DNA from: an uncultured Clostridia bacterium
Lineage (GTDB): Bacteria > Bacillota > Clostridia > Oscillospirales > Ruminococcaceae
Direction: 5' to 3'
Assembly (NCBI GenBank): GCA_947628615.1
Contig: CANRAO010000002.1
Location: 1-51,155, forward strand
Length of the DNA stretch: 51,155 nucleotides
Under the pieces are notes generated by a model. That model did not search any database. It saw only the letters and a program-made list of their open reading frames with translations, and was not told the origin of the DNA. Both the position numbers and the translations under genes were made by a program. Position 1 is the first letter of the stretch. Every line of letters begins with the position of its first letter. Positions 1 through 51,155 of this stretch are shown here, piece by piece.

Positions 1-404
1 ACCTCTGCTCCCTTTTCAACCTCTTTGACTTCTGCAATAATATTGCTGTCCTTTAATTTTGCAAAAAACTTCAGCCCCGACGAAATGATCTTATCCCTAA
101 AGCTCTTTGGAACAATCCCTTTAAATTCGTTCGCTGCCTCATATGCCTCCTGTGAAAGAACGTAATAATTGACTTCATCAACTGCTTCAAGACTCATCAT
201 GTTATCTCTTAGCATTTCCTCTACCGTTTCTGCATAGGTGAAATAATTCACTATACCGTCAGAAGTCGCAATCTCAGCAAGCTGATTAGGCGTGATAGGT
301 CTGTTTATCTGACGTAAGAAATAACAAATCAGAATCTTTATTGCATATTTGTCCTGCAAGTTCATCATATTAGGCTGAAGATATTTTTCAAAATTCTTAT
401 CCAT
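1..404 (-). CDS. DUF4364 family protein (3' end cut by window edge)
   Basis: Reading the minus strand from the ATG at 404 gives an open frame of about 134 codons running off the window at base 1. It begins MDKNFEKYLQPNMMN and continues with a segment (LLICYFLRQINRPITPNQ-like) typical of the N-terminal winged-helix part of DUF4364 proteins, which are small putative regulators of Bacillota with no settled function. A GGTGA motif lies just upstream of the start. It is the last gene of the minus-strand block behind aroC, 43 bases from it, so it is probably cotranscribed. The C-terminal part lies outside the window. Family assignment is from recognition of the N-terminal pattern only. Confidence 0.7.
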   Translation of the reverse strand, partial: MDKNFEKYLQPNMMNLQDKYAIKILICYFLRQINRPITPNQLAEIATSDGIVNYFTYAETVEEMLRDNMMSLEAVDEVNYYVLSQEAYEAANEFKGIVPKSFRDKIISSGLKFFAKLKDSNIIAEVKEVEKGAE

Positions 405-447
405 ATAATCACCATGCCCTTTCTTTAAAAGGCATACCTTTCATAGA

Positions 448-1539
448 CTAAAAGTTAGGATAGTCAAGCATATGCGAAAGCAATGCAATATTCACTGCCG
501 CCTCAACACACGGAACAGCACGAGGCACAACGCACGGATCGTGTCTGCCCTTGATTTTTATAGTCTCGTTTGTCAGAGAACTGTAATCTACAGTTTTCTG
601 CGGCTGTGCAATTGAAGGCGTAGGCTTGAATGCAACTCTCAGCGTTACCGGCATACCCGAAGAAATACCGCCGAGAATACCTCCGTGATTGTTGCTTCTT
701 GTAACAACATGACCATGCTCGTCAACATAAAACTCGTCATTATTTTCACTTCCGAGCATCTTGGCACAGTTGAACCCTACTCCGAACTCGATACCCTTAA
801 CAGCAGGAATACCGAAAATCAATGACGCAATGCTGTTTTCCAGACCCTCAAATATAGGCGAGCCAATTCCTGCCGGAACATTTATAGAAATACACTCCAC
901 AATTCCGCCGACAGAGTCTAAACACTTGCCTGCCTTTTCAATGTCTTTTATCATAAGCCTGCCCTGTTTATCATCAAGAGTTGGAAATTCCTTTTCTCTG
1001 ATTGACTTAATTTCATCTCTTGAAGTGGTAATAGGGTCGAAAGATTTATCCTTAATTCCGTGTATTTCTAAAATGTGTGCACCCGTATAAATCCCTCTGC
1101 GTTCAAGAATCTGACCTGCAACTGCCCCTGCAAAGCACAAAGGTGCAGTAAGCCTGCCCGAAAAATGTCCGCCGCCGCGTCCGTCGTTAAATCCGCTGTA
1201 ACGAACAGCACCTGTGTAATCAGCATGTCCGGGACGTGCCAGCTTAGACAGGTTTGAATAGTCGTTCGAGTGCTGGTCTGTGTTCTGAATCAATGCGCAT
1301 AGTGGTGTTCCCGTTGTTTTATCATTATAAAGCCCCGACATAATCTGAGGCATATCCTTCTCACGTCTTTGAGTAGATGTTTTGTTTTTCTTCGGAGCTC
1401 GCCTTGCCATAAACGACATAAGAGCGTTCATATCAATATGCTCGCCTGACGGCAGGTTATCAATCACTACGCCGATAGCCGGTCCGTGGCTCTCCCCGAA
1501 AATAGATAAATTGATGTTGTGATTCCAAATTGATGCCAT
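448..1539 (-). CDS. aroC: Chorismate synthase
   Basis: Converts 5-enolpyruvylshikimate-3-phosphate to chorismate, the last common step of aromatic biosynthesis, using reduced FMN. The 363 residues match the usual family length. Family signatures are visible: GESHG at residues 15-19, RPGHADYTGAVRY near residue 103, the SNNHGGILGGISSGMP stretch and GRHDPCVVPRAVP near the C-terminus. The start is fixed by AGGAGG eight bases upstream of the ATG. It lies downstream of aroB, aroA and a NUDIX gene on the same strand, which supplies three enzymes of one pathway; aroQ sits about 10 kb away in a second block. Confidence 0.97.
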   Translation of the reverse strand: MASIWNHNINLSIFGESHGPAIGVVIDNLPSGEHIDMNALMSFMARRAPKKNKTSTQRREKDMPQIMSGLYNDKTTGTPLCALIQNTDQHSNDYSNLSKLARPGHADYTGAVRYSGFNDGRGGGHFSGRLTAPLCFAGAVAGQILERRGIYTGAHILEIHGIKDKSFDPITTSRDEIKSIREKEFPTLDDKQGRLMIKDIEKAGKCLDSVGGIVECISINVPAGIGSPIFEGLENSIASLIFGIPAVKGIEFGVGFNCAKMLGSENNDEFYVDEHGHVVTRSNNHGGILGGISSGMPVTLRVAFKPTPSIAQPQKTVDYSSLTNETIKIKGRHDPCVVPRAVPCVEAAVNIALLSHMLDYPNF

Positions 1540-1603
1540 TTATGCTTCCTCCTATATTTAATATGATAACTCATCAGCCAACCCACAAAAGCGCAGCTGT
1601 TTG

Positions 1604-2062
1604 TTACCTATAAACACCTGTTTTTCCGCTAAAATAATCTTGAATAATATCATAATGCTGCTTATGAGATATTTCAGGAAGTTCATCTTTTCCAAAATAT
1701 CTAAGTTCCAAAGTTTCCACTCCATCGCACATTTGATTTCCGCCGGTTATATGACCTTTAAAAGCAGTAACTATACACTGGGCTTTATCTCCGCTGGAAA
1801 ATTCAACATGATATTTTGAATAAATACCTATAAGTCTGTCAACCTCAGCTATAAGACCTGTTTCCTCGTAAAGCTCACGTAATGCTGTTTCTTCTAAAGA
1901 CTCGCCAAGTTCTGATATTCCGCCCGGCAGACCCCACTTCCCCGTATCGCCTCTTTTGCCGAGAAGTATCCTGCCGCTGTTATCTTCCAGAATTATGCAC
2001 GCCGCATCAAGAAATATTTTTTCATGACCGACCTTGCCTCTGATATAAGTAATATAATCCAT
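1604..2062 (-). CDS. NUDIX hydrolase
   Basis: A 152-residue NUDIX-fold hydrolase that should cleave a nucleoside diphosphate linked to another moiety; the substrate cannot be told from sequence. The NUDIX box is complete: G48-x5-E54-x7-R62-E63-x2-E66-E67-x-G69, and the catalytic metal-binding glutamates are all present. AAAGGATG lies just before the ATG. It is inserted between aroA (27 bases upstream) and aroC (64 bases downstream), so it is cotranscribed with the shikimate genes, but nothing in the sequence ties it to aromatic synthesis. A housecleaning role is an equally good guess. Confidence 0.9.
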   Translation of the reverse strand: MDYITYIRGKVGHEKIFLDAACIILEDNSGRILLGKRGDTGKWGLPGGISELGESLEETALRELYEETGLIAEVDRLIGIYSKYHVEFSSGDKAQCIVTAFKGHITGGNQMCDGVETLELRYFGKDELPEISHKQHYDIIQDYFSGKTGVYR

Positions 2063-2089
2063 TATTTATCATCCTTTATTTTGCCAAAC

Positions 2090-3337
2090 CTAGCCTATTG
2101 TCTCAACAGCTCCTCCGAGAGATTTAATAACCTCAAAAAAGTCAGGATAAGATTTTCTTACACATTCCGCACCTTTTATTATAATGCCGCCTTTACATTT
2201 GACCGACGCTACAGTCATAGCCATTGGTATTCTGTGGTCGTTGCAAGAGTCGATCTCACCGCCAGTCAAGTAATCAACTCCTGTGATTTCAAGCCCGTCT
2301 TTTAATTCTTTGACCTTTCCGCCGACTGCGTTTAAAGCATTTGATATAGCCGACAAACGGTCGCTTTCTTTAATTCTCAGCCTTGCGGCGTTTCTTATGT
2401 ACGACACACCTTTGCAAAAACTTCCCAAAACCGCCAGAATAGGTACAAGGTCGGGTATGTCCGAACAGTCAATGTCAAAGGGCTTGAGTTCATTTTCATC
2501 TGAATTATACACTATTTCATTGCATATTTCAATAATCTTTTTGTCGCCTTGAACACTATTTTCATTTAATCCCTCGATATTTATGTCACAGCCCAGACTG
2601 TTCGCAACACAGAAGAATGCCGCCTGCGAATAGTCTCCCTCGACCGCTTCATTATGAGGTTTAAGAGCCTTCACGCCCCTGACTGTATAACCGTTCGGTG
2701 TTTCCTTGATCTGTGCGCCGAATTTATTTAAGCAGTCAATAGTTATATCAACATAAGGTCTTGATTCAAGATGTGATGTTAAAATTATTTTGCTTTCACC
2801 CTCTGCAACAGACAAAGCCAGCAAAAGTCCTGTTATAAACTGCGAGGATATATCTCCTGCAATTTTGTAGTCTCCTGCCCTTAGCTTTCCCGAAACAGAA
2901 AACGGCATTGTGTTGTTATAATCAAACTCCACCCCGTTTTTGGCCATCTCGGTAAGATAAGGCGTAATAGGTCTCTGCGGAAGCCTTCCCCTGCCCAAAA
3001 AGGTCGTATCAACACCTAGAACAGATGCAACAGGTATCAGAAACCTCAGCGTAGAGCCTGACTCGTTACAGTCAATTACGGCATTTTCAACAGGCTTTGT
3101 AATTCCTTTAACATTTAATGTATATAAGCCGTTTCCGTCCCCTAATGCGGTTATTTCAGCTCCTAACGCTTTCATAGCCTCGATAGTTGCTGTAATATCT
3201 TTCGACATATAAATATTAGATATAACACTTTCTCCGTCAGCAAGACATGCTGCAATTATAAGCCTGTGTGCAACGCTCTTTGACGGAGGTATTCTTACAT
3301 TGCCCTTTAAAATTGATGGTGTGATTTTTATATCCAT
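2090..3337 (-). CDS. aroA: 3-phosphoshikimate 1-carboxyvinyltransferase (EPSP synthase)
   Basis: Transfers the enolpyruvyl group of phosphoenolpyruvate to shikimate-3-phosphate. At 415 residues it has typical length. Visible motifs are KSVAHRLIIAACLADGES near the N-terminus (substrate-binding Lys/Ser), ESGSTLRFLIPVAS, GRGRLPQRPI, DYSQAAFF in the middle, RLRIKESDRL and HRIPMAMTVAS toward the C-terminus. ESGSTLRF replaces the NSGTTMRL-like form of enterobacterial class I enzymes. A strong AAAGGAGG ribosome binding site precedes the ATG. aroB ends 25 bases upstream, so the two are in one operon. Confidence 0.97.
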   Translation of the reverse strand: MDIKITPSILKGNVRIPPSKSVAHRLIIAACLADGESVISNIYMSKDITATIEAMKALGAEITALGDGNGLYTLNVKGITKPVENAVIDCNESGSTLRFLIPVASVLGVDTTFLGRGRLPQRPITPYLTEMAKNGVEFDYNNTMPFSVSGKLRAGDYKIAGDISSQFITGLLLALSVAEGESKIILTSHLESRPYVDITIDCLNKFGAQIKETPNGYTVRGVKALKPHNEAVEGDYSQAAFFCVANSLGCDINIEGLNENSVQGDKKIIEICNEIVYNSDENELKPFDIDCSDIPDLVPILAVLGSFCKGVSYIRNAARLRIKESDRLSAISNALNAVGGKVKELKDGLEITGVDYLTGGEIDSCNDHRIPMAMTVASVKCKGGIIIKGAECVRKSYPDFFEVIKSLGGAVETIG

Positions 3338-3362
3338 TATAACTCCTCCTTTGAGCTGCAGA

Positions 3363-4475
3363 TCACTCGCTATAAATTATTTTTGCTATATCTTCTTCGG
3401 CGATCTCCTTAGCAAAATTACCATCATCAAACTCTTTTATCTTACCGATACCGTCCTGTATAACAAATCTCAGCTTACCGTCCCTTACCTTTTTATCGGT
3501 GTAGAGTTTTTTAACAAGCTCGCATTTGTCTATGTAATCAGGAATTGTAATCGGCAGTCCTGCTCTTTTAAGCAAACTAATAACTCTGCTTTCGTCGTCA
3601 TCGCTTGCAAGTCCCAGAGATTTTGCCAATTTCACCTCTGCAACAAGACCGATAGATACAGCCTCTCCGTGAAGAAGTCTGTAATCGCTTACAGTTTCGA
3701 TAGCCCGCCCCACTGTATGCCCAAGATTGAGAATTTCTCTAAGACCCTTTTCACGCTCGTCTTTCATAACTACCTGATATTTGATTTCGCAGTTTTTTTC
3801 TGCAATATGCTCGCAGACTTCGGTGTTAAAATCAAATACCTTTTCAATATTATTTTCTAAATAACAGAAGAATTCATTGTCCGCTAATATAGCGTGCTTA
3901 ATCGTTTCAGCCAGACCGCTTGAAAGCTCTCTTTTAGGGAGAGTTTTCCATGCGTCTATATCTATGTAGATTCTCTCAGGTTGGTTGAAAAGACCGATAA
4001 GATTTGTAGCAAGAGGAGTGTCAACAGCAGTCTTACCGCCAACAGATGCGTCTGCCGCAGACAAAAGAGTTGTAGCGTAATTTATAAAAGGTACCCCTCT
4101 GCCGAAAGTGCCTGCGATAAAACCTGCAAGATCGGTAACAACTCCTCCGCCGACCGCTATTACACAGCAGTCTCTGCGGCAACCTAAACTCAGCATCTCG
4201 TCCTCGATTTTTGCCTTAGTCTCACGGGTTTTCGATTTTTCTCCCGCAGGAAAAACAAACAAATCCGCTTTCATACCTGCTTCTTTAAGACTCTCTAAAA
4301 CAACGTCTGCATAAAGACCTTTTACATTGCTGTCAGTAACGACCGCATACCTTTTAGCACTAGGAACTAGTCCGTTTTTAATATCCCTTACAAGTGTGTC
4401 AATGAGATCGTGCCCGATTTCAATATAATATGAATCGTCAACTACCTTTTTAAGCTCTACATAAAACTTTTTCAT
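3363..4475 (-). CDS. aroB: 3-dehydroquinate synthase
   Basis: Cyclises DAHP to 3-dehydroquinate, NAD- and metal-dependent, the second shikimate step. The 370-residue protein shows the NAD-binding GGGVVTDLAGFIAGTFGRG stretch near residue 108, the substrate/metal segment ASVGGKTAVDTPLATNLIG, the metal-ligand motif LNLGHTVGRAIE and the second histidine motif LLHGEAVSIG. It is the first aro gene of the block. The 241-base gap separating it from pcrA upstream is filled by short GC-rich repeats, so whether pcrA reads into aroB is open. Confidence 0.97.
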   Translation of the reverse strand: MKKFYVELKKVVDDSYYIEIGHDLIDTLVRDIKNGLVPSAKRYAVVTDSNVKGLYADVVLESLKEAGMKADLFVFPAGEKSKTRETKAKIEDEMLSLGCRRDCCVIAVGGGVVTDLAGFIAGTFGRGVPFINYATTLLSAADASVGGKTAVDTPLATNLIGLFNQPERIYIDIDAWKTLPKRELSSGLAETIKHAILADNEFFCYLENNIEKVFDFNTEVCEHIAEKNCEIKYQVVMKDEREKGLREILNLGHTVGRAIETVSDYRLLHGEAVSIGLVAEVKLAKSLGLASDDDESRVISLLKRAGLPITIPDYIDKCELVKKLYTDKKVRDGKLRFVIQDGIGKIKEFDDGNFAKEIAEEDIAKIIYSE

Positions 4476-4514
4476 AATGGTATTTCCTCTTTTATTATAA
4501 ATTAAATAAAGTAA

Positions 4515-4716
4515 CTTCCCAAAGGCGAAAGTGCCTCCGGCAGCTCCACCGGTCTTGCCTCTTGCTTCTAATATCTAACTTCTAATCAGGCAGTGCCTCC
4601 GGCGGCTCGCCAACTATAGTTTTTTATCCTTGCTTGCAAATGAAAGCCCGCCGTTGTTCAAACTATTACATTCATCAAACTTCCCAAAGGCGGCAGTGCC
4701 TCCGGCGGCACGCCGG
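4515..4716. repeat. Three short GC-rich REP-like repeats between pcrA and aroB
   Basis: Three related units, each containing GTGCCTCCGGC, lie at about 4515-4552, 4587-4611 and 4680-4716 in an otherwise AT-rich gap. The last one ends in a perfect hairpin, CCGGCG-GCA-CGCCGG at 4702-4716, directly abutting the pcrA stop codon. The same CTCCGGCGGCTCGCC core occurs again at 14718, so this is a dispersed palindromic element. No gene is visible in the gap. Confidence 0.7.
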
Positions 4717-7077
4717 TTATAATTTTTTTAGCCTTGCGAAATTCGCCATAATTTTTTTTGTTCCCTTTGTATCAAAAGCAACTTCAAGCATTGTGTCGTT
4801 TGCCATTCTTTTAGCGGAAAGAACAGTTCCCTCGCCGAAAATGTTATGCAGAACTCTGTTTCCTACCTCAAAATTCTGGTCGGATGCTGTTTTGGTTTCG
4901 GTTTTCTTTTTAAAAGCAAGCTGCTTTTGAAGCGACATACCTGAATCAAATTTCACATCGCTGTACTCACGTTCAAAATCCGACTGCTGAATTAAGCCCT
5001 CGCTCTCCTCGTTAAGAAGCTCTTTGGGAAGTTCTTCAAGAAAACAGGATTTTCTGTTTCGGTTTGTCATACCGAACAGCATTCTCTGATTACTGTGAGA
5101 AAGATAAAGTTCTCTTTTTGCCCTTGTTATTGCAACATACGCTAAGCGGCGTTCCTCCTCGATCTCCGCATCGCTCTCCAAACTTCTTTGCGACGGGAAT
5201 ATATTTTCCTCCATTCCCACAACGAAAACCGTCGGGAACTCAAGTCCCTTTGACGAGTGCATTGTCATCATAACAACATAATCGCCGTCTTGGTCTAAGT
5301 TATCAACATCGGTAAAGAGCGAGATTTCCTCAAGAAAGCCTGACAAACTGGGTTCTTCCGCCTCCTCAGAATACTTTATCATCGTCGACTTTAACTCCTC
5401 GATATTTTCAAGACGCATTTCGCCCTCATCGCCTTGAGATTTCAAGAAAGCCCTATACCCCGATACTTCCAAAAGCTCGTCTAAAAGCTCTTCCAAAGAA
5501 ACTATTTCAGAAATATCAGTGAGATGTTCAAACATTTGCGCCAAAGGCACTAAAACACTTGCCTTTCTTGCAAGAGGAAGCAAACTCTCGCTTTCTTTCA
5601 TAACCTCAATCGGAGAGATCCCAAGGTCAGAAACGATCTGCTCTAAAGCCGTAACGGTTGCGTTACCTATAGAACGTTTAGGCTCGTTGATAATTCTCCT
5701 TAATCTTAAAATATCATTTTGATTATTAATAACCGCAAAATATGAAAGAATATCCTTTATTTCTTTTCTATCAAAAAACTTCTGACCGCCGATGATCTTA
5801 TAAGAAATTCCGCTTTGAACAAACGCCTGCTCAATAGCGTTAGACTGAGCGTTCATTCGGTAAAGCACTGCGTATTCGTTATACCTTCTGCCCTCTTTTA
5901 TCCCTGAAAGAATAGTATCGGCAACATATCTTGCTTCATTTCTCTCATTGTTTGCGTTATATACGTTGACCTTGTCCCCGTCGCCCATTGCCGTCCAAAG
6001 ATTTTTACCCTTTCTGCCCTTGTTGTTTTTGATAAGCTCATTTGCACAGGTCAGAATATTCTGCGTAGAACGGTAATTCTGTTCAAGCCTTATAACCGTA
6101 CAATCGTCAAACTGATTTTCAAAGGAGAGAATATTCTCAATAGTCGCTCCCCTGAATTTATAGATGCTCTGGTCATCGTCGCCGACAACGCAAAGGTTCT
6201 TATATTTCATCGAAAGCATTGACACAAGACGATACTGTACCATATTCGTATCCTGATATTCGTCAACAAGAATGTATTTATATAAATTCTGATAGTGATC
6301 CAAAACATCAGGATTTTCTTCAAAAAGCCTTACCGTATGGCAGATTATATCGTCAAAATCCATAGCATTTGAGGTCATCAGCTTATGCTGATACAGCTTA
6401 TACAGCTTTGCAATAGTTGATTTTCGAAAATCTGTCTGATTTTGGTTTTCATATTCTGTAGGAGTTATCATCATATCCTTCTGACGTGAGATTTCAGACA
6501 AAACCATTCTTGGTGGAAACATCTTGTCAGAAATATCAAGCTCCTGCAAACATGATTTCATAACTCTCTGGGAATCGTCGCTGTCGTATATAGTAAAGCT
6601 ATTAGTAAAGCCTATTCTTTCACACTCGCGTCTTAAAATTCTCACGCAGGCTGAGTGAAATGTTGCGGCAGTAAGTCCTTCGCTTGCATCGCCCAGCATA
6701 TTTGCAATACGTTCCTTTAATTCCCCTGCTGCCTTGTTTGTAAAGGTAATGGCAAGTATATTCCATGGGTTTATAGTGCCTGAAGCAACTAGCTCCTTTA
6801 ATCTTTGACCGTCAGTTTCCAAACCGTCTGCATATTTCTTTAAAAACTCAGCTTCTTTTTCAGTGAACAACGTCTCATCACTGTTATAAGCGTTTCCGAA
6901 ATAAATCATATTTGCTATGCGATTGACTAAAACAGTAGTTTTTCCGCTTCCTGCTCCGGCTAAAATCAAAACAGGACCTTTTATTTTAAAAATTGCCTTT
7001 CTCTGTTCGGGATTCATTTTCTCAAAATACTTTTCCAGAGCTTTTCTTTTAAGATTTATGTAATTCTCATTGCTCAT
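4717..7077 (-). CDS. pcrA: UvrD/PcrA-type ATP-dependent DNA helicase
   Basis: Superfamily 1A 3'-5' helicase for nucleotide excision repair, recombination control and replication restart. Its 786 residues carry all motifs in order: Walker A GAGSGKT at 41-47, DEYQDT at 272-277 (motif II), GDDDQSIYKFRGA (III), EQNYRS (IV), MTMHSSKGLEFP (V) and YVAITRAKRELY (VI). The C-terminus has the VGNRVLHNIFGEGTV-type Tudor-like domain that marks PcrA rather than Rep. AGGAGG is 13 bases before the ATG, a rather long spacing. It is divergent from the permease at 7319. Its stop codon touches a GC hairpin of the repeat family. Confidence 0.96.
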   Translation of the reverse strand: MSNENYINLKRKALEKYFEKMNPEQRKAIFKIKGPVLILAGAGSGKTTVLVNRIANMIYFGNAYNSDETLFTEKEAEFLKKYADGLETDGQRLKELVASGTINPWNILAITFTNKAAGELKERIANMLGDASEGLTAATFHSACVRILRRECERIGFTNSFTIYDSDDSQRVMKSCLQELDISDKMFPPRMVLSEISRQKDMMITPTEYENQNQTDFRKSTIAKLYKLYQHKLMTSNAMDFDDIICHTVRLFEENPDVLDHYQNLYKYILVDEYQDTNMVQYRLVSMLSMKYKNLCVVGDDDQSIYKFRGATIENILSFENQFDDCTVIRLEQNYRSTQNILTCANELIKNNKGRKGKNLWTAMGDGDKVNVYNANNERNEARYVADTILSGIKEGRRYNEYAVLYRMNAQSNAIEQAFVQSGISYKIIGGQKFFDRKEIKDILSYFAVINNQNDILRLRRIINEPKRSIGNATVTALEQIVSDLGISPIEVMKESESLLPLARKASVLVPLAQMFEHLTDISEIVSLEELLDELLEVSGYRAFLKSQGDEGEMRLENIEELKSTMIKYSEEAEEPSLSGFLEEISLFTDVDNLDQDGDYVVMMTMHSSKGLEFPTVFVVGMEENIFPSQRSLESDAEIEEERRLAYVAITRAKRELYLSHSNQRMLFGMTNRNRKSCFLEELPKELLNEESEGLIQQSDFEREYSDVKFDSGMSLQKQLAFKKKTETKTASDQNFEVGNRVLHNIFGEGTVLSAKRMANDTMLEVAFDTKGTKKIMANFARLKKL

Positions 7078-7318
7078 CGAGCCTGTTAAACCTCCTGATC
7101 TTTAAACAATACTAATTTACATATGCTTATAAAACTGCTTATAATCTAAAAATAATTAAAATAATTATAACATAATCTTGGCAATATTTAAAGGCTTTTT
7201 TAACGAAAATGAAAAATTATTTTCTTAAATACTATAGATTTTTAAAATATATTAGTGTATAATTTATTAAAAGCCTTGTAAACTAAAATGTTCAACATAG
7301 AATTGCGGAGGAATTGCA

Positions 7319-8596
7319 TTGAAATTTTATTCTAATAAAAAATATAATACCATTGCGGCATATGTTCTTATTGTTCTGGCTATTGGATTTTTAATGGCAA
7401 TAGCTGTGTTTAAATTTTCCACTATTCTCAAAGTTTTAAGTAAAATTGCCGATATATTTATGCCAATTATCTGGGGCTTTGCAATTGCCTACATATTAAA
7501 CCCTATAGCAAAAGGTATAAACGGTCTTTTGAAAAAACGGTTTTTTGCAAAAAAACAGATGCCACGTCTGTCCACTGCGATTTCTGTAGCAATAGTCGAG
7601 CTTTTATTTATAGCGTTCATACTGGGCGTTATGTCTATAATCATTCCTGCTATTATTAACAGCGTATCTGAAATTTTTGACAATCTCTCAAATATGTTCA
7701 CCCAGCTTCAGAATTACGCAAAATCTCTCTTTTCCGATCATCCTAAAATCTACGCTTTTATTTCAGATAAAATCAGCGAATATTCAACCAATGCCGCTGA
7801 TCTGGTCAAAAGAGCAGAACCTGTGCTCAACAATCTTGTTTCGGGAGCATGGGGTTTTCTGGGCTTTTTGAAGGATTTCGTAATTGGCGTTATCGTTTCG
7901 ATATACTTCCTTTGCAGTAAGGATAATCTGCTGGCACAGATTAAGAAAATCCTTCTTGCAAACTTCTCAAGAAAAAAATGCGAAAAGATTTTTGAAGTAT
8001 CTAAAAAAAGCCACAATGTATTCGGAAGTTTTATAACAGGTAAAGTTTTAGACTCGCTCATTATCGGTCTAATAGCCGCTCCGCTTCTTCTAATACTTAA
8101 AATACCTTATGCAATAATGATCGCAGTTATAATCGGAATAACTAATGTAATACCGTTTTTCGGTCCTATTATCGGTGCAATACCTACAGGACTTCTTGTA
8201 CTTCTTGTTGACCCTAAAAAGCTGATACCATTCATTATATTCGTTATTTTACTCCAGCAGTTTGACGGCAACGTCTTAGGCCCGAGAATCCTCGGCGAAT
8301 CAACAGGGCTTCCTGCAATATGGGTATTGATTTCGCTTTTAGTCGGCGGAGGTTTGTTCGGCTTTGTAGGAATGATATTATCTGTTCCTACATTTGCTGT
8401 AATATACAGTCTTTCAAGAGATTCAATTGAAAAAAGGCTGAGAAAGAAAAGTCTCCCTGTTTCGACCGATTATTATAAAAACGATATCGAACATCTTTAT
8501 AAAACTAAACGTGATAAAAAACCACTTACTGTCGAAGAGCTTAATGCACTTGATATTCCGAGTGTAGAAGAGGCTAATGAAATTGAACATAAATAA
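7319..8596 (+). CDS. AI-2E family transporter (PF01594-type permease)
   Basis: A polytopic membrane protein of 425 residues with about eight hydrophobic segments, a long soluble segment in the middle and a charged C-terminal tail. Pattern and length fit the AI-2E/PerM family, whose members include Na+/H+ antiporters and putative autoinducer exporters; the substrate here is unknown. The conserved region around NVIPFFGPIIGAIPTGLL and the GNVLGPRILGEST stretch are family-typical. The start is TTG, chosen because GGAGG lies seven bases upstream and no ATG is better placed. It is a single-gene unit with a clear terminator after it. Confidence 0.9.
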   Translation: MKFYSNKKYNTIAAYVLIVLAIGFLMAIAVFKFSTILKVLSKIADIFMPIIWGFAIAYILNPIAKGINGLLKKRFFAKKQMPRLSTAISVAIVELLFIAFILGVMSIIIPAIINSVSEIFDNLSNMFTQLQNYAKSLFSDHPKIYAFISDKISEYSTNAADLVKRAEPVLNNLVSGAWGFLGFLKDFVIGVIVSIYFLCSKDNLLAQIKKILLANFSRKKCEKIFEVSKKSHNVFGSFITGKVLDSLIIGLIAAPLLLILKIPYAIMIAVIIGITNVIPFFGPIIGAIPTGLLVLLVDPKKLIPFIIFVILLQQFDGNVLGPRILGESTGLPAIWVLISLLVGGGLFGFVGMILSVPTFAVIYSLSRDSIEKRLRKKSLPVSTDYYKNDIEHLYKTKRDKKPLTVEELNALDIPSVEEANEIEHK

Positions 8597-8608
8597 CGCT
8601 TTTAAACT

Positions 8609-8637
8609 TCACGCACTAATTGGTGCGTGATTTTTAT
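8609..8637 (+). terminator. Rho-independent terminator after the AI-2E permease
   Basis: An 8-bp stem, TCACGCAC (8609-8616) with GTGCGTGA (8623-8630), encloses a six-base loop and is followed by TTTTTATT. It lies 13 bases after the permease stop codon. Confidence 0.85.
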
Positions 8638-8638
8638 T

Positions 8639-8674
8639 AAAAAAATTCACGCTCAGAAAGATACCGAACGTGAA
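8639..8674 (-). terminator. Terminator for ribU (minus strand)
   Basis: On the minus strand TTCACG and CGTGAA (8669-8674 and 8646-8651) can pair and are followed by seven T (8639-8645). It sits 35 bases after the ribU stop and back to back with the permease terminator. Confidence 0.65.
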
Positions 8675-8708
8675 TTATGCAAATATAACAGTAATATTGA
8701 TATGCTAA

Positions 8709-9389
8709 TTATCTGTGCTTTACAAATTCAAAATCTCCGCCAAGCAACACTATCATTACCACAACTGAAATAATTAAAATAACACAAGCTGCAATGATCC
8801 CGCATACCGTGCGTTTATTAAGTGCAAACTTGTTTTCTGATTTTGGCAGAATATTCATTGACCTCAAAGCCTGAGAAACAGGTTTATAAAGTATAAATGT
8901 AAAGACTGCGTTAAGTATGCTTTTAATAAGATTAAACGGAAGCAGCAAAGGTAAAATCATACTTGTAACCGTTTTAACGTCGGTATGAGTATATATAGGC
9001 GTAATTAAGAGATTAGCCAGCATCATTACTGCTGTTGTTGAAAACACCGCAGAAACAAGAGCAATTATTGCACCTTTGAAGCTCTTATTGTACTTATAAA
9101 TTAGAGAAGCGGTTAATGCAAATGCTGCACTGCCGGCAAAATTCATAATAGCACCCCAAAAGCCTGTACTTGAAACAGTGATAAGCTCTAAGATCGCTTC
9201 AATAAACGCTATCGTAACTGCAGCAACAGGTCCGTAAATAAAGCCTGCAAGAGTGATAAACACATCTTTAAAATCGAGAGTCAAAAACTGTACTCTAAAG
9301 CGGAATACAAAAAGACATATGTACCCCAATGCAATAAATAAGCCCATTACGGATAGCTTTTTTAAATGGTTGTTTCTTGTGTTTGACAT
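8709..9389 (-). CDS. ribU: ECF transporter S component, riboflavin (RibU)
   Basis: Substrate-binding membrane subunit of an energy-coupling-factor transporter for riboflavin. The 226-residue protein has about six hydrophobic helices. The conserved segment FLTLDFKDVFITLAGFIYGP at residues 34-53 resembles the FLKFDFSDVPALIGGFI-type signature of RibU. The assignment is made firm by the FMN riboswitch in its leader. AAAGGA is 10-12 bases before the ATG. The ATPase and EcfT subunits are not in this window, as is normal for group II ECF systems. The basic C-terminal tail after the last helix is slightly longer than usual. Confidence 0.93.
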   Translation of the reverse strand: MSNTRNNHLKKLSVMGLFIALGYICLFVFRFRVQFLTLDFKDVFITLAGFIYGPVAAVTIAFIEAILELITVSSTGFWGAIMNFAGSAAFALTASLIYKYNKSFKGAIIALVSAVFSTTAVMMLANLLITPIYTHTDVKTVTSMILPLLLPFNLIKSILNAVFTFILYKPVSQALRSMNILPKSENKFALNKRTVCGIIAACVILIISVVVMIVLLGGDFEFVKHR

Positions 9390-9480
9390 ATATAAGTCAT
9401 TCCTTTCTGATTATAAAATATATGCTTGCCTAAGATACGCCTTAGGCAATTCTCCTAAAATCATTCGGGAGAAACACCAG

Positions 9481-9511
9481 AAAAAACCTCTGAACATAAT
9501 GCTCAGAGGTT
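9481..9511 (-). terminator. Riboswitch-controlled terminator ahead of ribU
   Basis: On the minus strand AACCTCTGA and TCAGAGGTT (9503-9511 and 9485-9493) form a 9-bp stem followed by a T-run. It lies between the FMN aptamer and ribU and is the expected OFF-state terminator. A second hairpin, GCCTAAG...CTTAGGC at 9428-9447, follows before the ribosome binding site. Confidence 0.85.
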
Positions 9512-9540
9512 TGCTTTTGTATAATCACAAAAATACTGTC

Positions 9541-9653
9541 GTTTCTTCCATCCGGACTTTAACCGTCGGTTTTGGAATTTCACCAAATCGGCAGAGGTTA
9601 TCTCTGTTCGTGGACTTTAACCACCGGTGTGGAATTTCACCACCCCCTGAAAC
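9541..9653 (-). promoter_or_regulatory. FMN riboswitch (RFN element)
   Basis: The minus strand shows the conserved RFN blocks in order: AGGGGGTGGTGAAATTCC, CACCGGTGGTTAAAGTCC, a variable hairpin, GGTGAAATTCC, CCGACGGTTAAAGTCCGG and ATGGAAGAAAC. P1 closes as GTTTC (9649-9653) with GAAAC (9541-9545). FMN binding should favour the terminator at 9481-9511 and so repress riboflavin uptake. The variable hairpin contains the same AACCTCTG octamer as the terminator's 5' arm. Confidence 0.97.
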
Positions 9654-9696
9654 TTAATATTTTATTTTTATTTCAGATAGGCTTAGCTTTTTTATG

Positions 9697-10254
9697 CTAA
9701 GCTCTTTCCATATATTCGCCTGTTCTTGTGTCAATTCTTATCTTATCGCCTATTTCAATAAACAGCGGAACCTTGATCTCTGCACCTGTTTCCAAAGTCG
9801 CAGGCTTTGTAGCGTTAGTTGCAGTGTCGCCCTTAAATCCCGGGTCAGTTGCAGTAACCTCAAGCTCAACAAAGTTAGGAGGTTCAACGCCGAATACAGT
9901 ACCCTTGTATGATAGAACCTTGCAAATCATCTGCTCTTTGACAAACTTGAAGTTATCTCCAAGCTCAGACGCATCTATAGGAAGCTGTTCATATGTCTCA
10001 GGATCCATAAAATAGTACAAATCACCGTCTGTATAAGAATACTCCATATCCTTTCTTTCAACAAAAGCTGTCGGGAACTTAGCTGTCGGGTTATAAGTTT
10101 TCTCAACTACCGAGCCTGTAATAACATTTCTTACCTTTGCTCTTACAAATGCAGCGCCCTTTCCCGGCTTAACGTGCTGGAACTCAACTATCTGCATTAC
10201 GTTGCCGTCTTCTTCAAAAGTCATTCCGTTTCTGAAATCTCCTGCTGTTACCAT
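9697..10254 (-). CDS. efp: Elongation factor P
   Basis: Three-domain translation factor that relieves ribosome stalling at proline runs. Starting at the ATG at 10254 gives 185 residues, the family length, with GGAGG seven bases upstream; a TTG 15 bases further out would place the ribosome binding site inside the gene and is rejected. The N-terminal loop [12 protein letters not shown] keeps the lysine (K32) that is the modification site in bacilli. The C-terminal region ends in [17 protein letters not shown], the classical EF-P signature. It is the last gene of the nfo-like, aroQ, pepQ, efp run, an order common in Bacillota. Confidence 0.97.
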
Positions 10255-10372
10255 AAATTTATCCTCCAAATTGTTATCATTTTTAAATTCTGAGATTCAA
10301 TAAAATTATTAAAATCCACATATCTATGTTATTATACCAAATATTTATTATAATTGCAACCCCTAAAATAAA

Positions 10373-11437
10373 CTATAATATAATCAGTTCTTTCGGCGCT
10401 TTTGTTAGGTTTATGCAGCCGTCCTCTTTAAGCACAACAAAATCCTCAATTCTCACTCCGAATTCGCCTTCGATGTAAATTCCCGGCTCAATCGTCAGAA
10501 CAGAGTTTTTCAAAAGCTCGCAATCAGAATTAGGAGATGCGTTCGGATACTCGTGAATTTCAAGACCAACGCCGTGCCCTAGCGAATGACCGAAACAATC
10601 GCCGTATCCCTCATTAGTTATTATATCACGGGCAACGCTGTCAAGTTGACTTCCTCTTATACCTGCTTTTGCACGCTTTATACTTTCTCTCTGCGCAGTT
10701 AAAACTATATCGTAAATCTTTCGCTGTTTGTCGGTCGATTCGCCCACGCAGACCGTTCTTGTCATATCGCTGTGATAGCCGTCATAAACTGTTCCGAAAT
10801 CCATTAAAACGAAGTCGCCGAACTCAACCCTTTTATCACTCGGCTCTCCGTGCGGCATTGAAGTGTTCTTACCAGACAGAACGATTGTTTCAAACGACAT
10901 CGCCTCCGCACCGTGTTCAAGCATAAGGCTGTCAAGTCTTAATGCTATCTCTCGCTCGGTTCTGCCGACCTTTATAAATTTTAAAATATCGTCAAAAGCC
11001 GATTCGGCAATTCTCTGCGCCTTTTGGATTTTCAAAATCTCATCATCGCTTTTAACTGTCCGCAGACTTGTAATAAGTCGGCTTAACTCCTTATCTGCCC
11101 TTATCTTACCCTTGAGATTTGCCTTAAAATCAATAAGTCCGCTGACTGTTAAATAGTCGCTTTCAATTGCGATAGTTTTTGCTCCGTGTTTTTTTAACAG
11201 ACTATTTATTTGATGAAAAAGCCTCTGCTGTTCTATAACCTCACAGGTTTTGACCTTTTTTCTTGCCTTTTCTATGTAACGAAAGTCTATTATCAAATAT
11301 GCGTTATTCGGAAAAATCAAAACCGTTCCTGCCGAAGACTTCATATCGGTAAAATAACGTCTGTTCACATCTGAGGTTATTATTGCACAGTCGCAGAAAT
11401 CACTGATTTTAGACTGTAATTTTTCAATATTAGTCAA
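10373..11437 (-). CDS. pepQ: M24 family Xaa-Pro peptidase
   Basis: Metallopeptidase of the creatinase/prolidase family, probably removing the residue before proline in peptides. The N-terminal half is a creatinase-N domain. The C-terminal pita-bread domain shows metal ligands in MDFGTVYDGYHSDMTRT (two Asp), GHSLGHGVGLEIHE (His), TIEPGIYIE (Glu) and GVRIEDFV (Glu). I chose the TTG at 11437 (MTNIEKLQ, 354 residues) because AAGGGAG lies six bases upstream; another TTG at 11455 would overlap that site. The start overlaps the end of aroQ by eight bases, implying translational coupling. aroQ-pepQ-efp is a known conserved trio. Confidence 0.92.
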   Translation of the reverse strand: MTNIEKLQSKISDFCDCAIITSDVNRRYFTDMKSSAGTVLIFPNNAYLIIDFRYIEKARKKVKTCEVIEQQRLFHQINSLLKKHGAKTIAIESDYLTVSGLIDFKANLKGKIRADKELSRLITSLRTVKSDDEILKIQKAQRIAESAFDDILKFIKVGRTEREIALRLDSLMLEHGAEAMSFETIVLSGKNTSMPHGEPSDKRVEFGDFVLMDFGTVYDGYHSDMTRTVCVGESTDKQRKIYDIVLTAQRESIKRAKAGIRGSQLDSVARDIITNEGYGDCFGHSLGHGVGLEIHEYPNASPNSDCELLKNSVLTIEPGIYIEGEFGVRIEDFVVLKEDGCINLTKAPKELIIL

Positions 11438-11882
11438 AATGATCTCCCTTTTCAAAAACCGCTTTCAATTCATCAAGACCCAAGAAGTAGCTTTTCTTGC
11501 CATATCCTGAAATCTGGGCTATGCAAACGTCTTTAATCACAGACTTCGACCTGAACACCTCACGGGAGTGAATATCGCTAAGATGCACCTCGACCACAGG
11601 TATTTTTATTGCGGAAATTGCATCTCTTATTGCATAGCTATAATGAGTATATGCTCCTGCATTTATCACAATTCCGTCAAATACTTTTCTCGCCTCGTGA
11701 AGCTTATCAATTATTGCTCCTTCGTGGTTTGACTGGAATATCTCACAGTCAAAGCCTCGCTCTTTTGCATTTTGCATAATCTCGTTATTAATGTTATCAA
11801 AACTGTCCGTACCGTAAATCCCGGGTTCCCTCTCTCCCAAAAGGTTCAGGTTAGGACCGTGTATAACTAATACTTTTTTCAT
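11430..11882 (-). CDS. aroQ: 3-dehydroquinate dehydratase, type II
   Basis: Dehydrates 3-dehydroquinate to 3-dehydroshikimate, the third shikimate step; type II enzymes are dodecamers. The 150 residues carry the family motifs: IHGPNLNLLGEREPGIYG with the catalytic tyrosine, FQSNHEGAIIDKLHEA, INAGAYTHYSYAIRDAI and VEVHLSDIHSREVFRSKSVI with the catalytic histidine. It complements aroA, aroB and aroC in the block at 0.4-4.5 kb. Its 3' end encodes the ribosome binding site of pepQ. Confidence 0.96.
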   Translation of the reverse strand: MKKVLVIHGPNLNLLGEREPGIYGTDSFDNINNEIMQNAKERGFDCEIFQSNHEGAIIDKLHEARKVFDGIVINAGAYTHYSYAIRDAISAIKIPVVEVHLSDIHSREVFRSKSVIKDVCIAQISGYGKKSYFLGLDELKAVFEKGDHFD

Positions 11883-11902
11883 TCAAATCACCGTTTCTCA
11901 AA

Positions 11903-12757
11903 TTAATTCAATACTGACAAATAATACTTTTTCATCATCAAAGCGTCCTCTGCCTGAGTTCCTGCACTTTCGCAGATAAATGTCGGGGACAAATTCTTCT
12001 TAGCAACAAGCTCCATAAGTGGTTCATACTTAGGTCCGTATATATCGTCCTCAAACGTTAGATGCTTTTTCTCACCGCCCGGCTCTGTATACATTATCTT
12101 TGAAAAATGACTATGGAATATTTTCAGTCTGTCGCTTCCTAGCTTATTCTCAATTTTATCAAGAATCCCCTCATACTCTGTTTTTCCCTTTATCCCTCCA
12201 AATGTTCTTGCATTCAGATGACCAAAATCAATGCACGGAATAAAAGTCTCATCTAAGGAGCAAAGCTCCAGAACCTCCTCCAGATTACCAAGCTGATTTA
12301 CCTTTCCCATTGTCTCAGGGCAAAAATGTATATCGCCCAGCCCTTTTGATACTACCTCAGACCTCGCACGGGTTAGCGTATCTTTAGCAAGCTCTAAAGC
12401 CTCCTCACGGGTTATTTTTGCGCACGAGCCTGCGTGGACTATAATTCTGTCTGCCCCGATCCGCTTAGCAGCGTCTGCGCTTTGAAGTATGTAATTTATG
12501 CTGTTATCACGCTTTTCCTTTTCAATGCTTGAAAGAGATATAAAATACGGTGCGTGAAGTGATAACTTTATTCCGAATTTCTCTGCGTTTTCAAAAAGAG
12601 CAAAAGCCGTATTGTCGGATACCCTAACTCCCTTTCCGCACTGATATTCATAAGCGTCTATACCAAGCTCTTTTATAAACTTCGGAGCGTCAACAGAGCT
12701 TTTATATTTAACTGAAAAACTGTCGCTGTTTCCGGCAGGTCCGAATAATGCAGACAT
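11903..12757 (-). CDS. Endonuclease IV-like TIM-barrel protein
   Basis: A 284-residue AP endonuclease family 2 / xylose-isomerase-like TIM barrel. Metal-site type motifs are visible: LSLHAPYFISLSS, IIVHAGS, HFCPETMGK, IPCIDFGHLNAR, IFHSHFSK and FICESAG. The spacing matches deoxyribonuclease IV (Nfo), but the usual LDTCH and HLNDSK signatures read IDFGH and FHSHFSK, so it is a divergent member. Abasic-site repair is the likely role; a sugar isomerase-type activity cannot be excluded. AAAGGAAG precedes the ATG. It is the first gene of the block leading to aroQ. Confidence 0.8.
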   Translation of the reverse strand: MSALFGPAGNSDSFSVKYKSSVDAPKFIKELGIDAYEYQCGKGVRVSDNTAFALFENAEKFGIKLSLHAPYFISLSSIEKEKRDNSINYILQSADAAKRIGADRIIVHAGSCAKITREEALELAKDTLTRARSEVVSKGLGDIHFCPETMGKVNQLGNLEEVLELCSLDETFIPCIDFGHLNARTFGGIKGKTEYEGILDKIENKLGSDRLKIFHSHFSKIMYTEPGGEKKHLTFEDDIYGPKYEPLMELVAKKNLSPTFICESAGTQAEDALMMKKYYLSVLN

Positions 12758-12861
12758 AATAACACTTCCTTTATTGTTTCTTACACATATTGTAGCATAT
12801 ATCGTGAAAATTTACAAATGCAATTTTATTCTATTTATTTTCCTGCTGATATTGCAATAGC

Positions 12862-12920
12862 TTTATAAAAATAATATAATATATTTATATAGTTTTATAA
12901 AAATAATATAATATATTTAT
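12862..12920. repeat. Tandem 27-bp AT-only direct repeat
   Basis: A 27-base sequence made only of A and T is repeated exactly at 12862-12888 and 12894-12920 with a five-base spacer. It lies between the nfo-like gene and the hairpin element upstream of radA. No function is evident. Confidence 0.8.
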
Positions 12921-12930
12921 CTTAATTAAA

Positions 12931-13100
12931 AGTTTTCGCTCAAGCCTTTTTCAAAAGGCTTGCGGGTCAAGGGCGGAGCCCTGTCGCTGACGAACTGTCA
13001 GCGAAATTCCTTACGGAGTGCGCTCCGAAAAGGGTGAATTTAAAAATAGTCCAGTGGACTATTTTTAAAGAGGGGAAGCCCTGCAAGAGAGGGCTTCCCT
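12931..13100 (+). repeat. Multi-hairpin dispersed repeat, copy A
   Basis: A ~170-base element with serial hairpins: AAGCCTTTT/AAAAGGCTT (12942-12961), a GGGC/GCCC pair, TCGCTGAC/GTCAGCGA (12984-13004), CGGAG/CTCCG, a 14-bp stem around GTCC-AGT-GGAC (13039-13069) and GGGAAGCCCT/AGGGCTTCCC (13073-13099). A second copy in opposite orientation occurs at 45604-45779. It encodes no convincing protein. It occupies most of the gap between the nfo-like gene and radA; the rest of that gap is AT-rich and shows nothing else. Confidence 0.85.
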
Positions 13101-13219
13101 TAAAAAACTTATTTTATATAGATTTTAATATGAAGTAAAAAGCAGATTATTACTGTACAGATTATTGTACAAATAAAGTTGTATAATAAAAAACAATTAT
13201 AGATAAAACGGAGGTCATT

Positions 13220-14593
13220 ATGGCTAATTTAAAACAGGTTTATGTCTGTTCAAACTGCGGGTATGAAAGCTCAAAGTGGAACGGAAAATGCCCCAGCTGC
13301 GGCGAGTGGAACACCTTTGAAGAAACAACTGCCGCTGTTGTAAAATCGGGCAGAAACACAACAAAAAAAACAGCCGACATAACAGGCGGTATAAGGTCGA
13401 TAAACGAGATCGACGGCAGCTTTGACGAGGTAAGATACAGTACAGGGCTTTCTGAGCTTGACAGGGTTCTCGGAGGGGGACTTGTAAAGGGCTCGCTTGT
13501 TCTTTTGGGCGGTGAGCCGGGAATAGGAAAGTCGACTATTCTATTGCAAATCTGCAAAACTCTTTGCCAAAATAAAACTGTGCTTTACGTTTCGGGCGAA
13601 GAATCTATGCGCCAGATAAAAATGCGTGCGGAACGTCTTGACGTGCTGAGCGACAATCTGTACCTGCTTGCTCATACCGATGCAGAGGCAGTATGCGACG
13701 CTGTAAAAAAGGAAAAACCCGATATAGTTATCATAGATTCCATTCAGACTATGAATATATCGGCTATATCCTCCTCTCAGGGAAGCATAACGCAAGTCAG
13801 AGAATGTACAAACCTTTTTATGAGGACTGCAAAATCTGAGGAGATCCCGTTCTTTATTGTAGGTCATGTCAACAAGGACGGTGCTATCGCAGGTCCTAAG
13901 GTTATGGAGCATATCGTTGATGCCGTGCTTTACTTCGAGGGGCAGAGAAATATGTCTTATCGTATTTTAAGAGCAGTTAAAAACAGATACGGCTCAACGA
14001 ACGAAATTGGCGTTTTCGAGATGACCGACAAAGGTCTTCTTGAGGTTGATAACCCGTCAATGATGCTTTTATCGGGGCGTCCCGTAAACGTGTCGGGCTG
14101 TTGTGTTGCCTGCGTTATGGAAGGTTCCCGACCGATTATGGCAGAGGTTCAGGCACTTGTTGCGAAAAGCGGATTTGCCTCACCAAGACGAACCTCAACT
14201 GGCTTTGATTATAACAGAATGTCGATAATAATTGCTGTTTTGGAAAAACGTCTAGGATTTTACTTCGGCAACCTAGATGTTTTTATGAATATAGTAGGCG
14301 GTTTGAGACTGGACGAGCCTGCCGCCGATCTATCAATAGCACTGGCTCTATATTCAAGCCTTACCGACAAAGTTATCCCCGATAAGCTGATAGCTCTCGG
14401 TGAAATCGGTCTTGGCGGAGAATTAAGAAGCATATCCCACATTAACCAGCGTCTTTCTGAAATTGAACGGCTGGGCTTTGAAAAATGTATTGTTCCCAAA
14501 AGCTCACTAAAAGGCATTGATACGTCAAAATACAGTATGAAAATTGTCGGTACATACTCAATAAAAAACGCATTTAAAGAAGCGTTCATCTAA
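13220..14593 (+). CDS. radA: DNA repair protein RadA
   Basis: RecA-like ATPase that promotes branch migration of recombination intermediates. The 457 residues are full length. The zinc finger has Cys at 10, 13, 24 and 27 (CSNCGY...CPSCGEW). Walker A (GEPGIGKST) is near residue 97, Walker B is in DIVIIDSIQT, and the RadA-specific KNRYGS motif is near residue 254. The C-terminal third is the Lon protease-like domain (LRLDEPAADLSIALAL). GGAGG lies seven bases before the ATG. It is a single-gene unit ended by a strong terminator. Confidence 0.97.
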   Translation: MANLKQVYVCSNCGYESSKWNGKCPSCGEWNTFEETTAAVVKSGRNTTKKTADITGGIRSINEIDGSFDEVRYSTGLSELDRVLGGGLVKGSLVLLGGEPGIGKSTILLQICKTLCQNKTVLYVSGEESMRQIKMRAERLDVLSDNLYLLAHTDAEAVCDAVKKEKPDIVIIDSIQTMNISAISSSQGSITQVRECTNLFMRTAKSEEIPFFIVGHVNKDGAIAGPKVMEHIVDAVLYFEGQRNMSYRILRAVKNRYGSTNEIGVFEMTDKGLLEVDNPSMMLLSGRPVNVSGCCVACVMEGSRPIMAEVQALVAKSGFASPRRTSTGFDYNRMSIIIAVLEKRLGFYFGNLDVFMNIVGGLRLDEPAADLSIALALYSSLTDKVIPDKLIALGEIGLGGELRSISHINQRLSEIERLGFEKCIVPKSSLKGIDTSKYSMKIVGTYSIKNAFKEAFI

Positions 14594-14602
14594 GCAGTAA
14601 AA

Positions 14603-14636
14603 AACACCGCCCTAAAAATAGGGCGGTGTTATACTT
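14603..14636 (+). terminator. Terminator after radA
   Basis: A perfect 12-bp stem, AACACCGCCCTA (14603-14614) with TAGGGCGGTGTT (14619-14630), loop AAAA, then ATACTTTT. Nearly the same hairpin ends the phage integrase at 41350-41377. Confidence 0.85.
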
Positions 14637-14717
14637 TTGTAATAATTGACAAATTGTTGCACCGCTAATGTGAGATATGAAAAATTCACGTTCCACAAAA
14701 TGTGAAACGCGAACAGG

Positions 14718-14734
14718 CTCCGGCGGCTCGCCGG
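14718..14734. repeat. REP-like GC hairpin, isolated copy
   Basis: CTCCGGCGGCTCGCCGG contains the perfect palindrome CCGGCG-GCT-CGCCGG and repeats the core seen at 4587-4611. It stands alone in the AT-rich gap after radA. Confidence 0.6.
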
Positions 14735-14842
14735 TGTAGACACTTAGCAAAAGATTTTTCCGATATGGACTTGAATTTTCACCTGAAAAATTAAAATCAA
14801 AACCGTAAATTATTTCGTTTTTATTTGAGTTATAATTATATC

Positions 14843-14970
14843 ATATTTTGAAAACCGAAAACTTCCTCTTCGATATAAATCAACGCCAATTGGACTTGTG
14901 AGTTCAAATGGCATTAGGCTTTTCAAAATCAGCACCGAGAAATATTAGTACAATGCTAATCGGTTTTTTT
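14843..14970 (+). ncRNA. Candidate structured small RNA, about 128 nt
   Basis: A TATAAT (14831-14836) is followed seven bases later by a region that folds neatly. ATTTTGAAAA (14845-14854) pairs with TTTTCAAAAT (14920-14929) and encloses an imperfect 12-bp hairpin (about 14885-14912, GCCAATTGGACT with AGTTCAAATGGC). Then comes a terminator stem, ACCG/CGGT plus ATTAG/CTAAT (14934-14964), and a T7 run. No open reading frame is present on this strand, and the next gene (14979) is on the other strand, so this would be a free-standing RNA, not a leader. The -35 region is weak. No known RNA family was recognised. Confidence 0.4.
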
Positions 14971-14978
14971 GGCAATTG

Positions 14979-15758
14979 CTAAAAATCATATTTTTCCGCA
15001 ATAAAAAACAGTCTTGGAAACCTGAATATAATCTGCCCGTTCTGCTGAACAGGATATGTATTTTTAGCTTTATCTAAAATATCCCGTTCAAATTCCTCTT
15101 TATCGATATTGTTGAGTTGATCAAGAAATGGACGCAATCCACTACCTTTGTACCATTCAACAATGCTTTCATGTGATGGCATCTTATGAAAATAAATAGT
15201 TTCCCATATACGAAAATTACACGAAATTTCAGAAAGAGCATCAAAATATTCCTCTTCTTTCAAAGTATAAAATTCTCTTGAGATAGTAATCTTGTTTTTC
15301 CATTTATCTGATTCTGATACAGTCTTAAATACATTATGCATTGGGTGCTTAGATTGTTCAGGTATCTGTATCGCAAGTAAACCATTAGCATTCAATAGCT
15401 GCATAAGGTTTTTAAGTAACTGCTTGTGATCAGGTATCCACTGAATACAGGCATTTGAAAAAACAACATCAAAATGAGAGTTGATATTTTGAAGTTCCTT
15501 TTCAGCATCCAATTTAATGAAATCTATATTGGGGTTATTTTTTCTTGCCATATCAAGCATATCGTCCGAGCTATCTATTCCGATGATCTTAGCTTTCGGA
15601 AATCTGTTTTTCAAAATTGCAGTGCTATTACCGATACCACACCCAATATCCAGAACACTTTGAATATTTTCATGTGTGATCGCATTAGCTAAATCAATAG
15701 CAGGTAAAGTCCGTTCGCTCTTAAATTTACTATACTGTTCCGCATTCCAATTTGTCAT
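14979..15758 (-). CDS. tam: Trans-aconitate 2-methyltransferase-like SAM methyltransferase
   Basis: Class I SAM-dependent methyltransferase of 259 residues. The Tam hallmark pattern is present: NWNAEQYSKFKSERTLPA at the N-terminus, the SAM-binding VLDIGCGIGNST, GIDSSDDML, FSNACIQWIPDHKQLL, then ETIYFHKMP, IVEWYKGSGLRPFL and a C-terminal FRFPRLFFIA. E. coli Tam is of similar length and pattern, so methylation of trans-aconitate is the best guess. The ATG at 15758 is preferred to one at 15818 because GGGAG is eight bases upstream. A consensus promoter lies at 15821-15849. Confidence 0.85.
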   Translation of the reverse strand: MTNWNAEQYSKFKSERTLPAIDLANAITHENIQSVLDIGCGIGNSTAILKNRFPKAKIIGIDSSDDMLDMARKNNPNIDFIKLDAEKELQNINSHFDVVFSNACIQWIPDHKQLLKNLMQLLNANGLLAIQIPEQSKHPMHNVFKTVSESDKWKNKITISREFYTLKEEEYFDALSEISCNFRIWETIYFHKMPSHESIVEWYKGSGLRPFLDQLNNIDKEEFERDILDKAKNTYPVQQNGQIIFRFPRLFFIAEKYDF

Positions 15759-15820
15759 ATTAACAACTCCCACAAATATCCGTTTATAAGAGCAAGATAA
15801 GTGCTTGACCTCTGTCAATT

Positions 15821-15849
15821 AATATACACTATTGCTTCGAAAAAGTCAA
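15821..15849 (-). promoter_or_regulatory. Promoter of the tam-like gene
   Basis: On the minus strand TTGACT (15844-15849) and TATATT (15821-15826) are separated by exactly 17 bases, about 60 bases upstream of the start. The rest of the gap to 16038 is AT-rich and contains only an imperfect direct repeat (AAAGTTAATAYTTATT at 15907 and 15967). Confidence 0.7.
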
Positions 15850-16038
15850 TGAATCATGAAAAACCACAGAAATCCCCCAACCTATTTGCAAAAAAATCAA
15901 AGCATAAAAGTTAATATTTATTTTTTGAATCATCGCAACAATACTAGGAAACAGGCGTAAGTATTTAAAGTTAATACTTATTCTATATTAATTTAAACAT
16001 AAACTTTTTAATCGAACTACTTAATACTAAAATAAACA

Positions 16039-16309
16039 TTTAACAAGATTTTTGCTAAACTTAGCTCTGATATGAAAAAGCCTGATGCAACAACTGTTAT
16101 TGAAAGCAACCGATTTAAAGAAATTGTCTGGCCTTTGCCAGTTAATGAATTGCTTTATGTGGGCAGAGCTACTCATACAAAGCTAAGACGAAAAGGTATC
16201 TTTACCATCATTGGCAACCTTGCTAACACTGATCCTGAATTACTTCGTTTTTGGTTAGGTAAAATGGGAGTTGTGCTTTGGCAGTTTGCAAACGGTCTTG
16301 ATACATCTA
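16039..16309 (+). pseudogene. Remnant of a Y-family (UmuC/DinB-like) DNA polymerase
   Basis: About 90 codons match the palm-to-thumb part of Y-family lesion-bypass polymerases: NKIFAKLSSDMKKPDATTV followed by KEIVWPLPVNELLYVGRAT, the helix-hairpin-helix segment GIFTIIGNLANTDPELL and VVLWQFANGLDTS. An in-frame stop (TAA at 16033) sits just upstream of the similarity. There is no N-terminal catalytic part with its metal-binding aspartates and no little-finger domain. The similarity ends where the yibE/F coding region begins on the other strand. It is a decayed fragment, not a functional gene. Confidence 0.8.
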
Positions 16310-17452
16310 TCAGTTTCTTTCGTTTTTTAGTTTTATTAATCTTGCTGCAATAAACGATACCAGAGGCACTGTCAGTACAACTCCCATGCTTGATGAGATT
16401 CCCTGAATCAGTTCAATTGCAATATCGTTCATATTCATTATCTGCCGACCTGAATAATCGTAACAGTACATATAAACAAGAGTGTTTATTGAACCACCGG
16501 TAAAAGCTAGAATAAGAGTGTTTGACATTGTACCCATCATATCTCTGCCGATATTTATTCCCGATTTGTAAAGTTCCTTAATTGTTAGCTCTGGATTTTT
16601 GACGTGTATTTCAAATATAGCAGATGAAACCGACATTCCTACATCCATAACTGCACCAAGTGAAGCAATTATTATTCCGGCAAACATCAGTTCGCCGACT
16701 TTGATATCTGTCATATCTTCTATAAAAATTAGATTTTCAACGTCAGAGACACTGTACCCCGTAATTCGGCTTAAATGCCCCGCAATAAGCGCACATATTC
16801 CGGCAATAATAACACCCATAGCTGTGCCGATTATTGCTGATATAGTTTTTCTGCTTGCTCCGCCTATCATATACATAGTTACTACAGTCACAAGCACTGA
16901 CACTAATATTGCCGCAATACACGGCGAAACGCCTTTATAAATCATCGGCAGAAAGAGGAATATAATACATATAAATGTAAATATAAGCCCAATAACAGAA
17001 TAAAAACCTTGTTTGCCACCTATAAGCCATATTGTAAGCAGAAAAACTCCAACCAGTCCTAAAAGGGCAGGTGAGCGATAGTATCCATAAACCGATGCTA
17101 CAAGCTCGCCGTTTGATTCATTAACTACTGCAGTGACTATAAGTCCTTTAGTACATACTGCGCCGTATAAATATCCAGACGCACTTGTTGCTGTAACCTG
17201 TTTTCCCTTGTAGTCTCCGCTAAGTATTTTAAGCTCAACAGTTTGATTCCCCACACGAATACCGCTTTCCTGTAAATTGTCAGTTATAATGCGGGTAACT
17301 TTTGCCTTTTCAAAGCTTCTGCCTTCAGTAGAAATGAGTGAATTTTTATTAATATTGTTAAGTCGGCATAGAAAAGCAAAGAAGATGATGCAGCCTATTA
17401 GGATGCAGCATCTTCCCGCTACTGCCGCTGATATTTTTTTATCATTCGACAT
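16310..17452 (-). CDS. YibE/F family membrane protein
   Basis: A 380-residue integral membrane protein. After an N-terminal helix comes a soluble segment of about 90 residues with a small beta-rich domain (VELKILSGDYKGKQV), then seven or eight hydrophobic helices. Order and content match the YibE/F family (PF07907), whose function is not established; in lactococci a member is linked to bacteriocin sensitivity. The family-typical IIIASLGAVMDVGMSVSSA and MGTMSNTLILAFTGGSI stretches are present. TTGGAG precedes the ATG. It lies 29 bases behind the secreted phosphatase gene and is probably cotranscribed with it. Confidence 0.85.
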   Translation of the reverse strand: MSNDKKISAAVAGRCCILIGCIIFFAFLCRLNNINKNSLISTEGRSFEKAKVTRIITDNLQESGIRVGNQTVELKILSGDYKGKQVTATSASGYLYGAVCTKGLIVTAVVNESNGELVASVYGYYRSPALLGLVGVFLLTIWLIGGKQGFYSVIGLIFTFICIIFLFLPMIYKGVSPCIAAILVSVLVTVVTMYMIGGASRKTISAIIGTAMGVIIAGICALIAGHLSRITGYSVSDVENLIFIEDMTDIKVGELMFAGIIIASLGAVMDVGMSVSSAIFEIHVKNPELTIKELYKSGINIGRDMMGTMSNTLILAFTGGSINTLVYMYCYDYSGRQIMNMNDIAIELIQGISSSMGVVLTVPLVSFIAARLIKLKNERN

Positions 17453-17481
17453 TTTATTTATTCTCCAAATACTTTTATAGT

Positions 17482-19542
17482 TTACTTAACCTTAACATTT
17501 TTCGCCTTTTTGACCCAACTGCTGTATACCTTTTTAGTTATGTTGTTTTTGTTCTTATAAGTTGTATATGCCCTTACTCGTACATAGTAAGTTTTACCGC
17601 TTTTTAATTTCTTTTTTAAAGTTATTTTCGTCTTGTTTGTAAACTTATCTAAAAGCTTTTTCTTAAAGGTTTTCTTTTTTGATACCTGTATCTCGTAGCC
17701 TTTTGCTTTTTTTACCTTTTTCCAACTAACAGTTATCTTTTTCTTTGTGTTGCTTTTTACTGTAAGATTCTTTATCTTAACTTTATTCATTATCTTTTGT
17801 GCGTTAGACTTATCATTTGTGATTTTTGTTGTGTTTTGTAATTTAGAATTGCCTTTTGAAGCAGTATTTTTAGCAGTATTTTGCTTGTCATTTTTACTGT
17901 CTGACACTACGTTGCTATTAGTATCATCAGTTTTTATTATAGAAAATTCAGTATCTATTTTTTCATTGGTATCAGTTCTATAAGTATTGATTGTGAAAGA
18001 AGTATCAGTAATTTCTACTATTGAATGGGTAGGAACATCTTCCTGCCAGCGACTTGCAACATAAGCCTGCATTCTGGAGGTAAGGTCATAATATTTACTT
18101 CCGGATGATGAGTTTGCAGTCATATATAAAATACCTTCAGGATTTACAACAGATTCTCCGTCGGTTTTCTTAATAGCATTTTTGTCTTGAATTGATTCGA
18201 GATAGTTTAAATATGCACGTTCCTTTTCATCGTCGGTATTGTCCTGAACCTGTTTATATGCCTGAAAAACAGAGCTATTGTCGGGTGCAGCATCAATATC
18301 ATAGTCGAACATATCGCTGTACTCGTCTTCTTTATCATCGTAATAGGTATCGGTCTTTTTTCCTCCGTTAAGCAAATAGCTTCTTGAATATGCATGGTCG
18401 TGTCCGGTAAATACAACGTCTATGTCATTATCCTCAAATATTGGTACAAGCTCATAACGCAGATTTGTAATTTCAGGCTCGTTAGAATGTTCCGCTGAGC
18501 CATAAATATCCTGATGAAGTGTAACAAACCTCCATTTACAGTCAGAATTTTTTGCTACAGCCTCTTCTATAAACTGCTTATGTTCTGCGGTATTGGTATC
18601 TTGTGTATTAAGCATAATGAATAACGCATTTCCATAAGTAAACCAATAATCGCCTCCTACTATTCCGTTAGAGCCAAGCTCGCTGGAATTTGGAGTGTTA
18701 AAGTGATAATTGTAGTTGCCGAGAGTAGCGTCATGGTTACCCACAGTCGGGGCAAGCGGCAGAGATTTCAGAGCCGATGCACTTAAAAAACCTGAATATT
18801 CTATTTCGGAATAAGTATTGTCGGTCTTTACCGCAGGTGCGTCTTTTGTTCTAGACTGAATCTGGTCTCCTGCCGATAGAACAAAACCTATGTTCTCGTC
18901 TTTTTGAAGCGCATTGTCAAGTGTATTGCTCCAGTTAAAAGCGTCATTGCGTACTGCGTCCGATTGTGCAGAATAAAACGCGTCTGCACTTTCCTCGTCC
19001 TTGGCACTGCTGCTTTTCATCGAATTTGAAGAACCGATCTGAGGATCTCCTACGAAAACAAAGCTGAATCCCTTTGACACGTCCTGAACATCAAAAGGTG
19101 TTGTTTCTAAATTACCGATTTGGTAATAATAAGTACCCGCCTTTAAATTCTTTACTGAAGTTTTGCAGGCATAGAGTTGTTTACCGTTTTGAACAAGAAT
19201 ATCATCTGCTGTACCATTCAGGGTTTTTGAATATATCGGTTTTGACATATCGGCGTTAGCGCTTACAGAAAAAGTCACGCTTTTAGTTTTTGAATACCAA
19301 GCAAAGTTAAGCTCAGTTTCGTCTGAACCGGGAGTTATTGACACTTTTGTCCAGTCGTTTTTTTCCGTTTCCCAATTTTCTTTCCAGCTGTTCCAACTGT
19401 TAGTAATGCCTTTATATTCGGCAAAGCTTTCGGCGTTGGTCTGTCCGTCCTTCGGTACATCTGCAAATGCAGACATACCACAGCCCAAAGCAAGCACTAA
19501 TGAAATTGCCGCGGCTGTAAATTTTGCACATGATTTTTTCAT
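17482..19542 (-). CDS. Secreted purple-acid-phosphatase-like metallophosphoesterase with Lys-rich Fn3 C-terminus
   Basis: A 686-residue exported enzyme. A signal peptide (to about residue 27, AFA) is followed by a purple-acid-phosphatase N-terminal Fn3-like domain (residues ~45-150). The calcineurin-like phosphoesterase domain has its metal ligands in VFVGDPQIG, LSAGDQIQS, VGNHDATLG, VTLHQDIYG and VFTGHDHAYSRSY. After a Ser/Thr/Asn-rich linker comes a ~100-residue, very lysine-rich fibronectin-like domain (IQVSKKKTFKKK, GKTYYVRVRAYTTY). That last domain recurs in two other secreted proteins of this window (39184 and 49029) and may hold the protein to the cell surface. The natural substrate is unknown. 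Confidence 0.9.
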   Translation of the reverse strand: MKKSCAKFTAAAISLVLALGCGMSAFADVPKDGQTNAESFAEYKGITNSWNSWKENWETEKNDWTKVSITPGSDETELNFAWYSKTKSVTFSVSANADMSKPIYSKTLNGTADDILVQNGKQLYACKTSVKNLKAGTYYYQIGNLETTPFDVQDVSKGFSFVFVGDPQIGSSNSMKSSSAKDEESADAFYSAQSDAVRNDAFNWSNTLDNALQKDENIGFVLSAGDQIQSRTKDAPAVKTDNTYSEIEYSGFLSASALKSLPLAPTVGNHDATLGNYNYHFNTPNSSELGSNGIVGGDYWFTYGNALFIMLNTQDTNTAEHKQFIEEAVAKNSDCKWRFVTLHQDIYGSAEHSNEPEITNLRYELVPIFEDNDIDVVFTGHDHAYSRSYLLNGGKKTDTYYDDKEDEYSDMFDYDIDAAPDNSSVFQAYKQVQDNTDDEKERAYLNYLESIQDKNAIKKTDGESVVNPEGILYMTANSSSGSKYYDLTSRMQAYVASRWQEDVPTHSIVEITDTSFTINTYRTDTNEKIDTEFSIIKTDDTNSNVVSDSKNDKQNTAKNTASKGNSKLQNTTKITNDKSNAQKIMNKVKIKNLTVKSNTKKKITVSWKKVKKAKGYEIQVSKKKTFKKKLLDKFTNKTKITLKKKLKSGKTYYVRVRAYTTYKNKNNITKKVYSSWVKKAKNVKVK

Positions 19543-19834
19543 AGATTTTTCTCCTTTATGATAAATTTCGGAATTGCTTTTAGCTTTCCAAAATTTATTA
19601 TAATAGTTATAAAGTAAAATCTAATATCGCATTAATGTAAAAGTCTTGTCAAAAATAAAAATAAATGAATTAAGGTTTTTCTTGATTATATGAAAAATAA
19701 ACAAAAAACTATTGTAAATAAAGTTTGATTATTTATGTTTTGTTGATTAAGTTTATAAAATATATTATTATTATCATTTTAATTGGATTTTTATGGTGAT
19801 ATTATGATTTGTAAAACATACTTAAATCCTTTTA
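19543..19834. other. AT-rich gap spanning the host/prophage junction
   Basis: The right edge of this gap touches the truncated tape-measure gene; the left part must hold the promoter and ribosome binding site (AAAGGAG) of the phosphatase at 19542. No gene, no copy of the tRNA-Pro 3' end and no clear att repeat is visible, in keeping with loss of the left prophage end. Confidence 0.6.
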
Positions 19835-20689
19835 CTATATCTTCAGACTTAACTTCCTTACCGCAGGAAGCAACACATTCATCAGAACGCCGCCTATAAC
19901 AGTAGAAAACTCCTTCCACTTCTCAGAAAGCATTCTTGTTTGGTTAGCCCAGCCGTTAGAAGTTCTTGCAAAATCGCCCTGTGCAAGAGACGTCTGCTGC
20001 ATAACGTAATTATATCTAAGCTGTACCTTTTCAGCCTGCGACATCTCTTTATATGATGTTTGTATACCCTGAGATAACGCATATGCTTCAAGATTAGCCT
20101 CAGTCATTACAACACCAAACTGCTTTAAGGTTTCGGTTTCCCCTGTATAGATTGATTTAAGCGCAATGCTTGCTATATCCTGCTCGACATTGTAAAACGA
20201 AGCCATATCCGCCGAAAGACCTGTCAACGCTACAGCCATATCCGTAGCAGCGTCCTCGCTCAGTCCCATACCTGAACCCATAGCGGCAAATACAGAGCCT
20301 GTCTGCTTTGCAGTCAGCTTTGATATGCCGTAGGTTTCAACACAGGTTTCAGCGAATTTCTCCATTTTTTCAGTTGATTTACCGAAAGAAACGTCAACTA
20401 CGTTTTGTGCCTCTGCAAGGTCTGAAGCTGATTCAATAGCTTCTTTGCCAAAGTTGAATATCTTTACGCCTGCAAATGCTCCGGCAGCGACCTTTGCAAA
20501 GCTCATAAAAGAGCTTCTCAGTCCTGTTATTGAATTTTGAGCACTTGCAGCACCCTTGCTGAATGGATTGAAAATGCCCGACATCTTGCCTTTAAGCAAA
20601 TTCAAGGATTTCCCTAATGCAGTTGTTCCCCTGTTAAAACCCTTACTGTCTATTTTAGTATTAAAATTTAAGCTGCCATCAACAGCCAT
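19835..20689 (-). pseudogene. Tape measure protein, N-terminal 284 residues only
   Basis: The N-terminus (FNTKIDSKGFNRGTTALGKS) and the following segment (ASDLAEAQNVVDVSFGKS, GSVFAAMGSGMGLSEDAATD, TGETETLKQFGVVMTEANLEA, RTSNGWANQTRMLSEKWKEF) are typical of phage tail tape measure proteins. These normally run to many hundreds of residues with long helical and membrane-active regions. Here the frame ends after VLLPAVRKL with a short unrelated tail and TAG. Everything that normally follows (distal tail, tail lysozyme, receptor binding, lysis) is missing. The truncation marks the deletion endpoint of the prophage. Confidence 0.88.
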
Positions 20690-20740
20690 AGTATCACCTA
20701 ACTTTCATACTGCCACTGGCTCGCTAGGTGCGCTCGGCTG

Positions 20741-20866
20741 TTATTTAAAACTGAATATATTTTCTTTCTTGCATTTGGGACAAATTTTTCTGATTATCCC
20801 TTTACATTTAGCTTCAAAAAGCACTTTTCCGCACTTTTTACATTTAATCTTTACTAACTTCTCAAT
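20741..20866 (-). CDS. Com-like zinc-ribbon protein (41 aa)
   Basis: Between the Gp15 gene and the tape measure an open frame encodes KIKCKKCGKVLFEAKC followed by ICPKCKKENIFSF: two CxxC pairs in a 41-residue lysine-rich protein. This is the layout of the Com family, whose Mu member activates translation of mom by binding its mRNA. No ATG, GTG or TTG is available in frame; an ATT at 20866 follows AGAGGAG with six-base spacing and is the best start. It begins 20 bases after the Gp15 stop. The nearest downstream gene is the tape measure, whose translation it might affect; no mom-like gene is present. Confidence 0.6.
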   Translation of the reverse strand: MEKLVKIKCKKCGKVLFEAKCKGIIRKICPKCKKENIFSFK

Positions 20867-20885
20867 TCCTATCTCCTCTTTTCAC

Positions 20886-21440
20886 TCAAACTTCACCGAC
20901 TAAATCGTTTATGAAGTCTATTTCCGCCTTTTCCTCCTCAGTGTAAACAGGGTGAATATCAATAATATCCTTATTATCTCTGTAAAATTCCTGCTCATAT
21001 TTCTCCAGCTTTTTGCCTTTTGCCTTTTTTCTGCGAATATTAACTACCTGAGAATATAAACCCTCGCCCATCTCAGAAAACAGCCCAAGAAACGTCCACC
21101 AGTGCATATATTCAAGCTCCCTTACTTCCTTTCCTGCTGCCTTATTGATAGCAGAGAATATATAATGCTCATCCTGCTTCCAATCAATTAGCTTTGTAGG
21201 TGCTTTCTTTGACTTAGGCATATCGCCGCCGTCTAAAAACCAAGAGGCTTTTTCGTATGCCTTTTCTATATCGTCAGGTACTTCCTCAAAGAGACACTCT
21301 ACACATACCTGTACCTTTTCGGCAATATTAAGACTTCTATCGTCAAACGCCTCAAAAATAAGCAAAGCAACACGGTAATCGCTTCTTATCGGATAGTCCT
21401 GACCGTCTACATCTAGGCTCTTTGGAAGAATACCTATCAT
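20886..21440 (-). CDS. Phage Gp15 family protein (tail assembly)
   Basis: 184 residues with the recognisable Gp15 family (PF06854) segment: LIDWKQDEHYIFSAINKAAG, LEYMHWWTFLGLFSEMGEGLYSQ and IRRKKAKGKKLEKYEQEFYR. In phages of Gram-positive bacteria this gene sits just before the tape measure, the position of tail assembly chaperones, and probably helps fold the tape measure. Its ATG overlaps the TGA of the previous gene (ATGA), directly after a run of six A. That may be simple coupling or may allow a -1 frameshifted fusion. Confidence 0.85.
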   Translation of the reverse strand: MIGILPKSLDVDGQDYPIRSDYRVALLIFEAFDDRSLNIAEKVQVCVECLFEEVPDDIEKAYEKASWFLDGGDMPKSKKAPTKLIDWKQDEHYIFSAINKAAGKEVRELEYMHWWTFLGLFSEMGEGLYSQVVNIRRKKAKGKKLEKYEQEFYRDNKDIIDIHPVYTEEEKAEIDFINDLVGEV

Positions 21441-21859
21441 TTTTTCACCGCATTTGTATATTTAGCAATTCTTTTCTTGGATTGCTTTGTTTCCTTATCT
21501 ATTGAGCTTTTAACTATAGGAAGTAAGGCGTCAATGAAATTTGCATATAAAGGTTGCCCTCCGGCAAGTGACAAACAGCTAGCTGTTCCAAAAGCAGGAG
21601 TACAAACATCATTGCTAAAAACAGTGTTTATCTCTTCTCTTATCTCTCTGTCACATTCAGCGGCGATTTTTCCTAATTCATCAGTATCGCTTGCCTCAGC
21701 GTCCTTATACTTTTTCTCCAATTCCTCTAGCCTTTTTTGTGAAACTGATATTCTTTCTAAAATACCAAAATCACAAGGATTGAACCTTACAATACGGCTT
21801 TCATCTCCGTTTACTGCAAACTCCTTAAATCCATCGTTAAACTTAAGTATTTCTGCCAT
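21437..21859 (-). CDS. Putative tail assembly chaperone
   Basis: A 140-residue acidic-then-basic protein (MAEILKFNDGFKEFAVNGDE at the start) with a helical middle (RLEELEKKYKDAEASDTDEL) and a lysine-rich end. No catalytic motif is seen. Position between the tail tube and Gp15, with an ATGA overlap to Gp15, is that of the first of the two chaperones that load the tape measure. Assignment rests mainly on gene order. Confidence 0.65.
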   Translation of the reverse strand: MAEILKFNDGFKEFAVNGDESRIVRFNPCDFGILERISVSQKRLEELEKKYKDAEASDTDELGKIAAECDREIREEINTVFSNDVCTPAFGTASCLSLAGGQPLYANFIDALLPIVKSSIDKETKQSKKRIAKYTNAVKK

Positions 21860-21918
21860 AATAGTCCTCCGTTCTGCGTTCTCACGCTAAAATAAAAGAG
21901 CGGAATATCCGCTCTTTA

Positions 21919-22470
21919 TCATTTGTTTTTTTCTGGTGCTACTTCTACTCTGTCTAGCTGGTTTATTGCTGTTGCACCTTTTGTAAATTTAGGCACTTTA
22001 TCAGCGATAGTTACAGTACCTTCCTCACGATTACCGTTAAAGGTAACATCAAAAGGAATATTAATTCCGCCCGGTGCTCCGCCGTATGACTGCGGTTTAA
22101 CGATAGCGTCCTCAGTCCAAGCGTCATAAGGTCCTTCTGTTTTGTCAACTAAAACCTCAAGCACCTTTGTCTTGCAATCGTCACCTGTTCTCCTGTTCAT
22201 AGCAATATCTTTGAGCTTTGGATAAATCTCATCATCAGGATTTGCATAGTACGGATCAGCTGACATACTCGGCTCATATCCGTTGTCGTTTACCGATGTT
22301 TCATCAAGGATATTTTTTGTGGTTTCAACGTCAGGATTTAGCTCAACCGACATATCCTCAATATCCTTGCCTATCAAAAACCATTTTGGTGTTTCACTTC
22401 CAAAGGAAGCGTCGATATAATGAAGCAGATAACTTCTCTTTAACTTACCTTTTATATTTGCTGCTGCCAT
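21919..22470 (-). CDS. Major tail (tube) protein
   Basis: 183 residues, starting MAAANIKGKLKRSYLLHYID and containing the WFLIGKDIEDMSVELNPDVET segment common in tail tube proteins of phages of Gram-positive bacteria, plus a beta-rich C-terminal half (IPFDVTFNGNREEGTVTIADK). Its place is between the tail-terminator-like gene and the tail chaperones. Start and stop codons abut the upstream gene (22471), which is typical of the tail operon. Confidence 0.82.
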   Translation of the reverse strand: MAAANIKGKLKRSYLLHYIDASFGSETPKWFLIGKDIEDMSVELNPDVETTKNILDETSVNDNGYEPSMSADPYYANPDDEIYPKLKDIAMNRRTGDDCKTKVLEVLVDKTEGPYDAWTEDAIVKPQSYGGAPGGINIPFDVTFNGNREEGTVTIADKVPKFTKGATAINQLDRVEVAPEKNK

Positions 22471-22920
22471 TTAAAAAACCTCGCTTTCAATTTCATATTG
22501 TGCAATAATCTGTAACTGATATTGCACCCCGTCGTTTAAATTTCCATTCGGAATATTATACAGCATTCCGTTTGCTGTAGACAGCTTTTTCAAACTGCCC
22601 TTAAGAGTTGTATCTCCTATTGTTATCTCTATCTCCTGTTCATTTGCCTGTCTTTCAAGCCACATAGCAAGCTCTAGCAAAACTCCCGAATTGCTCATAC
22701 GGTCAAAATCGTTGATTGACGGATATACGGCATACAGGACAAAATTATGCTGTCTAGTCTGATTTCCAAGCAAATCCTCAGATAAAAGGCTGTCGCCTGT
22801 TGAGGATAAACCGTAATTAGTTGGAACATCATCAGTAAAGTCTATATGTATATCATTGCATACCTCGTTTATTTTGGAAAACTGCAATAATATATCCTTT
22901 ACAAGTTCGATTATATTCAT
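22471..22920 (-). CDS. Putative tail terminator / minor structural protein
   Basis: 149 residues beginning MNIIELVKDILLQFSKINEV, with LYAVYPSINDFDRMSNSGVLLELAMWLERQ-like helical and strand segments and ending IIAQYEIESEVF. Position directly ahead of the tail tube gene and size fit the tail terminator/minor capsid protein of A118-type phages. A 100-base gap with remarkable secondary structure separates it from the gene upstream. Confidence 0.65.
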   Translation of the reverse strand: MNIIELVKDILLQFSKINEVCNDIHIDFTDDVPTNYGLSSTGDSLLSEDLLGNQTRQHNFVLYAVYPSINDFDRMSNSGVLLELAMWLERQANEQEIEITIGDTTLKGSLKKLSTANGMLYNIPNGNLNDGVQYQLQIIAQYEIESEVF

Positions 22921-22942
22921 TTTTAATCACCATACCTTTTTT

Positions 22943-23037
22943 AATTTGTGCCGGTGCAATGCAAAAGCATTGCTTTAAGCGAGACATTATTGCTTAAAAG
23001 GCACAAATTTAATGCGAAAAATTTATTTTTTCGCATT
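22943..23037 (-). other. Three-way-junction structure plus hairpin in the tail operon
   Basis: AATTTGTGCC (22943-22952) pairs perfectly with GGCACAAATT (23000-23009). Inside are two perfect 7-bp hairpins, GCAATGC/GCATTGC (22956-22973) and TTTAAGC/GCTTAAA (22974-22998), making a 67-base three-way junction. Directly beside it AATGCGAAAA (23011-23020) pairs with TTTTCGCATT (23028-23037), using the last codons and stop of the gene at 23023. It is the only sizeable gap in this part of the structural operon. It could be a processing site, an attenuator or a site on DNA; the sequence does not decide. Confidence 0.6.
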
Positions 23038-23571
23038 TCCTCCTGCATATTTTGCTGCTCTTTTTAAAATAGCGTCTTTATGGTCTGCTTTCATACGCTC
23101 AAACCACATCTTGCCTGCTCGTTGGTGCTTTGAGGTACTATATTTTATATCTGCACCAGTGGGATATTTCTTCATACCTTTTGGACTGAAAAAACCTACT
23201 AGCTGACCATTTTCAGGAGATATTCCGAAAATAGTTTCTCCATCTTTCTCAAATATAGGTATGTTAGGACCATAAACTTTTCCATAGTACAGATATCGTG
23301 CATAAGGAGCAACCTGATGTATTTCTCCGCTGCCTATTTTTGTTCCTAATGATGCAGACCTTACTAAAATACCATTTTGCATTGGTGTATAAGGTCCCAT
23401 AAGACGTATACATTCACTGTCAACGAAGCCCTGTGCATTATTAAACTGCTTGTTCATTCGAGTTGAAAACCCCTCATTCCACTTTAATTCCATTGTTATT
23501 GTTCCATCTTTATGATGCACATCAACAATTTTTCCTCGTGGTGTCTCAACATAAATTTTTCTATCAGCCAT
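23023..23571 (-). CDS. Minor capsid / head-tail joining protein
   Basis: 182 residues resembling the minor capsid family PF11114: FVDSECIRLMGPYTPMQNGIL, SGEIHQVAPYARYLYYGKVYG and a C-terminal KHQRAGKMWFERMKADHKDAIL. These proteins sit between connectors and tail in phages of Gram-positive bacteria. The ATG overlaps the region after the preceding gene by a few bases. Its 3' end is folded into a 10-bp hairpin. Confidence 0.75.
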   Translation of the reverse strand: MADRKIYVETPRGKIVDVHHKDGTITMELKWNEGFSTRMNKQFNNAQGFVDSECIRLMGPYTPMQNGILVRSASLGTKIGSGEIHQVAPYARYLYYGKVYGPNIPIFEKDGETIFGISPENGQLVGFFSPKGMKKYPTGADIKYSTSKHQRAGKMWFERMKADHKDAILKRAAKYAGGNAKK

Positions 23572-23579
23572 AGCGACAC

Positions 23580-23954
23580 CTACTTTGCAGATACTTCTAT
23601 GTGAGGCAATCCGCCGTACATCATATTATCAACAGAGCTGACAGTTACAAACTGCGGATACTGCTCACGAAACATCTTCATACTGATTGAAACTGCTTGC
23701 TGAGAGGTATTGTCAAATTCAAATTCGGCAATACCCTTTACAAGCATATCCTTTCGAGGTGTTTCGGGTACATTGTCTCCATTTATTGAACTTTTGTAAA
23801 TATATACGGTTGTACCGTCACAGGAGGTCAGACCGCTTTTTAAAATATTAGCCTGTTGGCTTGACCGCCAATAAACTCCTCTTATCTCGTGTCTGGTATA
23901 TCCTTGAGTATCCTTATCGTATTTATATAGCGTACAGTCTGCATTAATCATCAT
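23580..23954 (-). CDS. Putative head closure (stopper) protein
   Basis: 124 residues from the ATG at 23954; a GTG nine bases further out overlaps the ribosome binding site AGGCGGTG and is less likely. The sequence MINADCTLYKYDKDTQGYTRHEIRGVYWRSSQ and a beta-rich remainder (VKGIAEFEFDN) have the size and position of the stopper between connector and tail terminator. No motif proves it. The start overlaps the previous gene by four bases. Confidence 0.55.
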   Translation of the reverse strand: MMINADCTLYKYDKDTQGYTRHEIRGVYWRSSQQANILKSGLTSCDGTTVYIYKSSINGDNVPETPRKDMLVKGIAEFEFDNTSQQAVSISMKMFREQYPQFVTVSSVDNMMYGGLPHIEVSAK

Positions 23955-24346
23955 AATACACACCGCCTTTTACGCTTAACGCCACGATACAGCAGTCCTG
24001 TTCCTGAAAGCCACTTATATACAATACCCTTTATCTTTTTCTGCTCGTTTTGCATAGCAGTATCTGAACTTTCATAACTTTGAGACCAGCCTCCAACACT
24101 CTCTGATGATATTCCTCCGTGCTTTCTTTCTGCTTCATCATTTTTGCAAATCACCTCTGCAATTTCACAAGCACAAAGCATAGCACTCTCCGGCAACTCG
24201 GAGGTGTTTGATAATGACGGAGCATACCTCATTAGAATTTTTAAAGCCTGCCTTATGTAAAATGCAAATGAAGCCTCGTCAATAACAGCCTTCCTGCCTA
24301 TAAGATATTCAGTTTTATAAAATACATATTTGATATGCTCGGTCAT
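23951..24346 (-). CDS. Putative head-tail connector (adaptor)
   Basis: 131 residues, mostly helical (ASFAFYIRQALKILMRYAP, AMLCACEIAEVICKNDEAE), with a basic C-terminus. It follows the major capsid gene and the small repeat protein, the standard place of the gp6-like adaptor. Called from gene order and predicted helix content only. Confidence 0.55.
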   Translation of the reverse strand: MTEHIKYVFYKTEYLIGRKAVIDEASFAFYIRQALKILMRYAPSLSNTSELPESAMLCACEIAEVICKNDEAERKHGGISSESVGGWSQSYESSDTAMQNEQKKIKGIVYKWLSGTGLLYRGVKRKRRCVL

Positions 24347-24361
24347 TTAGATTCACTCCTT

Positions 24362-24484
24362 TTATTCCTTACTTTCCTTTGGCTTCTTAGCCTCAGGTTT
24401 ATTTTCCTTTGGCTTCTTAGCCTCAGGTTTATTTTCCTTTGGCTTCTTAGCCTCAGGCTTAACAATCAATCCTATAGTTTTCAT
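24362..24484 (-). CDS. 40-aa protein with three KPEAKKPKEN repeats
   Basis: Starting at the ATG at 24484 (AGAAAGGAG seven bases upstream) the frame reads MKTIGLIV, then three 10-residue units KPEAKKPKEN/KPKES, then KE and stop. At DNA level these are three 30-base tandem repeats, the first copies nearly identical. The charged Lys/Pro/Glu composition suggests an extended peptide. It lies directly after the major capsid gene; in related phages small proteins here are capsid accessories, but this is inference. Confidence 0.75.
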   Translation of the reverse strand: MKTIGLIVKPEAKKPKENKPEAKKPKENKPEAKKPKESKE

Positions 24485-24497
24485 AATGCTCTCCTTT

Positions 24498-25370
24498 CTA
24501 TTCTGCAGCCTTAGCACTCAGATAAATACCAGCAGCCTTGTTCTTGTATACGTCAACAAGACCGTACTTACGATATTTGAGTATATATGAATCGCTGTCA
24601 GGATTGTTTGCAGGAGCTATAAGGTCGTTAGCAATGTGTTTGTCATATTTGATTATTGCAGGCTTGTGAATAATCATAAAGTTGATGTCTGTGCCGCCTT
24701 CAGCTTTCTTATAGTGTCCTGCTTCCTCGCCGCCAGATTTACCGTCAAGCAAATCAATAGCAGTATAGAATCTGCTTTGCGGTACTTTCTTCTTTACGGA
24801 AAAAGCATTCAGCACTTCTCTTGACTTTGTTGTATCAAGAGCCATAATGCCATTTAGGAGAGTTGGAGTTGCATACAAAATCCTGTTGTCCTCCGGCACT
24901 TCATCTTCGTCCATTTTGTTCTTAGCTTCTAACAAAGCCTTAAGAAATTCTGCAGCGTCTGCAAATGTAGCAGGCTCTGCCTTTGATATTCCGTCTGTTC
25001 CTGCAAGAGTAGCAAAGGTAAATGCGTCTGCTTCAGGTGCAACCTTAGTTCTCATCAGTTCAGCTCCTGCTTTGCCAAATGAAAGGTTGAAAGTTTCCTC
25101 ATCGTCCATAACGTCAACGGAAATCTTTGTACCACGATCGTAATTAAACTGGGTTGTTTTCCACACAAGGTCAACATTGCCCTGAGTATAACCACTGTTA
25201 CGGTCATAATCACCTAATCCTGTTACACTGATTTGAGGATAGCTGATTTCATTTGCATTTACGCCTGCTTTCATCATTGCAGGATCTCCTGTAAGGTCTG
25301 ATGTTACTGACGCTAGTTTATACACCTCGTCAAGTAAAGGTGTGAAATTTTTAGCTAATGCTATTGCCAT
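24498..25370 (-). CDS. Major capsid protein
   Basis: 290 residues of an HK97-fold major head protein: MAIALAKNFTPLLDEVYKLAS, the N-arm/E-loop region VDLVWKTTQFNYDRGTKISVD, the MRTKVAPEADAFTFATLAGTDG helix and the C-terminal SYILKYRKYGLVDVYKNKAAGIY. It follows the scaffold gene by 19 bases, and AGAGG precedes the ATG. There is no N-terminal delta domain; the separate scaffold protein supplies that role. Confidence 0.88.
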   Translation of the reverse strand: MAIALAKNFTPLLDEVYKLASVTSDLTGDPAMMKAGVNANEISYPQISVTGLGDYDRNSGYTQGNVDLVWKTTQFNYDRGTKISVDVMDDEETFNLSFGKAGAELMRTKVAPEADAFTFATLAGTDGISKAEPATFADAAEFLKALLEAKNKMDEDEVPEDNRILYATPTLLNGIMALDTTKSREVLNAFSVKKKVPQSRFYTAIDLLDGKSGGEEAGHYKKAEGGTDINFMIIHKPAIIKYDKHIANDLIAPANNPDSDSYILKYRKYGLVDVYKNKAAGIYLSAKAAE

Positions 25371-25389
25371 AATAAATTACCTCTTTTCT

Positions 25390-25950
25390 TTAGTCTTTTT
25401 CAGGCGGCAATCCCATTGCCACTCTGAGTGTTTCTGTTCCTCCACCTGTAATTCCCGTGTTTCCCGTGTCTTTAACAGGATTTTTAATAGGCTCTTTAGA
25501 TTCAAACATATAGTCGTTTTCCGACTTTACTGTTTCAAGAGCCGTTTTGATGTCGTCTGCCTGATTTTTGCTTGCTTTCAGGGTTTCAAGGTCAAGCAGT
25601 GCCTTTACCGCCTTTGCATTTTTTGCACCGCTAGAAGTAATCGCTCCGTCAAGTACAGAGTTAAACTCCATATCGGCTACCTTCTGATTGTACTCGGTGT
25701 CCTTCTTCTCGAGGTCAGCAGTTAGGCTGTTGATTTTATCCTGCAGGTCTTTAACATCAACACCCTCAAACTCTTTCAAGGCGGTCTGAGCCGTTTCAAG
25801 CTGAGACTTGTAATTGTCCCTTGCTGCAGTTATTTTATCAACCTCCGCAACCGTCTTGTAATTTGCCTTAAAGGCTTTGTCAAAATCGCCTTTCTTTTCC
25901 TCAGGGATTTCAACTCCGATTTCAGTTAGAATGTCAAAAATGCTTTTCAT
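25390..25950 (-). CDS. Phage scaffolding protein (GP20 family)
   Basis: 186 residues matching the Phage_GP20 (PF06810) pattern: GVEIPEEKKGDFDKAFKANYK at the start, then a long coiled coil (KITAARDNYKSQLETAQTAL, LQDKINSLTADLEKKDTEYN), ALLDLETLKASKN and a Gly/Thr-rich end (NTGITGGGTETLRVAMGLPP). Scaffold for procapsid assembly, directly upstream of the major capsid gene. Confidence 0.88.
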   Translation of the reverse strand: MKSIFDILTEIGVEIPEEKKGDFDKAFKANYKTVAEVDKITAARDNYKSQLETAQTALKEFEGVDVKDLQDKINSLTADLEKKDTEYNQKVADMEFNSVLDGAITSSGAKNAKAVKALLDLETLKASKNQADDIKTALETVKSENDYMFESKEPIKNPVKDTGNTGITGGGTETLRVAMGLPPEKD

Positions 25951-26044
25951 AATAAATCCTTTCTACATAGCTTATATACCGCTTTGTCTGCGGTTGAAAT
26001 TGAGCCGGATAAACCTCCGGCGAGGTAATTTTGAATATAATAAA

Positions 26045-26070
26045 AGCACATTGAAATTAATCAATGTGCT
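26045..26070 (-). terminator. Terminator between small membrane gene and scaffold
   Basis: AGCACATTGA (26045-26054) pairs with TCAATGTGCT (26061-26070) over 10 bp; on the minus strand a TTTTATTAT tract follows. It would limit read-through into the scaffold/capsid genes or set their relative level. Confidence 0.6.
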
Positions 26071-26078
26071 AATATCCA

Positions 26079-26177
26079 TTATTTATGTAAGAAATAAAAA
26101 ACAGTGTAAGTAATAATTGTAATTACAATCACTGATATTGTAATTATAGTTTTTAAGCTAAAGTATAGTTCTATCAT
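26079..26177 (-). CDS. Small single-span membrane protein (32 aa)
   Basis: From the ATG at 26177, preceded by AAGGAG with five-base spacing, a 32-residue peptide (MIELYFSLKTIITISVIVIT and onward) forms one hydrophobic helix with a short charged end. It stands alone between terminator hairpins. Function unknown. Confidence 0.6.
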   Translation of the reverse strand: MIELYFSLKTIITISVIVITIITYTVFYFLHK

Positions 26178-26205
26178 TGCTACTCCTTAATTTTAGGCAT
26201 AATTA

Positions 26206-26291
26206 AAGCACTCAGCTTAAAGCCAAGTGCTTAAATTAACTATTAAATTTAGGTATAAAAATACCACTTACACAAAACGTATAAGCGGTAT
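26206..26291 (-). terminator. Two further minus-strand terminator hairpins
   Basis: AAGCACT (26206-26212) pairs with AGTGCTT (26226-26232). Also, the RNA of 26282-26291 (AUACCGCUUA) pairs with that of 26261-26270 (UAAGUGGUAU, one G-U) and is followed by TTTTTA. The second directly follows the stop codon of the 80-residue gene at 26293. Confidence 0.55.
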
Positions 26292-26292
26292 A

Positions 26293-26535
26293 TTAATTAT
26301 CAAAGAAGTGTTCAAGCTCTACCTCTGATTTAATATAAACAGCACCGATATAGTAACTATTATGAACAGTTATCTCTTTTCCATCTAAAAAATAAATTTG
26401 TGTTTCAGAACCATCTACATCTTCAAGCAATTTATCTTTAACTAAGTTTGGGATGTGTTTTTCCAGTGCTTTACACTGCTTGATAAATATATCTCTATCA
26501 GCTTCTGTGCAAATGTTATAATCATATTTGTACAT
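26293..26535 (-). CDS. Small acidic phage protein, possible immunity partner
   Basis: 80 residues from the ATG at 26535, seven bases after GGAGG; a TTG two codons earlier is less likely. The protein (MYKYDYNICTEADRDIF at the start, IYFLDGKEITVHNSYYIGAVY in the second half) has 16 acidic and 9 basic residues and no known motif. It follows the minor capsid protein gene immediately, its ribosome binding site lying inside that gene's last codons, and is followed by a terminator. In MuF-type polymorphic toxin systems the immunity gene takes this place, so that role is a hypothesis. Confidence 0.55.
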   Translation of the reverse strand: MYKYDYNICTEADRDIFIKQCKALEKHIPNLVKDKLLEDVDGSETQIYFLDGKEITVHNSYYIGAVYIKSEVELEHFFDN

Positions 26536-26537
26536 AA

Positions 26538-28091
26538 TCAATCCTCCAATCCAAACTGGTTATTTACTGATTTTCTAGTCTTTTTAGCCGTTTTCAAAAC
26601 ATCCTTAATCGCTTCATCTCTTGACATTTTCTTGCGTTCCATTTTATCTTTTAATATTTCTTCAAATGTTGTAATTGGATCTTTAATATCTAAAACCTTT
26701 CGTTCCTTTTGGTCGCTCATTAATTCTCGGGCTTGAAACCTAAAACGATTTCTTAACTCGCAAGCCTTTCTTGCTTGTTCTTCAATAGGTTTAGATTCAT
26801 CAATTACGTCTGGAATAAGTTCACAATGATATTTATACCATTTGCGGACATCTATATTAGACATCTTACCTTTCATATGAATTATATCATTAAAATCCTT
26901 TGAAGTCAAATCTAATTTTAGCTTTCCAACCCCTATATTGCCTAATCCGTCAACCGTTACTCGTTCCCTCTGCTGTGGTAAATTCATAGCGTTTGAAAAT
27001 CGTGCATATTCAGCCGAAGTACCTCGATATCGGCAACGTGCGTTGATTATATCCTCCTCATTAGCACCGCCCTCTTGCAATAGTTTTATTTGCTGTCTCT
27101 GAGCTCGCATAGTGGTCTCAAGCCTGCGTTGTCTTTGCAATGCCTCATACTTTGTATACTGCTTGCCTCCGTATTCACAAGGGGTATTTTCCTCTGCATT
27201 CATTTTGTCAAGTTGTTCATCTGTATATGTACGTTCCGATATACCGGGAACAAACGGGTAATAATCGTGATAGCAGTTAGCACCGCAAAGCCCTGTAACC
27301 GAGCCAAGACCGCAAACGGTAGTCAGCTCCTCTTTGGTATAAACTTTGCCCTGCCATTCCTGATGAGAGGGTCTTGCTCCAATGTGATATGAAACTTCAA
27401 AATGTTCTGTACCAAGTGCTTTTGCATTGTCCTCGTTTACCTTAGCCGTAACCTGAGAGACGCCTGTCATTACTGCTCGCCTAGCGGCAACGTCTATCCT
27501 GTTGCTCCAACCGCTTGCATAATCTACAGTACGAAGTCCGCTGTTTGTCATTTCAGAGACTGTACGCTTCAAAACAGTGTTATAATCGAATGCTCCGCTT
27601 GTTATGTCAAGTATAGCGCTGTCTAGTGTGCTTTGATAGAAGTCAGCTATCGGTGAAAACTTTAGCTTTCCGTTAGGTTGTCTTACAGCAAAGCCTAACG
27701 ATTGAGTTATATTTTTAAGTTCACCGCTTGTCTGCTTAGACACAGCAGAAAGCATTTGATGTAATGGCTCATTGTCAGCGAACTCAATAAATGACTTTCC
27801 CACCTTGTCATACAATGCCTTATCACGAACATATCCGCTTTCTACGGCGTTTTTAAACATTTCTTGTATCTCATCATCACTTATGTTTAAATGCTCCTGA
27901 ATGGCTTTCTGAATGTCCTCTTTGGCAAGTCCAAGCTCATATAACCTGTTTATCTGCCAATCGGCTGAACGTGTAATCTCGCCGTTTATCTTTATACGGC
28001 GGACTATATCCTGCATTATACGATTTTCAAGCTGTTTCATAGGCTTGTCAAATGCCATTGAAATAGCCTCTATCTCGTTAGGCTTTAGCAT
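26538..28091 (-). CDS. Phage minor capsid protein 2 with C-terminal extension
   Basis: 517 residues. The first ~340 match phage minor capsid protein 2 (PF06152), a protein that enters the head near the portal: MAFDKPMKQLENRIMQDIVRR, RTVDYASGWSNRIDVAARRA, YHIGARPSHQEWQGKVY and the C-x-x-x-C pairs near GLCGANCYHDYYPF. The last ~130 residues (from about IIHMKGKMSNIDVRKWYKYH through CELRNRFRFQARELMSD to VNNQFGLED) form a separate charged helical domain. In related phages this tail is variable and can be a MuF-type effector domain. The gene is preceded by a 24-codon membrane peptide and followed by a small acidic protein gene. Confidence 0.82.
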   Translation of the reverse strand: MLKPNEIEAISMAFDKPMKQLENRIMQDIVRRIKINGEITRSADWQINRLYELGLAKEDIQKAIQEHLNISDDEIQEMFKNAVESGYVRDKALYDKVGKSFIEFADNEPLHQMLSAVSKQTSGELKNITQSLGFAVRQPNGKLKFSPIADFYQSTLDSAILDITSGAFDYNTVLKRTVSEMTNSGLRTVDYASGWSNRIDVAARRAVMTGVSQVTAKVNEDNAKALGTEHFEVSYHIGARPSHQEWQGKVYTKEELTTVCGLGSVTGLCGANCYHDYYPFVPGISERTYTDEQLDKMNAEENTPCEYGGKQYTKYEALQRQRRLETTMRAQRQQIKLLQEGGANEEDIINARCRYRGTSAEYARFSNAMNLPQQRERVTVDGLGNIGVGKLKLDLTSKDFNDIIHMKGKMSNIDVRKWYKYHCELIPDVIDESKPIEEQARKACELRNRFRFQARELMSDQKERKVLDIKDPITTFEEILKDKMERKKMSRDEAIKDVLKTAKKTRKSVNNQFGLED

Positions 28092-28166
28092 TTACTTACC
28101 CTTGCTTTCCTTAACCAAAATAATTAGAGTGGCACAAATTATTGCCGTAATTATAATTGCTGTCAT
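28092..28166 (-). CDS. 24-aa single-span membrane peptide
   Basis: An ATG at 28166 overlapping the portal stop (TAATG), with GGAGG ten bases upstream, opens MTAIIITAIICATLIILVKE plus four residues, then TAA one base before the minor capsid ATG. A perfectly packed micro-gene with a pure transmembrane helix. Function unknown. Confidence 0.6.
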   Translation of the reverse strand: MTAIIITAIICATLIILVKESKGK

Positions 28167-29494
28167 TATTCTATCACCTCCGCTGCCTGAGGCAGATTTT
28201 TAAGAGCTTCTTCAATAGGCTCGCCGTACCATTTAGAACGGTACTCCTCAAGCCTCATTACTCCCATATTGACGTCGCTTCTGTCCTGCTGTCGCTCTGT
28301 TTCATCATCAACTAAAATACTGTCCTTAAAATCGCATATAAAATCATATTTCTTAGTAGCCATTCCGTTATAAAACGCAAGAGCATATACAAGGTCCTCC
28401 AAACAGTCTTTTAAATTCTGCTGAATAGCGGAAACCGTATTATACTTACGCTTCTTAGCAGACTTAATCTCGGTTGCGGTCTTATCGACCGTCTGGGGGT
28501 TTGAAATATCGCCGTATGAAAGACCTACTTCAAACTCGATATTGCGTTTATACTCCTCAAGTCCTGCTATTAAATCATTTTGCCTAAACTGCGGAGAAAA
28601 CTCTTTGTAAAGCTCATCTGCTCCAAGGTCAAGCCCTACATAAAGCCGTTCATTGAGCCTATCAGGCTTGCCGTCTTCTTTCAACACCGCCTCATCAATA
28701 TGTACTGCTCTTTCTCCGCTTTCAAACTCCCAATCTAGCCGACCGAACTGCTTATCAGCCTTGCTTATAATCTCCAAAGCAGAATCAAATACAGATACAC
28801 CGCAATGAGAGCCGTCTATGTTGTTTTCGATCGGATTTCGGTAATATCCAAAAGCAGGACGCTTCATAAGCGGATAACTCACATTATCCTCAAGATTTGC
28901 CCATTCTGCAACAGTATCAAGTGAAATCTCTCTACCTAAAGTATTAGGACTGGCAGAGACATAAGCCTTATTAGTTATTGTCAATCCCTTTTCATAATCC
29001 AAATCGTGAAATTCAAGCCTTGTATAGTATTTGTCTTTTAACTTCTTTGTTTCAGGGAAAATAACCTTTATAAGCCGTCCCTCAACATCAAATTCAACAG
29101 GTAAAAAGGCATTGGCTGATACATACTGCACTTTATCCTCGCCTAAGGGTTTTATGACCATAGCGCCTGTTGCCAAGCCCTTCTGTAAGTGCATATTTAT
29201 ATTTCTTATCGCTTTGTTGAACAATTCATCAAGTGCCGGCAGTGTAACGCTTGCCGTCATTTCATTAAGCGTGATATTTGAAAACTCCCTGACAACCGAC
29301 TGCTCAAGCCTAAGGCTTGAAACGCCTTTTTCCTCATTCAGCCAATCAGCATTACCGGAATAGCACTTCTGCCAAAGCTCTATTTTTTCGAGCATTTTAT
29401 TTGATAGAGCAAGCTCAATATTCAAAGCCGTTTTTATATCTTTTACCGGGAACAAACCTCTTATCAGCCCTTTCATAAAATTTATAAATCCCAT
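28166..29494 (-). CDS. Portal protein (SPP1/A118 type)
   Basis: 442 residues; forms the dodecameric ring through which DNA enters the capsid. Features: an N-terminal MKGLIRGLFPVKDI, then LWQKCYSGNADWLNEEKGVSS with the Trp-rich segment of this family, ATGAMVIKPLGEDKVQYVSAN, GLSYGDISNPQTVDKTATEI (the usual PQTATEI-like motif) and a C-terminal YRSKWYGEPIEEALKNLP. It lies between terminase and minor capsid protein 2, as usual. Confidence 0.92.
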   Translation of the reverse strand: MGFINFMKGLIRGLFPVKDIKTALNIELALSNKMLEKIELWQKCYSGNADWLNEEKGVSSLRLEQSVVREFSNITLNEMTASVTLPALDELFNKAIRNINMHLQKGLATGAMVIKPLGEDKVQYVSANAFLPVEFDVEGRLIKVIFPETKKLKDKYYTRLEFHDLDYEKGLTITNKAYVSASPNTLGREISLDTVAEWANLEDNVSYPLMKRPAFGYYRNPIENNIDGSHCGVSVFDSALEIISKADKQFGRLDWEFESGERAVHIDEAVLKEDGKPDRLNERLYVGLDLGADELYKEFSPQFRQNDLIAGLEEYKRNIEFEVGLSYGDISNPQTVDKTATEIKSAKKRKYNTVSAIQQNLKDCLEDLVYALAFYNGMATKKYDFICDFKDSILVDDETERQQDRSDVNMGVMRLEEYRSKWYGEPIEEALKNLPQAAEVIE

Positions 29495-31135
29495 TTATTT
29501 TCCTCTCCGCTTCCAAACTCTGTTGAGTGCATATCTTACTGCGTCAATGCTATGGTTATCCTTATCGGGATAGCCCGAAATGACATTGCCCTCTTTATCT
29601 CTTTCATACTCATAGTCTAAAAACTCCCTCGCCGTCTCAGGACAGCGTTTATTATCTATTACTATCTCTCTGAGGCTTTGCAGCCATTTCATTGAGTATT
29701 CAACTGAACCAGGTCCTTTGTCAGCTTCTCTTGCAAGCAAACCATACGAACGATAATCGCCGACAGACTTATTCTCTGAGCTATCGCATATTATAATGTC
29801 GTTTGCAGTAACACCGTGATTTTTAATAAGCTCATCTGCAGTCTGCCTGTTAGAGCGTTTATTACAGCGATACTCGTCAAAAATAACAAGCCTGCTGTGT
29901 GCAGGCTCATAATAGCACGCTGTATAGTGATATGGATCGGGATACCAGCCCCAGTCAACTCCTCTGTATATGCGATCGAACTGTTTAATCTCCTCATCTT
30001 TCACCTCTTTTATAACAACATTGTCAAAGACATTACCGCCTGTACCGTTAGCAACGCCCATATACTCGTTTTCATAAGCTATTGGATTAGTTTCCTTTAA
30101 AAACTCTGCGTCGTCTAAAAACGGCTTTCCGAGCCACTTCTCAGGTACAGTCAAATATGTGCTTTCGGTTACAAGCCTATCTGCTCTGGGAATTTTAATA
30201 TACTTATTAGCCCAGTTCTGAGCCGATTTCGGAGGATTGAACGATTTAAACTTAAATGCTGTATCTCCGCCTCTGATAACCGACTGCTCTATCTTACGGA
30301 CAGCCTCCTCGCCCTTAAACTGGTCAAGCTCCTCAAACCACAATATACCGATGTATCCGAAAGGCGGTTTAATAGACTTGATTTTGTTCTCATCATCTGC
30401 ACCTCTGAAATATATCTTTTGTCCTGTCTTTTTCCTTGTGATTTCGAGAGGCGATTTTATATAATCAAATTCATCATCAAGACCAAGCGATGAAATTGCC
30501 CATAATATCTGACTAAACACGCTGTCTTTGAGCGTATTGCTTACCTGTCTTAAAACACAAGCGTGCATATCCTCATTCTTCATAATCAAATCAACAACAT
30601 TTTCCGATATAAACGAGGATTTCGTAGAACCACGTCCACCGGGAAAAACATACTCGGAATGATTATGTTCTGAAATATCAAAAAGCACCGACGAAAATGA
30701 CGGTGCTACAAGGCTTGCAGGTATTCCACTGTATATATTCCCCTCAGACGTAGGAGGGCTTAATTTATTCTTTTCTAGCTTTAACCTTTCCTTATCGATC
30801 TTGATTTTATGCTTAGTATAAGCATCATCTTGAATAATGCTTCTCAGCTCGTGTATTGCCTTATGGTCGCCTGTTTTTGCTCTTGCCATTAAAGCCGCAT
30901 TCACAACAAGCATATTGTTTATAAATTCAGGGGCAAGCGAATCAAGATCAATACCTTCTTCTGTCAATAAACTATAATCATCAGATGTATTTGCCGGCAT
31001 ATCAAGCAACATCTCCATAACCTGCTTCATACTCTTTTTTCGGCGTCTGGCAACACCTGACGCTTTACCGCCTTTTGAGCCTTTTTCTCTTGCTTCGCTC
31101 TCGCTTCGAATAGGTATTAAGTTCTTTTCATTCAG
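29495..31135 (-). CDS. Fused terminase: small-subunit N-terminus plus large subunit
   Basis: The frame can be extended upstream of the ATG at 31030 to a CTG at 31135 (AGGTGGTG just before), giving NEKNLIPIRSESEAREKGSKGG, the classical start of Gram-positive phage small terminases. It runs without a stop through a small-subunit-like ~130 residues into the large subunit. The large-subunit ATPase has Walker A GGRGSTKSS and Walker B ILWFEELDQ; the nuclease has DWGWYPD, CDSSENKS and NHSIDAVRYAL. No ATG/GTG/TTG is available for the extended form, so CTG initiation, or initiation at 31030 with a shorter protein, must be considered. The large subunit itself is secure. Confidence 0.85.
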   Translation of the reverse strand: MNEKNLIPIRSESEAREKGSKGGKASGVARRRKKSMKQVMEMLLDMPANTSDDYSLLTEEGIDLDSLAPEFINNMLVVNAALMARAKTGDHKAIHELRSIIQDDAYTKHKIKIDKERLKLEKNKLSPPTSEGNIYSGIPASLVAPSFSSVLFDISEHNHSEYVFPGGRGSTKSSFISENVVDLIMKNEDMHACVLRQVSNTLKDSVFSQILWAISSLGLDDEFDYIKSPLEITRKKTGQKIYFRGADDENKIKSIKPPFGYIGILWFEELDQFKGEEAVRKIEQSVIRGGDTAFKFKSFNPPKSAQNWANKYIKIPRADRLVTESTYLTVPEKWLGKPFLDDAEFLKETNPIAYENEYMGVANGTGGNVFDNVVIKEVKDEEIKQFDRIYRGVDWGWYPDPYHYTACYYEPAHSRLVIFDEYRCNKRSNRQTADELIKNHGVTANDIIICDSSENKSVGDYRSYGLLAREADKGPGSVEYSMKWLQSLREIVIDNKRCPETAREFLDYEYERDKEGNVISGYPDKDNHSIDAVRYALNRVWKRRGK

Positions 31136-31224
31136 GGGTCACCACCTCTTTTTGTTTTTGGGTATAAGAAAAGCCCTGCAGAGCAGAGCTGATGTTGAGG
31201 GACATCAAATAAAGGAGAGAAAAT

Positions 31225-31434
31225 ATGCCAAAACGTTTAAAAGTTACAGAAGAAAGTCCAACTGGTAGGAATGAAAAATTCCATGACAATTTTACTAATC
31301 AAAATTTCACAAGAGATCAGTTAGTTAATCAAATAAAAAACGGTAATTATGAAAATTATCACATACGCAACATAAACGGTGTTGATACACCTGTTTCAAA
31401 CCCAGACCCCAATCGCAACAATAATTTAGGTTAA
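31225..31434 (+). CDS. Small phage protein, DUF3892-like, opposite to its operon
   Basis: 69 residues with AAAGGAG nine bases before the ATG: MPKRLKVTEESPTGRNEKF, FTRDQLVNQIKNGNYENYHI, then NGVDTPVSNPD. The pattern resembles DUF3892 proteins, whose function is unknown. It is on the plus strand while all its neighbours in the phage operon are on the minus strand, and its 3' end meets a minus-strand gene two bases away. The inverted repeat TTGAGGGACA/TGTCCCTCAA (31195-31204 and 31441-31450) flanks it. Confidence 0.65.
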   Translation: MPKRLKVTEESPTGRNEKFHDNFTNQNFTRDQLVNQIKNGNYENYHIRNINGVDTPVSNPDPNRNNNLG

Positions 31435-31436
31435 TA

Positions 31437-31565
31437 TTACTTGTCCCTCAATGTCACTTTATAATCATCTTCGTAAATAATATTATCATCTGTAATAGTT
31501 GCCACTAGCTCATCTTTCTGTGTGGTAACTATTATTTCTTTTATTTGTTTATCTCCAATTTTCAT
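31437..31565 (-). CDS. Small phage protein (42 aa)
   Basis: ATG at 31565 with GGAGG eight bases upstream opens MKIGDKQIKEIIVTTQKDEL, a beta-rich acidic middle (TITDDNIIYEDDYK) and ends VTLRDK. No family recognised. Its last codons contain the inverted-repeat copy shared with the leader of the convergent gene. Confidence 0.6.
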   Translation of the reverse strand: MKIGDKQIKEIIVTTQKDELVATITDDNIIYEDDYKVTLRDK

Positions 31566-31704
31566 TGGTAATACCTCCATCGCAGAGACACTCTCTAAAA
31601 TATAATTTGCGGTTTTTTAGCTAATAGCAGGGATAAACCGCTAACCCAAACTAGAAGGATATATTATAATTTACACTTTCCTGATTCTAATTTTAGCATA
31701 CTGA

Positions 31705-31740
31705 TTTGTGTCATGTGTGTCAAACGTGTCATTTGTGTCA
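31705..31740. repeat. Four 9-bp iterons NNNGTGTCA
   Basis: TTTGTGTCA, TGTGTGTCA, AACGTGTCA and TTTGTGTCA lie end to end without spacers (31705-31740). The last one holds the stop codon of the late-regulator gene. Between the late regulator and the terminase this is a natural place for a terminase recognition (pac/cos) site or an operator. Confidence 0.7.
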
Positions 31741-32139
31741 TTTTTTCAAAAAATTTTTTAATTTTGCCTTTAACGAATCAGACGTTACCCCTTGACCTAT
31801 CTCATCAACAACTGACTCCCAAGTAGGTTTATCCTCTCCGTCCTCAATAGGATTTATGTAATATAGCTTCACTGCCTTTTTCAGTTTGTAATCCGATATG
31901 CTTTCAACAAACTGATCTATGTTGTCTCTCTGTTTCTTTCTCTCAGCCAACCTTGCGAGCTTAACTACAGTACCGCCGTCAGGCTTGTACCCCTCAATAT
32001 GAACATTATGGTTCTTATGAGGAAAACGTGTTGCTGACTGTACTGTATCACCCACATAATGATTTACATTCAAATCATCTTCTAAATCTTGAATTTCAGC
32101 ACAAATATTTCGGTACTGCTTAAGCTCAACTATCGTCAT
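31738..32139 (-). CDS. Putative phage late-gene regulator (sigma-like)
   Basis: 133 residues: a helical N-terminus (ELKQYRNICAEIQDLEDDLN), a central part with KLARLAERKKQRDNIDQFV and a C-terminal helix-turn-helix-like end (KAVKLYYINPIEDGEDKPTWESVVDEIG). The build matches the ArpU/DUF1492-type late regulators that sit just upstream of the terminase genes in Gram-positive temperate phages. DNA-binding activation of the packaging and head genes is the likely role. Its stop codon is part of the 9-bp iterons. Confidence 0.65.
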   Translation of the reverse strand: MTIVELKQYRNICAEIQDLEDDLNVNHYVGDTVQSATRFPHKNHNVHIEGYKPDGGTVVKLARLAERKKQRDNIDQFVESISDYKLKKAVKLYYINPIEDGEDKPTWESVVDEIGQGVTSDSLKAKLKNFLKK

Positions 32140-32170
32140 AGTTTCTCCCTTCTCGTAATTAAATTTCCTG

Positions 32171-32350
32171 CTATCTCAAGTCAGACAAGCGACCGCAGTA
32201 TCTTACCTCGTTCCAATTAAAAAATTGATACCAGCCATTTTTTTCAACTTTTAAAAGGTTTTCCTCGTCTATTATCCAGTAATTGTTTACACACCTAACA
32301 ACTACCTCCGAGCCGTCCTTAAAGACGACCAATAAATCAAAAGTATCCAT
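32171..32350 (-). CDS. Small phage protein (59 aa)
   Basis: ATG at 32350, preceded by AAAGGT. The peptide starts MDTFDLLVVFKDGSEVVVRC and goes on with WIIDEENLLKVEKNGWYQFFNWNEV-like beta-rich, Trp-rich sequence. It reads as a compact beta domain. No family recognised. Confidence 0.6.
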   Translation of the reverse strand: MDTFDLLVVFKDGSEVVVRCVNNYWIIDEENLLKVEKNGWYQFFNWNEVRYCGRLSDLR

Positions 32351-32357
32351 AACTAAT

Positions 32358-32543
32358 CTACCTTTCTTCTTTGCTTTTTTCTACAACGTCAGGATAATTT
32401 ATAGTTTTATTATTTATCCTTACAAATAGAGGTATAATCATAAAGAACAAAGGAAACCATTCTCCTGTTACGTAAATACCTGTGCTTACGGCTAAAGCCG
32501 TAGAAAGCCAAATGCTTGCGTATGCTATCCAAACCATTATCAT
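32358..32543 (-). CDS. Small membrane protein (61 aa)
   Basis: MIMVWIAYASIWLSTALAVS begins two hydrophobic helices (about residues 1-20 and 27-42) followed by a charged tail (VVEKSKEER). The ATG overlaps the stop of the 23-codon gene upstream. Function unknown. Confidence 0.55.
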   Translation of the reverse strand: MIMVWIAYASIWLSTALAVSTGIYVTGEWFPLFFMIIPLFVRINNKTINYPDVVEKSKEER

Positions 32544-32611
32544 TGTTGTTCACTTCCTTTCTCTTTCTCATTCTCTAAAACCTTTAAAAATTCAATAAAC
32601 GCTTGGAACAT
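32540..32611 (-). CDS. Micro-ORF (23 aa), coupled to the next gene
   Basis: MFQAFIEFLKVLENEKEKGS plus three residues, ending in an ATGA overlap with the membrane-protein gene. GAGGGTAAAG lies upstream of the ATG. It may be a real amphipathic peptide or only a coupling leader. Confidence 0.4.
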   Translation of the reverse strand: MFQAFIEFLKVLENEKEKGSEQQ

Positions 32612-32613
32612 TG

Positions 32614-32802
32614 TTATGCTTTACCCTCTCTTTTAAGCCACTTCAGTAACTCCTTCATACATTCAGAACAGAGGTCGTACTCGTACTTTTCACTCCAAGA
32701 TATTTTGCTGTATGTTTCTTTACCGAGCTTAATACAATTTGATTTTAGGTGGTCATACAGTTCATAAAATTTTCCGCATCTATCACATTGCTTTACGTCC
32801 AT
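32614..32802 (-). CDS. Small zinc-finger phage protein (62 aa)
   Basis: Starting at the ATG at 32802 (GAGGGTG upstream): MDVKQCDRCGKFYELYDHLK and later YDLCSECMKELLKWL. Two CxxC pairs suggest a zinc ribbon. It overlaps the end of the next zinc-ribbon gene by 20 bases. Function unknown. Confidence 0.6.
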   Translation of the reverse strand: MDVKQCDRCGKFYELYDHLKSNCIKLGKETYSKISWSEKYEYDLCSECMKELLKWLKREGKA

Positions 32803-33076
32803 TTGCTTCACCCTCTCCTAAATCCATTTTTGCACCGCAATTGGGACAGAATTTAAAATCTGGAAATCCTTTGCTCTCACTGTAACCCCATCCGCAATTA
32901 CTACACTCATTACCTGTATTAAATGGAACCGATATTTTTAACCAACGTGCTTTAGGTCTAAGGCTTTCAGGGTCAATGGTTTTCATTTCGTCAAGGATCA
33001 TTATTGTATAATATTTTGATAACCTTTTCTGTCTAAAAATCCAATTTCTGAAGTCATCCGCATCAATCAGTCTCAT
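32783..33076 (-). CDS. Zinc-ribbon phage protein (97 aa)
   Basis: Begins MRLIDADDFRNWIF, a start common to small phage proteins of Clostridia, followed by ECSNCGWGYSESKG and FCPNCGAKMD, a four-cysteine zinc ribbon. AAGGTGA precedes the ATG. These proteins are frequent in early phage regions and have no proven function. Confidence 0.7.
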   Translation of the reverse strand: MRLIDADDFRNWIFRQKRLSKYYTIMILDEMKTIDPESLRPKARWLKISVPFNTGNECSNCGWGYSESKGFPDFKFCPNCGAKMDLGEGEANGRKAM

Positions 33077-33081
33077 TTATT

Positions 33082-33318
33082 TCACCTTGTGTATGCGTCA
33101 ATGTCTGATATTGAGCCTTTTACATCTTTAACTACTGTATTTAAACAGTCTTCAAGCGTTTTATCACTCTGCACTATTGCCTGTGCAAATTCATCCTCCT
33201 GTTTGCAAAAACTGATTAATACATCAGTAACAGGCTTTTTTACCGCATTGACATATTGGTTTCCCTTTTTAATTGTTTTCAGCTCTTCTCTTAATTTTTT
33301 GATTGCTTCTTTTTGCAT
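33082..33318 (-). CDS. PcfK/AcrIIA9-like small protein, apparently shortened
   Basis: 78 residues: MQKEAIKKLREELKTIKKGN, then FCKQEDEFAQAIVQSDKTLEDCL and VKGSISDIDAYTR, then stop. The middle resembles phage proteins often labelled PcfK-like or AcrIIA9-like Cas9 inhibitors, which usually continue past DIxAYxR with an AVxFYFPGA-type segment. Here that half is missing and the next gene starts at once. Identification is from memory of the pattern and is tentative; inhibitor function is not claimed. Confidence 0.45.
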   Translation of the reverse strand: MQKEAIKKLREELKTIKKGNQYVNAVKKPVTDVLISFCKQEDEFAQAIVQSDKTLEDCLNTVVKDVKGSISDIDAYTR

Positions 33319-33361
33319 TTTTTAACCTCCAATTAATTTTTTTAGAATATTATTCACTTTT

Positions 33362-34069
33362 TTATTCTTTAAAATATACCGCTCTAAGTATTGGGCGACT
33401 GTCATAGCTGCTTATCTGTTCTTCATAACTTATTAGCTTTGCGCCTTTATACATATTTCTCGGCTTTCGCCACTTTTTAAAATGTATTCTCTCTATTGTT
33501 ATTTTTGGCTGGTTTAAATTCCTGCTTGTCGTATATCTCCGTCCGTGTATAGCATTTTCACTTTGAAATGTTTTTGACGTTTCCTTGACCAGATATTCTG
33601 CAAGCTCGGTCAGATCATCAGTATATAAAACCTTAGAATGTACAGTTCCGTACTTATCCCAAATTTTCATTACTGCACTGAGCATTTTTATATCATTTAG
33701 AACTATGTGATGATGCAAACGATGTCTTTTATACTCGGTTACTAATATGTACTTAAGCTCTTCCCCTGCTTTCTTATATTCCCGACGTAACTTCCTCAAA
33801 AAGTTTGCTACAATCAACTTTGCTTTTTCGGGTTCAGGTAGTGTGCCGTTTCTATATGTTAAAGTACAATGTGCATCTTTACCTTTTTTAAAGTTTGCAT
33901 TCATCAGCCAAGATAGCTTTTCAATTGCATTTCTTTTATTTACCTCCGCTGTTCTCTCAGCTGTAGGCTTTTTTATTTCTGCTTTCCGTGTATGATTTCC
34001 ATACGCTCCTGAATGATATTTTTTAACTATAATAAAATTACCAGCCACAATCGTTTTTTTTATATACAT
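33362..34069 (-). CDS. HUH-type rolling-circle replication initiator (Rep)
   Basis: 235 residues with the three rolling-circle motifs: HCTLTY at 67-72 (motif 1), the histidine motif LHHHIVL with His 119-121 (metal binding) and a Y-x-x-K motif at Tyr159/Lys162 (EYLVK), Tyr159 being the likely nicking residue. The layout matches the Rep_ORF2/G2P-like family of Clostridial phages and filamentous phages. It should nick one strand at the phage origin and start rolling-circle replication. No helicase, primase or polymerase gene is seen in the prophage. Its leader holds an attenuator-like terminator and is overlapped by an oppositely directed small RNA; AAGGAAG precedes the ATG. Confidence 0.8.
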   Translation of the reverse strand: MYIKKTIVAGNFIIVKKYHSGAYGNHTRKAEIKKPTAERTAEVNKRNAIEKLSWLMNANFKKGKDAHCTLTYRNGTLPEPEKAKLIVANFLRKLRREYKKAGEELKYILVTEYKRHRLHHHIVLNDIKMLSAVMKIWDKYGTVHSKVLYTDDLTELAEYLVKETSKTFQSENAIHGRRYTTSRNLNQPKITIERIHFKKWRKPRNMYKGAKLISYEEQISSYDSRPILRAVYFKE

Positions 34070-34144
34070 TTGATTGCTTCCTTTTCATCTTGTGGTCGGT
34101 GAGTTAATTCCTTTATCAAGCCGTAAAAAAAGACAAGATTTTTT

Positions 34145-34172
34145 AAAAGTGCCTAAAATAGGCACTTTTTTG
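34145..34172. terminator. Bidirectional terminator in the rep leader
   Basis: AAAAGTGCCT (34145-34154) and AGGCACTTTT (34160-34169) form a perfect 10-bp stem with a five-base loop; T-runs follow on both strands. On the minus strand it lies 76 bases before rep, inside its leader, and would cut off read-through from the early operon unless bypassed. Confidence 0.8.
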
Positions 34173-34173
34173 C

Positions 34174-34202
34174 TTGACTTTTTATTTGCTTTCTGATATA
34201 AT
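34174..34202 (+). promoter_or_regulatory. Consensus promoter for an antisense small RNA
   Basis: TTGACT (34174-34179), a 17-base spacer and a perfect TATAAT (34197-34202) on the plus strand, in a region where all genes are on the minus strand. Confidence 0.8.
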
Positions 34203-34207
34203 ATTTA

Positions 34208-34272
34208 TGTAATATTTTGATTGCTTCTAAATATTACGGCAGTTACCGCCTCATTCGGTGACTGCTTTTTTT
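34208..34272 (+). ncRNA. Candidate ~64-nt antisense RNA targeting rep
   Basis: Starting about seven bases after the -10 box, GTAATATTT (34209-34217) pairs with AAATATTAC (34229-34237) around an 11-base loop. GCAGTTACCG (34239-34248) then pairs with CGGTGACTGC (34256-34265, one G-U) and is followed by seven T: a complete promoter-RNA-terminator unit. The first loop and its flank contain TTTGATTGCTTC (34216-34227). The identical plus-strand string occurs at 34069-34080, so this RNA is complementary over 12 nt to the rep Shine-Dalgarno/start region. It also overlaps the rep leader and the 3' end of the gene at 34251 in antisense. The design resembles copy-control RNAs of rolling-circle plasmids. 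A Rep origin hairpin is an alternative reading. Confidence 0.65.
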
Positions 34273-34520
34273 ATATCTCTTAATCTCACCGTCAAATAAC
34301 AATTTATTCCTTTCTGCTTGATTTTTGCCGAATACATATCTCGGCATTTTATTTTGCCGTTTACTTTTTCAACTTCACTCCTCATAATCATTGATACAAA
34401 CGTATACAACCCTGCTCCGTCACCATACGACGGCGAATATATGACATCCTTTCCAAGCCAGTCTATTACTGAATTGATCGTAGTAAACTGCTGTTCCGGT
34501 TTCTTAACTGCTGTCTGCAT
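34251..34520 (-). CDS. Hypothetical phage protein (89 aa)
   Basis: From the ATG at 34520 (GTGGAG upstream): MQTAVKKPEQQFTTINSVID, then WLGKDVIYSPSYGDGAGLYTF and a basic, beta-rich end (YLTVRLRDIKKAVTE). No family recognised. Its last codons and stop are folded into the terminator hairpin of the antisense RNA. Confidence 0.6.
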   Translation of the reverse strand: MQTAVKKPEQQFTTINSVIDWLGKDVIYSPSYGDGAGLYTFVSMIMRSEVEKVNGKIKCRDMYSAKIKQKGINCYLTVRLRDIKKAVTE

Positions 34521-34881
34521 TTTTATTCTCCACTTCTTTCTTTTCAGAATCATTATCACAAGCAGGCTTGTTGAACATTTCGTAAAAGCGTTCAGGATTT
34601 TCTTTATAGCAATCCTGCTTTTTAAATTTTCCTTCCATCAGGCACATCTCACAGCTCATATGACACTTGCAGCCTGTTTCGGTATTTCTGCCTTCTTCAA
34701 CTAAATACACGACCACTTTTGCTTCAAGATACTTTTTTACTGCTTCTGAGAACATTGCAACTGCACGCTTAGGATTGGTCGTTGTTTGCTTTGTCTTTCC
34801 AAATTCAATCGTATATTCGTCATTGTCATAGTGCATAAACACTTTATTTTCAAAGCTGTATACTTTTTTACTAGCCGCCAT
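34504..34881 (-). CDS. Hypothetical phage protein with Cys cluster (125 aa)
   Basis: I place the start at the ATG at 34881 (MAASKKVYSFENKVFMHYDN); the longer frame to 35034 runs through the upstream gene and has no ribosome binding site. A cysteine-rich stretch CKCHMSCEMC follows residue 80 and suggests metal binding. The C-terminus is acidic. It overlaps its upstream neighbour by 11 bases. Function unknown. Confidence 0.6.
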   Translation of the reverse strand: MAASKKVYSFENKVFMHYDNDEYTIEFGKTKQTTTNPKRAVAMFSEAVKKYLEAKVVVYLVEEGRNTETGCKCHMSCEMCLMEGKFKKQDCYKENPERFYEMFNKPACDNDSEKKEVENKNADSS

Positions 34882-35128
34882 ATCTTTTCCGCAACTCCTT
34901 GCTTTTATATTGACAGCTATCTGTCCATATATGCTTGTCCCTTGACCTTTCAGGATTTTCCTTATATCCCATATCATTGAGCATCTTGCGAACAAATGAA
35001 ACATTAATATTGCATTCGACTGCGATTTCTGCACTTGTTAATCCTTTTGTATGTAAGATGCGAAGTCTTTGCTTCAATTCTGACGAAGAAGCCGGCAGCT
35101 TTTTGTCAGTGGTCTTTTTCCGTTTCAT
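34871..35128 (-). CDS. Small helix-turn-helix phage protein (85 aa)
   Basis: A basic protein with a clear helix-turn-helix: LTSAEIAVECNINVSFVRKM near residues 30-49, preceded by LKQRLRILHTKG. It may be an early transcription regulator or a DNA-binding accessory. Ends RKRYGG; overlaps both neighbours, as in a compact early operon. Confidence 0.65.
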   Translation of the reverse strand: MKRKKTTDKKLPASSSELKQRLRILHTKGLTSAEIAVECNINVSFVRKMLNDMGYKENPERSRDKHIWTDSCQYKSKELRKRYGG

Positions 35129-35441
35129 TTATTATCTCCTTTATTACCTTTTCTACAAAGCATAAATCTACATACTGTCTTTTTTCAGCATCTGATAGCT
35201 GATCGTGATAAATAACTAATTCTTCGATATTCCGTCCAATTATCTCTTGACATTCCTTCAATTTGGTGTTATCATCTTTAATAGGATAGTTTTTGTTTGA
35301 GCTTGTCTCCGCTTTCTGCGGTGCAGGCTCTTTTTCTTTTTCTAGGGCTAAGATTGCCATTAGGACAGCTTCTGTACTTGCCGGTACTCCCATCATACTT
35401 CGCTGTCGCCTCAACTCTTTAATTGCTTCTTCTACTGTCAT
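35106..35441 (-). CDS. Hypothetical phage protein (111 aa)
   Basis: MTVEEAIKELRRQRSMMGVP begins a helical N-terminus; a charged linker (EKEKEPAPQKAETSSNKN) separates it from a second helical part (LKECQEIIGRNIEELVIYHD). No motif recognised. The 3' end overlaps the helix-turn-helix gene by 23 bases. Confidence 0.55.
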   Translation of the reverse strand: MTVEEAIKELRRQRSMMGVPASTEAVLMAILALEKEKEPAPQKAETSSNKNYPIKDDNTKLKECQEIIGRNIEELVIYHDQLSDAEKRQYVDLCFVEKVIKEIINETEKDH

Positions 35442-35450
35442 TTAATCTTC

Positions 35451-35606
35451 CTAACTTTCTGCTTTTAGCCATCTTTTTAGTGCAAAACTGCAATCACCAT
35501 CGTCACAATGAGTAGGACACGCTTCACAAAGCAATAAAACACTGCTATCTAAAAATTTGTACATCTCATCTAAACTCATAGATTTTATTTTTTCGTAGTT
35601 TGTCAT
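35451..35606 (-). CDS. Small Cys-rich phage protein (51 aa)
   Basis: ATG at 35606, after GGAGG: MTNYEKIKSMSLDEMYKFLD, then CEACPTHCDDGDC and a basic end. The arrangement MSxDEMxxFL...C..C is common to small proteins of Clostridial phages. Four clustered cysteines suggest zinc. Function unknown. Confidence 0.6.
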   Translation of the reverse strand: MTNYEKIKSMSLDEMYKFLDSSVLLLCEACPTHCDDGDCSFALKRWLKAES

Positions 35607-35620
35607 TTGATTTTTCCTCC

Positions 35621-35872
35621 TTAATTACACTCTTTAATTCCTAAGGCAACATGTCTTGGTTTTAAACCCCAACCGCTTAAAACATATGTTATTTCATATT
35701 CTTTTTCACTTATTTTGTGTTCAATTCGTTCTTCAAGTGTGTCAACTGGTATGAACTTGATATGGTCACCTGTTTGAAATTCTCTGTCATTGTTGCGTAT
35801 TTCAAAGTTTTTTCTACCGCTAAGTACATCATCACAAAAGTTTGTGTATAGCTTTAATTCATGTGTCTTCAT
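35621..35872 (-). CDS. DUF3850 domain protein (ASCH/PUA-like)
   Basis: 83 residues with the DUF3850 hallmark: MKTHELKLYTNFCDDVLSGR, KNFEIRNNDREFQTGDHIKF and YVLSGWGLKPRHVALGI. This is a small beta-barrel related to ASCH and PUA RNA-binding folds, frequent in phages; no activity is established. GGAGG precedes the ATG. Confidence 0.8.
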   Translation of the reverse strand: MKTHELKLYTNFCDDVLSGRKNFEIRNNDREFQTGDHIKFIPVDTLEERIEHKISEKEYEITYVLSGWGLKPRHVALGIKECN

Positions 35873-35993
35873 TTTTTACCTCCGTTTCCTTGCCTTGTAC
35901 GCTCTCCGTGCAGGGCGGTTTTTCTTTTAAGCATTTCTGCATTGCTTCGTTTATCTCGTTTAAACTTCTCTGATACTGTTCTTGGTAGGTCAT
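35859..35993 (-). CDS. Small phage protein (44 aa)
   Basis: ATG at 35993, overlapping the stop of the previous gene (ATGA), with GGGAGG upstream. Sequence MTYQEQYQRSLNEINEAMQK followed by a short Pro/Cys segment (EKPPCTES). It overlaps the DUF3850 start by 14 bases. Function unknown. Confidence 0.55.
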   Translation of the reverse strand: MTYQEQYQRSLNEINEAMQKCLKEKPPCTESVQGKETEVKNEDT

Positions 35994-36382
35994 TCGGTTA
36001 CCTCCCAGTTTTCAAAGTTCTCCTCATCCCAAGAATAATTGCAAAAGTGTTCAATAGCTTCTTTTAAAAATTTATTTCTATTCTCTCCGCACTCGTCTGC
36101 AAGTTTAACCATATTGTTAACCCATTGTGCTACTATTTTAGCTTCCCTTTTTACAATTTCTAATTCAGTCAATTCCTCTACCTCCATGCCTTTTACTTCT
36201 ATGCTTTTTTCTTTCTCCTCGCCCTCAAGCAGAGGTCTTAGCTCCTGCTCCTTGATAGGTATTGCGAAATAATCTGCCCAGCGTATTAATGTCTTTGGGA
36301 AGAATACTTTCAATGTCATTATTATGCTGTAACCTATTAATACAACTAAACCTATCATCGCTATTGCTGTCAGTGTTGGCAT
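35990..36382 (-). CDS. Membrane-anchored phage protein (130 aa)
   Basis: One N-terminal hydrophobic helix (LTAIAMIGLVVLIGYSIIMT, residues 4-23) is followed by a soluble acidic, helical domain (EVEELTELEIVKREAKIVAQ; DECGENRNKFLKEAIEHF). The domain should face the cytoplasm. No family recognised. Confidence 0.6.
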   Translation of the reverse strand: MPTLTAIAMIGLVVLIGYSIIMTLKVFFPKTLIRWADYFAIPIKEQELRPLLEGEEKEKSIEVKGMEVEELTELEIVKREAKIVAQWVNNMVKLADECGENRNKFLKEAIEHFCNYSWDEENFENWEVTE

Positions 36383-36430
36383 TTTTCGGTCAACTCCTTA
36401 TATTATCCTTTCTTTTAAACGTCCTGTATT

Positions 36431-36637
36431 TTACACTATCTGACCTTTCGCCTTTGCTTCTTCAGCTTCTATCGACTCAACAAGCCGTATGTAACTTTCA
36501 TCACTTAACAATCTCGAAGCTGCCTCGCCTACTCTTTTTGCCAGTATTTTGCCAAACTCAGGATCCAGTGTGTCAGATACAGTGCCGTCAGGGTAGTGAT
36601 AAACTACAGTCAACGGATTTTCTTTCTTTTTTGCCAT
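36431..36637 (-). CDS. Hypothetical phage protein (68 aa)
   Basis: MAKKKENPLTVVYHYPDGTV, a beta hairpin-like start, then an acidic helix (SDESYIRLVESIEAEEAKAK). No motif recognised. A separate early gene with 48-base and 113-base gaps to its neighbours. Confidence 0.55.
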   Translation of the reverse strand: MAKKKENPLTVVYHYPDGTVSDTLDPEFGKILAKRVGEAASRLLSDESYIRLVESIEAEEAKAKGQIV

Positions 36638-36750
36638 ATAAACACCCCTTTTAATGATATTGTTTTCAAAGTTTGGACTATTCTAATATGCGAACTTTGC
36701 ATATATAATTGTGGTTGGGATTTGCTTTAATTGTGACAATTTTGAAATAA

Positions 36751-36849
36751 TTATTTTGAAAAAATTGCAATGATTAGAGTTATTATTGAAATAACCAAAG
36801 CAATATCAGATTTATAATATGAATGTTTTTCCTTAACGGCTTTTTTCAT
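36751..36849 (-). CDS. Small membrane peptide (32 aa)
   Basis: ATG at 36849 after a GGGGGTGAGG stretch; MKKAVKEKHSYYKSD leads into one hydrophobic helix (IALVISIITLIIAIF). One of at least four micro-membrane proteins in this phage. Function unknown. Confidence 0.55.
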   Translation of the reverse strand: MKKAVKEKHSYYKSDIALVISIITLIIAIFSK

Positions 36850-36893
36850 TTTCCTCACCCCCTCTGCACATTCTATTTTGCTTTTTTTTGCTA

Positions 36894-37061
36894 CTATGGC
36901 TGAGTCGGGATATATTGGTTTTTTAATTCCTCAAGGTACGCTATCAGGTTCTGAAAAATCTCTGACTTTTCAAATCTGCACCAGTCGAGGTAAGGCAGTT
37001 CAAAAGACATTCGTACTACATGAGGATGTCCGTCTGAGATAAATTCTTCTGTTTGATACAT
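36894..37061 (-). CDS. Small phage protein (55 aa)
   Basis: ATG at 37061 with GGGGGTG upstream. MYQTEEFISDGHPHVVRMSF then LPYLDWCRFEKSEIFQNLIAYLEE-type sequence. Compact mixed alpha/beta protein without a recognised family. Follows the cro-like gene in the leftward early transcript. Confidence 0.55.
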   Translation of the reverse strand: MYQTEEFISDGHPHVVRMSFELPYLDWCRFEKSEIFQNLIAYLEELKNQYIPTQP

Positions 37062-37097
37062 TTTATTTCACCCCCCTGCTTGCTCTTTCCCTCTGCT

Positions 37098-37300
37098 TTA
37101 TGAGGCTTCTTTTATTCCCAAAAGGTCGTTTGGCGTAACACCGAGTGCAAATGCTATTTTTAAAATATCTTGCTCACGTATTGTTCCACCGCCATTAAGC
37201 AGATAGCTAAACTTTTTTCAGTATAGCCAGCTTGTTCGGCTACATATTTGTGTTTTAAACCTTTTTCCTTGATTATCTTTTTTGTCATTTCTGCAACCAT
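37098..37300 (-). pseudogene. Cro-like HTH gene with a one-base frameshift in an A6 run
   Basis: The first frame opens at the ATG at 37300, seven bases after AGGAGG: MVAEMTKKIIKEKGLKHKYV, AEQAGYTE. After AAAAAA (37213-37218 on the plus strand as TTTTTT) the frame shifts. Adding one A restores KKFSYLLNGGGTIREQDIL, KIAFALGVTPNDLLGIKEAS and a stop at 37098, a 67-residue XRE/Cro domain of normal make-up. Position, first gene of the leftward transcript opposite the repressor, is that of Cro. Either the gene is broken, or a homopolymer error or slippage is involved. Confidence 0.8.
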
Positions 37301-37326
37301 ATTTTCTTACCTCCTTTCAGATTTTA

Positions 37327-37488
37327 TCCAAATATCTTGGACTAATTAGATTTTAAACCAAGTTTCTCGAATTGTCAATAGTTAAATCCAAAAAACTTGA
37401 AACAAAAATGCACAAATATTTAGATAATTTTATGTGCGTGTTGTACAAATTTATTGGATTTAAAAAATTTTTATCTAAAAATCTTGAT
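37327..37488. promoter_or_regulatory. Four repressor operators of the lysogeny switch
   Basis: Inverted repeats of type TCCAA-N5-TTGGA: O1 37327-37341 (perfect), O2 37357-37371 (ACCAA-N5-TCGAA), O3 37387-37401 (TCCAA-N5-TTGAA) and O4 37474-37488 (TCTAA-N5-TTGAT). O1, O2 and O3 are spaced exactly 30 bases apart. O2 lies between the -35 and -10 of the leftward promoter; O4 overlaps the -35 of the repressor promoter. Confidence 0.75.
37350..37378 (-). promoter_or_regulatory. Leftward early promoter (PR-like)
   Basis: On the minus strand TTGACA (37373-37378), a 17-base spacer and TAAAAT (37350-37355). Operator O2 fills the spacer, so repressor binding should block it directly. It drives the cro-like gene and the early operon. 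Confidence 0.85.
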
Positions 37489-37512
37489 TATATGGTATTT
37501 TTATGCTATAAT
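37484..37512 (+). promoter_or_regulatory. Repressor promoter (PRM-like)
   Basis: TTGATT (37484-37489), 17-base spacer, TATAAT (37507-37512), 30 bases before the repressor ATG. Its -35 overlaps operator O4, which predicts autoregulation. Confidence 0.75.
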
Positions 37513-37541
37513 TTGAACAATCGTACAAGGAGGTGTTAAAA

Positions 37542-38006
37542 ATGATAGGAGATAAGATTAGACAGAGAAGATTAGAATTAGGACTAACTCAAATACAACT
37601 TTCTGAAAAGACAGACATTAAAAAAAATACTATCAGTAATTATGAAAATAATATTACTTCGCCAAGTGAAGAAAATTTAATAAGATTAATCAATGCTTTA
37701 AAGTGCGATGCTAATTTTTTATTTGAAGATGAGATGAATATAATTAAAACTGATAGATTTAGTTTTAATGAAAAAACACTCATAAAAAAATACCGCACTC
37801 TTGATAAGTACGGTAAACAGGCTATTGATAATTTATTAGATGTTGAATATAACAGATGCACAGTAACTGAAAACAAAGAAAAGACCGTAAAAATGTTTAA
37901 GGTTGCTCGAAGTTCAGACGGCGAAAAGCCTCAAACAGTCGAGCTTACACAAGAGGAGTATGAAAGACTTCTTAAAGCTGTTGAAATGGACGATAATGAG
38001 TTTTAA
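37542..38006 (+). CDS. XRE-family phage repressor
   Basis: 154 residues from the ATG at 37542 (AAGGAGG nine bases upstream; a GTG at 37533 lies within that site and is rejected). Residues 1-55 are a classical helix-turn-helix: MIGDKIRQRRLELGLTQIQL, SEKTDIKKNTISNYEN. There is no LexA/S24-type autopeptidase domain, so induction by RecA-driven self-cleavage is not expected; the C-terminal part (TVELTQEEYERLLKAVEMD) is probably for oligomerisation. It faces the cro-like gene across the operators and is the CI analogue. Confidence 0.88.
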   Translation: MIGDKIRQRRLELGLTQIQLSEKTDIKKNTISNYENNITSPSEENLIRLINALKCDANFLFEDEMNIIKTDRFSFNEKTLIKKYRTLDKYGKQAIDNLLDVEYNRCTVTENKEKTVKMFKVARSSDGEKPQTVELTQEEYERLLKAVEMDDNEF

Positions 38007-38037
38007 AATAAATTGACTTTATAAGGAGAGACGGATT

Positions 38038-38424
38038 GTGAAATCAAATATTATGAAAGTTATATCTTTTATTGTTCTAATTGTAGGTTTAATAGGAAGT
38101 ATAGCAAGTGGAGCGATATTTCAAACATATGATTTTGATAAACAAAGGTTTGTATTTAACTCAGAACTTACAATAGGTTCTATTATTGATGTTATTTTGT
38201 TTTTTATAGTTTTTTACACATTCACAACAATACTTCAAAAGTTAGAGGACATAGAAAATAATATTTCCGAACAAAAGAAAAGAGCCAAAAACGACTCAGA
38301 GATGATTTCCGAAATGATAATGTCAAATGAAGCTGTCAAGGAGAATGTGTGGAAATGTCCAAAATGCGGTGAATTAAATTCTATAAAATCAAAACTTTGT
38401 AAAAACTGTGCTACTTGGAAATAA
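38038..38424 (+). CDS. Membrane protein with C-terminal zinc ribbon
   Basis: 128 residues from a GTG start (AAGGAG, with a seven- to nine-base spacing). Two hydrophobic helices (VISFIVLIVGLIGSIASGAI and IGSIIDVILFFIVFYTF) are followed by a charged helix and a four-cysteine ribbon (WKCPKCGELNSIKSKLCKNC). It lies 31 bases behind the repressor and is probably made in the lysogen. Exclusion of other phages is possible but unproven. Confidence 0.7.
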   Translation: MKSNIMKVISFIVLIVGLIGSIASGAIFQTYDFDKQRFVFNSELTIGSIIDVILFFIVFYTFTTILQKLEDIENNISEQKKRAKNDSEMISEMIMSNEAVKENVWKCPKCGELNSIKSKLCKNCATWK

Positions 38425-38461
38425 AAAAATCCCCGCCAGTACCGCAAATACTGACAGGGAT
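38423..38461 (-). terminator. Minus-strand terminator behind the membrane/zinc gene
   Basis: Read on the minus strand, the RNA forms a 13-bp stem with two G-U pairs (38449-38461 with 38429-38441), then a T7 run. On the plus strand the two G-U pairs become C-A mismatches and there is no T-run, so it works only leftward, against antisense transcription into the repressor unit. Confidence 0.65.
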
Positions 38462-38550
38462 AAGGGAATTTATGGATTGTAGAAAATTCCGCCAAATTCC
38501 TACAAATTTATTATATTACATTATTTAGAAAATGTCGAGGAGAAAATTAA

Positions 38551-39165
38551 ATGAAAAGAATACTGATACTATTAATAGGTGTAACCCTAGCTTTTTTAGG
38601 ATTAACTGCTTGTGGTGGAAGCAAGAACACATCAAGTAGTATTAAAGAAACTAATTATGGCTCTATCAAAGATTTTTCATATAAATTATCTGGAGATAAA
38701 GTTTTATTAAACAGATACAAAGGCGATGCAAAGGTTCTAGAAATAAAAAATACATATGAAATTGAAAATAAAGAGTATAAAACTGATATATCTAATTTCC
38801 AAGTAAATTCAAAACATGTTGAGACACTAATAATTGATGAAGGATTTACAGAAGTTTATACTGCAATTTTTAATAGTAGTAGTGTCAAACACATATATTT
38901 CCCTAACAGTATGAAAAATGTTTATAATTATACGTTATCATATTTACACCCTGATGATGGAGAAATGATTAATATTTATTATGCAGGAACCAAAAAGAAA
39001 TGGAAAAAAATATTTACTAAATACGAAAGAACAAATGTTAAAAATGCAAAATCATCACAAAAAGGTATTGCTATTGCAGACAAAGTAAATGAAATGTTGG
39101 GAAGTAATTATGACAGTTCTTTATTTGAATATCATTTTTCTGCAAATATAGACGATATAAAATAA
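38551..39165 (+). CDS. Prophage-encoded lipoprotein
   Basis: 204 residues with a lipoprotein signal: KRILILLIGVTLAFLGLTAC, Cys21 being the lipidated residue. The mature part has a stretch like a leucine-rich BspA repeat (VETLIIDEGFTEVYTAIF, SVKHIYFPNSMKNV) and a lysine-rich segment. GAGGAG precedes the ATG. Together with the next gene it forms a surface-protein cargo between repressor and integrase, a usual site for lysogenic conversion genes. No phage structural role is likely. Confidence 0.75.
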   Translation: MKRILILLIGVTLAFLGLTACGGSKNTSSSIKETNYGSIKDFSYKLSGDKVLLNRYKGDAKVLEIKNTYEIENKEYKTDISNFQVNSKHVETLIIDEGFTEVYTAIFNSSSVKHIYFPNSMKNVYNYTLSYLHPDDGEMINIYYAGTKKKWKKIFTKYERTNVKNAKSSQKGIAIADKVNEMLGSNYDSSLFEYHFSANIDDIK

Positions 39166-39183
39166 CGATAAGGAGGTACATAT

Positions 39184-40071
39184 ATGAAAAAAACATTAAG
39201 CATCATAACCTCAATAATTATGATGATAAGTCTATTTACATACATTATTCCGGTACAAGCAGCATCCATATATGATTGCGGCGATTATCAAATTGAAATA
39301 ATAAATGGTGTTCGTGTTGGAGACTGCATTATTACATCATACCGAGGCAATGAAGCATATCTTGAAATACCAGAAGTAATTAGCAGCGGACTTATTTCAG
39401 GAACGGTTCGAGAGATTTTTGGTTTTTCTTATACTAACTCTTTAATAAGTGTAACAATACCTAAAACCGCTGAAGTAATTGATATAAGTGCTTTTGAATA
39501 CTGTATCAACTTAGAAAAGATTACTATTCCCCCTTCAGTAAAAGAAATCAGGGAACTTGCTTTCAGAGGCTGTGATAAGCTAACTATTTACGGTTATACC
39601 AATACTGCAGCAGAAACATACGCAAAAGAAAATAATATACCTTTTGAAAGTATCGGCGTTTATACTGAGCCTACTACTTCTCCTACTACAGAAGCACCTA
39701 ACAAAACAGTGATAACTACAGCAAGACCTACTCATAATCCAACCAAAAATGAACCTACGATCAAAACAAAAAAGGCTACAATCAAGAAACTAAAGCCAAT
39801 AAAGAAAAAGACTTTAAAAGTAACCTGGAAAAAAGTAAGCGGAGCAAAAGGTTATGAGATAATGCTAGCTACTAATAGAAAATTCACAAAGAATAAGAGA
39901 ACACTTAAAGTTAAGAAAGGTTCTTCTACGAGTAAAGTTATCAAGAAGCTAAAGATCGGCAAAAGATACTATGTTAAGCTCAGAGCTTACAAAAATGTAA
40001 AAGTAGACGGATATACTGTTACCGCAAATGGACCTTGGTCTAACATTAAAAGAAGCAAAAAAATCAAATAA
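39184..40071 (+). CDS. Prophage-encoded secreted BspA-like protein with Lys-rich Fn3 domain
   Basis: 295 residues. A signal peptide (to VQAAS, about residue 28) is followed by one or two LRR_5/BspA-type repeats (FEYCINLEKITIPPSVKEIR, ELAFRGCDKLTIYGYTNTAA), a Thr/Pro linker and a ~100-residue lysine-rich fibronectin-like domain (TLKVTWKKVSGAKGYEIML; GKRYYVKLRAYKNV). The same C-terminal domain ends two host proteins of this window. It begins 18 bases after the lipoprotein gene, so the pair is an operon. The protein probably alters the lysogen's surface or its adhesion. Confidence 0.82.
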   Translation: MKKTLSIITSIIMMISLFTYIIPVQAASIYDCGDYQIEIINGVRVGDCIITSYRGNEAYLEIPEVISSGLISGTVREIFGFSYTNSLISVTIPKTAEVIDISAFEYCINLEKITIPPSVKEIRELAFRGCDKLTIYGYTNTAAETYAKENNIPFESIGVYTEPTTSPTTEAPNKTVITTARPTHNPTKNEPTIKTKKATIKKLKPIKKKTLKVTWKKVSGAKGYEIMLATNRKFTKNKRTLKVKKGSSTSKVIKKLKIGKRYYVKLRAYKNVKVDGYTVTANGPWSNIKRSKKIK

Positions 40072-40073
40072 AT

Positions 40074-40109
40074 AAAAACGCCCCTGCGGTGCGCCAACAC
40101 CACAGAGGC
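40074..40109 (-). terminator. Minus-strand terminator behind the cargo genes
   Basis: The minus-strand RNA forms a 12-bp stem (40098-40109 with 40080-40091, two G-U pairs) followed by GTTTTTATTT. As with the one at 38423 the plus-strand version has mismatches, so it faces leftward. Confidence 0.55.
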
Positions 40110-40132
40110 AAACGAATTAATCCCAGTCTCTA

Positions 40133-40160
40133 AAAAGGGCTAATTCTGCCCTTTTATTTT
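40133..40160 (+). terminator. Terminator between cargo and integrase
   Basis: AAAAGGGC (40133-40140) pairs with GCCCTTTT (40148-40155), loop of seven, then ATTTT. It ends the cargo transcript before the integrase. Confidence 0.7.
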
Positions 40161-40200
40161 AGCATAACATTTTTTGTATGTCAAGATAGGAGGAAAATTT

Positions 40201-41331
40201 ATGCCAATTTACAAAATGAACGGCAAAAAAGACGGAAAACAAAAATATCGAGTGCGTGTCAATTATACTGATAGACTAGGAAAGGCAAGACAAATAGATC
40301 GTGTTGCCTATGGTCTTGATGAAGCCAAACAGCTTGAAAGAGAATTGAATTATCAGCTTAAGCATGAAACTCCAACGGCAAAAATGACAGTACAGGATTT
40401 ATACGACGAATATATCGAGGTTAAAAAACACGAAATCAGAGAAACATCACTTGACAAAACTAAGAAAAATTTAAAAAGATATGTTCTTGAACCTCTTGGA
40501 AATGTGAAAATTGATAAGTTAACTATTCCAGTCTTACAAAAATGGAAAGAAAACATTGAGCAGAAAAATCTTTCAATTAAAACTAGACAAAATAAATACA
40601 GTGAGTTTAGAGCATTATTGAATTATGCTGTAAAAATGGAATACCTTTCACAAAATCCTCTTATAAAGGTAGGTAATTTTAAAGCGCCCCTACAGCCTAA
40701 AAAAGAAATGCAGTATTACACAGCAGATGAATTTAAGAAATTTATACAAAAAGCAAAGGAAGAAGCCATACAAAGCGAAAATAAAGGATATATGCACAAA
40801 TGGCATTACTATGTGTTCTTTAACATTGCATTTTATACAGGGTTAAGAAAAGGTGAGATACACGCTTTGCAATGGACTGACATAAAAGACGGTTATTTAA
40901 GCGTTACAAAAAGCATAGCTCAAAAACTCAAGGGCGGCGACCGTATAACCCCTCCTAAAAACAGAAGCAGTATACGTACAATTCAAATGCCAGAGCCACT
41001 GATTCAAATTTTAAATGAACATTACGAAAGATGTAAAAGCATAATTGGTTTTAATGACAGCTATTACATTACCGGCGGAGAACGACCGCTAAGAGACACA
41101 AGTATCCAAAATGAACTTAAAAAATATGCTAAACTAGCAAATGTAAAGGCAATTCGTGTACACGATTTCAGGCATAGTCACGCTTCATTGCTAGCAAATG
41201 AAGGGATTAACATTCAAGAAATAGCTAGACGGCTTGGACACTCAAAAATCAATATTACTTGGGAAACGTATTCGCATCTTTATCCTAGAGAAGAAGAACG
41301 AGCAATAAACATCTTAAACAAAATCGTGTAA
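40201..41331 (+). CDS. int: Tyrosine-family phage integrase
   Basis: 376 residues from the ATG at 40201 (GGAGG seven bases upstream; an ATG 27 bases earlier has no such site). The N-terminus is an AP2-like arm-binding domain (KMNGKKDGKQKYRVRVNYTD), followed by a SAM-like core-binding domain. The catalytic set is present: Arg ~217 (YTGLRKGEIHAL), His321-x-x-Arg324 (HDFRHSHAS), His347 (RRLGHSKI) and Tyr357 (ETYSHLYP). It lies next to the 3' end of tRNA-Pro and would integrate there; no excisionase was recognised. Confidence 0.95.
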   Translation: MPIYKMNGKKDGKQKYRVRVNYTDRLGKARQIDRVAYGLDEAKQLERELNYQLKHETPTAKMTVQDLYDEYIEVKKHEIRETSLDKTKKNLKRYVLEPLGNVKIDKLTIPVLQKWKENIEQKNLSIKTRQNKYSEFRALLNYAVKMEYLSQNPLIKVGNFKAPLQPKKEMQYYTADEFKKFIQKAKEEAIQSENKGYMHKWHYYVFFNIAFYTGLRKGEIHALQWTDIKDGYLSVTKSIAQKLKGGDRITPPKNRSSIRTIQMPEPLIQILNEHYERCKSIIGFNDSYYITGGERPLRDTSIQNELKKYAKLANVKAIRVHDFRHSHASLLANEGINIQEIARRLGHSKINITWETYSHLYPREEERAINILNKIV

Positions 41332-41349
41332 AAAACGTGTAAGATAAAA

Positions 41350-41386
41350 AATACCGTCCTAAAAATAGGGCGGTATTACATTTTTG
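41350..41386 (+). terminator. Terminator after the integrase
   Basis: AATACCGTCCTA (41350-41361) pairs with TAGGGCGGTATT (41366-41377) with one U-G, loop AAAA, then ACATTTTT running up to the tRNA 3' end. Confidence 0.75.
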
Positions 41387-41460
41387 GTCGGAGTAACAAG
41401 ACTTGAACTTGCGACCTCTTGACCCCCAGTCAAGCGCGCTACCACCTGCGCCATACCCCG
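41385..41460 (-). tRNA. tRNA-Pro (GGG anticodon)
   Basis: The minus strand folds as a complete 76-nt tRNA with encoded CCA. Acceptor CGGGGTA/TACTCCG (one G-U), D arm GCGC/GCGC, anticodon stem CTTGA/TCAAG with loop CTGGGGG (anticodon GGG), T arm GCAAG/CTTGT with loop TTCAAGT. Its 3' end faces the integrase and is the presumed phage attachment site; the gene is intact. Confidence 0.95.
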
Positions 41461-41553
41461 ATAAAATAATTATACATCATTTTTTATCATTTGTCTAGCC
41501 CAAAATGGAATTTTTTCAGTCCTATTAATCTACAAATTATTGATTACTCCAAC

Positions 41554-42642
41554 TCACTTCTCAATAGCTATGAAAGGTATCTCCATCTCGTCTTTTGTAA
41601 GTCCTGCGTGAACTCCTATAAACTTGTTTTCTTTATTATAAATAGTTAGATCACTCACCGCAATAGCAATGTAATCTCCTAACATTTCATTGAATCGCTT
41701 GTGATTTTCACCACTGCCAAACAGCTCTTTAGCAATTACCTCTTCTTTGCAAAGCAGCATAAACTTGTCTCCGAAATGCTTATTGAATACTGCTTCAAAC
41801 TGCTTTTCCATTCCTTTTTTCACAAATAAATTCAATGCTCTCGGCTCAATTGAAGGCATTCGCAATAGACATTCCATAACATCAGGATAATCAGTTATAA
41901 CTACACCGTCTGAATTAATTTGCCCGTGATCTGCCGTGATAATGAGAAGAGTATCGCTCAAATCTTTTGACAGTTCCTTTGTCTGACGCTCTAACTCACG
42001 CAAAACACTTTTGCTCTTTTTAGAAAAACAACCTGTTCTGTGCATTATGCTGTCTGGCTCGTTCCAGTACGCATAGATATATTTCATGCCGTCCAAACTG
42101 CAAAGATGTTTTATTCTCATACATATATCACTGAAGTTCTGCGGATAAGGCTCTTTAAATGGAGTTACCTCATACGCCATAACTCCTGCCTCTTTTATCA
42201 TGTCCGCAACACGCAAGTATGGACAATATGTCCAAGCTGCATTGAATTCAGCTGCTTGATTGCCGTTGATATCTGTGTTGTTGAATACCGTAACATTCTT
42301 GTCAAGCTCTTTGTAGTAGCAATCCCAGCCGAGCCAGCTATGCTGATTCGGGAACAGCCCGCTGTCGATAGATGTGGTAGCAGAAACTGTCGTTGGAGGA
42401 AAAACAGACGTATATATTCCCTTTAAATTACTCCTGAAAAAGCCGTCTGAATCAAGGTTTTTCTCAACTATATTTCTGCCCATTCCGTCTAAAAGAAGAA
42501 CAACTACGTTTTTATACTGTTTTTTCAAAATCTCGTCTGCCATCGTAAGCGTTTTATTCGGGGCTTTCGCACCGAAATATTTTAGTACCGAACAGGCAAG
42601 ATTAGCAATGCAGTTATTGTAATCAGGATATAATAGTCTCAT
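41554..42642 (-). CDS. Alkaline-phosphatase-superfamily phosphodiesterase/pyrophosphatase
   Basis: 362 residues without a signal peptide. Superfamily motifs are present: VVVLLLDGMGRNIV (first metal Asp), SVFPPTTVSATTSIDSG (nucleophile Thr region), YWNEPDSIMHRTG (metal Asp/His), IITADHGQI (Asp-His) and GVHAGLTKDEM (His). This is the arrangement of nucleotide pyrophosphatase/phosphodiesterase-like and related cytoplasmic enzymes. Substrate unknown. It is the last gene of the minus-strand cluster with two HAD phosphatases, a methyltransferase and a NUDIX enzyme. Confidence 0.85.
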   Translation of the reverse strand: MRLLYPDYNNCIANLACSVLKYFGAKAPNKTLTMADEILKKQYKNVVVLLLDGMGRNIVEKNLDSDGFFRSNLKGIYTSVFPPTTVSATTSIDSGLFPNQHSWLGWDCYYKELDKNVTVFNNTDINGNQAAEFNAAWTYCPYLRVADMIKEAGVMAYEVTPFKEPYPQNFSDICMRIKHLCSLDGMKYIYAYWNEPDSIMHRTGCFSKKSKSVLRELERQTKELSKDLSDTLLIITADHGQINSDGVVITDYPDVMECLLRMPSIEPRALNLFVKKGMEKQFEAVFNKHFGDKFMLLCKEEVIAKELFGSGENHKRFNEMLGDYIAIAVSDLTIYNKENKFIGVHAGLTKDEMEIPFIAIEK

Positions 42643-42692
42643 ACTGCATTTCTCCTTAAATTAATATATTTATATAGCATAATCTAAATATT

Positions 42693-43385
42693 TTAAAGCA
42701 AAACCGATAAGTCAGACAGCTTATTTATAATATAATTCGGTTGAATTGAGTTTTTCTTATATAAATTATTTCTGTCAATAAGTATCGTACAAATTCCTAA
42801 CTGCTTTGGTCCCCAAATATCGTCAACTAATGAATCACCAATCATTGTTATTTCATCAGGTGTACACCTAAAACAGTTAAGTACATACTCAAACGCTTCT
42901 TTCTGAGGCTTAAAGAAACCTATCTCTTCACCAATAAATATGTAAGGAAAATATTTATCTAATCCTGTAGTTACTATTTTCTGCCTTTGCCCATCTGAAG
43001 GACCGTTTGTCAAAATCGCCAAAGTCACATCTTGTTCTTGGAGTTGTAAAATCGTTGGAATAACATCATCAAAAAGCTCTATTTTATTATTGATCTGATA
43101 CATAAATAACTCATTAAATTTTTCAGACAGGGCAATGTTTTTTGTGTAATTCATTGAACCCAGAACATCACTGTATCTTCTTATTCTATACTCATCTACC
43201 GTAATCTGTCCCAAAGAAAACTCTTTATATAGAATAGGTTCAATATTTTTATATCTTTTCCAAAACTTAAAGCTGTCTATGTTATTTTCATTAAGTAATG
43301 AAGATATTACTTCTCTTGCTTTTCTCTCTGCACTATTAAAATCACACAAAGTATTATCAAGATCAAACAGTAAATATTTGCTCAC
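42693..43385 (-). CDS. HAD family hydrolase (first of two)
   Basis: 230 residues from the GTG at 43385, seven bases after AGGTGAG (a GTG at 43397 overlaps that site). HAD motifs: LLFDLDNTL (motif I), ILTNGPSD (II), a lysine in FFKPQKEAF (III) and MIGDSLVDDIW (IV). YjjG-like phosphatase with a helical cap; substrate unknown. The C-terminal ~48 residues are nearly identical to those of the next HAD gene, although the rest is not close. Confidence 0.85.
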   Translation of the reverse strand: MSKYLLFDLDNTLCDFNSAERKAREVISSLLNENNIDSFKFWKRYKNIEPILYKEFSLGQITVDEYRIRRYSDVLGSMNYTKNIALSEKFNELFMYQINNKIELFDDVIPTILQLQEQDVTLAILTNGPSDGQRQKIVTTGLDKYFPYIFIGEEIGFFKPQKEAFEYVLNCFRCTPDEITMIGDSLVDDIWGPKQLGICTILIDRNNLYKKNSIQPNYIINKLSDLSVLL

Positions 43386-43422
43386 AGCTTTTCTCACCTA
43401 CTTATAACTCAATCCAAATCCT

Positions 43423-44106
43423 CTAAATATTTTCAAGCAACCCCGTTAAGTCTGACAGCTTATTTATAACATAATTCGGTTGTATTTCGTTTTTCTTATA
43501 TAAATTATTTCTGTCAATAAGTATCGTACAAATGCCTAACTGCTTTGGTCTCCATACATCATCAACTAAAGAGTCGCCCACAAATACGACTTCATTTGGT
43601 TTCAAATCACACTCCTGTAAAATTCCCTCATAAAAAGCTTTATCAGGCTTATAGCGTTTCAAACGCTCAGATGTGTAAATGTGTTCAGAATTAAAAATGT
43701 CTACATTATTAAATTTGAGATTTTGAAACAGCGGTTCATCATCTGTAGTCGAACCTATTATCAAATTATATTTGCTTTGAAGTACATGTAAAGTATCAAC
43801 CACTTCTGGAAAAAAATATCTGTTTTTCATAGTGTCCAGCATAATGTTTACGTCTTTATGATAATCACCAAAAATTCCGTACTCGTTATATAATTCGCCC
43901 AGACTTTTTTCAAATATGTCTTTTTCCAATAAAAATTCACTGTGGTTTCTTTTGTAATGATTATTTTTCTCTTTCCACTTGCTATAAAAAACCTCCGGAA
44001 TTATATCTTTATCATATTTGTTCAATATTTTTTTAACGGCACGAATTGAAGCGTCTCCTGTAGAAATCAATGTTCCATACACATCAAAAATAATTGACTT
44101 ATACAT
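43423..44106 (-). CDS. HAD family hydrolase (second of two)
   Basis: 227 residues. Motifs: IIFDVYGTLIS (I), IIGSTTDDE (II, with Ser-Thr in place of the usual Thr-Asn), RYKPDKAFYEGIL (III) and FVGDSLVDDVW (IV). It shares GICTILIDRNNLYKKN and the following tail with the first HAD protein at both protein and DNA level, including an identical ~45-base run. Neighbours overlap or lie within 40 bases, so one transcript is likely. Confidence 0.85.
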   Translation of the reverse strand: MYKSIIFDVYGTLISTGDASIRAVKKILNKYDKDIIPEVFYSKWKEKNNHYKRNHSEFLLEKDIFEKSLGELYNEYGIFGDYHKDVNIMLDTMKNRYFFPEVVDTLHVLQSKYNLIIGSTTDDEPLFQNLKFNNVDIFNSEHIYTSERLKRYKPDKAFYEGILQECDLKPNEVVFVGDSLVDDVWRPKQLGICTILIDRNNLYKKNEIQPNYVINKLSDLTGLLENI

Positions 44107-44139
44107 TGCAAGCCCTCCAATTCAACACATTAATTAAAT

Positions 44140-45018
44140 TTATTTAACTCCGCTGACAGCCAAAACCGTCGAGCTTGAAAAATCCCACAGCTTTTCGCCA
44201 CGTTTATACTGATTGATACGCTTGTCAAACCGCTTATTTATAAGCTCGATCAGCGTATCGTATTCGCACTTAGAAAGAGCGTCTGAATTTATATTCAATG
44301 CCTTTTGTACCGAGCATATGCTGTGCATTCTCTGAATATTTATCTGCTCAACAGCCATTTCGTATGACACCAAATAATTGTCAGGTGCGTAATCAACTAT
44401 TGTAAACATATTTACATTGACGTCTTTAAAACCATAATTTTCAAGCTGTTTGGGGTAATCATGCTCGTCCATTTCATAAATACCGACATTTGAAGCTATG
44501 GGATTTTCTCCTGCTTTGCTCCATGCCTTTTCAATAAGTCTTTGTTCTGTTTCGCTTATATCCGCATCAATATTTTTAACACCCAGCTTTGTGCGTACTG
44601 ACAAAACAACAATTCTGCCGCCGTTTTTCAAGACACGGTACTGCTCTTTAAAAAACGGCTCGTGCGGAATATGCTCGGAAACCGTATACGAATAACATAA
44701 GTCAAACAAATTATCTCCAAACGGCAAAGAAGTCGCATCAGCATTTATAAACTGCACTCCAGTTTCTTTAGATTTTGCCTTTGCATACTCAATATGTGCA
44801 GAATCCAAGTCAACTCCTGTTATACTTACATTCGGAACATATTGTTTCAGCTTATGACAGAAAACTCCTCCTGCACACCCTATCTCAAGAATATTATCAC
44901 CGGATTTTGCACCGATAGCGTTCAGCCAAATGTCTTTATTCTGTTCATTGAATCTCATATCTCGGCTGCGGTAAAGCTCCTCTGTTGTCTGAATATATTT
45001 AGACCAGTTTACATTCAT
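44140..45018 (-). CDS. Class I SAM-dependent methyltransferase
   Basis: 292 residues from the ATG at 45018, seven bases after GGAGG. SAM motifs: NILEIGCAGGVFCHKL (I), ITGVDLDSAHIEYAK (II), FINADATSLPFGDNLFDLCY (III-IV) and YRVLKNGGRIVVLSVR (V-VI), the UbiE/Methyltransf_11 pattern. A ~130-residue C-terminal extension of unknown role follows. The substrate is unknown; the cluster of NUDIX, HAD and phosphodiesterase genes around it hints at a small-molecule or nucleotide pathway. Confidence 0.85.
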   Translation of the reverse strand: MNVNWSKYIQTTEELYRSRDMRFNEQNKDIWLNAIGAKSGDNILEIGCAGGVFCHKLKQYVPNVSITGVDLDSAHIEYAKAKSKETGVQFINADATSLPFGDNLFDLCYSYTVSEHIPHEPFFKEQYRVLKNGGRIVVLSVRTKLGVKNIDADISETEQRLIEKAWSKAGENPIASNVGIYEMDEHDYPKQLENYGFKDVNVNMFTIVDYAPDNYLVSYEMAVEQINIQRMHSICSVQKALNINSDALSKCEYDTLIELINKRFDKRINQYKRGEKLWDFSSSTVLAVSGVK

Positions 45019-45041
45019 TTTAAACCCTCCAATTAAGGCTA

Positions 45042-45536
45042 TCAATAATACTCAAGCAGCTTTTCATCGATGGGTGCAATCGGTTCTTTATTTTTGATAT
45101 TACTATATAATGCTAGCTTTATTATTTCGTCACGGTCATTAATACGATTGTAAATATCTTCAACGGTCATATTATTAAGAGTAATTCCAAAAAGTCCTCC
45201 GTATTCAACACGCTCATTGTCAGAAAAATAATCGGGCATCATCAGAAATTTCATTGCACCAAGATATGAATACTCTCCGTTTTCAATACCAAGCTCCTCA
45301 AAGCATTCTCGCACAATACATTCTCTTGCAGTTTCACCGTTCTCAATACAACCGCCAAAAATCTCATATCGGTTTCTCCACTTATTCCAACCGAGAAGAT
45401 AATCGTTCCCTATCTTCACAACTGCAAGGCAGTGAGTAAGTTGAGAACAGTTATTCAAAACATTTTCATCAGTATTATTCATTGAAATAAAAATATTCCC
45501 GTCATAATCCTTTATGATATAATCAGCAAATTCCAT
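45042..45536 (-). CDS. NUDIX hydrolase
   Basis: 164 residues from the ATG at 45536, with GAGG eight to nine bases upstream; an ATG at 45551 is the alternative. The NUDIX box reads GGCIENGETARECIVRECFE then ELG, with all catalytic glutamates. The first 40 residues (YDGNIFISMNNTDENVLNN) are outside the fold. It is the first gene of the five-gene minus-strand cluster ending at 41554. Confidence 0.85.
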   Translation of the reverse strand: MEFADYIIKDYDGNIFISMNNTDENVLNNCSQLTHCLAVVKIGNDYLLGWNKWRNRYEIFGGCIENGETARECIVRECFEELGIENGEYSYLGAMKFLMMPDYFSDNERVEYGGLFGITLNNMTVEDIYNRINDRDEIIKLALYSNIKNKEPIAPIDEKLLEYY

Positions 45537-45603
45537 ATCAATATTCCTCATAAAGCCCTAGTCGCTTTAAATAATTAGTTAAAGTATGGTTGAAGTATTT
45601 TCT

Positions 45604-45779
45604 AGGGAAGCCCTCTCTTGCAGGGCTTCCCCTCTTTTAAAACAGTCCACCGGACTATTTTAAAATTCACCTCTTGCGGAGCGCACTCCGTAAAGTATAT
45701 TTCGCCGACACCCGTCGGCGGCAAGGCTACGCCCTTGACCTGCAAGCCTTTTGAAAAAGGCTTGACCGAAAACTTTTGA
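45604..45779 (-). repeat. Multi-hairpin dispersed repeat, copy B
   Basis: Inverted copy of the element at 12931-13100, with the same hairpin order. The third stem reads CGCCGAC/GTCGGCG (45703-45720) where copy A has CGCTGAC/GTCAGCG, a compensated base-pair change. The 14-bp stem carries one change that stays paired (U-G) only in the RNA of this strand. A 67-codon frame across it (45602-45805) merely follows the repeat and is not a gene. Confidence 0.85.
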
Positions 45780-45808
45780 TAGCTTACGCTATGTTTTTTA
45801 TACATTGT

Positions 45809-46189
45809 CTAATCAACCTCAATAATTAATTCAAATAACTCCCCTATTCTCTCCTTATCGCCTATCAGCTCCAAAAAACCGAATAAGCACTCAAGGCTTG
45901 TTGCCTTTCTGTATTCAGCAGTACTTGCATGTTTGGGAACAGCCATTCCGCTTGCATTTCGCCCACGCTTTACAATATAGGCCTCAGTCTCGGTCAGTAT
46001 ATCTGAAATTTTGTCTATCGCTTTTGCCTGATACTCAGCACAAACCTTTTGAACAGTATGTTCATGCAGCTTACCTACAGGCATATTAGCCGAAAGCAAC
46101 AATTTTTTCCGTACCAGCCTTTCATAAACTGCGTCTCCCAAAAACGCAAGAGTCAAAGGACTGTATTGTTTAGCTTCTTTTTCAGTCAT
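45809..46189 (-). CDS. mrnC: Mini-ribonuclease III
   Basis: 126 residues: an RNase III catalytic domain without the double-strand RNA-binding domain, which matures 23S rRNA in bacilli. Signature LTLAFLGDAVYERLVRKKLL (with the catalytic Asp), the RGRNASG motif near the middle and EYRKATSLECLFGFLEL with the second acidic site. It lies 15 bases behind obgE and is probably cotranscribed with it. Confidence 0.92.
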   Translation of the reverse strand: MTEKEAKQYSPLTLAFLGDAVYERLVRKKLLLSANMPVGKLHEHTVQKVCAEYQAKAIDKISDILTETEAYIVKRGRNASGMAVPKHASTAEYRKATSLECLFGFLELIGDKERIGELFELIIEVD

Positions 46190-46203
46190 AATATCACCGT
46201 CAT

Positions 46204-47481
46204 TTATTCCATATATTCAAATTCAAAGTCAAAGATCGAAACCGTATCTCCCTCTTGTATACCCATTTCAACCAGCTTGTCTATTACACCAGAAGATTTC
46301 AGCACCCTCTGAAAATACTGAAGTGATGAATAGTCATCCATATTCGCAACACGAAGTATATCCCAAAGCCACTCTGCCTCTACAAAGTATATACCTTCCT
46401 CTTTTGTGATTTTGAAATCTCGGTTTACAGCTAGCTTTTCCTCAAGCTCAGCCTGCGTTAAAGGTTCTGCCTCGTAACGCTTAACAGGGGGCAATTCTTT
46501 AAGTTTATCCCAAATTGCGTTGCAAAGCTCTTTTGTACCTTTTGTTGTAACCGCTGAAATTGGTACAAACACATAACCCTTATCCTCAACAAAAGACTTA
46601 AATTCCACAATTTGCTCATCATTAGCCATATCGCATTTATTTCCCGCAACTATCTGTGGTACACGGCTCAGCTCCTCGCTGAAATTGAAAAGCTCTTTGT
46701 TTATTGCCATAAAGTCCTCTTTCGGATCTCTACCCTCAACGCCTGAAACGTCTACCATATGAACAATAAGCCTGCATCTTTCAACGTGCCTCAAAAACTC
46801 ATGCCCAAGACCTACTCCCTCGCTTGCCCCTTCGATAAGTCCGGGAATATCAGCCATAACAAAGCTCTCTGAATCTCCCATTGAAACCACTCCGAGAACG
46901 GGGGTAAGAGTAGTAAAGTGATAGTTTGCGATTTTAGGCTTTGCCGCCGAAACAACAGAGATAAGAGTTGATTTACCGACATTCGGGAAACCGACCAGAC
47001 CAACATCGGCAATTAATTTAAGTTCAAGCTGAACATTATAAGAATCGCCTTTAAATCCCGGCTTTGCAAACTTAGGAATCTGCCTTGTGGCGGTCGCAAA
47101 ATGTGCGTTTCCCCTGCCGCCCTTGCCGCCCTTGGCGATAACTACAGGTTCACTGTCTGAAATATCAGCAAGAATTCGACCGCTGTCTAAATCCTTTACA
47201 ACCGTTCCGACAGGCACTTTAATAATCAAATCCTGAGCGTTCTTTCCTGAACGGTTTTTCTTGTTTCCGTTCTCGCCCTTGCCTGCCTCATACTTTTTCT
47301 TATATTTAAAGTCGATCAGGTTAGACAGGCTTTTATCAGCAACAAAAACAATATCTCCACCCTTGCCGCCGTCTCCGCCGTCGGGACCTCCTGCGGCTAC
47401 ATATTTTTCACGGTGAAACGATACTGCTCCGTCTCCGCCGTCGCCTGCTTTTATAAAAATTTTAGCCTTATCTACGAACAT
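46204..47481 (-). CDS. obgE: GTPase Obg
   Basis: 425 residues. The N-terminal glycine-rich Obg domain (FIKAGDGGDGAVSFHREKYV, GGPDGGDGGKGGDIVF) is followed by the G domain: GFPNVGKST (P-loop), TTLTP (switch I), DIPGLIEGAS (G3) and NKCD (G4). The C-terminal OCT domain (EGIYFVEAEWLWDILRVANM) is present, as in Bacillota. Involved in 50S assembly and stress control. It follows the rplU-prp-rpmA group but is separated from rpmA by a terminator. Confidence 0.97.
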   Translation of the reverse strand: MFVDKAKIFIKAGDGGDGAVSFHREKYVAAGGPDGGDGGKGGDIVFVADKSLSNLIDFKYKKKYEAGKGENGNKKNRSGKNAQDLIIKVPVGTVVKDLDSGRILADISDSEPVVIAKGGKGGRGNAHFATATRQIPKFAKPGFKGDSYNVQLELKLIADVGLVGFPNVGKSTLISVVSAAKPKIANYHFTTLTPVLGVVSMGDSESFVMADIPGLIEGASEGVGLGHEFLRHVERCRLIVHMVDVSGVEGRDPKEDFMAINKELFNFSEELSRVPQIVAGNKCDMANDEQIVEFKSFVEDKGYVFVPISAVTTKGTKELCNAIWDKLKELPPVKRYEAEPLTQAELEEKLAVNRDFKITKEEGIYFVEAEWLWDILRVANMDDYSSLQYFQRVLKSSGVIDKLVEMGIQEGDTVSIFDFEFEYME

Positions 47482-47561
47482 AAATTACACTCCCTGAATT
47501 TCAAGTTGGGTTCATATATACATAAAACATATATAGTATAACACAAAATATTTACAAAAAC

Positions 47562-47592
47562 AAAAAATCCCCAAGCAGTATTGCTCAGGGAT
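47562..47592 (-). terminator. Terminator after rpmA
   Basis: On the minus strand ATCCC...TGC-type arms (47582-47592 with 47567-47577) pair and are followed by TTTTTTG. It separates the ribosomal-protein genes from obgE. Confidence 0.7.
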
Positions 47593-47603
47593 CAAATAAT
47601 CTT

Positions 47604-47885
47604 TTACGCTTGAGGATAAACAGAAACCTTTTTCTTGTCTCTTCCGAGTCTTTCAAACTTTACAACGCCGTCTGCTGTTGCAAACAATGTATCATCCTTA
47701 CCGCGTCCTACATTCATACCTGCATGAATGTGTGTTCCCCTCTGGCGAACCAAAATGTTTCCCGAAAGAACAAATTGACCGTCTGCTCTTTTAGCACCGA
47801 GCCTCTTTGACTCTGAATCACGTCCGTTCTTTGTAGAACCCATTCCTTTTTTATGTGCAAAAAACTGCATTGAAATTCTAATCAT
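47604..47885 (-). CDS. rpmA: 50S ribosomal protein L27 with cleavable N-terminus
   Basis: 93 residues. After a short N-terminal extension, [10 protein letters not shown], comes the mature L27 start [20 protein letters not shown]. The QFFA-HKKG junction corresponds to the site that the protease Prp cuts in Bacillota before the N-terminus can enter the peptidyl-transferase centre. Prp is encoded immediately upstream. The rest ([19 protein letters not shown]-like) is normal L27. Confidence 0.97.
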
Positions 47886-47933
47886 AATAGGTAACCTTTC
47901 CTTTCCGCCCGCATAAGCAAGCTCACTAAAAAG

Positions 47934-48251
47934 CTATTTCTCAATAACCTTAACTAAAATCCTGCCTGTAAATTCATCTGATAAAAAGTACATATGCGTC
48001 AAAAGACCTAATAAAACCTTTTCCGCATTATCATCTAAACCAACAAGCTTCAGCATAACTTCGTTTTCCTCAACGCTCACCTTGGCATTCGACTTAAAAG
48101 CCTCAGTAATCGTATTACAAGTCAGCATAACCGCCGAAGAAACGCTTGCACAAGCTATATCCTTTCCGTAAATGTCCTGCATTGCATGACCGCTTATCTG
48201 AAAGCCAAGCAGCTTGTTATCTGCGTTTTTAAAAAAATTTGCAATAATCAT
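47934..48251 (-). CDS. prp: Ribosomal-processing cysteine protease Prp
   Basis: 105 residues of the YsxB/Prp family. The catalytic pair is visible as GFQISGHAMQD (His) and KDIACASVSSAVMLT (Cys). It removes the N-terminal extension of L27, encoded next. The ATG overlaps the rplU stop (TAATG), so the three genes rplU, prp, rpmA are translationally linked. Confidence 0.95.
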   Translation of the reverse strand: MIIANFFKNADNKLLGFQISGHAMQDIYGKDIACASVSSAVMLTCNTITEAFKSNAKVSVEENEVMLKLVGLDDNAEKVLLGLLTHMYFLSDEFTGRILVKVIEK

Positions 48252-48562
48252 TATGCCTTGATAGATTCGATTCTAACCTGTGTGTACGGCTGTCTGTGAC
48301 CCATCTTTCTGCTCTCACTTTTCTTTGGCTTATAAGTGAAAACTGTGATCTTCTTAGCTTTTCCGTTCTTGAGAACCTTAGCCTCAACCGCTGCACCCTC
48401 AACATACGGAGCGCCCACTGTAATACCGTTATCTGCATTAACTGCAACGACCTTATCAAAGGTAACCGTATCATCAGCTTCAACGTCCAGCTTTTCAACG
48501 AAAACAACATCGCCCTCGTGAACCTGATATTGCTTTCCGCCTGTTTCAATAACTGCGTACAT
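48251..48562 (-). CDS. rplU: 50S ribosomal protein L21
   Basis: 103 residues from the ATG at 48562 (GGTAGG upstream), the standard L21 length; an alternative start four codons earlier is not needed. [18 protein letters not shown] is the family N-terminus, and [20 protein letters not shown] the C-terminal signature. First gene of the L21-Prp-L27 operon. Confidence 0.97.
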
Positions 48563-48649
48563 TCTAAAACGCACCTACCTTTATAATAGAACTCGCTATG
48601 TTCGGTGAAATGATACAAGTCATTTACTTAAACAACCGAAAATATGCGG
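48563..48649 (-). promoter_or_regulatory. Structured leader of the rplU operon (L21-leader candidate)
   Basis: The ~87-base leader starts at the predicted transcription start and contains the pair ATACAAG/CTTGTAT (48650-48656 with 48613-48619) enclosing CCG...CGG. Bacillota often carry an L21 leader RNA here for autogenous control; this one fits by position, but I cannot confirm the consensus. Confidence 0.45.
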
Positions 48650-48656
48650 CTTGTAT

Positions 48657-48685
48657 ATTTTAACACATAAAGTATGTGAAGTCAA
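48657..48685 (-). promoter_or_regulatory. Promoter of the rplU-prp-rpmA operon
   Basis: TTGACT (48680-48685), 17-base spacer, TAAAAT (48657-48662) on the minus strand. The following stretch 48686-48946 is AT-rich and I see nothing definite in it. Confidence 0.8.
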
Positions 48686-48946
48686 ATGATTTTTTTAAAT
48701 ACATAAAATGTTTATATTTTATTTACAAATAGCTGTATATATTTGTTTTCACAATTAAATACTGCTTCTTCATTATATATAAATATAATTTAAAACATAT
48801 TTTCAATAGATAAATGCAACAAATCTTCATAGTATATTTAGTAAATTGTGCCAACTGTAGCGACAGTGAGTTCTTTGTTTTCACATAAACATACTAATTT
48901 AAAGAAAAATTCACATTATTTTATAAAAAAATTGAATTTTAAGGTA

Positions 48947-48975
48947 TTGACTTACTTCCATATTTTAGTTATAAT
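48947..48975 (+). promoter_or_regulatory. Promoter of the BspA-like surface protein
   Basis: TTGACT (48947-48952), 17-base spacer and TATAAT (48970-48975), about 50 bases before the ATG at 49029, which has AAGGTGGAG upstream. Confidence 0.8.
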
Positions 48976-49028
48976 ACAATTATTGTTTTTTTAATAATCT
49001 TAATTATTTATTTAGAAGGTGGAGTAAA

Positions 49029-50867
49029 ATGCATTTTGGATTAAAAAGAGTGATTGCTACTACTTCAGCAGCAATAATAGCTGTAACAGCATTAACAGGA
49101 ACAATAACAGCATCTGCCGTTGATATTATAGATTCAGGACAATGTGGCGAATCCGTATATTGGACGCTTGATTCTGAAGGTGTACTAACCATTTCTGGTA
49201 ATGGTCCAATGTATAAGGAATCTTATACCGAATTTACTAAGTGGACATACTCAAAATACGCAAACAAAGTGAATGAAGTAGTATTTAAAAATAATATTAC
49301 GGAAATTGGTAGCAGTGCTTTTTCAAGTTTTATTCAACTTTCAACTGAATCTAATTATCCAAATCTTACAAAAATCTATTTGCCCTCAACACTAGTGAAG
49401 ATTGATAATTATGCATTTTCACATCTTAATTTACAAGATATTTCTTTTCCAAATAATTTAAATGAAATTGGAGAAAGTTCATTTGCAGGCACGAATATTA
49501 AATCAATTAATCTACATAGTGGAATGTCTATTGGCGGCAGTGCATTTTATGGAATTAGTGCTTTAGATGAAATATACATTCCAAAAGATGTTTGTTTTGC
49601 AAACACAATTATTGGTTGTCAAGGAATGCCACGTGCACCTGCGACTTTTAGCAATTGTACAGGACTTGAAAAAATTACTTTAGAAGATGGGCAAGAAATA
49701 ACTGATTCTTGGGGTCATGTACTATCTGAAAACGGACTTGGAGCGAACTTATGTGCCGGTTGTACTTCTCTAAAAACAGTAATTATAGGCGGAAATGTTG
49801 ATTATATTCCGTCTCAAACTTTTGGTAATTGTCCTTCACTTTCTGATATGTACTTTTATACTCCTGATTTAAGTACAATTGAAGCTAAAGATGCAAATAA
49901 CGGTCGTAATGAATCTATAGACTCAAAAAGCAAGCCAACCTACTACGTTATAAAAGACAGTAAAACTGAAACAACCCTCCGAAATGCCGGTTATTTGACA
50001 GATGATAATGTTATATATCTTGCTGCTGAAGATGACATAACAGCTCTTGAAAGCAAAGTTAAAGATGCTGAATCTATTGGTACAAGTAATTGTACTGAAG
50101 ATTATGTAAATAAATTAAACGAAGCCATTGATTCAGGAAAAGCAATTTTAGATAAATATAAAACAGATAAGTTTTCCGGTATAACTCTTGACGAAGTTGA
50201 AAAAGTTTTAAATGTTTTGGATAACCCAGAATATAAACCAGCCGACTACACCTCCGTAGATGAAGCTATTGCAAAAGCTGATAAATTAGATTTAAACAAA
50301 TATACCGATGAATCCGTTAAAGCATTAAAGGACGCTATAGCTGCTGTTTCAAGAGACCTTGATATAACTGCTCAGGACAAAGTTGACGCTTTCGCAAAGG
50401 CAATTGAGGACGCTATTAAAGGTCTTGTTGAAAAGAAATCAAATTCTAAACCTAACACGCCTAATAACAATCCTGCTGTTAAACCAGCTACCAGTGTTCC
50501 GATAACTACAAGAAGTCCATCACAGGTTGCTAAAGATAAGAAAAGTGCTGAAAACAAAGTTAAGCAGGCAAAAATTACAAAACTAAAAGCAAAAAGCAAA
50601 TCCAAGAAAAAGATAACGGTTTCGTGGAGAAAGGTAAAGAAAGCTGTAGGCTATCAAGTTCAGGTATCTAAAAAGAAGAACTTTAAGAATAATCTGTTTG
50701 ATAAGTTTACTACTAAGAAGAAAATAACATTCAAAAAGAAACTTAAAAGCGGTAAAACCTACTATGTACGAGTAAGGGCATATGCAACATACAAGGACGC
50801 ATACGGCAAACCGCAGAAAGTTTATAGTAAGTGGATCAAAAAGGTTAGAAAGGTCAATGTAAAATAG
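49029..50867 (+). CDS. Secreted BspA-like LRR protein with FIVAR and Lys-rich Fn3 domains
   Basis: 612 residues. Signal peptide to about residue 30 (ITASA). Then a BspA-type start (GQCGESVYWTLDSEGVLTIS) and several LRR_5 repeats up to residue ~310 (SSTLVKIDNYAFSHLNL-like, TFGNCPSLSDMYF). Two helical FIVAR-type repeats follow (about 340-480, DEAIAKADKLDLNKYTDESV), then a Pro/Ser/Asn linker and the ~100-residue lysine-rich fibronectin-like domain (VSWRKVKKAVGYQVQVSKKK). It is probably exposed at the cell surface and adhesive. The final domain matches that of the phosphatase at 17482 closely and that of the prophage protein at 39184 more distantly. Confidence 0.88.
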   Translation: MHFGLKRVIATTSAAIIAVTALTGTITASAVDIIDSGQCGESVYWTLDSEGVLTISGNGPMYKESYTEFTKWTYSKYANKVNEVVFKNNITEIGSSAFSSFIQLSTESNYPNLTKIYLPSTLVKIDNYAFSHLNLQDISFPNNLNEIGESSFAGTNIKSINLHSGMSIGGSAFYGISALDEIYIPKDVCFANTIIGCQGMPRAPATFSNCTGLEKITLEDGQEITDSWGHVLSENGLGANLCAGCTSLKTVIIGGNVDYIPSQTFGNCPSLSDMYFYTPDLSTIEAKDANNGRNESIDSKSKPTYYVIKDSKTETTLRNAGYLTDDNVIYLAAEDDITALESKVKDAESIGTSNCTEDYVNKLNEAIDSGKAILDKYKTDKFSGITLDEVEKVLNVLDNPEYKPADYTSVDEAIAKADKLDLNKYTDESVKALKDAIAAVSRDLDITAQDKVDAFAKAIEDAIKGLVEKKSNSKPNTPNNNPAVKPATSVPITTRSPSQVAKDKKSAENKVKQAKITKLKAKSKSKKKITVSWRKVKKAVGYQVQVSKKKNFKNNLFDKFTTKKKITFKKKLKSGKTYYVRVRAYATYKDAYGKPQKVYSKWIKKVRKVNVK

Positions 50868-50901
50868 ACATCATCCTTCTAAATTTATATATCCCAAAAC
50901 G

Positions 50902-50945
50902 GCAAATCGCCTGAGCATTATTGTTCAGGCGGTTTGCTTTGTATA
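50902..50945 (+). terminator. Terminator after the BspA-like gene
   Basis: GCAAATCGCCTGA (50902-50914) pairs with TCAGGCGGTTTGC (50925-50937) over 13 bp with one wobble pair; a modest T-rich tract follows. Confidence 0.75.
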
Positions 50946-50950
50946 AATTT

Positions 50951-51155
50951 TTATATAACTATTCCCCCGTTTACGCTTAGTATCTGACCTGTAATATACG
51001 ACGCTTCGTCAGATATTAAAAATTTAACCGCTTTTGCTATGTCTTTGGGCATTCCTATTCTTTTCTGCGGAATGTCGTTTATAAGATCATCAATATCAGA
51101 TTGAGACAGCTCTGAATTCATATCTGTATCAATAATTCCCGGGGAAATGCAGTTT
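50951..51155 (-). CDS. SDR-family reductase, FabG-like (5' part outside window)
   Basis: The C-terminal 68 codons of a short-chain dehydrogenase: NCISPGIIDTDMNSELSQSD, IPQKRIGMPKDIAKAVKFLI, then SDEASYITGQILSVNGG. This is the classical end of 3-oxoacyl-[ACP] reductases (NxIxPGxIxTDM, xRxGxPxxIAxxVxFL, YITGQxLxVNGG). The NAD(P)-binding and catalytic parts are outside the window, so the exact substrate is open. Confidence 0.9.
   Translation of the reverse strand, partial: NCISPGIIDTDMNSELSQSDIDDLINDIPQKRIGMPKDIAKAVKFLISDEASYITGQILSVNGGIVI

What the first reader, a model, noticed from the sequence alone, without database searches (positions are those of the whole stretch)
34069..34272. Antisense RNA whose loop is complementary to the start of the phage rep gene
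Seen directly: a plus-strand TTGACT-N17-TATAAT promoter (34174-34202), then a 9-bp hairpin beginning at the predicted +1, a 10-bp hairpin and T7, so a complete ~64-nt transcription unit. The first hairpin's loop region holds TTTGATTGCTTC (34216-34227). The same string at 34069-34080 is the complement of the rep Shine-Dalgarno/start segment GAAGCAATCAAA. The RNA can therefore pair with the rep start over 12 bp in trans and with the whole read-through leader in cis; a terminator hairpin (34145-34169) sits between them. Known biology: rolling-circle plasmids (pT181, pMV158 types) control Rep with counter-transcribed RNAs. Such control in a tailed prophage is, to my knowledge, not described; that part is inference.
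Basis: partly seen in the sequence, partly recalled or inferred. Interest (0 to 1): 0.85.

Follow-up and report, generated by a model that had tools for sequence, protein, structure and literature searches.

The report
Antisense RNA guarding phage replication gene
A tailed prophage of a gut bacterium carries a short RNA gene, facing away from its rolling-circle replication gene, that looks built to hold that gene back; similar units sit at a near-fixed distance from the predicted replication start site in many related phages, much like the copy-number brakes of plasmids.

Summary
In detail: a TTGACT-17-TGaTATAAT promoter at 34174-34202 (+) drives a predicted ~64-nt RNA with two hairpins and a T7 terminator. 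Its first loop repeats the complement of the rep Shine-Dalgarno/start segment over 12 nt (13 nt in four sister prophages). The unit is more than chance. In leaders of related rep genes a strong promoter facing away from rep occurs in 23 of 45 loci, and in 25 of 58 IMG/VR loci used as a second set (control windows 7 of 224 and 7 of 282). An intrinsic terminator follows in 42 of 51. The leader also holds a phiX174-like nick motif just before rep; the RNA start lies 67-71 nt from it in 30 of 43 loci (90 in the window). Best reading: a plasmid-type countertranscribed RNA limiting Rep in rolling-circle tailed prophages, a new variant of a known kind. The 12-13-nt loop/start complementarity was found only in the window's own clade; family-wide pairing with the rep start is not established, and folding shows no attenuator switch in the window. 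About half of the relatives lack the promoter. No transcript is shown. Main rival: a lagging-strand priming site.

The parts
34174..34202 (+). antisense promoter: TTGACT, 17 nt, TATAAT, TGa before the -10
   Evidence: across 5 clade genomes -35 has 0 of 6 variable positions, TGnTATAAT 1 of 9 (the n), spacer 5 of 14
34209..34272 (+). antisense RNA, ~64 nt, two hairpins and T7
   Evidence: (z -7.12); sister prophages keep both hairpins
34216..34227 (+). loop segment complementary to the rep Shine-Dalgarno/start; duplex about -17 to -18 kcal/mol
34238..34272 (+). terminator hairpin and T-run of the antisense RNA; overlaps the 3' end of ORF 34251-34559 (-)
34145..34169 (.). hairpin between antisense promoter and nick motif, A-run and T-run on either side (terminator-like both ways)
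   Evidence: sequence; in 80 leaders with nick motif, terminator-like in sense direction in 35, antisense direction in 37, control 11 of 399
34092..34120 (-). predicted double-strand origin, CTTGATAAAGGAATTAACTCACCGACCAC; predicted nick after CTTG (34117/34116)
   Evidence: compared with phiX174 origin; motif in 80 of 103 leaders, control 1 of 308; 0 of 33 positions variable in the clade
34067..34082 (-). rep Shine-Dalgarno and start codon, target of the loop
   Evidence: 12-nt identity to the loop string
33362..34069 (-). rep, rolling-circle initiator of the HUH type (HHH motif), 235 aa

Best explanation
The unit is a countertranscribed RNA that limits Rep in a rolling-circle-replicating tailed prophage. 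Order on the minus strand: early operon, leader overlapped by the antisense RNA, hairpin, phiX-like nick site, Shine-Dalgarno, rep. No convincing sense promoter was found in the leader, so rep mRNA should come by read-through from upstream and carry the full complement of the RNA. The RNA, made from its own strong promoter, would pair with that leader over its whole length and, in this clade, its loop can also pair over 12-13 nt with the rep Shine-Dalgarno/start in cis or in trans and block translation. More template copies give more RNA and less Rep: a dosage brake that keeps the prophage quiet and tempers replication after induction. Shown by sequence: promoter, RNA shape, terminator, nick motif, conservation of the arrangement, complementarity in five genomes. 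Inferred: transcription, pairing, inhibition, copy-number effect, nicking.
For: Fold and 12-nt complementarity. Promoter, hairpins and complementarity kept in 4 of 4 sister prophages while the promoter spacer varies. Strong promoter facing away from rep: 23 of 45 leaders vs 7 of 224 control windows, 1 of 45 on the opposite strand, shuffle mean 1.05 and maximum 4; second set, same settings, 25 of 58 vs 7 of 282 and 1 of 58, at score >=7 20 of 58 vs 0 of 282 and 0 of 58. Antisense terminator after it in 42 of 51, vs 31 of 306 control windows and 8 of 52 leaders with weak promoters. Start 67-71 nt from the nick motif in 30 of 43 strong-promoter loci, 4 of 37 weak ones. Sense promoter >=6.5 in 3 of 51 (start -90..0) and 1 of 51 (-270..-180). 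Known plasmid systems of the same layout, e.g. pSK41 RNAI about 100 nt upstream of the rep start (PMC5703833, passages).
Against: No transcript data. 22 of 45 and 33 of 58 leaders lack a strong promoter, among them the isolated Butyrivibrio phage Arawn, which keeps the nick motif. The 12-13-nt match to the rep start is one evolutionary event (5 genomes, one genus). Folding with the RNA region blocked changes neither the hairpin before the nick motif (0.97 both ways) nor the start-site accessibility (0.79 both ways) in the window, so no pT181- or pSK41-like switch is seen. Start-site pairing is not clearly above control stretches family-wide. The window's start-to-nick distance is 90, not 67-71.
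Confidence: 0.7

Rival explanations
1. Single-strand origin: the promoter and hairpins serve RNA polymerase on the displaced single strand, and the transcript primes lagging-strand synthesis.
For: Right polarity (RNA copied from the strand displaced when the nick strand is extended) and right place, just 5' of the nick; near-fixed spacing to the nick motif; in relatives an inverted repeat flanks the -10, cognate mean -14.4 vs non-cognate -8.2 kcal/mol. Folded ssDNA recognised by RNA polymerase is a known sso mechanism (PMC4595007, PMC5703833, passages).
Against: Full sigma-70 consensus with extended -10 would fire on double-stranded DNA; an intrinsic terminator ends the RNA in 42 of 51; the inverted repeat is absent in the window (-2.9); the loop/start complementarity is unexplained.
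Confidence: 0.15
2. Antisense RNA acting mainly by transcription attenuation or convergent-transcription interference at the hairpin 34145-34169, the rep-start match being incidental.
For: Hairpin with terminator-like tail between RNA target and rep in sense direction in 35 of 80 leaders, control 11 of 399; complete antisense overlap; rep start match not general.
Against: Blocking the RNA region raised hairpin probability by >0.1 in only 5 of 21 (lowered in 0) and not in the window. The window's match arises in 3 of 3000 shuffles and covers exactly loop and start.
Confidence: 0.3
3. Superinfection-immunity RNA: the RNA is made in the lysogen chiefly to silence rep of incoming related phages.
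For: Trans-acting loop; precedents of phage antisense RNAs such as P1 c4 and P22 sar (PMC12197685, passages).
Against: Nothing here separates it from copy control; a repressor gene 37533-38006 is present.
Confidence: 0.1
4. Chance: promoter-like AT-rich sequence and coincidental repeat, no RNA function.
For: In the window alone, 14 promoter-like sites were found in 33300-37500 against 13.5 expected.
Against: Replicated enrichment over controls, terminators and spacing.
Confidence: 0.05

Closest known systems
pSK41 RNAI and other plasmid rep countertranscribed RNAs (pT181 RNAI, pMV158 RNAII, pIP501 RNAIII)
   Same: short RNA with own promoter and intrinsic terminator opposite the rep leader; pSK41: ~83 nt, ~100 nt upstream of the rep start, two stem-loops (PMC5703833 passages); pMV158: 48 nt, immediately upstream of the repB translation signals (PMC4485353 passages)
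   Different: host is a tailed prophage; Rep is of the REP_ORF2-G2P family; promoter tied at 67-71 nt to a phiX-like nick motif in most relatives that have both; no leader switch seen by folding in the window
Phage P1/P7 c4 RNA
   Same: phage RNA with loop-borne segments pairing at a ribosome binding site (PMC12197685 passages)
   Different: c4 targets the antirepressor ant, and is cut from the same-strand leader (that part recalled); here opposite strand and replication initiator
Phage lambda OOP RNA
   Same: short antisense RNA from a promoter near the replication genes (PMC12197685 passages)
   Different: OOP acts on cII; lambda early replication is not HUH-Rep rolling circle (recalled)
phiX174 origin / pC194-type double-strand origin
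   Same: CTTG-A nick context and GACCAC end match the phiX174 stretch; record marks origin at the A after CTTG
   Different: 29 rather than phiX spacing inside; hairpin placed before the nick in relatives
Phage P4 CI RNA (recalled only)
   Same: small phage RNA acting on the leader of a replication operon
   Different: made from the same strand by processing; mechanism termination

Membership tests
plasmid-type rep countertranscribed RNA | encoded opposite the rep leader | tested here: met
   23 of 45 and 25 of 58 relatives
plasmid-type rep countertranscribed RNA | own promoter and intrinsic terminator, discrete short RNA | tested here: met
   by sequence only; 42 of 51 relatives
plasmid-type rep countertranscribed RNA | RNA inhibits rep in trans and sets copy number or incompatibility | not testable with these tools
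   needs expression experiments
pT181/pIP501-type attenuator | RNA binding favours a terminator before rep through mutually exclusive stems | tested here: not met
   window 0.97 free and bound; 5 of 21 relatives up, 0 down, (equilibrium folding only)
pSK41-type | RNA binding closes the ribosome binding site in a stem | tested here: not met
   window 0.79 free and bound; 11 of 51 lower, 5 of 51 higher
P1 c4-type RNA | loop complementary to a ribosome binding site | tested here: met
   12 nt, 13 nt in four sisters
P1 c4-type RNA | encoded on the same strand, upstream of its target | tested here: not met
   opposite strand, (feature recalled)
phiX/pC194-type double-strand origin | conserved CTTG-ATA nick motif at an HUH initiator gene | tested here: met
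phiX/pC194-type double-strand origin | nicking by its Rep | not testable with these tools
   biochemical
single-strand origin (sso) | folded single strand acting as promoter, lowers ssDNA | tested here: inconclusive
   inverted repeat flanking the -10 in relatives but not in the window; activity untested
Rfam RNA families | match above gathering score | tested here: not met
   no match at this unit in the window or in 20 relatives' loci

The most novel reading that the evidence does not exclude
Rolling-circle tailed phages of Bacillota carry a general replication cassette in which the antisense promoter is rigidly coupled to the nick site: its -35 lies about 34 nt from it. Rep loading at the origin would then shut the antisense promoter, turning a plasmid-like copy brake in the lysogen into an all-or-none release of Rep on induction. 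(pUB110 RepU coating its dso and silencing the adjacent repU promoter is a precedent for initiator occlusion of a promoter: PMC5703833 passages.)
Probability: 0.3. Interest if true: 0.88.

Novelty: new variant of a known kind. Interest (0 to 1): 0.72.

Why it matters
Rolling-circle phages are described as replicating without limit and rolling-circle plasmids as copy-controlled (PMC5714925, passages, citing Novick 1998). An antisense brake in tailed prophages would place them between the two, explain how an integrated prophage tolerates a nicking initiator beside its own origin, and give a testable handle on prophage silence and induction. The arrangement recurs in many uncharacterised phages and I saw no Rfam family for it.

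Tried and rejected
Family-wide pairing of the RNA with the rep start: not established. Permutation of partners gave P 0.021 for longest match with the window and 0.096 without it (-22..+14); for -60..+30 it gave 0 of 2000 with and 0.0065 without; duplex energies gave 0 of 2000 permutations, but without base-composition control. With shuffled RNAs: 9 of 51 at P<=0.05 for the start, 4 of 51 and 5 of 51 for neighbouring stretches.

Attenuator or ribosome-site switch in the leader: not seen in the window.

Loop motif TTGG in the terminator hairpins: 11 of 42, shuffles mean 7.1, maximum 15; rejected.

Third exact copy 33298-33309 as a trans target: codons 4-8 of a small gene with no homologue found in the 4 loci L036-L039; the near copy 35418-35429 is kept in the 2 loci (L036, L037) where the gene start aligned. 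Both encode Glu-Ala-Ile-Lys, so coincidence is likely, though the duplexes are as strong as that with rep (-18.9 and -16.4 kcal/mol).

Solved structures: 3 weak matches only, best E 0.61. Plasmid relatives: 2 records; by eye their leaders show no nick motif. No structure prediction was run.

Rows dropped: of 57 rep loci, 11 hand-picked near-duplicates and 1 with too short an upstream stretch; of 80 IMG/VR loci (best 80 of 156), 18 redundant and 4 short. Promoter threshold and start window were chosen after looking at the first set and used unchanged on the second. The nick-motif profile was trained on the same leaders it was counted in. Start codons were chosen by script.

Full report
Observation. 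All stated elements are present at the stated places: extended consensus promoter 34174-34202, RNA 34209-34272 with two hairpins and T7, and the 12-nt string in the first loop (34216-34227) and at the rep start (34069-34080). The RNA folds at -24.6 kcal/mol, z -7.12. A third exact copy lies at 33298-33309; genome-wide there are 3 copies, all here. A match of that length to the rep start arises in 3 of 3000 shuffles of the RNA. The predicted duplex is about -17 to -18 kcal/mol, and most of the target is open in the predicted mRNA fold.

Setting. rep (33362-34069, -) is a phage rolling-circle initiator with the HHH motif; no solved relative was found by sequence. The window is a tailed prophage with structural genes, integrase and repressor. 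An early promoter TTGACA-17-TAAAAT faces leftward at 37378-37350. The host contig's relatives are rabbit-gut Clostridia MAGs.

Sister prophages. Of 14 other genomes of the genus searched, 4 carry the rep at 96-98% identity; 5 of 15 genus genomes including the window's own carry the RNA segment. In the alignment the -35 has 0 of 6 variable positions, TGnTATAAT 1 of 9, the spacer 5 of 14, RNA hairpin 1 2 of 30, hairpin 2 with terminator 2 of 34 plus one gapped column, the origin motif 0 of 33, and the upstream ORF 54 of 260. In the other four the repeat is 13 nt; the window's change would leave a U-G pair.

An origin in the leader. Comparing leaders of distant relatives showed a motif before rep: CTTGATAAAGGAATTAACTCACCGACCAC in the window (34120-34092, -), alike to the phiX174 origin stretch, whose record marks the origin at the A after CTTG. 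An iterated profile finds it in 80 of 103 leaders, and in 1 of 308 control stretches (profile trained on the same leaders). A hairpin usually precedes it: -10.7 against -5.1 kcal/mol in controls, 54 of 400 control folds as stable.

The antisense unit in relatives. First set (one look used to choose the settings): score >=6.5 in 23 of 45 leaders, 1 of 45 on the sense strand, 7 of 224 control windows, shuffles mean 1.05, maximum 4. By rep score, 20 of the 28 leaders above 200 bits have it and 3 of the 17 below (counted). Second set, unchanged settings: 25 of 58, sense 1 of 58, controls 7 of 282; at >=7, 20 of 58, 0 of 58, 0 of 282. At the looser score of 6 the second set gives 31 of 58, sense 8 of 58, controls 35 of 282. 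In a slightly wider start window 51 leaders have a strong promoter, and 42 of them have an intrinsic terminator within about 45-125 nt; weak-promoter leaders 8 of 52, control windows 31 of 306. Isolated phages among them: Latilactobacillus phages TMW 1.1381 P1 (L046) and TMW 1.46 P2 (L048). Against: about half of the leaders lack it, including Butyrivibrio phage Arawn (score 6.3, off position).

Spacing. Where both strong promoter and nick motif are found, the predicted RNA start is 67-71 nt from the motif in 30 of 43; with weak promoters 4 of 37. The window's distance is 90, about two helix turns more. This rigidity points to a coupling of promoter and origin and is the base of the novel case; it is also what an sso might show.

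How the RNA may work. (i) It is fully complementary to any rep mRNA that enters from upstream; convincing sense promoters were not found in the leader (3 of 51 and 1 of 51 at >=6.5, 0 at >=7, control 0 of 102). (ii) In the window clade the loop can close the rep start directly. (iii) Tests of a leader switch were negative in the window. (iv) In many relatives the first part of the RNA region can pair with the promoter spacer (cognate mean -14.4, non-cognate -8.2; better than 95% of non-cognates in 16 of 31), but not in the window, -2.9. So the clade seems to have its own version, with a self-closed first hairpin and a start-matching loop. Start-site pairing elsewhere is not established; L063 has a 10-nt match at -11..-2, which among 51 loci is not remarkable, and L013 has 11 nt to its origin tail.

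Known systems. Plasmid countertranscribed RNAs have this layout (PMC5703833, PMC4485353; passages); pC194 and pUB110 are predicted to have antisense RNAs at the Rep initiation region. Phage antisense RNAs c4, sar and OOP act on other genes (PMC12197685, passages). A 2017 review contrasts unlimited phage with controlled plasmid rolling-circle replication (PMC5714925, passages). Listings (no paper) showed no title describing such an RNA at a tailed-phage rep; the library is open access only. The Arawn paper does not contain the words replication or antisense at word start in its main text.

Verdict. Confidence 0.7 in a rep-limiting antisense RNA; no experiment here shows it.

Noticed in passing
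33298-33309: Third exact copy of TTTGATTGCTTC, in codons 4-8 of the small gene 33082-33318 (-); predicted duplex with the RNA -18.9 kcal/mol.
   Followed up: partly
35418-35429: One-mismatch copy TTTAATTGCTTC in codons 4-8 of gene 35106-35441 (-), kept in 2 sister loci.
   Followed up: partly
9536-9658: FMN riboswitch, minus strand, 104.1 bits.
   Followed up: no
41385-41460: tRNA-Pro(ggg) beside the integrase gene 40174-41331, a likely attachment site.
   Followed up: no
35621-35872: DUF3850 protein, 83.6 bits, in the early operon.
   Followed up: no
L046, L066, L074, L094, L134, L157: Strong antisense promoters at a second, longer distance from the nick motif: 112-117 nt in five of these, 146 in L157; unexplained.
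   Followed up: no
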